From a virus: a DNA stretch of 31,624 nt. The translations under genes were made by a program, and so were the position numbers. Under the pieces are notes generated by a model. The model had not been told where the DNA came from. It was given only the letters and a program-made list of their open reading frames with translations, and made no database searches. Position 1 is the first letter of the stretch. Each line of letters opens with the position of its first letter. Positions 1 through 31,624 of the stretch are shown here, piece after piece. Location of the stretch: positions 1 to 31,624 of the IMG/VR virus record IMGVR_UViG_3300032057_000001, one strand, 5' to 3'.

Positions 1-127
1 TGCGCTATAGTTTGCGGATAGGCCGGGAATGTAACCACACTGACATCATATAACCGCCCTACATTGACAATTTCTCTCCGTAATTCGCCGTCTTCTTCAT
101 ACCAGCGATCGCCACTTTCCGACACCG
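1..127. repeat. 127-bp direct terminal repeat (left copy)
   Basis: Bases 1-127 are identical to 31498-31624. The repeat lies inside one continuous protease reading frame, not at a natural phage end. A length of 127 equals a common maximum k-mer of short-read assemblers, so this is best read as the overlap left when a circular (or circularly permuted) genome was linearised. The unique length is 31,497 bp. Confidence 0.95.
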
Positions 128-815
128 AAAACCCAAAACTCATCTGATTGATGTCTCCACGCTTCATCATGAGTACCAAATCATTCGCATATTGGGTATT
201 CGGTAACTTGATTTCCGCGCGCAATCCAATCTCATCTTCTTCGAGCTTCAGCGTTCCAGATACTGTCCTGCCTAGTACCAAATTCGGATCATGATTAATC
301 AAGGCGCGGACATCGGCGTTTTTAATCGTCTCGGTAAACGCGCCTGGCAAAATCATCTCCCGAAATCCGCCTAAATCCTCGCTCCAGCGGTTAAAAACTG
401 CCGCATAACCTGTCAACGTGACGGGTTCGCTTTCGCTAACTTCTGCGCGCAATTCAGACTTCACCGTCCGCAGTTCAATAAGTTCGTTTGGCATTGCGCT
501 TTTTTCCAACCCGGCATCTTCGCGATGCTTTCTAAGATGCCGTTCGACACCAGATCGATCCGCTTCCGGGATGTCTGCCTGCGATAGTCTCGCCAGAGCA
601 TTATTCACCGCTGCAATGACGGCAGGAGCTCCGATTTCCGGCCGATGATGTGGGAATTTGTAGGAGCTTTTGGCATCTGGATCGCCTTCATCATCTACCC
701 ATGCGTGCATGTAACGCAGGACTTTTTCATCTTTCGGGGCATCCGCCACAGCTTGCGGGCCATCCCAATCGCTTTTTGTATCAACATCGGTGGTATGTGG
801 TTTAATCGCAGCCAT
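1..815 (-). CDS. HK97-family prohead protease, N-terminal part (gene cut by window end)
   Basis: This serine protease cleaves the capsid delta domain and scaffold during head maturation. The frame opens at ATG 815 behind GGAGGTGAAGA and runs off base 1. Joined through the terminal repeat to 31347-31624 it gives a 321-residue protein. Residues 1-105 form an extra N-terminal domain (SYKFPHH, IPEADRSGVERHL), a module seen in front of several phage head proteases. The protease domain is about residues 112-275. The likely catalytic His is H175 (INHDPN) and the Ser is S226 (MSFGFS), about 50 residues apart as expected of the family. The gene starts 11 bases after the portal gene and precedes the capsid gene, the standard HK97 order. 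The family call is firm; the role of the N-terminal domain is unknown. Confidence 0.93.
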   Translation of the reverse strand, partial: MAAIKPHTTDVDTKSDWDGPQAVADAPKDEKVLRYMHAWVDDEGDPDAKSSYKFPHHRPEIGAPAVIAAVNNALARLSQADIPEADRSGVERHLRKHREDAGLEKSAMPNELIELRTVKSELRAEVSESEPVTLTGYAAVFNRWSEDLGGFREMILPGAFTETIKNADVRALINHDPNLVLGRTVSGTLKLEEDEIGLRAEIKLPNTQYANDLVLMMKRGDINQMSFGFSVSESGDRWYEEDGELRREIVNVGRLYDVSVVTFPAYPQTIA

Positions 816-825
816 TCTTCACCTC

Positions 826-2805
826 CTATCCAGCAACAATCATGCAGTCACAGCCGTCATGTAACGGCGGATGAGCATGATCCTGTCTAACATGATACGG
901 TTCGCCGTTCTGATTCAACACATCGCCAGCAGAGACAAATTTCTGACTAATCCCGATTTTCTTGCCGTCTAATTCATCACAAATCGGGCAATTTTCCTTG
1001 CCAGACGCAACCCAAGTAATAAAAGCAACACCTAATGTTGTAAAAGCAAACAGTGTAATTGCGCCGTTGGCGCGTACACTTTCCTTACTCGCGTCAAATT
1101 CCGCACGCGTTGTATCCCAATCGCTCATCTCTTCCTCAAGTTGCTCAAGAACATCGTTGTTACTTCTTTGAGCGATATTGATTGCGTTTGTGATACGCTC
1201 TCGACTGTAATACTCCATCCGCTGCGCCAATCTCTCCACATAAGCATCACTATACCGCTTGATGGCATCCCGATCGTAGTCATCCTTGCCAACCTCTTCC
1301 GTAGCAGCATCAGCCACAAGGTTGGCGTAAGTCTCCATAACCTTCCCCATATTCTTCTTGATGTATTCGCGATGCTCAGGATAAAACTCATCCAGATAAT
1401 TCAAGAACTCATTGACATTGATTTTTATTTTTTTCTTTGCCGCATTCAACAGGTCATTCCGCTCACGGCGATAAACCCGCGCAAAAGCATCCGAAAACAC
1501 CTTCCCGTACTCTTCCATCAGTTTTCGCCTGGTTTTAACCGCTCGCGCCCGGCGCTCATCACGCCTTTCCGAGATTTGAGCCAGATTTCTTTCCGTCTCA
1601 ACACCAACCGCCGACATGTTAAGTGGCTCAAGGTATTTATCGCCCATGCCTTTTGGCAATGGGTTCATTTCTTCCAGTTCGCGGATGTCATCCACACTCA
1701 TCCAGCCCCATTGTCTCGCAACCGAATAAGCCCGATAACGGCTTTCAATATCTCCTCTCAGCAGACCGGCAACCGTGTGTTTGGCATAAAATTGCTTTCT
1801 TTCGGTTTCTGTCAGTAAGTTCAAGCTGATAGACTGCTCGATATTCACAAGCCAAGGCATGAGGGTATAAGTGACAAATTCCAAACCCATGTGCTCGATA
1901 TTAGAAAACGTTGCGCGATCCAAATCTCCGATCATGTGAGGCGGAACGCGAAATATCCGCGCAATCTCATTGATTTGAAACTTACGTGTTTCCAAAAATT
2001 GAGCGTCATCCGGCGAAATGCCGATTTTCTCTACCTTCATTCCTTCTTCAAGTATTGCAACACGATGAGCCCTTTCAAAACCACGATGTCTTTCCTCCCA
2101 AGACGACTTCAAACGTTTGTAAGCATCGTCTCCCAACTTGCCAGGATGTACCAAAACAAATCCAGGCTCGGCTTCATTGGCAAAAAACGATGCACCAAAA
2201 CCTTCGGCTGCGAGTGACAACCCGATTGCCTCACGCGCCAAGCGGATCGGACTATAACCCATAATTCCATCACGCCCCAAACCGCGCAAGTGCCAGATGT
2301 TTTCTTGCGCAATGAAACGGTATTCTTTGCCAAATCGTTCAGGAAGTTCAACAGCATAAACCAGCAACCCGGTTCTTACATCACGCATAACCTGAACCGA
2401 ATCTGGATTGAGCGGCCACAAACCGATAATTCTCCCGTTTGGCGCATACTCAATATACGAATAAGCATTACCACGCAAACACAAATGCACCATAAGGAGC
2501 TGACGATAGTCAAATGCCGTCATCTCACCGTTGGGCGCATCATGCAGTAACCCATACAGTGGATGATCAAGAGCTTTTTCCTTCGATCGACCATTTTGGC
2601 GGTACAAAACCAGCGGCAACATGGCTACGCTCTCGCTCAGTAATCGCACACAGGCATAAACCGCAGAAGCCCGAAGTGCATTATCGCTGGTAATCGCAAC
2701 GCCGGTCAGAGACGTATTCCAAAGCGACTTACGCCGTTCCTTGATCAACTCTTCGGTGTAGTTCCGCTTCTCAAACCGCTCTAATAGCTTCGTCAGCAGG
2801 CTCAT
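826..2805 (-). CDS. Portal protein fused to a MuF-like minor head protein
   Basis: The protein has 659 residues, far longer than the roughly 400 usual for HK97-type portals. Residues 1-400 are a standard portal: ASAVYACVRLLSES near residue 50, SPIRLAREAIGLS near 185 and FRVPPHMIGDL near 285. It forms the dodecameric ring through which DNA is packaged. From about residue 405 comes a charged, helical stretch, and the last 60 residues carry the metal-binding signature of Mu gpF/SPP1 gp7 proteins (CPIC at 606-609, HPPLHDGCDC at 645-654). I read no break between the halves, so this appears to be a genuine fusion. The start overlaps the terminase stop as ATGA, implying coupled translation. Confidence 0.93.
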   Translation of the reverse strand: MSLLTKLLERFEKRNYTEELIKERRKSLWNTSLTGVAITSDNALRASAVYACVRLLSESVAMLPLVLYRQNGRSKEKALDHPLYGLLHDAPNGEMTAFDYRQLLMVHLCLRGNAYSYIEYAPNGRIIGLWPLNPDSVQVMRDVRTGLLVYAVELPERFGKEYRFIAQENIWHLRGLGRDGIMGYSPIRLAREAIGLSLAAEGFGASFFANEAEPGFVLVHPGKLGDDAYKRLKSSWEERHRGFERAHRVAILEEGMKVEKIGISPDDAQFLETRKFQINEIARIFRVPPHMIGDLDRATFSNIEHMGLEFVTYTLMPWLVNIEQSISLNLLTETERKQFYAKHTVAGLLRGDIESRYRAYSVARQWGWMSVDDIRELEEMNPLPKGMGDKYLEPLNMSAVGVETERNLAQISERRDERRARAVKTRRKLMEEYGKVFSDAFARVYRRERNDLLNAAKKKIKINVNEFLNYLDEFYPEHREYIKKNMGKVMETYANLVADAATEEVGKDDYDRDAIKRYSDAYVERLAQRMEYYSRERITNAINIAQRSNNDVLEQLEEEMSDWDTTRAEFDASKESVRANGAITLFAFTTLGVAFITWVASGKENCPICDELDGKKIGISQKFVSAGDVLNQNGEPYHVRQDHAHPPLHDGCDCMIVAG

Positions 2806-4469
2806 AAGGTTAGGATGCCTCGCTCTTCATAAACCGATCCGCTGTCATCGTACCTCAATGCCCGATCCAATGCCATGATCAACGCAACCATGCCGTCAAT
2901 CTTCTCAATTGAGCGTTGCTTATCTGGCTTGATATTGCCGGCCGGATCAACCGCAGCTACCAGGTTATCCGCCATCCACGCCAAAACGGGGTTGTTGCCA
3001 TGCGCCAATTTATGACTGAGAATTAGCTTTTCCAGCTCTTTCATCGGCGCGCTCATCGAGGCAAAACCCTGACCGAACTGAACCACTGTCAGCCCCATTT
3101 CCTGCAATTCCTGGACGATTTTGGTAGCTCCCCAGCGGTCGAAGGCGATCTCCTGCAAATCGTACATCTGCGCATCTTCATCGATCTGCGCCAAAATGTA
3201 GTCGTAGTCGATCACATTACCGGGTGTTGCGACCATATACCCCTGACGCACCCATGCATCATAAGGCACACGATCACGATGGCTTCGTTCGTGCATAGAG
3301 TCTTCTGGTATCCAGAACCGGCAAAGCACTTGATACGGATCATCGCTTCGTTCCGGCGGGAATACCAGTACAAATGCGCTAACATCCGTTGTCGAACTCA
3401 AGTCGAGACCACCATAACACCGTCTGCCGCGCAATCCGTTTGCATCAATCGCTTGCCCGCATAACTTCCAATGTTCAAGATTAACCCATTTCGTCTCGCT
3501 TTGTGTCCACACGTCCAGATCCAACCTCAAAAATGCATTTAGCTGGCTTGGTATCTCACGCGCCCTTTGCGCTTGCTGGCGCATGTAATCAATCTTTTTG
3601 CTAATGCCGATATTGGGATTAGCTTTGCGCCAAACAGACTCATCCTGCCAGTCATCATCTGTATCGATAGTATAGATAATACCGAACCAACGATCATCTG
3701 CAACAACTCCGCTCAGTACCTTCTCTGTGTATTCATGATGTTCCCAGCAGATCGACTCACGATCGTAGCCGGCCGTTGTGATTTCAAACTGCAGGGGATT
3801 TCGCCGCGCGCTTTGTGCCGTTTCGAGAATATCTACCAGATCACGTGTCTTGTGCGCGTGAAGCTCATCGATAATCGCCCCATGCACATTGAGACCATCC
3901 ATGCTATCGGTGTCTCTCCCCAACGGCTCAAATTTACTGGCTGTACTCTCCACATGCAGGTTGTCGCGGAATACCCGCACTCTCTTTCGCAATGCAGGGC
4001 TGGCTTTAACCATTCTGGTTGCTTCGCTGTGGGTTATCCTGGCCTGGTCTCGCTTGGTTGCGGCACTGTAGATTTCGGCGCCAGGTTCACCGTCTGCGGT
4101 GAGCAGATATAACCCAATGCCGGCCGCAAGCGTGCTCTTGCCATTTTTACGTGCCACTTCGTTATACGCCCAGCGAAACCGCCGTGTGCCGTTATCCCGA
4201 TACCAACCGAATAGATTCCAAACAATGAATTGCTGCCATGCTTCGAGGTGAAACGGCTGTCCGGCCCACTCGCCCTTTGAATGTTTAACAAGATTGAAAA
4301 ACAAGAGTGCCAACTCGGCCTTTTTTTTGTTCAATACCAGACCGCGTTCCTTGCCGTGTTCAAGATCGGAAACGTATCGTTCGCAAGCTAAACATTCCCA
4401 CTTGCCGGCCGGTATGTCTCCGCTTAAAACGCTATCCACGTAATCCAATATCTCACGCTCCCCCATCAT
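2802..4469 (-). CDS. terL: Terminase large subunit
   Basis: This is the ATPase-nuclease motor that cuts and pumps phage DNA into the prohead, 555 residues, typical of HK97-type TerL. The Walker A-like loop is EVARKNGKS (about 104-112), the form normal in this branch. Walker B is GAIIDE (197-202), followed by HAH. The C-terminal RNase H-like nuclease is marked by GLDLSSTTD (near 357) and IAFDRWGA (near 430). The gene overlaps terS by 17 bases and the portal gene by 4. Two ATG codons stand in tandem at the start; either may be used. Confidence 0.95.
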   Translation of the reverse strand: MMGEREILDYVDSVLSGDIPAGKWECLACERYVSDLEHGKERGLVLNKKKAELALLFFNLVKHSKGEWAGQPFHLEAWQQFIVWNLFGWYRDNGTRRFRWAYNEVARKNGKSTLAAGIGLYLLTADGEPGAEIYSAATKRDQARITHSEATRMVKASPALRKRVRVFRDNLHVESTASKFEPLGRDTDSMDGLNVHGAIIDELHAHKTRDLVDILETAQSARRNPLQFEITTAGYDRESICWEHHEYTEKVLSGVVADDRWFGIIYTIDTDDDWQDESVWRKANPNIGISKKIDYMRQQAQRAREIPSQLNAFLRLDLDVWTQSETKWVNLEHWKLCGQAIDANGLRGRRCYGGLDLSSTTDVSAFVLVFPPERSDDPYQVLCRFWIPEDSMHERSHRDRVPYDAWVRQGYMVATPGNVIDYDYILAQIDEDAQMYDLQEIAFDRWGATKIVQELQEMGLTVVQFGQGFASMSAPMKELEKLILSHKLAHGNNPVLAWMADNLVAAVDPAGNIKPDKQRSIEKIDGMVALIMALDRALRYDDSGSVYEERGILTL

Positions 4470-4941
4470 TAACCACCTTCACGTCCTGCCCAAACAGTAT
4501 CCGCTCTAACTCGTCAACCGTTTCGGGCTTTTCGGCTTTCACCCTGCTGCGACTGCTGGGCGTCATGCCAAACTCAACCATGAAGCGCCGCATCTGCTCT
4601 ACCGCTTTATCGCGGATTGCCACCAGCGGATGCTGATAGACGTACCCTTTATCAGAGATGATCGTCTGCCCCTCTTCACGCAGACGTTTGACCGCATCTA
4701 CCCACGTACTCCATGCTTGGCAGTATGCAGCCAACGCTGCTCTATCAACCCGCGTGAGCAAACCGGCATCAAATAGCTCGCGCGAAACCCTGCGCCATTC
4801 CGCCTTCGCCACCGGATCAAGATGTCGGGGCGGTCTGGGTATGGCAAGCTCGAATTTCGGTTCGGCTTCGTTGAGTTTTCGTTTGCCCGGATTGCCTGCC
4901 AGCCGTTTAATGGCGGTTGGTTTTGGCGGTCTCCCTGCCAT
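4453..4941 (-). CDS. terS: Terminase small subunit, P27 family
   Basis: The 162-residue protein recognises the packaging site and hands DNA to TerL. It begins MAGRPPKPTAIKRLAGNPGK, the hallmark start of P27/Terminase_4 small subunits, and keeps the family's central helical region (PVAKAEWRRVSREL, LLTRVDRAALAAYC). Its ATG overlaps the TAA stop of the HNH gene by one base. An HNH gene next to terS is the arrangement common in cos-type phages, so a cohesive-end site nearby is likely, although none could be identified by eye. Confidence 0.94.
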   Translation of the reverse strand: MAGRPPKPTAIKRLAGNPGKRKLNEAEPKFELAIPRPPRHLDPVAKAEWRRVSRELFDAGLLTRVDRAALAAYCQAWSTWVDAVKRLREEGQTIISDKGYVYQHPLVAIRDKAVEQMRRFMVEFGMTPSSRSRVKAEKPETVDELERILFGQDVKVVNDGGA

Positions 4942-5375
4942 TACCCCTTTACCTCCATTTCGCGGTCATAATTTTTAGACTGCCCGCACGGTCTCTTTTT
5001 GTTGCTTTCTAGAGATTTTCCACCCCCTACCCCCTCTTTTCTTGTCTTTCTGGAGTGGCATGACTTGCACAGGGCTTGCAGATTTTCTAATGTATTTTCT
5101 CCACCGCGCGACAGTGGAATGATGTGATCCACTTCCGTTGCAATAACAGGTTGATCTCCATGTATGCCAAATGGGTCTTCACACAACGGCTTCCCCCGCA
5201 ATACCATCATGCGCAGCTTCTTCCAGTTGTAATCATAGCCGCGCCGTGCGGCAGATAGCCGTTCGTCCGGCAATCGTGCTGATGCCCTGTGCAATTCACA
5301 GTACAGTTCATTGCCGTAAACCAGGTTTCGGCAATCGCTAGCACGACAGGGACGTGGTGGTCTCACCGGCATCAT
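4941..5375 (-). CDS. HNH endonuclease
   Basis: The 144-residue nuclease is of the kind that sits beside terminase in HK97-like phages and is required with TerL for specific DNA cutting in studied relatives. The HNH core is visible: EVDHIIPLSRGG (D83-H84), the Asn in TLENLQ (N98), and CKSCH (103-107), with DNA-binding zinc cysteines. An N-terminal CRASDC...YCELH segment looks like another zinc knuckle. The frame is open further upstream, but ATG 5375 is chosen because it overlaps the endolysin stop as ATGA. A second ATG at 5372 is also possible. Confidence 0.9.
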   Translation of the reverse strand: MMPVRPPRPCRASDCRNLVYGNELYCELHRASARLPDERLSAARRGYDYNWKKLRMMVLRGKPLCEDPFGIHGDQPVIATEVDHIIPLSRGGENTLENLQALCKSCHSRKTRKEGVGGGKSLESNKKRPCGQSKNYDREMEVKG

Positions 5376-6025
5376 GCACGCTCCAGATAGCGGTAATTGA
5401 CCCAGAATTCCACCCCCCGCCATTTCAATATACAAACCCACTCCCCTTGAATATCCAGTACTTTTTTGGGTTCGTCTTCCGGGAGTAGTTTGCCGATAAT
5501 TGCGTATCCCATGCCCGGCCCACTGCGGATATTCACATACTCATTGCCCTTAGCCAGCTTGACGTAGTCCAACGCCGCATCCGTACCCACATGTCCTGCC
5601 GGCTGCGCGCTGGCTTGAAGATAAGGCAATGGATCGACTTCGCCCTTGTTATAACTGTTTGGATGTCCTGGTATTCGTAATTCAAAATGGAGATGAGGGC
5701 CCGTCGAATAGCCAGTACTACCCGAATATCCAACCAAATCCCCTGCACGCACATTAGCGTTTGGTGACACCACCACGCTGCTCAAATGCGCGTACAACGT
5801 TTGAAATCCATCATGCTGAATTACAACATAATTTCCGTAACCGTTTTCGTCATATCCAACCCGAATGATTTTTCCATCTGCTGCGGAAAGAATAGGTGTA
5901 CCCGTTGGAGTTCCCCAATCCACGCCGTTGTGACCTGGTTTTCCAAACCTGGCGTAGATGCTCGGATTTTCGCCAAACCGCTGGGTAATCGGATACTGAC
6001 CGATGAACGGATACCTAATTTTCAT
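5372..6025 (-). CDS. Endolysin: M23 metallopeptidase with C-terminal SH3 domain
   Basis: The 217-residue cell-wall hydrolase probably cuts peptide cross-bridges of peptidoglycan. The M23 (LytM/lysostaphin) domain covers about residues 10-135. The zinc ligands are visible: H32-D36 in HNGVDWG, YAHL at 78-81, and HLHFE with H111/H113. A bacterial SH3-like wall-binding domain follows (VNIRSGPGMGYAIIGKL, GEWVCI, VNYRYLE; about 160-217). There is no signal peptide, so export should depend on the holin genes just upstream. The start codon follows GAGGAATAA and directly abuts the previous stop. A tail-associated role is less likely given the position beside the holins. Confidence 0.92.
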   Translation of the reverse strand: MKIRYPFIGQYPITQRFGENPSIYARFGKPGHNGVDWGTPTGTPILSAADGKIIRVGYDENGYGNYVVIQHDGFQTLYAHLSSVVVSPNANVRAGDLVGYSGSTGYSTGPHLHFELRIPGHPNSYNKGEVDPLPYLQASAQPAGHVGTDAALDYVKLAKGNEYVNIRSGPGMGYAIIGKLLPEDEPKKVLDIQGEWVCILKWRGVEFWVNYRYLERA

Positions 6026-6322
6026 TTATTCCTCACCAATATCTTTCCTCTTCAGACTGCTAAATCTTTTCTCGGTATTTATCTCATGCCGATTTAAAGT
6101 ATCTTTCATGGACGCTACCTGACAGGCCATGTCGTTTATTTCTTTTGCTAGTAACGTCAATGACCTGTCCTGAGCTTCACGCAGTTCGCGCAAGAACGTT
6201 CGCCACTGGTTATCCCGTTCAGTCTGTTCTGCGGAATAGCGCTTCATCATCTCCAGTACAAACCAGACAAAAATTCCGACAAGTGGTATCTGTGCCAAGA
6301 GTGAAAGTATTGTTGAGTCCAT
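6026..6322 (-). CDS. Small holin-like protein with one membrane segment and coiled coil
   Basis: The protein has 98 residues. One N-terminal hydrophobic segment (about 5-26, LLAQIPLVGIFVWFVLEMM) is followed by a charged, helical region likely to form a coiled coil, then a lysine/arginine-rich tail. This topology fits BhlA-like or spanin/holin accessory proteins. Its position between a three-helix holin candidate and the endolysin supports a lysis role. I do not recognise a precise family. The ATG is one base after the upstream stop, so translation is coupled. Confidence 0.75.
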   Translation of the reverse strand: MDSTILSLLAQIPLVGIFVWFVLEMMKRYSAEQTERDNQWRTFLRELREAQDRSLTLLAKEINDMACQVASMKDTLNRHEINTEKRFSSLKRKDIGEE

Positions 6323-6323
6323 G

Positions 6324-6620
6324 TTAGCCGTGCTTGGTCAATCCGTAAGTGCCTTGATTTGCCACCGCACTCAGGATGATGGCTCTCAATAATCCAACGA
6401 GCCCTGCTCGATCGCAAGTCAAGCCGATACCAAACTCTGCGCCGATGCTCAGGCAAGATAATCCGTAAATCACGCTTGCTACAACGATAACCATAGCCAG
6501 CATGACCAGACGTTTTGTCTCGGCCTGCAATTGATCAAATCGATCTCTAAGACCTGGCAAGTATGAAAACGTCAAAGACAACACCGTGCCGGCGATTAAG
6601 GCTAACTCATCAGCACCCAT
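6324..6620 (-). CDS. Putative holin (three membrane segments), first late gene
   Basis: The 98-residue protein has three hydrophobic stretches at about 5-24, 38-60 and 72-94, and a short positively charged tail (TKHG). The length and topology match class I holins, which time lysis by opening the inner membrane to the endolysin. It is the first gene behind the late promoter and hairpin leader and has a strong AAGGAGG site 4 bases before ATG. The family is not recognised by sequence; the call rests on topology and position. Confidence 0.75.
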   Translation of the reverse strand: MGADELALIAGTVLSLTFSYLPGLRDRFDQLQAETKRLVMLAMVIVVASVIYGLSCLSIGAEFGIGLTCDRAGLVGLLRAIILSAVANQGTYGLTKHG

Positions 6621-6641
6621 GCAACCTCCTTAAAAAGCAGT

Positions 6642-6663
6642 CGCCGGACCTTTCGGTCCGGCG
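6642..6663 (-). promoter_or_regulatory. GAAA-capped hairpin in the late leader RNA
   Basis: CGCCGGACC pairs perfectly with GGTCCGGCG (9 bp). On the minus strand the loop is GAAA, a GNRA tetraloop and so very stable. It lies between the late promoter and the holin start, with no T-run, so it is not a simple terminator. It may protect the long late mRNA or bind a regulator. Confidence 0.75.
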
Positions 6664-6690
6664 TACTTCGCATTCTGCGACCTTGCTTTT

Positions 6691-6719
6691 ATAGTACAAC
6701 AAAATTCAATACATGTCAA
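6691..6719 (-). promoter_or_regulatory. Late promoter (sigma70 type)
   Basis: On the minus strand TTGACA (6719-6714) is separated by exactly 17 bases from TACTAT (6696-6691). It is placed just after the early-operon terminator and about 70 bases before the first late gene. It should drive the whole lysis, packaging, head and tail operon down to 16,772, crossing the artificial ends. As it nearly matches consensus, some other control (for example an activator, or antitermination of the leader) would be needed to keep it silent in a lysogen. Confidence 0.8.
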
Positions 6720-6722
6720 TAC

Positions 6723-6760
6723 AAAAAACCGGCTTCCGACATATCGGAAGCCGGTTTTTT
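6723..6760. terminator. Bidirectional intrinsic terminator ending the early operon
   Basis: This is a perfect inverted repeat with 17-base arms (6723-6739 and 6744-6760) and a 4-base loop. The core stem is CCGGCTTCCGA/TCGGAAGCCGG, flanked by A6 and T6, so it can terminate on either strand. It separates the last early gene (stop at 6762) from the late promoter. Confidence 0.93.
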
Positions 6761-6761
6761 G

Positions 6762-6950
6762 TTATTGTTCTTGTTTATTCTCTTCTTCATATTGTTTTAT
6801 GTAAAAAAGTATTGCATCGCGGACAATGTCGGATAAGGTTGTCCGCGATGTTTCAGACTTTTTAGCAATAATCTTTTGTAATTGTTTCATTATTTTTTCG
6901 GTCAATAGTATTGTTATACGGATATTATACTTTTCTTGGTAAATGGGCAT
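6762..6950 (-). CDS. Ribbon-helix-helix DNA-binding protein
   Basis: The 62-residue protein begins with a beta-strand pattern (YNIRITILLTEKIMKQLQKI) followed by two helices (TLSDIVRDAILFYIKQYEEE), the CopG/Arc fold in which paired strands enter the DNA major groove. It is the last early gene, directly before the terminator and late promoter, which suits a regulator of the early-to-late switch; that role is inference. The start is taken as ATG 6950 after a GGAGTG site. Confidence 0.8.
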   Translation of the reverse strand: MPIYQEKYNIRITILLTEKIMKQLQKIIAKKSETSRTTLSDIVRDAILFYIKQYEEENKQEQ

Positions 6951-6963
6951 TTGACACTCCTTG

Positions 6964-7323
6964 CTATCTCAACCGGCTTAACGCCCGAACGCCAATAATA
7001 TTACCGTTAACATCGCGAACGACAGATTCGGGCGACGTGTCCGGGCTGAGGAGGTCTTTTCGCCACGGCTTGTCTTTATCCCCCTTGCCAACCGGTATCC
7101 ATTTGCCACCTAAAATGAAATGACTGTAATTTTGCATCCGTTGTGGCTTGTCTTTTCCAACGCGCTTTTGCAACTCTTCCGAGTTCTGATCGAACCAGAA
7201 CAAACATTCGTTGCAGATCACGTCACCATCTCCAACCAGCAAGTCATAGTTTGTGAAATTCTGCTTGACCCACCGGTTGAAGTCTATTCCGTCTTTATTC
7301 TGACCGCATACCCGGCATTTCAT
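6964..7323 (-). CDS. Zinc-binding protein of unknown function
   Basis: The 119-residue protein has an N-terminal four-cysteine knuckle, CRVC (C3, C6) and CNEC (C37, C40). A conserved-looking block follows, with KDKPQRMQNYSHF and GGKWIPVGKGDKDK. The combination loosely recalls the zinc-finger segment of Csf1-type CRISPR proteins, but I cannot verify that, and no other cas gene is near. The start overlaps the stop of the 53-residue gene upstream as ATGA. It is an early gene with unknown function. Confidence 0.8.
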   Translation of the reverse strand: MKCRVCGQNKDGIDFNRWVKQNFTNYDLLVGDGDVICNECLFWFDQNSEELQKRVGKDKPQRMQNYSHFILGGKWIPVGKGDKDKPWRKDLLSPDTSPESVVRDVNGNIIGVRALSRLR

Positions 7324-7481
7324 GGTTTTACTCGGATGAAGTAATACTGTTTGATTTTTATGGCTATCAAATACTCTTGCGAAACGCCATAAAATCGTTC
7401 ACCGATTGCCAATGCCTCATTTTCACTGCCGGCAATTACCATCAACCAGGCTAAATCCTTAAGCATGGCAAACTTGTTCAT
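7320..7481 (-). CDS. Small unknown early protein (53 residues)
   Basis: This short gene is supported by a GAGGTGGGAG site directly before ATG 7481, by a 23-base overlap with the gene upstream, and by an ATGA overlap with the zinc protein downstream. The protein is MNKFAMLKDLAWLMVIAGSE followed by NEALAIGERFYGVS and a hydrophobic/basic end (YFIRVKP). It looks like a compact helical protein. No family was recognised. Confidence 0.75.
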   Translation of the reverse strand: MNKFAMLKDLAWLMVIAGSENEALAIGERFYGVSQEYLIAIKIKQYYFIRVKP

Positions 7482-7980
7482 CTCCCACCTCTACTGGCTT
7501 TTTCATCCCACAAGTTGGGCATTCGGTTGTTTCTACAAATTTTTGGTAAACGTTATGAAAGCGTGGTCGCCACCAATCAGGGTCGTTGTGTCTGTTGCGA
7601 TTAGGGCAATTCTCTATTGCCCAGTCTGTGCCTTTCAACGCGTTGAACCAGAAATCTGCCAGAATGTGTCCATCATATTCCGGCACACGATACTTGTGAA
7701 ACCTTTGCCAAAGCGAGTCCTGTTCTTTAAATGCGTCATCGCTTAGCAAACGCCTTGCAATTTCCCGTAATCGAATGCCCTCCTTCCATTTTTCCCATGA
7801 ACGCTCTTTTGATTGATGTATTGCAACCTCAGCACGCGCTCTTTGTCTTAGTATTCTTTCCTTCTCTGCTTCAGGTGTAGTTGCAAATTGATCTGCAAAG
7901 AGCGGGTATCGTTTGGCAATTTTGTTGTTCTTTCGCTTGGCTGCCCTTTGCGCAACTTTATCAATGTCCATTTCAGACAT
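7459..7980 (-). CDS. Unknown early protein with C-terminal zinc knuckle
   Basis: The 173-residue protein has an N-terminal half that is strongly basic and helical (AQRAAKRKNNKIAKRYPLF, then RILRQRARAEVAIHQ). A tryptophan-rich middle follows (HILADFWFNALKGTDW, DPDWWRPRFHNVY). The C-terminus has CPTC (C154, C157) with C171-H172, a possible zinc site. Basic and zinc-binding features suggest nucleic-acid contact, which is inference. The start codon overlaps the previous gene by 8 bases. No family was recognised. Confidence 0.78.
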   Translation of the reverse strand: MSEMDIDKVAQRAAKRKNNKIAKRYPLFADQFATTPEAEKERILRQRARAEVAIHQSKERSWEKWKEGIRLREIARRLLSDDAFKEQDSLWQRFHKYRVPEYDGHILADFWFNALKGTDWAIENCPNRNRHNDPDWWRPRFHNVYQKFVETTECPTCGMKKPVEVGDEQVCHA

Positions 7981-8188
7981 TTCTTTTCACCTCCACATTA
8001 CCAGACCAATCCTCAACCTTCTCAGACACTTCGTGGATGATTAAATCCATCTTGCCATCACGATAAGTGATGATGGCTTTGCCAAAGCCATTTCTCGCTA
8101 CGACCTCCAAGTGATCTAAAAACTGCTCTAACTGCCGTTCGTCAAATAGCAACCAAAGTCTGTTCAGGATGTCTTCTACGTCACTCAT
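7973..8188 (-). CDS. Unknown small early protein (71 residues)
   Basis: The protein is acidic at the N-terminus with a helical start (VEDILNRLWLLFDERQLEQFLDHLE) and then strand-like segments (GKAIITYRDGKMDLIIHEV). The ribosome site AAAAAGGTGAGCGA precedes ATG 8188; nearly the same leader sequence precedes the gene at 8642, so the two leaders may be duplicated. It overlaps the next gene by 8 bases. No function is assigned. Confidence 0.7.
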   Translation of the reverse strand: MSDVEDILNRLWLLFDERQLEQFLDHLEVVARNGFGKAIITYRDGKMDLIIHEVSEKVEDWSGNVEVKRNV

Positions 8189-8207
8189 TCGCTCACCTTT
8201 TTATTAT

Positions 8208-8642
8208 TTACTCTGAACGGTATCGGAACATGCGGGCCCGTGCTCTTTCCACGATGCAGTCAATTGCTTCTCGGATGTCACAACTTTCATATGCCCCGCC
8301 TGTCACGTCAGAGTAGACTAAAATCCGGACCTCCTCTTCGCCGATTTCCACGTACGCCGTGGGGTCTCGATGAAGGCGCACCATGTCCGGCAATTTGTCT
8401 ATCAGCAGATACGCGTTTTCGTCGACGACTTCGATGACATCTTGGGGCAAATCTTCCGCATAGTAGACTTTGATGTTCAAGCTTTCGGGTTTGTACTCTA
8501 TGCGGCAGATTTCAGAATCCAGCTTGCTCATATACTCGATCTTTTGCTGAATTCTGATGTTTTCGAGCTTAACCACGAGATACCGTCTAAGATCGATACT
8601 GACGTTTCTCGGCAGGAGCAGCCTGGTTATGATGATAGCCAT
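8208..8642 (-). CDS. Unknown early protein (144 residues)
   Basis: The protein is a mixed alpha/beta chain (MAIIITRLLLPRNVSIDLRR, IEVVDENAYLLIDKLPDMV, EVRILVYSDVTGG) with a helical, arginine-rich C-terminus (IVERARARMFRYRSE). It has no cysteine motif and no membrane segment. The gene lies immediately downstream of the larger 36-bp repeat cluster, so its expression may be set by whatever binds there. No family was recognised. Confidence 0.72.
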   Translation of the reverse strand: MAIIITRLLLPRNVSIDLRRYLVVKLENIRIQQKIEYMSKLDSEICRIEYKPESLNIKVYYAEDLPQDVIEVVDENAYLLIDKLPDMVRLHRDPTAYVEIGEEEVRILVYSDVTGGAYESCDIREAIDCIVERARARMFRYRSE

Positions 8643-8659
8643 GTCAACATCCTTCGCTC

Positions 8660-8835
8660 ACCTTTTTGTTATTCATTTTGACTCATGGCTCGCTTCGCTT
8701 GAATGGTTTTCACGGTTACAATGGCTCGCTTTTGGACAATGGTTTCCATTGTTGAAACGGCTCGCTCACATTCGGTTTTCTTTTGGAGGATGGCTCGCTC
8801 ACTTTACGGTTTCCTGTTAGGAGAAACGGCTCGCT
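8660..8835. repeat. Bipartite ~36-bp repeat cluster B (5-6 units)
   Basis: On the plus strand GGCTCGCT begins at 8687, 8723, 8759, 8792 and 8828 (spacings 36, 36, 33, 36). A second box of GGTTTTC type lies 15-18 bases after each (8705, 8741, 8774, 8808, 8846). A degenerate sixth copy (TTCGCTCACC, from 8653) keeps the 36-base spacing and merges with the ribosome site of the next gene. The rest of each unit differs. Most of the cluster is the only non-coding space between the genes at 9076-8804 and 8642-8208. It is either an array of protein-binding sites or an RNA-level element. Confidence 0.85.
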
Positions 8836-9076
8836 CATACAAATTGGATTGCTCAGGAGCTTTGGCTGATGGGTAATTTCCGACATCGGAATATTTGAGC
8901 AACTTATAGAGTAAAGTTTCAATCAAATCTTCCGCATACGCCATACCCCTGGCTATTCCCAGATTGTATGCTATTGCCAGTTCGCTTGAGCATCTTTCAA
9001 CTTCTGCTCTTACAGACTTCTTTTCTTCTTTGATGTCCTCAAGTATCCGTTTAATTTCATCAGTAATATTCATCAT
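8804..9076 (-). CDS. Unknown helical protein (90 residues) between two repeat clusters
   Basis: The N-terminal half is a charged amphipathic helix (DEIKRILEDIKEEKKSVRAE) likely to form a coiled coil. The middle (AIAYNLGIARGMAYAEDLIE) is helical, and the tail ends YERAVSPNRKP. The 3' end of the gene contains one copy of the 36-bp repeat. The gene is flanked on both sides by clusters of the same repeat, so it could encode the protein that binds them; that is inference. The ribosome site is GGAAGGTAG. Confidence 0.72.
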   Translation of the reverse strand: MMNITDEIKRILEDIKEEKKSVRAEVERCSSELAIAYNLGIARGMAYAEDLIETLLYKLLKYSDVGNYPSAKAPEQSNLYERAVSPNRKP

Positions 9077-9126
9077 TTTTTCTACCTTCCTTTTCGATTC
9101 TGACTACTGGGCTACTCATTACTTTT

Positions 9127-9206
9127 AGCTCGCTAAAGTAAATTGGTTTTCTCTTTAAGTAAGGCTCGCTTCAATCTTATGGTCATCTCGCTCAGAGTGG
9201 CTCGCT
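9127..9206. repeat. Bipartite ~36-bp repeat cluster A (3 units)
   Basis: GGCTCGCT or a one-base variant begins at 9127, 9163 and 9199, again 36 bases apart, and GGTTTTC/GGTCAT boxes lie 18 bases after the first two. An additional CTCGCT sits at 9187. The cluster fills most of the 147-base gap between the IS110-like gene and the 90-residue gene. It shares both spacing and core with cluster B, 300 bases away. Confidence 0.8.
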
Positions 9207-9223
9207 TGTTTATGGTGGGATTA

Positions 9224-9934
9224 TCAAGTCTTACGGCTAATCCACCCGAATTCTTCGGGGGTGTAAATGTTGTGATGTCCATTCTCGCCGGCAATCCAGG
9301 GGGAGGTAACCGGCAATCCGTCAATCGTTCGCCAAATAAGCCAAAGATGCGCCAGCCAGATTTTGATCATCTTGCGCATGGCTGCATTGTGGATATGCGC
9401 CCGTGTCCAATCTGGTCGGTTGTTCTGGTAATAGGCTTTTGCACGGTCGTATATCTCACGGTACGGCGATCGACTGCGAAGAAATGATGTGCCGATCAGG
9501 TAACAAGTCGTCTTTAGACGCTGGTTATAGTGCAGCTTCTCACCCTTGCGTGGCATTTCCCGCCGGCCGTCAATCACCGCAAAGCCGGCATAGCGCCATA
9601 GTGCGCTGATGGTGTCGGCTTTTTCGATGTCAACCATTACCGCAACCTTAAGCGCCAGCGTCTTCCCTACGCCTCTTACTTTTGTCATGTACTCAACAAT
9701 CGGAAAATCATCCGCCAGTTCATCCAAAGCCGAATCTAATTCTTTTTCCATGTCGAGAAATAACTTGTAATATTTCTCGATATAGTATCGGTAATCAGAT
9801 TTATCTGTGCCTCGATCAATAGCATTGAGACGATTTTCAAACTGGATACGCGTTTTTTGCACGACCCGATCGCGCAAATCGACTAACGCGCGGGCTAGCT
9901 TGTTTGTTGTGTCTTTTGTTATTGTGCTTTTCAT
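9224..9934 (-). CDS. Solitary IS110-type transposase C-terminal domain protein
   Basis: The 236-residue protein has a long helical region (about 1-90) that corresponds to the coiled coil of IS110 transposases. A helix-hairpin-helix follows (VRGVGKTLALKVAVMV), then the Transposase_20 fold (ALWRYAGFAV; NQRLKTTCYLIGTSFLR; RKMIKIWLAHLWLIW). The N-terminal RuvC-like DEDD nuclease of IS110 enzymes is absent. Where the catalytic serine normally stands (STGG-like) this protein has VIDGRR. It therefore looks like a DNA- or RNA-binding derivative, not an active recombinase. ATG 9934 is chosen for its GGAGG site; the frame also runs upstream into the methyltransferase stub. No IS ends are visible. Confidence 0.82.
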   Translation of the reverse strand: MKSTITKDTTNKLARALVDLRDRVVQKTRIQFENRLNAIDRGTDKSDYRYYIEKYYKLFLDMEKELDSALDELADDFPIVEYMTKVRGVGKTLALKVAVMVDIEKADTISALWRYAGFAVIDGRREMPRKGEKLHYNQRLKTTCYLIGTSFLRSRSPYREIYDRAKAYYQNNRPDWTRAHIHNAAMRKMIKIWLAHLWLIWRTIDGLPVTSPWIAGENGHHNIYTPEEFGWISRKT

Positions 9935-10030
9935 CGTTCCTCCTAACCGATTACAACTTTTATTACTACTTCGGCAAGACATAGCCAGTTTTACGCCACC
10001 ACAACCACAAAACAAGTCTAGTGCCAGCAT
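9935..10030 (-). pseudogene. 5' stub of a cytosine-C5 DNA methyltransferase
   Basis: Directly after the XF1762 gene, an ATG (overlapping no coding base, stop TGA at 10031) begins MLALDLFCGCGGVK. This is the motif I (SAM-binding DLFxGxGG) with which Dcm-type methyltransferases start. After about 15 residues the resemblance ends, and the frame continues through the GGAGG site of the IS110-like gene. No other methyltransferase motif (PC, ENV) follows. It seems to be the remains of a deleted or replaced gene. Confidence 0.65.
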
Positions 10031-10495
10031 TCAGCTATCGGTTTCAACGCCGATCGACCATAGGGTTTTCTGCCCAACTGGATGTCTATCCACCCGCGGC
10101 CTTGACTTTCGGCTCCACGTTCCACCCCTTGTTTGATATAAAACATTCCAACCAGCAGCCTTAAGCGATGTCCCTAACTCCTCAACTAGAGTGTAGGTGA
10201 TCAAACGCTTGTATCCCATCGCTCGCGCTGCCCGCCAGGCCGCAGCGTATAACATGCTAGCCGCGTTACGCGTGCCATCGGTACAGCAACGCGTTACCTC
10301 AAGCGTCCAGCCATCGTCAAAATAACGCGCTACAGGCCGGCCAACTGTAACAACGCCGACAACTTTTTCGCCATCATTCACCGCAATCCCAAACTTCCAT
10401 CCCTGCGGTGGAGGGTGATGGCGATGGTACTGATGGATGAATTCACAGGCTTCAACATAGCTGATAGGCTGGAGTTCCAGCTTTATCTCTGACAC
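10031..10495 (-). CDS. XF1762-family protein (GNAT-like fold)
   Basis: The 154-residue protein is typical of a phage family named after Xylella XF1762. The family signature is clear: PISYVEACEFIHQYHRHHPP at the N-terminus, GVVTVGRPVARYFDDG, EVTRCCTDGTRNAASMLYAA, and GYKRLITYTL near 105. The pattern resembles acetyltransferases, but the substrate is unknown. In many phages it sits with DNA modification genes, as with the methyltransferase stub here. GTG 10495 is preferred over the upstream ATG because GGGGGAGG lies 6 bases before it. Confidence 0.88.
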   Translation of the reverse strand: MSEIKLELQPISYVEACEFIHQYHRHHPPPQGWKFGIAVNDGEKVVGVVTVGRPVARYFDDGWTLEVTRCCTDGTRNAASMLYAAAWRAARAMGYKRLITYTLVEELGTSLKAAGWNVLYQTRGGTWSRKSRPRVDRHPVGQKTLWSIGVETDS

Positions 10496-10496
10496 T

Positions 10497-10610
10497 TCAT
10501 TCCTCCCCCAACTCCTCAATTTTGAAGAGACCCCAGCCGAGACCGGCAGAGTTTTTGCTGTCCGGCAGGCCTTCGCCGATGCCGATTTGCAAGATCAATT
10601 GGCACAACAT
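10497..10610 (-). CDS. Possible small protein (37 residues)
   Basis: The short frame from ATG 10610 encodes a glycine-rich peptide (MLCQLILQIGIGEGLPDSKN, then AGLGWGLFKIEELGEE). Its stop falls one base before the GTG of the XF1762 gene, and its 3' end supplies that gene's ribosome site. Support is limited to tight packing and a weak GGAAAG site. Another overlapping frame, beginning MYAWKVENVV, has a better AGGAGG site but an unlikely arginine-rich end. Confidence 0.4.
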   Translation of the reverse strand: MLCQLILQIGIGEGLPDSKNSAGLGWGLFKIEELGEE

Positions 10611-10645
10611 TTTCTACTTTCCATGCGTACATAGACATCCTCCTG

Positions 10646-10729
10646 CTATTTTTTCACTAAAGTCCAGATCAAAACCAGGATGAAAAACACCAGCGTAAAG
10701 TAAGTCCCGTAAATCAATATTGTTTCCAT
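10646..10729 (-). CDS. Tiny membrane protein (27 residues)
   Basis: METILIYGTYFTLVFFILVL continues IWTLVKK: one membrane-spanning helix with a lysine tail. A GGAGG site stands 7 bases before ATG 10729 and lies inside the end of the upstream tiny membrane gene, overlapping its last codons. Its function is unknown; it could be a membrane or superinfection-exclusion peptide. Confidence 0.6.
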   Translation of the reverse strand: METILIYGTYFTLVFFILVLIWTLVKK

Positions 10730-10845
10730 CGCTCATCCTCCTCCAAAACACTATCGGCCCATGAAGCAACCACGCACAGAGAAAAGATAAACACAATGAC
10801 ACTCACAATCAAAGCTGTCACTAACAGATAGATGACAAATGTCAT
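10714..10845 (-). CDS. Small membrane protein (43 residues)
   Basis: MTFVIYLLVTALIVSVIVFI forms the start of one long hydrophobic helix, followed by an acidic cytoplasmic-type tail (DSVLEEDERWKQY). A GGAGGTG site precedes ATG 10845 by 3 bases, and the start overlaps nothing upstream except the end of the replication gene region. The gene overlaps the next tiny membrane gene by 16 bases in another frame. Function is unknown. Confidence 0.65.
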   Translation of the reverse strand: MTFVIYLLVTALIVSVIVFIFSLCVVASWADSVLEEDERWKQY

Positions 10846-10847
10846 AT

Positions 10848-11780
10848 TCACCTCCATTGCCTCGAATAAATCGATAAATCCTGAACTTCTTGCCTGCTAT
10901 CGCCGGCCATTGCCCATTCGAGCCAGCCAACGCTCAAAGGGCTGTAATGCTTGCCGTTTTTTCCGCGCTGTTTTTTCCAACGCTCAAAGTACGGCGTTAG
11001 ATACGCTATTAGTGCCTCTTTGGTCGGATATTTAGACCTCAATGCCAGAATAATCTCGGTTGCCGGTGCGCGGATAGATGGCGGCATAGCCGGCATTTTC
11101 GTTACGCCGATATAAACCTCTTCGGCAAAAAGGGCTTCGGGGTATTCCTGCATAGCTGTAATAGCCATTGCAGTTTCAACCGGCGAAAAAGCAGGCGGAG
11201 AAGTAGCAGAAGCAGCAGCAGTTGCAGAAGCGTTGCGCGTTGATCTTTCTGCTTCTGCTTCTGCTTCTGTATCTATCTCTTCTGCTTCTGTTAATCTAAT
11301 CTTTTTAATCTGCAAAACGTTTTGTTGCAATTGCGTTGCGTCGCCGTTGCAATCGCGTTGCGCGTCTGCAACGTTTTCGTTGCATTCGCGTTGCATTTGC
11401 GTTGCAGTCCCGTTGCGCTTGGATTTAGACAACGTTTCACCGTATTGCGCTTTGCGTTGCGATTCACGATAACGCCTTGAGCGATCGGTGTTACTTAGGG
11501 GTGCTTGCCGTTTGACAAAATTGACCACATACCAATAGCCTTCTTCCTCATCGTATGCGATGATACCGGTTTTGGCTATCTCTTCCAGATCGGCTTCCAA
11601 TTCCTCTTCCTTCAAGCGCAGTATCCAAGCCATCTGCTTTACATCAGGAAGTTCGCCGGTTTCGCCATTCCGACCGGCAATCAAAAACAGTTCAATCGTA
11701 CGTCTCCACAACCGATCGGGAAGCGTGGCGATCTTTGGGTCATCCAATATTTCGTGGTACAGCTTAATCCAGTAACTCAT
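10848..11780 (-). CDS. Replication initiator with internal origin-like repeats
   Basis: The 310-residue protein has an N-terminal winged-helix module (about 1-110: MSYWIKLYHEILDDPKIATL, RLWRRTIELFLIAG, WYVVNFVKRQ) like phage replisome organisers. A low-complexity linker follows (about 112-205, rich in Gln, Asn, Glu and Ala). The C-terminal helical domain ends in GKHYSPLSVGWLEWAMAGD, a pattern found at the end of phage replication proteins. The linker is encoded by phased 11-bp repeats beside AT-rich DNA, the same arrangement as lambda gene O, where the origin lies inside the initiator gene. No helicase loader follows, so its partner should be a host helicase. The exact family is not certain. 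Confidence 0.8.
   Translation of the reverse strand: MSYWIKLYHEILDDPKIATLPDRLWRRTIELFLIAGRNGETGELPDVKQMAWILRLKEEELEADLEEIAKTGIIAYDEEEGYWYVVNFVKRQAPLSNTDRSRRYRESQRKAQYGETLSKSKRNGTATQMQRECNENVADAQRDCNGDATQLQQNVLQIKKIRLTEAEEIDTEAEAEAERSTRNASATAAASATSPPAFSPVETAMAITAMQEYPEALFAEEVYIGVTKMPAMPPSIRAPATEIILALRSKYPTKEALIAYLTPYFERWKKQRGKNGKHYSPLSVGWLEWAMAGDSRQEVQDLSIYSRQWR
11246..11290. repeat. CTTCTG hexamer tract
   Basis: CTTCTG is repeated three times in tandem and then twice more after TATCTATCT. The minus strand is almost all purine except for periodic C, and it encodes alternating Glu-Ala in the initiator linker. It adjoins the AT-rich region and the iterons. A complementary AGAAGCAG-rich stretch lies at 11204-11231 and could pair with it. 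Confidence 0.75.
11324..11422. repeat. Nine 11-bp iterons: candidate replication origin
   Basis: GTTGC starts at 11324, 11335, 11346, 11357, 11379, 11390, 11401 and 11412, and the inverted form GCAAC sits at 11368. All nine are exactly 11 bases apart, so all face the same side of the helix. The unit consensus is GTTGCANTCGC. Outlying copies occur at 11221, 11232 and 11456. An AT-rich stretch (11291-11323) borders the array as a possible unwinding element. Eleven is not a multiple of 3, so the protein repeats only every 33 bases. Confidence 0.85.
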
Positions 11781-11968
11781 CGCTCCACCTCGTAACCAAT
11801 ACTCCTCAGCAAGTCTATTGCCATTTCGAGTTTGCGCGGACGTTCCTCTTCGGGAATTGCCGCAAGGTTTACCAGCATCCTGCCATCGCTAGATTTGATA
11901 TAGCAATCCCCCTCAACTTTCGCTATTTTCTTCTTTTTCTGTGGCGTTTGATTGACTTTCATCATCAT
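11777..11968 (-). CDS. Small basic unknown protein (61-63 residues)
   Basis: A lysine-rich start (NQTPQKKKKIAKVEGD) leads into a short alpha/beta domain (CYIKSSDGRMLVNLAAIPEE, ERPRKLEMAIDLLRSIGYEV). Three ATG codons stand in tandem after AGGAG; the second or third (11965 or 11962) has the better spacing. It overlaps the DUF6011 gene by up to 56 bases and the replication gene by 4. It may be an accessory to replication, judged only by position. Confidence 0.7.
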   Translation of the reverse strand: MMMKVNQTPQKKKKIAKVEGDCYIKSSDGRMLVNLAAIPEEERPRKLEMAIDLLRSIGYEVER

Positions 11969-12173
11969 CTCTCCTGTTTACAGGCAATAGTTCACCGTCT
12001 TTTTTCAAGCCGATCAATTGCACGCGGCCATCCACGACTTTGTAAGCCGGTTTCGGTAAGACATGGCCGGCGCGGATCAGCTTGCCCCTGCATTCCGGAC
12101 CCATCCCGATTGCTATCGAGTATGGGTCGGTCAGCTTACGCCCGCAGCGCTTACATTTTGCGCTGGAGCTCAT
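11913..12173 (-). CDS. DUF6011-family zinc-binding protein
   Basis: The 86-residue protein has an N-terminal CKRCGRKLTDPYSIAIGMGP followed by ECRGK. The cysteines at 7, 10 and 28 with the GxGPxC turn are the signature of DUF6011, a small zinc knuckle common in phage early regions. The C-terminal half is acidic and probably flexible. The start overlaps the stop of the winged-helix gene (ATGA-type). The molecular function is unknown. Confidence 0.82.
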   Translation of the reverse strand: MSSSAKCKRCGRKLTDPYSIAIGMGPECRGKLIRAGHVLPKPAYKVVDGRVQLIGLKKDGELLPVNRRDDDESQSNATEKEENSES

Positions 12174-12577
12174 TTCAGCTCCAATTGTTTATCTTGGACG
12201 GGGATTTCGCTGGGGATTGACTTCATGTTCTTGATCTTTGCGATCAATAAATCAATTTTGTTGCGCCGACTGATTAACTCTGCCAGCATCGCCCGTTTGC
12301 CTTTTTCACTGACATCCAGGCGATATCCAGCTTTTCCAGAGGTTGACAAGATCGGCACACCCTTCTGACGCAAAGACTCAATAGCTTTTCTAACTTTGCG
12401 GTCTTTCGTGTCATTGTTCATCACCCGCGCCGGCCTGACCTCGCGAAACACAATCGCGACCAACTGTGGGCGGGTCAAGCCGTCAGGGTTTTTCGACAAC
12501 GCGTTGAACACGGATTTTTCCAAATCATCCAGTTCAACCTTGAGTTCCTTCAATAATTGCTCATAAACTTCGGTCAT
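12170..12577 (-). CDS. Winged-helix DNA-binding protein
   Basis: In this 135-residue protein, a helix-turn-helix followed by a wing is visible at about 20-95: ALSKNPDGLTRPQLVAIVF, KDRKVRKAIESLRQKGVPIL, and the wing STSGKAGYRLD. This is the pattern of phage-encoded winged-helix regulators and replication accessories. The C-terminal part is helical and basic. ATG 12577 is preferred over the upstream ATG because GAGAGGAG precedes it. It lies two genes upstream of the replication initiator. Confidence 0.78.
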   Translation of the reverse strand: MTEVYEQLLKELKVELDDLEKSVFNALSKNPDGLTRPQLVAIVFREVRPARVMNNDTKDRKVRKAIESLRQKGVPILSTSGKAGYRLDVSEKGKRAMLAELISRRNKIDLLIAKIKNMKSIPSEIPVQDKQLELK

Positions 12578-12770
12578 TGCTCCTCTCCAATTCAGAAACA
12601 ATCTTTTCTAAATCGTCAATCGCCTTGCGATAGCCAGCAAGATATTCACGATCTTCTGGCTCATCATAAAGATTCGCAAGATCACGAAAACACCGATTTA
12701 GGTAATCGACTAGTGCGCGTGGTAACGAATGCGCGCCCCTCGCTGGCTGAGATGTCAATGGTTTAAACAA
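12561..12770 (-). CDS. Unknown small helical protein; start uncertain
   Basis: The C-terminal 45 residues are clearly protein-like and helical (LVDYLNRCFRDLANLYDEPE, YRKAIDDLEKIVSELE). The frame is open to an ATG at 12842, but that would overlap the previous gene by 64 bases without a ribosome site. A TTG at 12770 just after the upstream stop, with AAGGGAAA upstream, is the more likely start (69 residues). No family was recognised. Confidence 0.55.
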   Translation of the reverse strand: MFKPLTSQPARGAHSLPRALVDYLNRCFRDLANLYDEPEDREYLAGYRKAIDDLEKIVSELERSNDRSL

Positions 12771-12778
12771 AATATTTC

Positions 12779-13069
12779 TTATGTTTCCCTTTCCGCCTCC
12801 TCGTAAATTAATAGCCGTGCGACATTGATATAAAAGCTCCAATTTGATGGGTCGCCATTAGATAAAATAGATACCCAAAGAGGGAGAATTTCGCGGGAAT
12901 AGCTAAGTACCAGATATCGCGCAGCGTAGATTGCTATTGGGTGCGGTGTATTAACAATAATTTCGCGCAAGTAATTCAGGCAATTATTTCTTTCGTGTTT
13001 TTCTGTATAGAAAAATATATCGTATAACACAAATTCTTCTGACGTATTTTCCTCCATCACTTCTGACAT
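12779..13069 (-). CDS. Unknown early protein (96 residues)
   Basis: An acidic start (MSEVMEENTSEEFVLYDIFF) leads into helices resembling a short HEAT-like fold (NYLREIIVNTPHPIAIYAAR, REILPLWVSILSNG). ATG 13069 is chosen because GGAGG lies 6 bases upstream; an upstream in-frame ATG at 13084 overlaps the previous stop but lacks spacing for that site. No function is assigned. Confidence 0.68.
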   Translation of the reverse strand: MSEVMEENTSEEFVLYDIFFYTEKHERNNCLNYLREIIVNTPHPIAIYAARYLVLSYSREILPLWVSILSNGDPSNWSFYINVARLLIYEEAERET

Positions 13070-13080
13070 ATCTTCCTCCT

Positions 13081-13293
13081 TCATGGTCTGGTTTGAGCAC
13101 CCTCACGCTCTAATAGGCGGAGGATGTTTTGAAACGAGTCCACAGCAATTGCAATTCGGCGAACGCGCTCAAGTTCGGTGTATTCACGCTCTTCAAGGAG
13201 CGGACGGATTGCCCGCAATCCGCGCGCTGCTTCTTCTGCCGCCCTGTCGCGTGCTTCCTTCGCCGAGTTGGGCCATTCACGCGGTCGTGTCAT
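13081..13293 (-). CDS. Unknown small helical protein (70 residues)
   Basis: The protein is strongly charged and almost entirely helical (AKEARDRAAEEAARGLRAI, ERVRRIAIAVDSFQNILRLL). ATG 13293 overlaps the end of the membrane-protein gene by 17 bases and has an AAGG site at 9 bases. A longer frame begins at 13350 but would bury more of the upstream gene. It may pair with the membrane protein upstream; no family was recognised. Confidence 0.62.
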   Translation of the reverse strand: MTRPREWPNSAKEARDRAAEEAARGLRAIRPLLEEREYTELERVRRIAIAVDSFQNILRLLEREGAQTRP

Positions 13294-13588
13294 CGATGAT
13301 CGCCTTCCTGGCTTCTTCTCTTGCCCGAACGTAACGGATAATTGAACCAACGATCATCGGCGTACCGCTTGCGGCAAAGGCAATAAGCGCCAGAACGGCA
13401 GCTTCGATATTGAGCATCGCCACACCGATTAGAGTAACAAAAACGCCGAAGGCAACAATCAAACTCATGTAGCCTTCGGCGTAACCTTTTCTGATTGCCC
13501 ACGCCACAAATTGGTTGTACAACACACCAAAAAGGGCGAGCGCAATCACGACCGAAATCGCGCCAGAATCAAACCGAATTTCAATCAT
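13277..13588 (-). CDS. Early membrane protein (three helices)
   Basis: The 103-residue protein has hydrophobic segments at about 9-30, 40-60 and 62-86, with a charged tail (RYVRAREEARKAIIDD). It is the second gene of the early operon; its ATG overlaps the stop of the Arc-like gene. Small multi-helix proteins expressed early in temperate phages often change the host envelope or exclude other phages, but that is only a possibility here. Confidence 0.7.
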   Translation of the reverse strand: MIEIRFDSGAISVVIALALFGVLYNQFVAWAIRKGYAEGYMSLIVAFGVFVTLIGVAMLNIEAAVLALIAFAASGTPMIVGSIIRYVRAREEARKAIIDDTTA

Positions 13589-13770
13589 TTTGATTTGTCA
13601 TCTATATTTGAATTTGATTCAATAACTTCTTCGTTTTTCTGTAACGAAAACCGCCTGTCCCATTCCCTACGAATGAGCCAGGCAGTTTCGGCAGATAATG
13701 AACGCATGTCTTGCTCTGCTAGTTGTCTTAACAATTCTATAATTTCTTTTTTCGCTCTGATCATTCCCAT
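13585..13770 (-). CDS. Arc-like ribbon-helix-helix protein, first early gene
   Basis: In this 61-residue protein, the block LRQLAEQDMRSLSAETAWLI followed by RREW is close to the second half of Arc/Mnt-type repressors (SxxAEaxWLIrrew). It occupies the position of Cro, directly downstream of the operator-covered early promoter and divergent from the CI-like gene. A negative role on the repressor or early promoter is likely by position. ATG 13770 follows GAGG by 7 bases; a second ATG lies at 13764. Confidence 0.75.
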   Translation of the reverse strand: MGMIRAKKEIIELLRQLAEQDMRSLSAETAWLIRREWDRRFSLQKNEEVIESNSNIDDKSK

Positions 13771-13784
13771 TTGCTAACCTCTGT

Positions 13785-13802
13785 TGTCATCGAATGATGA
13801 CA
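13785..13802. promoter_or_regulatory. Operator 1
   Basis: TGTCATC-GAAT-GATGACA is a perfect 7-base inverted repeat with a 4-base spacer. It lies immediately downstream of, and touching, the -10 box of the early promoter, so a bound dimer would block transcription of the early operon. Confidence 0.8.
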
Positions 13803-13830
13803 GTATAGCAAACACTCGTTGCTTTGTCAA
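13802..13830 (-). promoter_or_regulatory. Early promoter (sigma70 type)
   Basis: On the minus strand TTGACA (13830-13825) is 17 bases from TATACT (13807-13802). It faces the early operon, with the start about 25-30 bases before its first ATG. Both boxes are overlapped by operator half-sites. Confidence 0.87.
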
Positions 13831-13842
13831 TAGGAGATGACA
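13825..13842. promoter_or_regulatory. Operator 2
   Basis: TGTCAAT-AGGA-GATGACA has the same architecture as operator 1 with one mismatch, centred 40 bp away. It covers the -35 box of the early promoter and also the AGGAG site and first base of the repressor start codon, so binding could both repress the early operon and limit repressor expression. Two further TGTCAAC half-sites (13844-13850 inverted, 13879-13885) lie within the repressor gene start. Confidence 0.75.
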
Positions 13843-14276
13843 TGTTGACATCCCGCGATAACGCATGTAGTGCAATAATGTCAACGGATATGGACTTCGC
13901 TGATTGGTTGATATTGATGATGAATAAAAAGGGCTGGACACAGTCCGAACTGGCGCGGCGTTCACGGTTACCACGCCAGGTCATCAATAATTATGTCAAC
14001 CGCAAGCGGATTAAGCCCGATGACGATTCGTTAAACAAAATCGCATCGGCTTTAGAAATATCACCGGCTATAGTATTTCGCGCTGCTGGAAAATTGCCAA
14101 AAGAAACTGAAGATGTCGATGAAGTAGATCAGTTTATCCATCTGCTGAAGCAATTTCCACCTGAAGTGAGGAAAGAAATAATTGAAGAATTAGAGTGGAA
14201 GCTAAGCCGATTGAAAAGCAAAAAAAAGGCAGAGCGGGGGAAACGCCCCGCTCAAACGTTATTAAATGTGCCCTAG
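13842..14276 (+). CDS. CI-like phage repressor (HTH_3 family)
   Basis: The 144-residue DNA-binding protein should maintain lysogeny. A five-helix lambda-repressor-type HTH spans about residues 18-76: ADWLILMMNKKGWTQSELAR, then RSRLPRQVINNYVNRKR and NKIASALEIS. The C-terminal part is short and helical (IIEELEWKLSRLKSKKK). There is no S24/LexA autoprotease domain, so classic RecA-stimulated self-cleavage is not expected. ATG 13842 is chosen for AGGAG with 5-base spacing. A stem (GAGCGGGG/CCCCGCTC, 14232-14253) lies near its end. It is transcribed away from the early operon, and the HIRAN gene follows after 3 bases. Confidence 0.9.
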   Translation: MLTSRDNACSAIMSTDMDFADWLILMMNKKGWTQSELARRSRLPRQVINNYVNRKRIKPDDDSLNKIASALEISPAIVFRAAGKLPKETEDVDEVDQFIHLLKQFPPEVRKEIIEELEWKLSRLKSKKKAERGKRPAQTLLNVP

Positions 14277-14288
14277 AACATGCGTTCT
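14275..14288. promoter_or_regulatory. LexA/DinR-like palindrome at the repressor-HIRAN junction
   Basis: AGAAC-ATGC-GTTCT is a perfect 5-base (6 including the flanking T/A) inverted repeat. It matches the inner GAAC-N4-GTTC of Gram-positive-type SOS boxes, including the purine/pyrimidine rule of the spacer. It contains the HIRAN start codon. No promoter was recognised around it. Confidence 0.45.
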
Positions 14289-14831
14289 AACGAGACCAAA
14301 ACGAATGTCATCACGATAGCAACTCCTATAACTTACATGCAAGAAGTTGTGGGCGAAGCAAGCTATCAGGATGCATTCGAGGCTATCTGTGGAAAACGAA
14401 AAGAAGAAGGCGAGAATAAAGCTGTAGAAGCATTGATTGCACCTGAACCGGATAATCCCTACGATCCAAACGCGTTTAAGGTCATGGTTAGCGGCAAAAT
14501 TGTTGGATATTTGCCACGCCGGTTTGCCGAAAACTTGCGCAATATCTATCAAAGATGCGGCATGACAGATACTACTCTTTTATCTGTTGGAGGCGTAATT
14601 CGGGGTGGCTGGGAAAGAGACGGAATCAAAGGGCATTATGGTATCTGGTTGGAATTACCGCCATTGGAAGTTTTAGAGAGACAGCTAAAACAAATTGAAA
14701 GAAAACCGCGTGAAAAGAAAATCAGTCCGCTTTTTATTTTGCTCATGATACCTTTAGGATTGATTTATTACTTCATGCTTGCTGGCATCATCGTTGGCGC
14801 GTTATCCACGATCTTGAGCTTATTTGGATAA
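14280..14831 (+). CDS. HIRAN-domain protein with C-terminal membrane segment
   Basis: The 183-residue protein has a HIRAN domain at about 20-130: VVGEASYQDAFE, then LIAPEPDNPYDPNAFKVMV, and GKIVGYLPRRFAENL. HIRAN folds recognise DNA 3' ends or damaged DNA in other proteins. A basic linker (ERKPREKK) leads to a hydrophobic hairpin or two helices (about 148-181), so the protein is probably bound to the inner membrane. There is no separate ribosome site; the ATG is 3 bases after the repressor stop, implying coupled translation and expression in the lysogen. Its role is unknown; exclusion of other phages is one possibility. Confidence 0.8.
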   Translation: MRSNETKTNVITIATPITYMQEVVGEASYQDAFEAICGKRKEEGENKAVEALIAPEPDNPYDPNAFKVMVSGKIVGYLPRRFAENLRNIYQRCGMTDTTLLSVGGVIRGGWERDGIKGHYGIWLELPPLEVLERQLKQIERKPREKKISPLFILLMIPLGLIYYFMLAGIIVGALSTILSLFG

Positions 14832-14851
14832 GCCACGATCGTGGCTTTTAA
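14829..14851 (+). terminator. Intrinsic terminator of the repressor-HIRAN operon
   Basis: The palindrome AGCCACGATCGTGGCT is followed by TTTTA, giving a 6-bp GC-rich stem with a 4-base loop. It overlaps the HIRAN stop codon and separates the immunity operon from the attachment and integrase region. Confidence 0.6.
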
Positions 14852-14855
14852 TAAA

Positions 14856-14884
14856 TTTACGTGTGGAAATTTAGGATATAAAAT
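14856..14884 (+). promoter_or_regulatory. Candidate promoter for the xis-int operon
   Basis: TTTACG (14856-14861) is 17 bases from TAAAAT (14879-14884) in AT-rich DNA, the only good candidate upstream of the excisionase and integrase genes. It lies just left of the attP core, so integration would cut it off from those genes. Confidence 0.5.
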
Positions 14885-14889
14885 ATAGT

Positions 14890-14928
<39 letters not shown>

Positions 14929-14993
14929 ACAGGTCTAACTGTAACCTGTCGTGGCTGAGATGTCAACACCGATCTCTTGTCTGGAGGTGTCTC

Positions 14994-15389
14994 ATGCCAC
15001 GCGTGCTTAAAAGAGTAAGCATCATCCGTCTGGGTCGTATCCTAAATATGATGTACCGCCCATCAGAGTTGGCGGAAGAACTCTGTATATCCACAGAGAC
15101 CATTTACCGCTCTTATCTCCCGGCAGGTATGCCATACACAAGAGACGAAAAAGGGGATATTTGGATTAACGGTAAACAGTTCGTCAGTTGGGCGCAGGAA
15201 ACTATTGTTAAAAACAAAGCTAACCGTAAGCCATTGCCGGATAACACCGCCTGGTGTATGCGCTGCAATAGGCCTGTCGAACTGATTGATCCATCCATCG
15301 TTTACCAAAATAATTACATCGAATTATTGCAATCTAAATGTCCGGTATGCAAAGCTAAAATCAACCGCGCTAGAGGGAGAACGCCATGA
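14994..15389 (+). CDS. Excisionase-like protein: HTH plus zinc ribbon
   Basis: The 131-residue protein has a MerR/excisionase-type helix-turn-helix at about 21-66 (YRPSELAEELCISTETIYRS, then DIWINGKQFVSW), which pairs a recognition helix with a short wing. A zinc ribbon follows with C88, C91, C116 and C119. The stop overlaps the integrase ATG (ATGA), and GGAGGTG precedes the start, so the two are made together. A directionality-factor role is inferred from this coupling. The added zinc ribbon is unusual for a phage Xis. Confidence 0.78.
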   Translation: MPRVLKRVSIIRLGRILNMMYRPSELAEELCISTETIYRSYLPAGMPYTRDEKGDIWINGKQFVSWAQETIVKNKANRKPLPDNTAWCMRCNRPVELIDPSIVYQNNYIELLQSKCPVCKAKINRARGRTP

Positions 15390-16366
15390 TCAATCGCCAA
15401 AACTATCACGACATAAAATCCTACCTTGATTACATGGAGAATATTCAGCAAGCCGAAAAATCTACCCTGAAACGCGCTTGGTCGCATCTGCGCCACCTAC
15501 TGGAATGGGCCGATGAAAAGCCTTTTCCGCGCAGTCCATCTATTACCCCTACATTCCCAACCTATCTTGTGAATTATGTATCTAATGGGAAAAAGCTGGC
15601 TCCAAGTACGATAGTCAAATGCTTGACTCAGGCCCGCCAGTTTTACGCATATGCCAAAACCGCATGGCAAAGCCGGTACAAAACAATATCAGACACTTGG
15701 ATCGCCAGTTTGAAACCTAATCGTAAAATACGCAGTAATTCTGGAATGCGAAACCACAAATTTTATACTCTTGATCAAGTAATGAAAATTGTTGAATACG
15801 ATACAGACAATTTGCATTTAAAAAGAGCAAAGGTTGCAGTGGCAATGCTTTTTTGTTCGGGTATGCGAGCCGATGCTCTGGCTTCACTGCCGATAATCTG
15901 TGTCGATTTAGAGAATAATTGCGTCTTACAATTTCCGGAAATGGGAGTTAGAACAAAAAACTACAAATCCGGTATTACTTACTTATTACCTATCGATCCA
16001 TTGCTGGAGTTAATTCACAAGTGGGATGAAATGGTGCGTTCTTTCCCCGAATATTGTTTGTGGTATTCCCCAATCTCACGAGATAACAGCAGACTTATTC
16101 CTACCACAATTGCTTACTATGGACGCAATTCGACCGTCCAAAAAGACGTGCGAATGATTTGCCAAGCCGCCGGTGTTGCATATTTATCCCCGCACAAGCT
16201 AAGGCATGGTCACGTCATGTACGCAATCCAACATGCAAAGACGATTAAGGATTTGAAAGCAATTAGCGCTAATGTCATGCATTCGTCATTAGTTGTTACC
16301 GATCAGATTTACGGCGTATTGCAAGATATTGATGTCAAAAATTTCATTACATCTTTGGAAAAATAG
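15386..16366 (+). CDS. int: Tyrosine recombinase (phage integrase)
   Basis: The 326-residue enzyme would insert the phage at a tRNA gene. A SAM-like core-binding domain covers about 5-115 (LKRAWSHLRHLLEWAD, APSTIVKCLTQARQFYAYAK), and the catalytic domain about 125-320. The catalytic residues are visible: R161 in CSGMRADAL, a lysine on the beta hairpin (K191 or K194), H270 and R273 in SPHKLRH, H299 in NVMHSS, and nucleophile Y309 in QIYGVL. It lies 460 bases from the tRNA-like attP core, in the same orientation. Confidence 0.95.
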   Translation: MINRQNYHDIKSYLDYMENIQQAEKSTLKRAWSHLRHLLEWADEKPFPRSPSITPTFPTYLVNYVSNGKKLAPSTIVKCLTQARQFYAYAKTAWQSRYKTISDTWIASLKPNRKIRSNSGMRNHKFYTLDQVMKIVEYDTDNLHLKRAKVAVAMLFCSGMRADALASLPIICVDLENNCVLQFPEMGVRTKNYKSGITYLLPIDPLLELIHKWDEMVRSFPEYCLWYSPISRDNSRLIPTTIAYYGRNSTVQKDVRMICQAAGVAYLSPHKLRHGHVMYAIQHAKTIKDLKAISANVMHSSLVVTDQIYGVLQDIDVKNFITSLEK

Positions 16367-16437
16367 GGAATTTTCCGTATGTCATAAATACTAGTTTATT
16401 GATACAATGCAAAAAACAATTAAATCTGGAGGTTACT

Positions 16438-16713
16438 ATGAACAATCAGGTTATTATCATAGCCGGATCTGAATATGGTGAGATTACTGCTTATTATGAA
16501 ATTCAAGATAACGTATTACATCTAAAGCGCTATAAGGGCGATACTGGGTTGGCGGGTAACCATATTGCTCTTGAGTTTGACGGGGTAAATGTTGAAAGTG
16601 TGCCGGAGTTACGAAGAAAGCTCTTAGACGAGAACACTCACGGCGCAACGAGATGTGGATGTCATCTATGCAACTTAGGCCTATACATCATAGGTCTCGA
16701 CCAACATCTTTGA
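16438..16713 (+). CDS. Unknown protein (91 residues), possible moron gene
   Basis: A GGAGG site 6 bases before ATG 16438 decides the start. The protein is strand-rich (QVIIIAGSEYGEITAYYEIQ, VLHLKRYKGDTG, IALEFDGVNV) with a C-terminal CGCHLC cluster that could bind metal. It stands alone between integrase and the end of the late operon, with its own terminator and a possible -10 box (TACAAT, 16402-16407). That is how lysogenic-conversion genes are often placed. No family was recognised. Confidence 0.72.
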   Translation: MNNQVIIIAGSEYGEITAYYEIQDNVLHLKRYKGDTGLAGNHIALEFDGVNVESVPELRRKLLDENTHGATRCGCHLCNLGLYIIGLDQHL

Positions 16714-16720
16714 TATCAAG

Positions 16721-16749
16721 AAAGAGCGGGAATCCGCTCTTTCTTTTTT
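16721..16749 (+). terminator. Intrinsic terminator between converging operons
   Basis: AAAGAGCGG pairs with CCGCTCTTT (9 bp, loop GAAT) and is followed by CTTTTTT on the plus strand. It ends the int and moron transcripts before they meet the late operon, whose last stop is at 16772. Confidence 0.92.
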
Positions 16750-16771
16750 ACGAAGTTTTCGATGTCGGAAA

Positions 16772-17140
16772 CTAATCCCCCCACAACCAAAGTGTTTTTT
16801 GCAATAGCTCCACCGACAGCTCCGTGCCATCCAGTTCGGCAAGGCTGATCGGATTGATGTCAATCTCGACTTCCTCTTCCAGTGCTTTGTTGAATAACTC
16901 ATTTGCCTCGCCGAGCTTTGCTTCATTCTGGCGTTTTTGCTCTTCTGTTAGATCATCCCCCTCGACAATTCCGACATCGGAAAGGATTTTTTTGCGGATT
17001 TCCTCCACGTCCTTGTAGTAGTCCTGCGCGCGGCGGATGGCTCGCGCAACCCTAATGGCATACTTCGCCGGTAGTTTGAGCTTGTTTAGCTCATCCTGCG
17101 CCGATAAAAGCTGGATAATGTCAATGTACGATACTTTCAT
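16772..17140 (-). CDS. Small phage protein after tail genes (DUF1617-like pattern)
   Basis: The 122-residue helical protein begins MKVSYIDIIQLLSAQDELNK, then LKLPAKYAIRVARAIRRAQD, and ends with an acidic block (ALEEEVEIDINPISLAELDG). The helix-KLPAK-helix layout and the acidic C-terminus recall small proteins (DUF1617-like) encoded after tail fibres of other siphoviruses, with unknown role. It is the last late gene. The family match is only an impression. Confidence 0.72.
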   Translation of the reverse strand: MKVSYIDIIQLLSAQDELNKLKLPAKYAIRVARAIRRAQDYYKDVEEIRKKILSDVGIVEGDDLTEEQKRQNEAKLGEANELFNKALEEEVEIDINPISLAELDGTELSVELLQKTLWLWGD

Positions 17141-17150
17141 GCTTTACCTC

Positions 17151-17552
17151 CTAGATGTCCTCTGCGTCTTTGAAATCTTGAGTAATTGGCTGGGCGAAGA
17201 TCGATACTACGCCGGCCTCGGTATCCTTTGGCTTAACTTCCAACCCTTTCGGATCGGTGCTTCCCCCTTCCATGCTTCCTTCCTCGCCGGCCGATGGTTG
17301 CACCGGCTCCGGCGGGTTTTTCAGGTGATTGTACAGGTCAATACGGATATCGTTCTCGGTGAACTGCTCAAGCTGCCCGTAGTAGTTCCTGCGCTCAACA
17401 GGCTCGTGATTGGCAAGCCTGGCTTCCTGATTGGGATAGCCGGCCACATCAAAACTTATGGCATTTGTACGGTAATCAATCTGGGCATAGATAATCTTCC
17501 AGTACTCGCACTCAATGCCGTATCTGGTCATGATCTTTTTCTTCAGAGCCAT
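17151..17552 (-). CDS. Small tail-associated protein (133 residues)
   Basis: The pattern GIECEYWKIIYAQIDYRTN followed by ISFDVAGYPNQEARL is typical of a small protein encoded just after tail fibre genes in many siphoviruses. It has a beta-rich N-terminal domain of about 90 residues and a flexible Pro/Gly/Glu-rich tail. Its role, perhaps in fibre assembly or the baseplate rim, is unknown. The start follows AAAGGAGTAAAT. Confidence 0.72.
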   Translation of the reverse strand: MALKKKIMTRYGIECEYWKIIYAQIDYRTNAISFDVAGYPNQEARLANHEPVERRNYYGQLEQFTENDIRIDLYNHLKNPPEPVQPSAGEEGSMEGGSTDPKGLEVKPKDTEAGVVSIFAQPITQDFKDAEDI

Positions 17553-17603
17553 ATTTACTCCTTTCTTGGCACCATTTTAGCATTGGCTGATTAGATGTTG
17601 CTT

Positions 17604-20600
17604 TTAGTGCCCAAAGAACCCTTTGGTGACGTGATAGAACTCTGAAACATATTGTTCTTGCGGCCCTGACATCCACGCAACTCCAATGCCACCATGCAGA
17701 TAATCATTGCCAACACCAGCCCGACCGAGTTCAAAGTTACCTGATGGTACTCTCATCTGGTACGGCGCACTGCTTGCACTCGTCCATGTCCCGTCGCAGA
17801 AGAACTTGATAATGTAGCTGCTTGAGTTAACCCAGCCATATATAAACCCTACATAGTGCCAGCCGGTATTGCTGAAATAAACAACGGGTACGTAACGAAC
17901 AGTGTTGGTTGTATCGTAGTACCAAAATCCAAAGTAATTACCGGATGCGGCATGTACAGACCAGGCGACGGTTGAACTTCCGCATCTGGCTATCCCATGC
18001 ATTCGGTTCATGCTGGAGATATATACCCATGCGCCAAAAGAAAACCAGTTGTTTGAATTCAGACCCCTATCTGCCGTGCGATAGAAATAATTCGAGCTGC
18101 CGTTTAACTGATATGTACGCAGCATACCCGGCGCGCCTTTGTCTATAAAGCTGGAGTAGTTGCCAGATAAATCTGTATTGTTATTAGTGCGATCCCCCAT
18201 CACGACTTGTGTACCCGCCGTAAATCCTCCCGCCATCCATAATCCTCTTGTGCCCTCATATGTCAACGGCATTAACAATGCTGCCGTTGACGGAAAGGTG
18301 AAGCATAACGGGAAGCTCTCTCCCTGGCGATAAACGGTGTTGCTGATATCGCCGGTAGTCAGCATCATTCCATCCCTGGAGCCGCTCGAAATATACCCTT
18401 TCCTGTTACTGCCGATCATAAATTCAATGTCTGTTCCTGCTTTGATATCAATATAAGTGTTATTAAGGGTAATCGTTGAGCCGTAAACCTCTATTTTGAT
18501 AGCACCGCTGTATACCAGAGTTATTCCGTTACTACTACCGGTGCTCACGGAATAAGAACCGCTGTAGATGGTATTGTGGCTATGGTTACTTAAAGCCAAT
18601 GTTCCGCCGGTTGATGGCAAGGTGTACTCCTTGCTACCGACAAAGAATTTTATGTTTCTTGGGTCTATATCTATTTTGGAATAATCCGGTTGGCTGCCGA
18701 CGGAAACAAAGTCAACCTGAATTGGGTTACTGGAAACGGTAACACTAACATTTACAGAACCGCTGTAATTGGACAAATATTGGAAAGAGTGTGTCGCAAG
18801 AGTTGAGAAAGTAAAGCTATGTTCAGCCAACAGGGTGTCATCAGATGTCTTACGAATAGTTACGGTTACGTAACAGCTTGCGTCTTTCCCAATAGCATAA
18901 CCTCTTACTCTAACTAAGTACGATGTGCCGGATGATATGTTAAAACTTGACGAACTCAGCTTTATCCAGTTTGGACTTCCATAAACATACATGTTTACAT
19001 ATCCAGAACCAAAGCTATAATTGTATGTCCCACTGCCGGTTATCGTCCAATACGATGAGTTGTTTATTTCGTAATCTGGCACAAGCTCTGATGATGGAGA
19101 AAATAAACCGGAAGATATAGAAATTTTCGCAAGATCCACTCCGCTATAGTTCACAATCGTAGAGGTTATCTCTCCAACTGTGTTACTGCCCTGATATATC
19201 GATACAATTCTTCCATTGTTTGCAACATATAACCCGGTAGGTGTTAGATAGGACGTTCCGGAGTACAAGTAGCCGTTAGATGCGTCTATTTTGATAATCG
19301 ATGTGCCATCTGATAAGCCATATAGCCCCGTCCTATCGATCCATATTCCTGTGCCGTTTGAAGCGTTGGTTGGCGGCGGATTGCCAATTGCCAATGCCGA
19401 GCTTATCCCATCCAGTAACAGCTTATTCAGCAACTTGTTGTTGCCAGAAGAGTTGAATTGAATGACGGTTGTACCGCCCGGATCGTTGATGTTCAGCACT
19501 CCCGCGCTGGTTAATTGCATTACGGTTGTTGTGTTGTTGCGAAGCCTTATCTCGCCACTGCTTATCAAAACGTTCGATTGCTCGCTTGCCACCTGACCGA
19601 TGGTGATAGACGGTGTGTTGGCAATCTCCATTACCTTTGCTGAGTTGGCATAAAACTCTAAAAGCGAGCTTGTGGCGCGGAAGTAATTGGTAGGACTGGA
19701 ATAGATCGTGATATTGCCGCTGGTGTCCAAAACAACCTTATCGGTTGATCCTGACCGCAGACGAAGGTTGGTATTGTTGATAACAATGTTGTTATTTGCA
19801 ATATTGCCAATAGTAACGCTAGGAGTATTATTAATCTCCAATACTTCGGTGTTGTTGGCGTAAAATTCAAACTTTTGCCCATCGACCAGAAGGTAGTTAT
19901 TGGCATCGGCATTGATCCTCAATGCACTGCCATTCCAAGCAATCATCTCATTGCCCGGATCGCCGGCCCGGAATTTGTACGTCCCGCCATCCTTACCCAT
20001 CCAAATTCCGACGCCGGAACTGTACGTCAGAGATGTCTGGCTTCCGCCAACCCGAAAGGCCGGCTCGGATGGATTGAGGTTGATCGTGACATTTGCGCCA
20101 TCGTAAACGTTGATAGGAATATTCTGAAATTCCGCGCCGGAGTTTGACAGGCGCAAAAATTTGTCTGATTGTCCTGTCCCGCTTCCGGCGTATAAACCAA
20201 ACTCGTTATTGGCCGAGAATATCCCTCGCAGGTTTCCAAGCCGCGCATTTATGGTCTGGGTTGCGGGGTGCGTCTGCCAAGTGACCACCTGAGCATAGGG
20301 AGAGTCAATCCCGTATATTCCATCGATGGCATTGACCTCATAAAAGCCATTGCCGGACGTGCCGAAATCCAGCACCAGGGCATCCTTGTAAATTGTGCCA
20401 GAAGCAGAACCCGGTGTTGTACTATGGCGGGTAAACGTCCAGCGTTGTGTGCCATCTGCCTGGTCCTGATAATTGCTTACCGTACCCCATGCCCAGCTTA
20501 TCGTCAGACTGCCGCCAGAGCGGCTGAACTGTCTGAATGCTACAAAATCGCCGGATACAAATACTGCCATGTCCGGAGCGGACGGCAAATCTTTGACAAA

Positions 20601-22025
20601 GAAATTTGCGCTGTTTCCGGCAGTAGGCAAAGTGAAATCCTGCGCCAGAACTGCAACGCTTTTACAGATAATCTGCCCGCCGGCCAGAGCCTGTTCCAGG
20701 TCCACGATAAAGGATTTGGTGTGAAGATCATCGGTGAACAGATAGCGGAAATCTCCCTCACCGGCATAGCTGATCCGCCAACCGGTTGTCTGGCTGGCAT
20801 AGCCGTCGGACTGGATGGAGGCGCTGCTCATCAGCTTGACCAGATTGTTGCCCGGCTGAAGCAGGATTTCCGATGTCGGATTTACGGTCAGGGATTGCGG
20901 CGCATTGATGATCGGCACACGCAGGGAGGTCAGGATATTAGCCGTGCCGTTAACGTCAAGCGTGTATGTAGAGGTGGTCATTCCAACTCCAAGCTGTCCC
21001 TGTACATAACTATACCCGCTGCCATCGACTTGCAATACACCGGACATCTTGGTATTGCCGCTAATATCCAGAGCGAGGTTAGGAATAATGGATGTCTTGC
21101 CTATCGCAAGTTTAGAGGCAATGTAGCTATGGTCTGTACCATCAACCTTTATCACACCGGCGAACTTCCCATTCCCGTCCACATCCAGTTTCTCGAATGG
21201 GTTATTCTTTCCGATGCCGATGTTGCCCATGACATAGCTATTACCCGTACCATCGATCTTGGCAACGCCAGATGCTCTCAAGTTGCCATCTATGTCCAGT
21301 TTCTCGGATGGATTGTTATTACCAATGCCAAAATCCCCCATGACATAGCTGTTGCCGGTGCCTTCCATCCTAATCACGCCGGAGCCAAAGATGTTGCCAC
21401 CCGTTGCGCCGGTCGCCGTGCCAACATTGATACCACCCTGCGCATTGATAGCAACGGTGAAGGTCTGCGCGCCTGTCCAGGTGTTATTGCGCGCGAAATC
21501 GATCGAGATCGTCCTATCCTGAACCAACTGCCCGCCACCGGTTAGTCCATCGCCTGCAAGGATACTCTTGGTTAGCCGCCCGGCTTCATAAGCCCGGCGT
21601 GTGCCTGAGCCTTCTGCATGAGCGTATTGGGTGTGATCGTCATCAAGCAATCCCAACAGAGCAAGACCATGATCAAGTTTTGAGCCTTCGGCATTGCTTT
21701 GATGATTGTGCACACCTACCCCTGCATGCGCAGTTGCCGCTGGCGCGAGGACATGAAGATCATACGAGCTTTTGAACCCGGAAATATCAACGCCATCAAC
21801 CGTAACTCCATCGGCGACGGAAAGATTGCCGATAAGTTGTCTTGACCCATCTGTTTTAAGGAATTGTGGCGCCTGGCTATCTGCAAGACTTCCTGTATGA
21901 TGAGATGAAAACAATCCATGTGGACTGGGAGAATATGGCCCCGAACCACCTCCGGCGGTCTGGATTAAGTCGAGTATGTACGCTTTTAATCCCTGAAATA
22001 GCTCAGAATACTTAATCTGTGCCAT
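17604..22025 (-). CDS. Tail fibre / receptor-binding protein with LamG-like tip
   Basis: This 1,473-residue protein is the largest of the genome. An N-terminal attachment region (1-90) is followed by a DDDHTQYAHAEGSGTRRA segment (about 128-146) and ILAGDGLTGGG, both standard in phage fibre shafts. Four tandem repeats of about 37 residues (215-365, motif DGTGNSYVMGxxGIGxxNP) follow, then two repeats of about 70 residues (FYANxxxVxEIxNTPSxTIG) near 715-860. The last ~170 residues (FSFGAWVYISSMNR, WHYVGFIYGW) resemble a concanavalin/LamG sugar-binding domain. It should bind the host surface. No intramolecular chaperone domain is evident. The start is coupled to the hub gene stop. Confidence 0.88.
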   Translation of the reverse strand: MAQIKYSELFQGLKAYILDLIQTAGGGSGPYSPSPHGLFSSHHTGSLADSQAPQFLKTDGSRQLIGNLSVADGVTVDGVDISGFKSSYDLHVLAPAATAHAGVGVHNHQSNAEGSKLDHGLALLGLLDDDHTQYAHAEGSGTRRAYEAGRLTKSILAGDGLTGGGQLVQDRTISIDFARNNTWTGAQTFTVAINAQGGINVGTATGATGGNIFGSGVIRMEGTGNSYVMGDFGIGNNNPSEKLDIDGNLRASGVAKIDGTGNSYVMGNIGIGKNNPFEKLDVDGNGKFAGVIKVDGTDHSYIASKLAIGKTSIIPNLALDISGNTKMSGVLQVDGSGYSYVQGQLGVGMTTSTYTLDVNGTANILTSLRVPIINAPQSLTVNPTSEILLQPGNNLVKLMSSASIQSDGYASQTTGWRISYAGEGDFRYLFTDDLHTKSFIVDLEQALAGGQIICKSVAVLAQDFTLPTAGNSANFFVKDLPSAPDMAVFVSGDFVAFRQFSRSGGSLTISWAWGTVSNYQDQADGTQRWTFTRHSTTPGSASGTIYKDALVLDFGTSGNGFYEVNAIDGIYGIDSPYAQVVTWQTHPATQTINARLGNLRGIFSANNEFGLYAGSGTGQSDKFLRLSNSGAEFQNIPINVYDGANVTINLNPSEPAFRVGGSQTSLTYSSGVGIWMGKDGGTYKFRAGDPGNEMIAWNGSALRINADANNYLLVDGQKFEFYANNTEVLEINNTPSVTIGNIANNNIVINNTNLRLRSGSTDKVVLDTSGNITIYSSPTNYFRATSSLLEFYANSAKVMEIANTPSITIGQVASEQSNVLISSGEIRLRNNTTTVMQLTSAGVLNINDPGGTTVIQFNSSGNNKLLNKLLLDGISSALAIGNPPPTNASNGTGIWIDRTGLYGLSDGTSIIKIDASNGYLYSGTSYLTPTGLYVANNGRIVSIYQGSNTVGEITSTIVNYSGVDLAKISISSGLFSPSSELVPDYEINNSSYWTITGSGTYNYSFGSGYVNMYVYGSPNWIKLSSSSFNISSGTSYLVRVRGYAIGKDASCYVTVTIRKTSDDTLLAEHSFTFSTLATHSFQYLSNYSGSVNVSVTVSSNPIQVDFVSVGSQPDYSKIDIDPRNIKFFVGSKEYTLPSTGGTLALSNHSHNTIYSGSYSVSTGSSNGITLVYSGAIKIEVYGSTITLNNTYIDIKAGTDIEFMIGSNRKGYISSGSRDGMMLTTGDISNTVYRQGESFPLCFTFPSTAALLMPLTYEGTRGLWMAGGFTAGTQVVMGDRTNNNTDLSGNYSSFIDKGAPGMLRTYQLNGSSNYFYRTADRGLNSNNWFSFGAWVYISSMNRMHGIARCGSSTVAWSVHAASGNYFGFWYYDTTNTVRYVPVVYFSNTGWHYVGFIYGWVNSSSYIIKFFCDGTWTSASSAPYQMRVPSGNFELGRAGVGNDYLHGGIGVAWMSGPQEQYVSEFYHVTKGFFGH

Positions 22026-22026
22026 A

Positions 22027-23133
22027 TTACCCTGTTATCCGTTGAATGACATCCCACGGACTAATTTGCCCACGTGCAACCGGCAAATAGCCCATTTCAA
22101 GATTGTATTCGGCTTCTTCGATAAATACCACTCTCGGATCGTTGATCCGAGCGGAGTCGATCTGTAATGTATAAGCGTCTGACAAAATACACACTCCGAC
22201 AGGACACTTGAAAACAGCTAATTCACTGCCGAATTGATCTCTAACCTTACCATCAGACGATATGGTGAAATCGTGATAGTTATACGTAAACACCTGTAAC
22301 GATTTTTCTTCGTAAATTACCACATTGCGCTCTCTGGTGACGTAAGCAAGCATCCGCCTTCCGTTTGTCGTTCCCATTTTCATCAAACGTTCTGCTTCTT
22401 CCTTGATGGTTAGAGATCCATCCCTGTATCTACCACCACTTATACCGGACGTTACATTTCTGGTTACGCCAGTAATATATTGACCGTTTGCGATAATCTC
22501 ACTCAAAACAACTGCATTATCTGCCGATGTTGTTTGGCTTTGGGCGTAATACTTCCAATCCAGAGTATGCCACCACCCCCTGGCGATTATCTTCCCAGTG
22601 TTTGGTTTCATACCGGTATTTAACTCAACATGTGATAAGGGTTTTGAAAAATTATTGAGAATAATATTACGCGCATTATTAGCTTGACTTTCATTCATGC
22701 CGCCAGCCGAAACCATTAACTCCATCACTCCGTAAGCGGCAATGCTATCTGTGTTTTCAGCCCATTCTGTCGTAGCTCGTTGTCCTAATTCTGTCTCACC
22801 CTGCTCATTTACCGTAATCAAGGAATAAGTGACTGCTACTCGATTAGCCATTCCGTTCAAAGTCAAGCCAATTGTGTATGCGCCAAAACAAACACTCACT
22901 TCATTGACGTACCCCCACCATACCGGAATGCCGTCATAGAATATCTCGATTGGACATCGCAAAATATTGAAAAGGTCAAACAAAGCAAGTTTACTACCCC
23001 TAACCGACAACTCAGCTTCCTGACAACCGCCAATAACAGAAACACGATAACGTTCTGGTTGAATGACAACATCTCCAACAACCAAATGATTTTGAAAATC
23101 TCGTGTGGAGAATACAACATCAAAGCGTCCCAT
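22027..23133 (-). CDS. Tail hub / baseplate protein (ReqiPepy6 gp37-like)
   Basis: The 368-residue beta-rich protein has an N-terminal part (YRVSVIGGCQEAELSVRGSK, IPVWWGYVNEV) that resembles the hub domain of tail-tip proteins in Gram-positive siphoviruses, including the ReqiPepy6 gp37-like group. It probably forms the ring at the tail end through which the tape measure exits. It overlaps the distal tail gene by 14 bases and lies directly before the fibre gene. No peptidase or lysozyme domain was seen. Confidence 0.72.
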   Translation of the reverse strand: MGRFDVVFSTRDFQNHLVVGDVVIQPERYRVSVIGGCQEAELSVRGSKLALFDLFNILRCPIEIFYDGIPVWWGYVNEVSVCFGAYTIGLTLNGMANRVAVTYSLITVNEQGETELGQRATTEWAENTDSIAAYGVMELMVSAGGMNESQANNARNIILNNFSKPLSHVELNTGMKPNTGKIIARGWWHTLDWKYYAQSQTTSADNAVVLSEIIANGQYITGVTRNVTSGISGGRYRDGSLTIKEEAERLMKMGTTNGRRMLAYVTRERNVVIYEEKSLQVFTYNYHDFTISSDGKVRDQFGSELAVFKCPVGVCILSDAYTLQIDSARINDPRVVFIEEAEYNLEMGYLPVARGQISPWDVIQRITG

Positions 23134-24472
23134 ATCTTGCTCTATAAAATACCCTTACCAAGATTTTGCGGTTGATATCCAAATCTCCTGTATCACCACT
23201 TTGCTGAAAATAAAGCCGTTGCGTGCGATTTGGAATAAGAGTAATCGGCTTTCCAAACAGCATGTAAATTGATGCTTTCCCGCCTGGTGAATAACCCTCT
23301 ACGTAAGATTGATCTTCTATGTAATCAACCGTCAACTGGGTTGTATGTGCCAATCCATATCCCCGTGGTTTCCACAATACAAATGACTCAGCGGGCATGA
23401 GATAAAGAAAATCTATAGCCAGCGCCCCGCCGCCGGACTTACGTCCATATAGGCTCAAGTCAAGAGAGTAAAGATCGTTTTGATCGATCAACCAAGGTGG
23501 TATTTGCAATGTACCAATCTCGATAAACCTTTCTCCGGTAGGTATTAATATCTCTTGATCTTCCTGAATAATGGTAATGGGATAGCCAGAAGGAAATGTA
23601 ATTCTCGCTTGAATATAAGTGTTTGATACTGAGTTCATCAGCGCAGCGTATATCTTGAAATACCTTCCACCACCGTTGCTAATAATAGATGACGGAAGCG
23701 AGTATCTAGCAATAATTGTCTGATTGTTTCCTGACCATGTAATATTTCTATAATAACCGGCCGACGCGCCAGAACTTGCGACATTCGATCCACCCCATGC
23801 CGCACTCTCTCCCTCTATGATGTGAGTAAAAGAAGAAGGATTTGAGAATACATTTTGACTCAAGTACAGATTGCTAATTCTATTTGATGAATCGTACAAA
23901 TTTTGCAGCCATACTCGCACCGGAGCGGGTAAATTCCCCCCAACATGCGACCCGCTAATTTGCACGTAATTATTACGTTTATTCGGTGGGCTTCCGCTAC
24001 CATCATTGCAGTTAAAGACGTTTATACCACCAGTTACATTCGTTCCATTCCCGTTTGTCAATGGTAATTCTGTCTCCGAAAAACTTTCCCAAAATGGGAG
24101 CCTTTCTATGACGAGACCAACATCTACGCTTTTGTTCAACAACTTATAATGAGATAATTTATCACTGGCGATTACACGTCCATTAAGAAGACGACTTTGC
24201 ACCACTGGCAAACTGCTATCCGCTTGATATAAAAGATAACACGGCACTCCTTGACGGTTGTCGTAATAATTTTTCGTTAGTTCAAAAAATCGCTCAATAC
24301 TGCGAATCTTATCCGCGATTGCGCTAGAAGACGTACCTGTAATTCTTACGTCGATCGATTCCGTCAGCGATTCGGCGTTTGAATCATAACGTGGCACATA
24401 ATCCATCAAATAAACCCCATCGGCTGTCAAGTTCACCGTATCGCTGCCGGATTGCAAAAGTAAGTATGTCAT
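23120..24472 (-). CDS. Distal tail protein-like
   Basis: The 450-residue protein is encoded straight after the tape measure with an ATGA overlap. The N-terminal 135 residues (RITGTSSSAIADKIRSIERF, GVPCYLLYQ) look like a Dit-type domain. A jelly-roll-like insertion follows (about 160-370, Asn/Ser-rich), then a C-terminal strand region (NRTQRLYFQQSG). An insertion of this kind is common where distal tail proteins carry carbohydrate-binding modules. The exact family is not certain. Confidence 0.72.
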   Translation of the reverse strand: MTYLLLQSGSDTVNLTADGVYLMDYVPRYDSNAESLTESIDVRITGTSSSAIADKIRSIERFFELTKNYYDNRQGVPCYLLYQADSSLPVVQSRLLNGRVIASDKLSHYKLLNKSVDVGLVIERLPFWESFSETELPLTNGNGTNVTGGINVFNCNDGSGSPPNKRNNYVQISGSHVGGNLPAPVRVWLQNLYDSSNRISNLYLSQNVFSNPSSFTHIIEGESAAWGGSNVASSGASAGYYRNITWSGNNQTIIARYSLPSSIISNGGGRYFKIYAALMNSVSNTYIQARITFPSGYPITIIQEDQEILIPTGERFIEIGTLQIPPWLIDQNDLYSLDLSLYGRKSGGGALAIDFLYLMPAESFVLWKPRGYGLAHTTQLTVDYIEDQSYVEGYSPGGKASIYMLFGKPITLIPNRTQRLYFQQSGDTGDLDINRKILVRVFYRARYGTL

Positions 24473-26742
24473 ACGTACACCCTTAATCTATTGGCAATGC
24501 GGTAAGCCAACTCTTCCATGTCCATCTCATTGGACACATTGGCATATACATTGACATTGATTTGAGTGGTACTTGCAGTAGTCATGGTTGGCGTCGGAGT
24601 CGTCCCACCACCTGATGAGGTGGCTAAATTCCAATTATAGACAAGGTTATAAGCAGCAGTATAAGCAGCCGACATCAAAGAGGATATAGCAGATGTAAGA
24701 ATTCCTTTATTGGCATTTACACCTTCAGCTATTTTCTGTACTATCAATTTTCCCACATTCCACCAAGCCGAATAACTTACACCTCCACTGACTGAACCAA
24801 ACATGCTTGCAATTGCGGATGCCAGCGCTGAAGCATTACCACTTACTCCACTTGCAACCTGAGACGCTATTGATCTTCCTATTTGAGTCCAGTTATAACT
24901 TGACAATCTATTAGCAGCTACGCTGGCTAGTTGATTGGCCGCATTGGTCATACTACTGGTCATGGCTACCATACCAGAAGTTACATCTGTAATTATTTTC
25001 CGTCCTGTACCAAGCCAATCTTTTTGAATAAAGATACTTAACAGTTTTCCAACAGCTTCCACTATTGTTGAAATCCCATTGCCAATCCCTTGAATTAATC
25101 CTTCAACGATTTGCTTTCCAATCTCGATGAAAACTTTAGCCGGTGATTTAATCCCTAGAAATCCCTTTACCGCATCTACGATTGCTTTACCGATATCAGT
25201 TGCTATACTTTTTAGATTTGATAATAATGACTTTACACCATTGACAATCCCATCAATGACACTCTTGCCAACAGATTGCCAATCTGTCGTTTTAACACGA
25301 TTTACAACATCATTAACAAAGTTTGTTACGGTAGTCTTAATCCATTCCCAAGCATTGCTGAAAGCTGTTTTGACATCTGCCCATAGCAAATCGACAAATT
25401 GGCGCAAATGCTGTCCAAATGCATACCAATCTCCCTCTTGAGCAGCTATAAAAGCCTTTAACAATGCATCTATCATCGGTTGTACTCGTTGAACTATTGC
25501 AAGAATAGCATTCCACACTTCATCCCATTTTGATTTTAGCCACTCTATTGCTTGTGGAACGCTTGTTTGAAACCATGTTATTGCCTGATCGACAAATGGT
25601 TTTAATGTGTTTTGCCAGAATGCTGTCAATGTGTCGCGAATTCCGCCCCAATTCTCCGTCCAAGCTCTGTACACAACATAAGCTATTGCCCCAATTGCAG
25701 CCATTACCGCAATTACCGGCGCGGCGGCAGTAATCATTGATACCAAAGCAGGAATAACGGTCGTAAAGACAAAAGCAACTACTGCTGCACTCAACGCTGC
25801 CAATACGCCAACTACGATTGCCTTATTCTGATTAAGCCAATCGCTCAACTCCCGAAATTTTTGTAAGACAACGGGAATAGAGCGTACAACATTACTGGCA
25901 AAGTCAGACAGTTTGCCTGTTATAGCTTTGATAAATTCCTGAAACTTAGCACCTCTTACCAATTCTAATAACGCGCCAGCTAAATCTTTTAGAGATGGTA
26001 ATAATGCCATGCCAATTTCTTCTGATGCATCGCCGAGTGCATTTTTTAGTATCGTCAGTTGCCCTGCAAATGTTTGCCCTGCTGCCTTTGCACTACCGCC
26101 AAATTCTGTTTGCAATTCTTGCAAAATCATCTTCTGCGCTTCCATGATGTTTCCGGACTCTACCAGCGACTTGATGACCTTCATCTGCTCTTCGCTAAAG
26201 TTAACCCCTACCCTTTTCAGCGCAGTCACACCGTTGATTGGGTCTTGCAAAGCTTTGCCTAACTGCGTTACACTGGTTTGTAAATCCTGCCCTAACGCTT
26301 GCGACATGTCCAAAGCTGTTTCTATTGCTGCCGGGAAAACATCTTTGGATACGCTGGTGAAAGTCAGCATCAGGTTTTCGGCAGACAATATCGCTTCATC
26401 TTCAAACATTGTCACTTTTGATAGTGATTCGGCAAGACTGGTTGCCATTTCTGCGGTAACTCCTGCCACTCCCCCGGTAGATTCCAATACTGCATTAAGC
26501 TGAGCATGGACTTTTTCGGCTTCCATCGCCGCTTGGACGGATTGATAAATCCCACTCCCTAATGCGACCGCGCCTGCGGTTGCCGCTGCAAGGCCAGCCG
26601 TGACGATAGTACCGCCAACCGCAGCCATGCCTGTCAAACCGCGTTCTAGTAAGCCGGCTTGGCGTTTAACTTCTTCGACACCCTTTATAAACCCCGCTGC
26701 ATCGGTGGTTATCCTGACAACCAGCGTAGCTAAATCAGTCAT
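24469..26742 (-). CDS. Tail tape measure protein
   Basis: The 757-residue protein sets tail length and is ejected with the DNA. The N-terminus carries the usual tape-measure core (SIYQSVQAAMEAEKVHAQLN, LGKALQDPINGVTALKRVGV near 185). Hydrophobic helices at about 35-65 and 300-360 are typical of membrane insertion, and a C-terminal part has repeated IGKQIVEGLIQGIG-type helices. No lysozyme or peptidase domain is visible. By the usual rule (about 1.5 angstrom per residue) the tail would be roughly 110 nm. It overlaps the genes on both sides. Confidence 0.94.
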   Translation of the reverse strand: MTDLATLVVRITTDAAGFIKGVEEVKRQAGLLERGLTGMAAVGGTIVTAGLAAATAGAVALGSGIYQSVQAAMEAEKVHAQLNAVLESTGGVAGVTAEMATSLAESLSKVTMFEDEAILSAENLMLTFTSVSKDVFPAAIETALDMSQALGQDLQTSVTQLGKALQDPINGVTALKRVGVNFSEEQMKVIKSLVESGNIMEAQKMILQELQTEFGGSAKAAGQTFAGQLTILKNALGDASEEIGMALLPSLKDLAGALLELVRGAKFQEFIKAITGKLSDFASNVVRSIPVVLQKFRELSDWLNQNKAIVVGVLAALSAAVVAFVFTTVIPALVSMITAAAPVIAVMAAIGAIAYVVYRAWTENWGGIRDTLTAFWQNTLKPFVDQAITWFQTSVPQAIEWLKSKWDEVWNAILAIVQRVQPMIDALLKAFIAAQEGDWYAFGQHLRQFVDLLWADVKTAFSNAWEWIKTTVTNFVNDVVNRVKTTDWQSVGKSVIDGIVNGVKSLLSNLKSIATDIGKAIVDAVKGFLGIKSPAKVFIEIGKQIVEGLIQGIGNGISTIVEAVGKLLSIFIQKDWLGTGRKIITDVTSGMVAMTSSMTNAANQLASVAANRLSSYNWTQIGRSIASQVASGVSGNASALASAIASMFGSVSGGVSYSAWWNVGKLIVQKIAEGVNANKGILTSAISSLMSAAYTAAYNLVYNWNLATSSGGGTTPTPTMTTASTTQINVNVYANVSNEMDMEELAYRIANRLRVYV

Positions 26743-26977
26743 TCGTATCTAATGTTTCGCGCTTTTCATTCTGTATTTCAGCAAATACATACTCGCCACG
26801 CCGAACCAGCGTCCAACCGAGATCATGCCTAATCCAAGTCATGTCTTCGATTTCTATTTGATCTAATGCCGTTACCTGACACCCACCATCCAGCCATCCA
26901 GCAACGGATAGGATATTGGGCTCAATGTAGTAAGGCAAGTCTTTCAGCAGCTTATAAACCTTCATTTGTCTTGGCAT
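26735..26977 (-). CDS. Small tail-region protein (80 residues)
   Basis: The basic N-terminus (MPRQMKVYKLLKDLPYYIEP) is followed by a strand-rich part (DMTWIRHDLGWTLVRRGEYV) that could be an SH3-like barrel. It sits between the frameshifted tail chaperone and the tape measure, overlapping both. A GGAG site 7 bases before ATG 26977 supports the start. It is probably a tail assembly factor, with no known family recognised. Confidence 0.7.
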   Translation of the reverse strand: MPRQMKVYKLLKDLPYYIEPNILSVAGWLDGGCQVTALDQIEIEDMTWIRHDLGWTLVRRGEYVFAEIQNEKRETLDTND

Positions 26978-27305
26978 CTTGCAACTCCTTTAACATCCTG
27001 AATACCGCTTTTATCTTTTCTGCCAACGTTGCATGATCTACTTTCTTTTGTTCAAATTTCGGCATAAAGTCTTGTGGCGTATAAGGCTTTCTGCGCTTCT
27101 TACTATCACGATGCACATTGGCAATTGTACTGGCGATGATTCCTGCCCGTAGATCCGCTCGATCCTCACCAAATGGCTCCAGTTTGAAGTAAGCCATCCA
27201 TTCTGCAATCTCTGCTGATGTTAAATCGTTCAGCAAACGATCTACGTGCGGTTCGCCTATCGCTAACGCTAGCCGATAAGCGAACCGCCGTGTGGGGCGT
27301 TTTTT
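26952..27305 (-). CDS. Tail assembly chaperone T-part, made by -1 frameshift
   Basis: The 115-residue T segment is open from the slippery site onward (RPTRRFAYRLALAIGEPH, then DLTSAEIAEWMAYFKLEPFG, DLRAGIIASTIANVH), matching the GpT/DUF4035 family. It has no ATG or ribosome site of its own; only a TTG at 27236 exists, inside the conserved part. It lies in the -1 frame of the G gene. The fused G-T product would have about 235 residues and would load the tape measure during tail assembly, as in lambda. Confidence 0.9.
   Translation of the reverse strand, partial: KKRPTRRFAYRLALAIGEPHVDRLLNDLTSAEIAEWMAYFKLEPFGEDRADLRAGIIASTIANVHRDSKKRRKPYTPQDFMPKFEQKKVDHATLAEKIKAVFRMLKELQDAKTNEGL
27248..27305 (-). 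promoter_or_regulatory. Programmed -1 ribosomal frameshift signal
   Basis: The heptamer A-AAA-AAC (27305-27299) is in the correct zero frame for the X-XXY-YYZ rule. Ten bases later a hairpin starts: bases 27288-27274 pair with 27262-27248 over 15 bp with one G-T wobble, and the G-gene stop codon lies in its loop region. Slippage moves the ribosome into the open T frame. Confidence 0.92.
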
Positions 27306-27658
27306 AGGTTATCCGCCAATGCATCAATTTCCGATTGTGTAAAGCGCGACAATCGCATTGCTACCTCAAAAATGCGCTGCAACGCAGAAGCAGATTTCCT
27401 TCCAAGCAGTTCTGCTTCTGCATCGCTGAACATTCGATTGCCGTCCTCGTCAACAATCGTCATTGCACAGAGTTTTGCTCGTAAGTTGCTCATCTCAACA
27501 CGCACACCGGATTGCGTTTGTTTCAGGATTGCTGCCTCGAATGCGTCCCGTTCGGCTGCAGTCAGACAGCGCACCCGTACAGTACCGCCCCATTCCGGTA
27601 CTTCAACGTCTTCATAAACAAGATCGTTTGCTTGCAATATCTCTTCGCGCTTGAGCAT
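27269..27658 (-). CDS. Tail assembly chaperone G-like protein
   Basis: The 129-residue, zero-frame product is acidic and helical. It begins MLKREEILQANDLVYEDVEV, continues WGGTVRVRCLTAAERDAFEA and ends DNLKNAPHGGSLIG. This is the pattern of siphovirus tail chaperones upstream of the tape measure. Ribosomes that do not slip at codon 119-120 end here; the rest make G-T. The AAGGAG site lies 4-5 bases before ATG. It should bind the tape measure and recruit tail tube protein. Confidence 0.9.
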   Translation of the reverse strand: MLKREEILQANDLVYEDVEVPEWGGTVRVRCLTAAERDAFEAAILKQTQSGVRVEMSNLRAKLCAMTIVDEDGNRMFSDAEAELLGRKSASALQRIFEVAMRLSRFTQSEIDALADNLKNAPHGGSLIG

Positions 27659-27667
27659 CGTTACTCC

Positions 27668-28099
27668 TTATGGCGTGATGGTGACCGACCCGCTCAGCTT
27701 GATCGTGATTTGCGCAGTTAGCAAGCCTTCTACCGGTTCGGAGAGTTCAAAGCTTGTCACATAACCGGAAAAATCAATTTGGAACGCTCCTGGATCGGGC
27801 AAGATCAATTGGAAATTGCGCTTGATTCTGTTCTGCATCGAATGCCACAAACTACCAGCAGTTGTTGAGTAGTGAGTGCTGTCGGCAGGGTCAAAAGCAA
27901 TCTCGAAGGATACTTCGCCGGCATCCAGGAGGGTTGGCACATACTCACGCCAGGTTGAGCCGTGATGACTGGCATCTTCAGTACCCAATTCAAATGATGG
28001 GCCCGAAATATCCTTGATCTGACCAATGGCAGTGAATACTTCTGGATTTGCGCCATTGCCGATTTTGATTACAGTACCAGTTGAAGTTAAGACAGTCAT
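27668..28099 (-). CDS. Major tail tube protein
   Basis: The 143-residue beta-rich protein has a start (TSTGTVIKIGNGANPEVFTA, then IGQIKDISGPSFELGTEDAS) and an end (VTSFELSEPVEGLLTAQITI) typical of lambda gpV-like tail tube subunits, which stack as hexamers around the tape measure. GSTWREYVPTLLDAGEVSF is a strongly conserved segment of this group. The position between the tail terminator and the chaperones fits. The ribosome site is AAAGGAGTG. Confidence 0.92.
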   Translation of the reverse strand: MTVLTSTGTVIKIGNGANPEVFTAIGQIKDISGPSFELGTEDASHHGSTWREYVPTLLDAGEVSFEIAFDPADSTHYSTTAGSLWHSMQNRIKRNFQLILPDPGAFQIDFSGYVTSFELSEPVEGLLTAQITIKLSGSVTITP

Positions 28100-28112
28100 A
28101 CTTCACTCCTTT

Positions 28113-28484
28113 CTATCCATAATAAACTCGTAAATCTATTCTGACCACATTGATTTCACCGTCGCGGGTATAGTCATCGCGCCGGTTTTGAACAAACACG
28201 ATCAAGTCATTTATTTTTTTTCCATCCAACGCGTTTCTAATCACCTCCTCAACTTGTTTTGCCTCATTGTATGTCTTAGACAGACAGGTCAACTGAATTA
28301 ATGAGACCTCTGGCTTGCGAACGCCATCCTGAACGTACTGTCGTATGCCACTTATCTTTTGGTAAGCAACCGCGGGCAATTGAGCATCTTGCGGAACGAC
28401 AAGCGGATAAATCCTACCGGCAAGGAGCGCATTGACGTTCGCGTCATTTATCAGTGCATCACGCAGTACTTGCTCAACGCTCAC
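28113..28484 (-). CDS. Tail completion/terminator protein, DUF3168 family
   Basis: The 123-residue protein shows the family pattern: VEQVLRDALINDANVNALLA, GRIYPLVVPQDAQLPAVAYQ, and the C-terminal RDDYTRDGEINVVRIDLRVY. DUF3168 proteins cap the tail tube and join it to the head (like lambda gpU or SPP1 gp17). Translation starts at GTG 28484, directly after the previous stop, so it is coupled. Confidence 0.88.
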   Translation of the reverse strand: MSVEQVLRDALINDANVNALLAGRIYPLVVPQDAQLPAVAYQKISGIRQYVQDGVRKPEVSLIQLTCLSKTYNEAKQVEEVIRNALDGKKINDLIVFVQNRRDDYTRDGEINVVRIDLRVYYG

Positions 28485-28486
28485 CG

Positions 28487-28909
28487 TTACTTCAAAGCCT
28501 CCCGTATCACCTCAGACATAACACGTATAACCAAATCTTTTTGCGATTCCAGAGCCGGTCGTAAAAACGGTCTCGCTGCCATACCGGGATGATTTACTTT
28601 ATTTGTGATAACCAGTCCGGCATCGCCTTCAAAGACAAGTGGATCGCCTTCAATCTCATGCGGCGAGGCGCCGAGTTCAAAAAACCGCCAGTACCATTTA
28701 TCCTTGTCAAAGCCGATAATTGCTTCTTCTGAATCGATTTTGGTTTTAATGCTTCCAGGTCGTGGAGCCAACCGATCGGCTTCATAACCTACAATTTTTG
28801 CTCCAGCATCAAGCGCAGCTTTTTTCCGGGCATTAACTTCTTCTTTAGTCAATTCCAGCTTTTTATATAGCTCATCCAGTCCAGATATTTGAATGTGTAA
28901 TTTAGCCAT
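28487..28909 (-). CDS. HK97 gp10-like tail completion protein
   Basis: The 140-residue protein has an N-terminal helix pair (GLDELYKKLELTKEEVNARK, AALDAGAKIVGYEADRLAP). It then has YWRFFELGASPHEI and GMAARPFLRPALESQKD, the phage gp10 pattern in which a beta sheet and C-terminal helix contact the connector. It overlaps the head-closure gene by 8 bases. It works at the head-tail interface during tail attachment. Confidence 0.9.
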   Translation of the reverse strand: MAKLHIQISGLDELYKKLELTKEEVNARKKAALDAGAKIVGYEADRLAPRPGSIKTKIDSEEAIIGFDKDKWYWRFFELGASPHEIEGDPLVFEGDAGLVITNKVNHPGMAARPFLRPALESQKDLVIRVMSEVIREALK

Positions 28910-29231
28910 TTTCTATTTCCTTACACATCAATTCGATTTCTTCATGCTTCTCCAAAATGTCGATTGGTGGAGAAATTATCTCGAATACTCTATTGCCATA
29001 AATAACTCTCATACCGGCTTTGATATTCGCCAGATACCGAATTCTGATCCGATGGGTCACTTCAGCTTTTTTTTCAGATGCTTCAATGTACTCGCGCCCA
29101 CGCAAGGGTTCAATGCTTGCCCAGACGGTTGCGAAATCCTGCCAGACATTGATTTTCTCGCCGTAATTATTCTGGCTAACAGATTGAGTTTGTAATTTGA
29201 TCCGGTGACGCAACCATCCTGCTGGTGGCAT
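28902..29231 (-). CDS. Head-tail adaptor / head closure protein (SPP1 gp16-like)
   Basis: The 109-residue protein, from ATG 29231, has the standard pattern: AGWLRHRIKLQTQSVSQNNY, WQDFATVWASIEPLRGREYI, EVTHRIRIRYLANIKAGMRV and FEIISPPIDILE. This family plugs the connector after packaging. The frame is open another 24 residues upstream, but that part lies wholly inside the connector gene. ATG 29231, one base after that gene's stop, gives the family's usual N-terminus. Confidence 0.92.
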   Translation of the reverse strand: MPPAGWLRHRIKLQTQSVSQNNYGEKINVWQDFATVWASIEPLRGREYIEASEKKAEVTHRIRIRYLANIKAGMRVIYGNRVFEIISPPIDILEKHEEIELMCKEIENG

Positions 29232-29232
29232 T

Positions 29233-29805
29233 TCAGAATATCCACACTCTATAGGGTGATAATAACGCTTCAACAGCCATCGGCAATTGCATGATGTTTG
29301 CACCGCGTTCTACCAATACAGCTTCCCTGTTTTCATAGTAATGCCCGGCTAGCAAGCGTATTGCATGGCGGATCGGTTCGGGTACGCTGACACCACTGCT
29401 GCCATAGCCAGCGGTAAACGATATTTTCACTCCGCCATACTGATAAAGTTTTACCGGTGGAAAACTTGCCCCATCTGCAAGCCATAATCTGCCAACATCA
29501 ACCGCGTCATATCGATAATCCGTAAACGGTAGTTCTGTACCGTTTTCGTCTCTGTATTTAATTTGATCAACAGAGATCAACGGTGGTCGAGGGATATTCA
29601 ATATACCCTCCCACCAATCATCGAGATACCATTCCCATTTTTGAAGAATGAGAGCCCTGTTTGTTATCATCTCTACATGCTGGCGCGCAGTCTTAATGAT
29701 CAATCCGAGCAGATCGTCCTCTACAGAATGATCAATGCGCAGATAGAGTTTAAGCTCTGCAATAGTTATCGGCTCAACCGCCGGTGGTTCCACCAGTTTG
29801 AGCAT
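29233..29805 (-). CDS. Head-tail connector protein (HK97 gp6-like)
   Basis: The 190-residue protein begins with the family's start (EPPAVEPITIAELKLYLRID, then DDLLGLIIKTARQHVEMITN). After a beta region (RPPLISVDQIKYRDENGTEL, VKLYQYGGVKISFTAGYG) it returns to a helix (EPIRHAIRLLAGHYYENRE). It adds a 12- or 13-fold ring under the portal. It overlaps the small protein upstream by 32 bases. Confidence 0.93.
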   Translation of the reverse strand: MLKLVEPPAVEPITIAELKLYLRIDHSVEDDLLGLIIKTARQHVEMITNRALILQKWEWYLDDWWEGILNIPRPPLISVDQIKYRDENGTELPFTDYRYDAVDVGRLWLADGASFPPVKLYQYGGVKISFTAGYGSSGVSVPEPIRHAIRLLAGHYYENREAVLVERGANIMQLPMAVEALLSPYRVWIF

Positions 29806-29992
29806 TCTTCCTACTCCGCTTTGTGATCGTCTTGACTACCGCCGTTTCCGGTGGTTCGATAGTTCTTGATTCTGGTTCGGCTTTTCTCAACATGATTAGC
29901 AGTTTTGCCGTATCTTCATCCGTCTCAATGATGTTTCCGGCTTCTACTACAACACCATTGCAGACTGTATTTCGCAATATCCGTATCCTCAT
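29774..29992 (-). CDS. Small head-region protein (72 residues)
   Basis: The protein starts MRIRILRNTVCNGVVVEAGN, then IIETDEDTAKLLIMLRKAEP, a compact beta-beta-alpha module often encoded between capsid and connector genes of HK97-like phages. It ends in a basic, Gly/Thr-rich tail (TKRSRKNAQTGGTTGG). GGAGGTG 4 bases before ATG 29992 decides the start over an in-frame ATG 15 bases upstream. The role is unknown; it may decorate or join the head. Confidence 0.8.
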   Translation of the reverse strand: MRIRILRNTVCNGVVVEAGNIIETDEDTAKLLIMLRKAEPESRTIEPPETAVVKTITKRSRKNAQTGGTTGG

Positions 29993-30008
29993 TTCGCACC
30001 TCCGCATC

Positions 30009-30034
30009 TGCCAGCCCCTATTCAGGGGCTGGCA
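30009..30034 (-). promoter_or_regulatory. Hairpin after the capsid gene
   Basis: TGCCAGCCCCT pairs perfectly with AGGGGCTGGCA (11 bp, 4-base loop), starting 19 bases after the capsid stop. There is no T-run on the minus strand, so it is unlikely to be a full terminator. It may shield the capsid mRNA from 3' decay or lower transcription into the connector genes. Confidence 0.75.
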
Positions 30035-30052
30035 TTAGCTGGTCACAGTTGA

Positions 30053-31342
30053 TTAGGTAGTCAGAGCATCAAGCATTGCAGCAAAGCTCTCAGGATAACG
30101 TACCGCAATGTCCACATCTTGCAGTGCAACAACCCGGATAGTGCCACTGGTTGATTGGGTATATGGATCAACCATAATGTCAAGCGTGCCCCACATACCA
30201 ATCAACAAGTCATTCCAGTTACCGAAGAAGATCGCACTGCAGACGCCGGTGGACGTCCCCTTGTCCAGGTCTGAGCGAACTTGGTTGGTAACGTAAGCTG
30301 GATAGCCGTTCAGCGGTGTGTTATTTGATTCCCAAACCATTATGTCGCCATAGGTTGGGGTTCGCTGCGTAACCTTAAGCTTGCCCCGCACTTTCGGATT
30401 GGTCATATACGCCAGAGCGCCGATGTCGGCATTATCGATTGCCACTTCGGTTTCCAGCTTGACAATGTGTTCCCAAGTCGGGGCAGCTCCGTTAGTCCCG
30501 CCAACTACACTACCAATCCCAGTAGTGTTGGCAATACCACGCGGCTGATTACTCGCACCACTCCCGTGCAACGCTGCATAATCGATCGCAATCGCTAGTG
30601 TTGCAGCCAGGTCAGAACGTACTAACCGCTCTACATCAACGCTGGATTGCAGTAACAGCTTGCGAGTGATGTCGGTAAACGCGCCAACGGTTTTGGGGGA
30701 CATCGCCACTTGGGCAACCGCTAACTGGCTTTCAGTGGGTGAGTTACCTTCAGCAACCCAGTAGGCCGTCGCACCACCGCTTTGCTTTGGGATGGCAATA
30801 TCGCCTACAAGTCCTCCCAAAACAGTCGCACCGGCTCGCTGAACCATCATCTTATTACGAAGCAGATCGATGAAGGACTGGCTAAGCAAGTCGGTCGCAA
30901 CAAGGTATCCGCCTTGTGCGGGAGTGCCTTTGTTCAAATCGCGGTATTCCATCCAGTCTAATGGCACAAAGAAACCACGCGGTTCTTTACCCAGCTTCTT
31001 AGCCGTTGCCTCACTGGCTTCATATTCCAGTTCGGCGCCTTTCCAATTGCCATTTACGATTGCGCGAATTGCACGCACAAGCGAGTAGTTTCTCAAATCG
31101 CGCTCTCCCATACCGATCTTCGCGTCGCTGTTCTCCTGAACGTTGCGAACAGCTAGTTCAAATAACTTTTCACGGCGTTCGATTTCGGCGTTGAGATACT
31201 CGATTTTCTTAATCAACTCGTCATATTCTGCACTTTCCGCTTCGGTAAAACCGCGATTTTCGGCATCTACCACATCAAGCAGTGTTTGAGCACGCTTGAT
31301 CAGTTCGTCTTTTTGAATTTTTAACTCACGAGTTCGGTTCAT
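30053..31342 (-). CDS. HK97-family major capsid protein
   Basis: The 429-residue protein forms the icosahedral shell. Residues 1-100 form a charged coiled coil (RAQTLLDVVDAENRGF, ELIKKIEYLNAEIERR), the delta/scaffold domain removed by the protease encoded just upstream. The HK97 fold follows: LLSQSFIDLLRNKMMVQRAG near 155, TVGAFTDITRKLLLQSSVDV near 225, YAALHGSGASNQPRGIANTT near 262, and GYPAYVTNQV near 355. The start follows a strong GGAGGTGATATT. The family is certain. Confidence 0.97.
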   Translation of the reverse strand: MNRTRELKIQKDELIKRAQTLLDVVDAENRGFTEAESAEYDELIKKIEYLNAEIERREKLFELAVRNVQENSDAKIGMGERDLRNYSLVRAIRAIVNGNWKGAELEYEASEATAKKLGKEPRGFFVPLDWMEYRDLNKGTPAQGGYLVATDLLSQSFIDLLRNKMMVQRAGATVLGGLVGDIAIPKQSGGATAYWVAEGNSPTESQLAVAQVAMSPKTVGAFTDITRKLLLQSSVDVERLVRSDLAATLAIAIDYAALHGSGASNQPRGIANTTGIGSVVGGTNGAAPTWEHIVKLETEVAIDNADIGALAYMTNPKVRGKLKVTQRTPTYGDIMVWESNNTPLNGYPAYVTNQVRSDLDKGTSTGVCSAIFFGNWNDLLIGMWGTLDIMVDPYTQSTSGTIRVVALQDVDIAVRYPESFAAMLDALTT

Positions 31343-31346
31343 AATA

Positions 31347-31624
31347 TCACCTCCTTAGCGTAAATAGTTTTAGTTTTCGTTTTTTGACATCCAGTTTCTC
31401 ACGCTCCTGCATGAGAGCCTGTCTGTCATCGTCTGATTGCGCTTTGTCCTCCTGGACATTGCTGCGAACCAGACGATATTTCATTACATCCCGCGCTTGC
31501 GCTATAGTTTGCGGATAGGCCGGGAATGTAACCACACTGACATCATATAACCGCCCTACATTGACAATTTCTCTCCGTAATTCGCCGTCTTCTTCATACC
31601 AGCGATCGCCACTTTCCGACACCG
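31347..31624 (-). CDS. HK97-family prohead protease, C-terminal part
   Basis: This is the continuation of the gene that occupies 1-815. The 127 terminal bases are the shared repeat, and the frame is unbroken across the join. The segment after the active-site serine contains REIVNVGRLYDVSVVTFPAY, the usual end of the protease fold. A charged tail (DDDRQALMQEREKLDVKKRK) follows that may contact the scaffold. The stop is 4 bases before the capsid start codon, and the capsid ribosome site directly follows it. Do not annotate this end as a separate 91-residue gene. Confidence 0.93.
   Translation of the reverse strand, partial: VSESGDRWYEEDGELRREIVNVGRLYDVSVVTFPAYPQTIAQARDVMKYRLVRSNVQEDKAQSDDDRQALMQEREKLDVKKRKLKLFTLRR
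31498..31624. repeat. 127-bp direct terminal repeat (right copy)
   Basis: This segment is identical to bases 1-127. Removing either copy and joining the ends restores the protease gene and closes the circle. Confidence 0.95.

Follow-up and report, generated by a model that had tools for sequence, protein, structure and literature searches.

The question raised by this locus is why a phage gene for replication initiation should carry, within its own reading frame, a five-letter motif repeated at exact 11-bp steps. The window that we analysed, 31,624 nucleotides in length, is one entire IMG/VR virus record (IMGVR_UViG_3300032057_000001), and a preliminary description of its sequence had proposed that the repeats mark a candidate origin. 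We favour the same answer, at a probability of about 0.83: the array segment is the phage replication origin, located in that part of the initiator gene which codes for the linker and read by the initiator itself, protein binding, DNA melting and helicase loading being inferred. The proposal is supported by analogy with the rep gene of phage Tuc2009, while neither the start of replication nor binding by the initiator has been shown for the window phage.

The portal gene (826-4469) and the capsid gene (30053-31622) lie at opposite ends of the window, both on the minus strand, and would adjoin if the ends were joined; the record may therefore represent a phage genome of ~31.6 kb that is near-complete and circularly permuted. 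Prophage relatives were found in Chloroflexi MAGs, Pelolinea among them, and the host is therefore probably a member of the Chloroflexota. A Mom-like DNA modification protein (PHROG 1384, 4e-38) is encoded at 10031-10519, a short way downstream of the initiator gene. Two other repeats were seen in the window, namely a 33-bp tandem repeat at 8754-8837 (2.4 copies, partly overlapping small ORFs; 33 is 3 x 11) and a 24-bp repeat in two copies at 13036-13083, within the small ORF 12779-13084. An Rfam search of the window gave no match.

The gene concerned and the domains of its product are as follows.

10848-11780, minus strand: initiator gene, 310 aa, with a winged-helix N-domain, a disordered linker and a small helical C-domain
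11505-11780, minus strand: winged-helix N-domain, residues 1-92, presumed reader of the iterons (AlphaFold2 pLDDT, helix-strand pattern and weak winged-helix matches)
10956-11183, minus strand: helical C-domain, residues 200-275 (AlphaFold2 model)

The 310-aa product matches PHROG 3926 (replication initiation, 2.8e-9) and PHROG 10469 (DnaD-like helicase loader, 4.6e-8). A tblastn search of INPHARED with the window protein as query returned nothing. An AlphaFold2 model built from 51 relatives gives the N-domain a pLDDT mostly between 81 and 98 (61 for residues 1-10), followed by a long helix at residues 97-118 and by low confidence at residues 127-147 and 163-195. Since the block of nine iterons encodes residues about 122-154, it falls mostly within the disordered linker, and the placement of the array in the linker-coding part of an initiator gene, as first described, is borne out. 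Fold comparison of the model with the PDB yielded winged-helix matches, and viral replisome organisers appeared among the weak matches in BFVD; all PDB matches of the whole model were weak, none reaching E <= 0.001, which we count against the origin reading. A RepA_N plasmid initiator was considered and set aside: no Pfam family, RepA_N included, scored above the cut-off, a sequence search of the PDB found no match, and the 50 best PDB fold matches listed included no RepA_N structure.

The DNA features inside the gene are given below.

11318-11416, minus strand: nine contiguous 11-bp iterons, core GCAAC(G) on the coding strand, slot 5 inverted (GTTGC)
11368-11372, plus strand: the sole inverted iteron core, GCAAC
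11450-11460, minus strand: tenth iteron, GCAACGCAAAG, in phase and four slots upstream of the block
11276-11325, no strand assigned: AT-rich stretch, 70% A+T, directly downstream of the last iteron in the coding sense
11247-11293, minus strand: purine-rich hexamer tract, CAGAAG-type repeats on the coding strand (TRF; purine peak and period-6 peak)
11207-11269, minus strand: potential hairpin, the hexamer tract paired with a downstream pyrimidine arm (23-nt arms, 87% complementary)
11221-11236, minus strand: two extra GCAAC cores beyond the tract

All nine copies reported at exact 11-base steps, one of them inverted, were recovered in a single phase, GTTGC starting at 11324, 11335, 11346, 11357, 11379, 11390, 11401 and 11412 on the plus strand on either side of the inverted slot. 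A tenth GTTGC at 11456, 12 x 11 from 11324, had been missed. Read on the coding strand, each unit consists of GCAACG and then a variable part, and the units follow one another without gaps: GCAACGGGACT, GCAACGCAAAT, GCAACGCGAAT and GCAACGAAAAC, then the inverted unit 5, GTTGCAGACGC, then GCAACGCGATT, GCAACGGCGAC, GCAACGCAATT and GCAACAAAACG. In the coding sense the order is thus the tenth iteron, a gap of three slots, the nine iterons, the AT-rich stretch, the purine hexamer tract with its hairpin and the two further cores; these last, at 11221 and 11232, are one 11-bp step from each other but do not share the phase of the main array, and both are kept in a 93%-identical relative (L002). The claim that the iterons are helically phased holds only in part, for the 11-bp step is exact but 11.0 bp is not exactly one turn of free B-DNA. 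Free B-DNA has about 10.5 bp per turn, so that successive sites rotate by ~17 degrees per step and by ~137 degrees over nine.

The AT-rich stretch and the hexamer tract said to lie next to the array are likewise real, the TTCTGC hexamers at 11247-11269 showing 100% matches in TRF. We regard the stretch as a candidate unwinding element. The DNA fold of 11195-11300 has a z of -4.36, and a similar fold is predicted for L002 though the sequence of its 3' arm differs; the hairpin could be a single-strand initiation structure. GC skew is monotonic along the window and makes no turn at the array, a result that we list against an origin at this place, although the skew check that had been suggested carries little information here.

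Does this arrangement recur? Relatives were gathered solely by N-terminal protein similarity, and identical pentamers in their linker DNA were counted at each lag and compared with synonymous-codon shuffles. Among 51 dereplicated distant relatives of the window family, the window and its twin being left out, lag 11 gave 127 pentamer pairs against 16 expected (z 19.7), with harmonics at lag 22 (59 vs 12) and lag 33 (72 vs 32), besides a second series at lags 6, 12 and 18 that arises from the hexamer tract. The same lag stood out in a second family (MAERRMF...ADDDGF type, 65 genes; 225 vs 52, z 19.0; lag 22 z 15.6), which also shows a 5-bp series, and in a third (39 genes; 185 vs 44, z 17.8; lag 22 z 19.5; lag 33 z 10.2). 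In 75 other phage ORFs, taken as control, it was absent (5 vs 11, z -1.5). The cores vary within and between families (GTCAC, GTAAC, GAAAC, CGAAC and GCAAC; ATACC, ATACA, GGCAA and GTATA; GAACA and GAGCA), so the core drifts, for instance through GCAAC, CAGAC, GTCAC, GAACA and ATACC, while the step is kept. The expectation that the 11-base periodicity would persist as linker residues drift was therefore fulfilled, both in these lag-11 scores and in L002, whose changes within the array lie outside the cores. Copy number in relatives is usually 3-6, which makes the window a long example; at least three copies were found in 35/52 window-family relatives (16.4 expected) and at least four in 8/52 (1.1 expected). 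In many of these relatives the number stops at 3-4, and under strict criteria some lack copies altogether, which also weighs against the origin reading.

The tract accompanies the array in two of the families. Purine content alone proved a noisy marker and a period of 5/6 detected the tract better; the mean score for a purine-rich tract of 5-6 bp period was 0.705 in the window family (0.590 in synonymous shuffles) and 0.682 in the second family (0.506). In both, the median distance from the first base of the last iteron to the beginning of the tract is 9-15 bp, and the tract lies downstream of the array in 21/24 and 32/43 arrays, respectively, which establishes array-then-tract as the usual order. 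In the third family (the L134 family) the tract is barely visible, and we count this against the origin reading. Some initiators (L017-L135 and the relatives L381-L460) have arrays in the opposite orientation or palindrome-like cores (GGCAACC/GGTTGCC, TGTATACA and GGTATACC), which suggests that some N-domains bind as dimers per 11-bp unit.

Iteron origins inside initiator genes are already known. A later paper reports that TP901-1 ORF13 and Tuc2009 Rep2009 each bind a region of their own gene in which direct repeats abound and which serves as ori (PMC8965321). The Tuc2009 rep gene (ORF16, Rep2009), whose record is annotated 'contains origin of replication' and whose in-gene ori is reported as proven, is the closest parallel: it is a DnaD-like/replisome-organiser gene with direct repeats at 11-bp steps, TTGGCAACCAA GTGTCAACCAT TCCGCAACCAA ATGACAACCAA, that is, four CAACC (GGCAAC-like units when one mismatch is allowed), and AGGATAGGATAGGAGAGGTTAGGTTAGG follows shortly after them, a 5-bp AGGTTAGG-type tract standing directly after the units. 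An in-gene origin of the Tuc2009 type should combine, besides binding of the repeats by the initiator and a replication start at the site, a DnaD-like/replisome-organiser identity, direct repeats in the linker and an AT-rich or short-period tract; the first is met here by the matches to PHROG 3926 and 10469, the second by the array, and the third by the 70% A+T, the hexamer tract and the position of the tract in relatives. Tuc2009 differs in having four units rather than nine or ten, another protein family, a 5-bp rather than a 6-bp tract, and Lactococcus rather than a probable member of the Chloroflexota as host. With one mismatch allowed, 11-bp chains also occur in the phages Staphylococcus IME1361_01 (6), Ruminococcus phiRgIBDN1 (5), Lactobacillus Lc-Nu (5), Brochothrix NF5 (4) and Vibrio 1.133.O (4). 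The reported in-gene ori of the TP901-1 rep gene (L307 6747-7565), on the other hand, has 15-bp CCAGAT repeats and no 11-bp array, so the 11-bp step is common without being obligatory and other spacing classes exist. In the accessible literature on 11-bp iterons or repeats in phage origins we found no 11-bp rule; the primary Tuc2009 and r1t papers may already give the spacing.

Other systems resemble the locus less closely. The preliminary description was right to contrast it with the four ~18-bp iterons of lambda, but lambda is not the nearest analogue, the replisome organisers of lactococcal and other Firmicute phages being nearer. Lambda gene O shares the location of the origin in the linker-coding part of the initiator gene and the order of iterons then purine/AT-rich tract; its four 18-bp iterons, however, start 20-24 bp apart, contain inverted half-sites and form no 11-bp chain. 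A lambda O type origin, with about four dyad iterons of 18-20 bp, thus does not describe this array, in which nine 11-bp units adjoin, all direct but for a single inverted one. E. coli 9-mer DnaA boxes with 2 bp between them would repeat every 11 bp, and the DnaA box consensus is TTATNCACA; an array of such 9-mers was excluded, the core here being GCAACG. SPP1 gp38 binds direct repeats inside gene 38 (oriL), beside an AT-rich unwinding element (PMC6316719), a like case of in-gene direct repeats adjoining an AT-rich element. The RepA_N initiators of plasmids and satellites likewise have a DnaD-like DNA-binding N-domain that acts on iterons (PMC7145576); in the V. cholerae satellite PLE, though, these are three semi-palindromes of ~30 bp in a non-coding region (PMC7145576, PMC8263062), unlike the in-gene 11-bp units described here. 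In bacterial oriC, close DnaA boxes of the same direction, one inverted box being tolerated, stand beside a short-period, strand-specific tract that is bound single-stranded (PMC10316083). The likeness to such DnaA boxes and DnaA-trios (close same-direction sites, one inverted, short-period tract) is one of logic only, given an unrelated AAA+ initiator and a different box sequence.

The explanation that competes best with an origin is that the array is used by the initiator for regulation or maintenance, be it autoregulation, copy control or a role akin to partition, and is not where replication starts. Iteron initiators often autoregulate, and the present data do not map the start of synthesis. 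Against this, the site lies within coding sequence, at a good distance downstream from where the gene starts, the AT-rich stretch and the short-period tract come after the array as in the Tuc2009 region reported as ori, and initiators of several families carry the array at a corresponding place. We accordingly hold a purely regulatory role to be unlikely, without dismissing it.

A second possibility accepts the origin and assigns the repeats to a host protein instead of the phage initiator. Origins can carry sites for host proteins, and T. maritima DnaA boxes also lie close together head-to-tail (PMC10316083). The origin reading as a whole draws on a scan of viral contigs for the DNA pattern alone. 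Four GCAAC at 11 bp were found in at least 119 viral contigs, but control scans gave 96 contigs (GCAAC at 10-bp spacing) and 75 (CAGAC x4 at 11 bp), so raw counts prove little and were discarded as proof. What separates the scans is location: among the matches listed, the array fell within an ORF 150 aa or more in length, with its centre at residues 90-260, in 81/119 cases for GCAAC at 11 bp, compared with 18/96 at 10 bp and 37/75 for CAGAC. CAGAC could not be kept as a negative control, for it proved to be a second genuine core, sharing protein clusters with GCAAC (28+24 and 34+5). Among the matches listed, 85 proteins that the GCAAC/11 DNA pattern had selected were classified; 38 match PHROG 10469 (DnaD-like helicase loader), 36 and 34 two other families, 18 the O-like initiator family and 17 the replication initiation family, the sets overlapping, and helicase-loader and replisome-organiser families are also common. 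On the tree of the first GCAAC/CAGAC cluster, the core changed 9 times by parsimony, at least 3 of these changes being forced by strong branches, and core labels are clustered on the N-domain tree (9 changes vs 17.5 for shuffled labels, 0/500 as low), which is what reading of the core by the N-domain would predict. That the core varies within one initiator family and tracks its N-domain indicates the phage protein as the reader. GCAACG is, moreover, unlike the DnaA box TTATNCACA, and a host reader seems to us very unlikely.

Still less support remains for the view that the repeats exist for the protein, as a linker or coiled segment whose regularity the DNA merely follows. The 11-residue repeat that had been noticed (TQMQRECNEN, ADAQRDCNGD) is genuine and three DNA units long, and some synonymous shuffles keep chains of 6-7, the protein thus carrying part of the pattern. 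The array is nonetheless a DNA-level signal, as had been claimed from its spacing. Its cores fall in codon frames 2,1,0,2,1,0 and so on, the identical pentamer encoding different residues as it rotates through the three frames, and the protein repeat therefore merely reflects 3 x 11 bp. Within the gene, direct identical pentamers form a phased chain of up to 8 at period 11, a length reached in 0/2000 synonymous-codon shuffles (maximum 7); dinucleotide shuffles gave chains of 2-3, and periods of 8 to 23 other than 11 gave chains of at most 5, the 5 occurring at period 22, a multiple of 11. Between the window and L002, 0/53 core positions changed as opposed to 8/46 spacer positions (Fisher p 0.0015), and the array's four residue changes all originate in spacers; substitutions, in other words, alter residues and spare cores. 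Lag-11 pairs in relatives also far exceed synonymous shuffles and the linker is predicted to be mostly disordered. We reject this explanation on codon-frame rotation, synonymous shuffles and the pattern of substitution. A functionless minisatellite born of slippage or recombination is scarcely credible: tandem repeats do occur in viral contigs, and the matches of the control scans (96 and 75) lay partly outside long ORFs, but here spacers differ while cores stay, the conservation between relatives is significant and is the reverse of units being lost and gained at random, the period remains 11 across families despite different cores, and arrays are concentrated in initiator linkers.

For an origin read by the phage initiator, the following mechanism may be put forward; the array, its constraint, its recurrence and its place are observed, whereas every step from protein binding, through wrapping or underwinding, to melting and the loading of the helicase is inferred, without binding, replication or read-depth data. 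The winged-helix N-domain would recognise the GCAACG core, one protomer or dimer sitting on each 11-bp unit, and cooperative contacts between neighbours could produce a filament or a wrap along the array. Because the 11.0-bp step is wider than the 10.5-bp turn, such a regular oligomer would either trace a shallow superhelix or hold the DNA underwound towards 11 bp per turn. Either strain might then melt the neighbouring DNA, namely the 70%-AT stretch and the purine hexamer tract, and on the strand thus exposed the C-domain would bring in the replicative helicase or the helicase loader; a contact between the helical C-domain and one of these proteins is possible and remains an inference.

On a wider scale we lean, with some reserve, towards the idea that several initiator families distinct in sequence share one origin architecture, made of 11-bp head-to-tail sites in the DNA that codes for the linker and, after them, a purine-rich tract of 5-6 bp period, in which the letters evolve freely with the N-domain and the step is kept, a geometric code convergent with the layout of DnaA boxes and DnaA-trios in bacterial chromosomes. 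For uncultured phages the origin is seldom known. Should the 11-bp rule hold, the origin, its reading direction, its core and the cognate DNA-binding domain would be predictable from a single gene, and the many natural core changes against a fixed step could yield rules for the recognition helix. The difference between a step of 11.0 and one of 10.5 bp is itself a testable claim on underwinding during origin melting. Finally, if the shared architecture is true, origins would become readable from sequence in thousands of uncultured phages.
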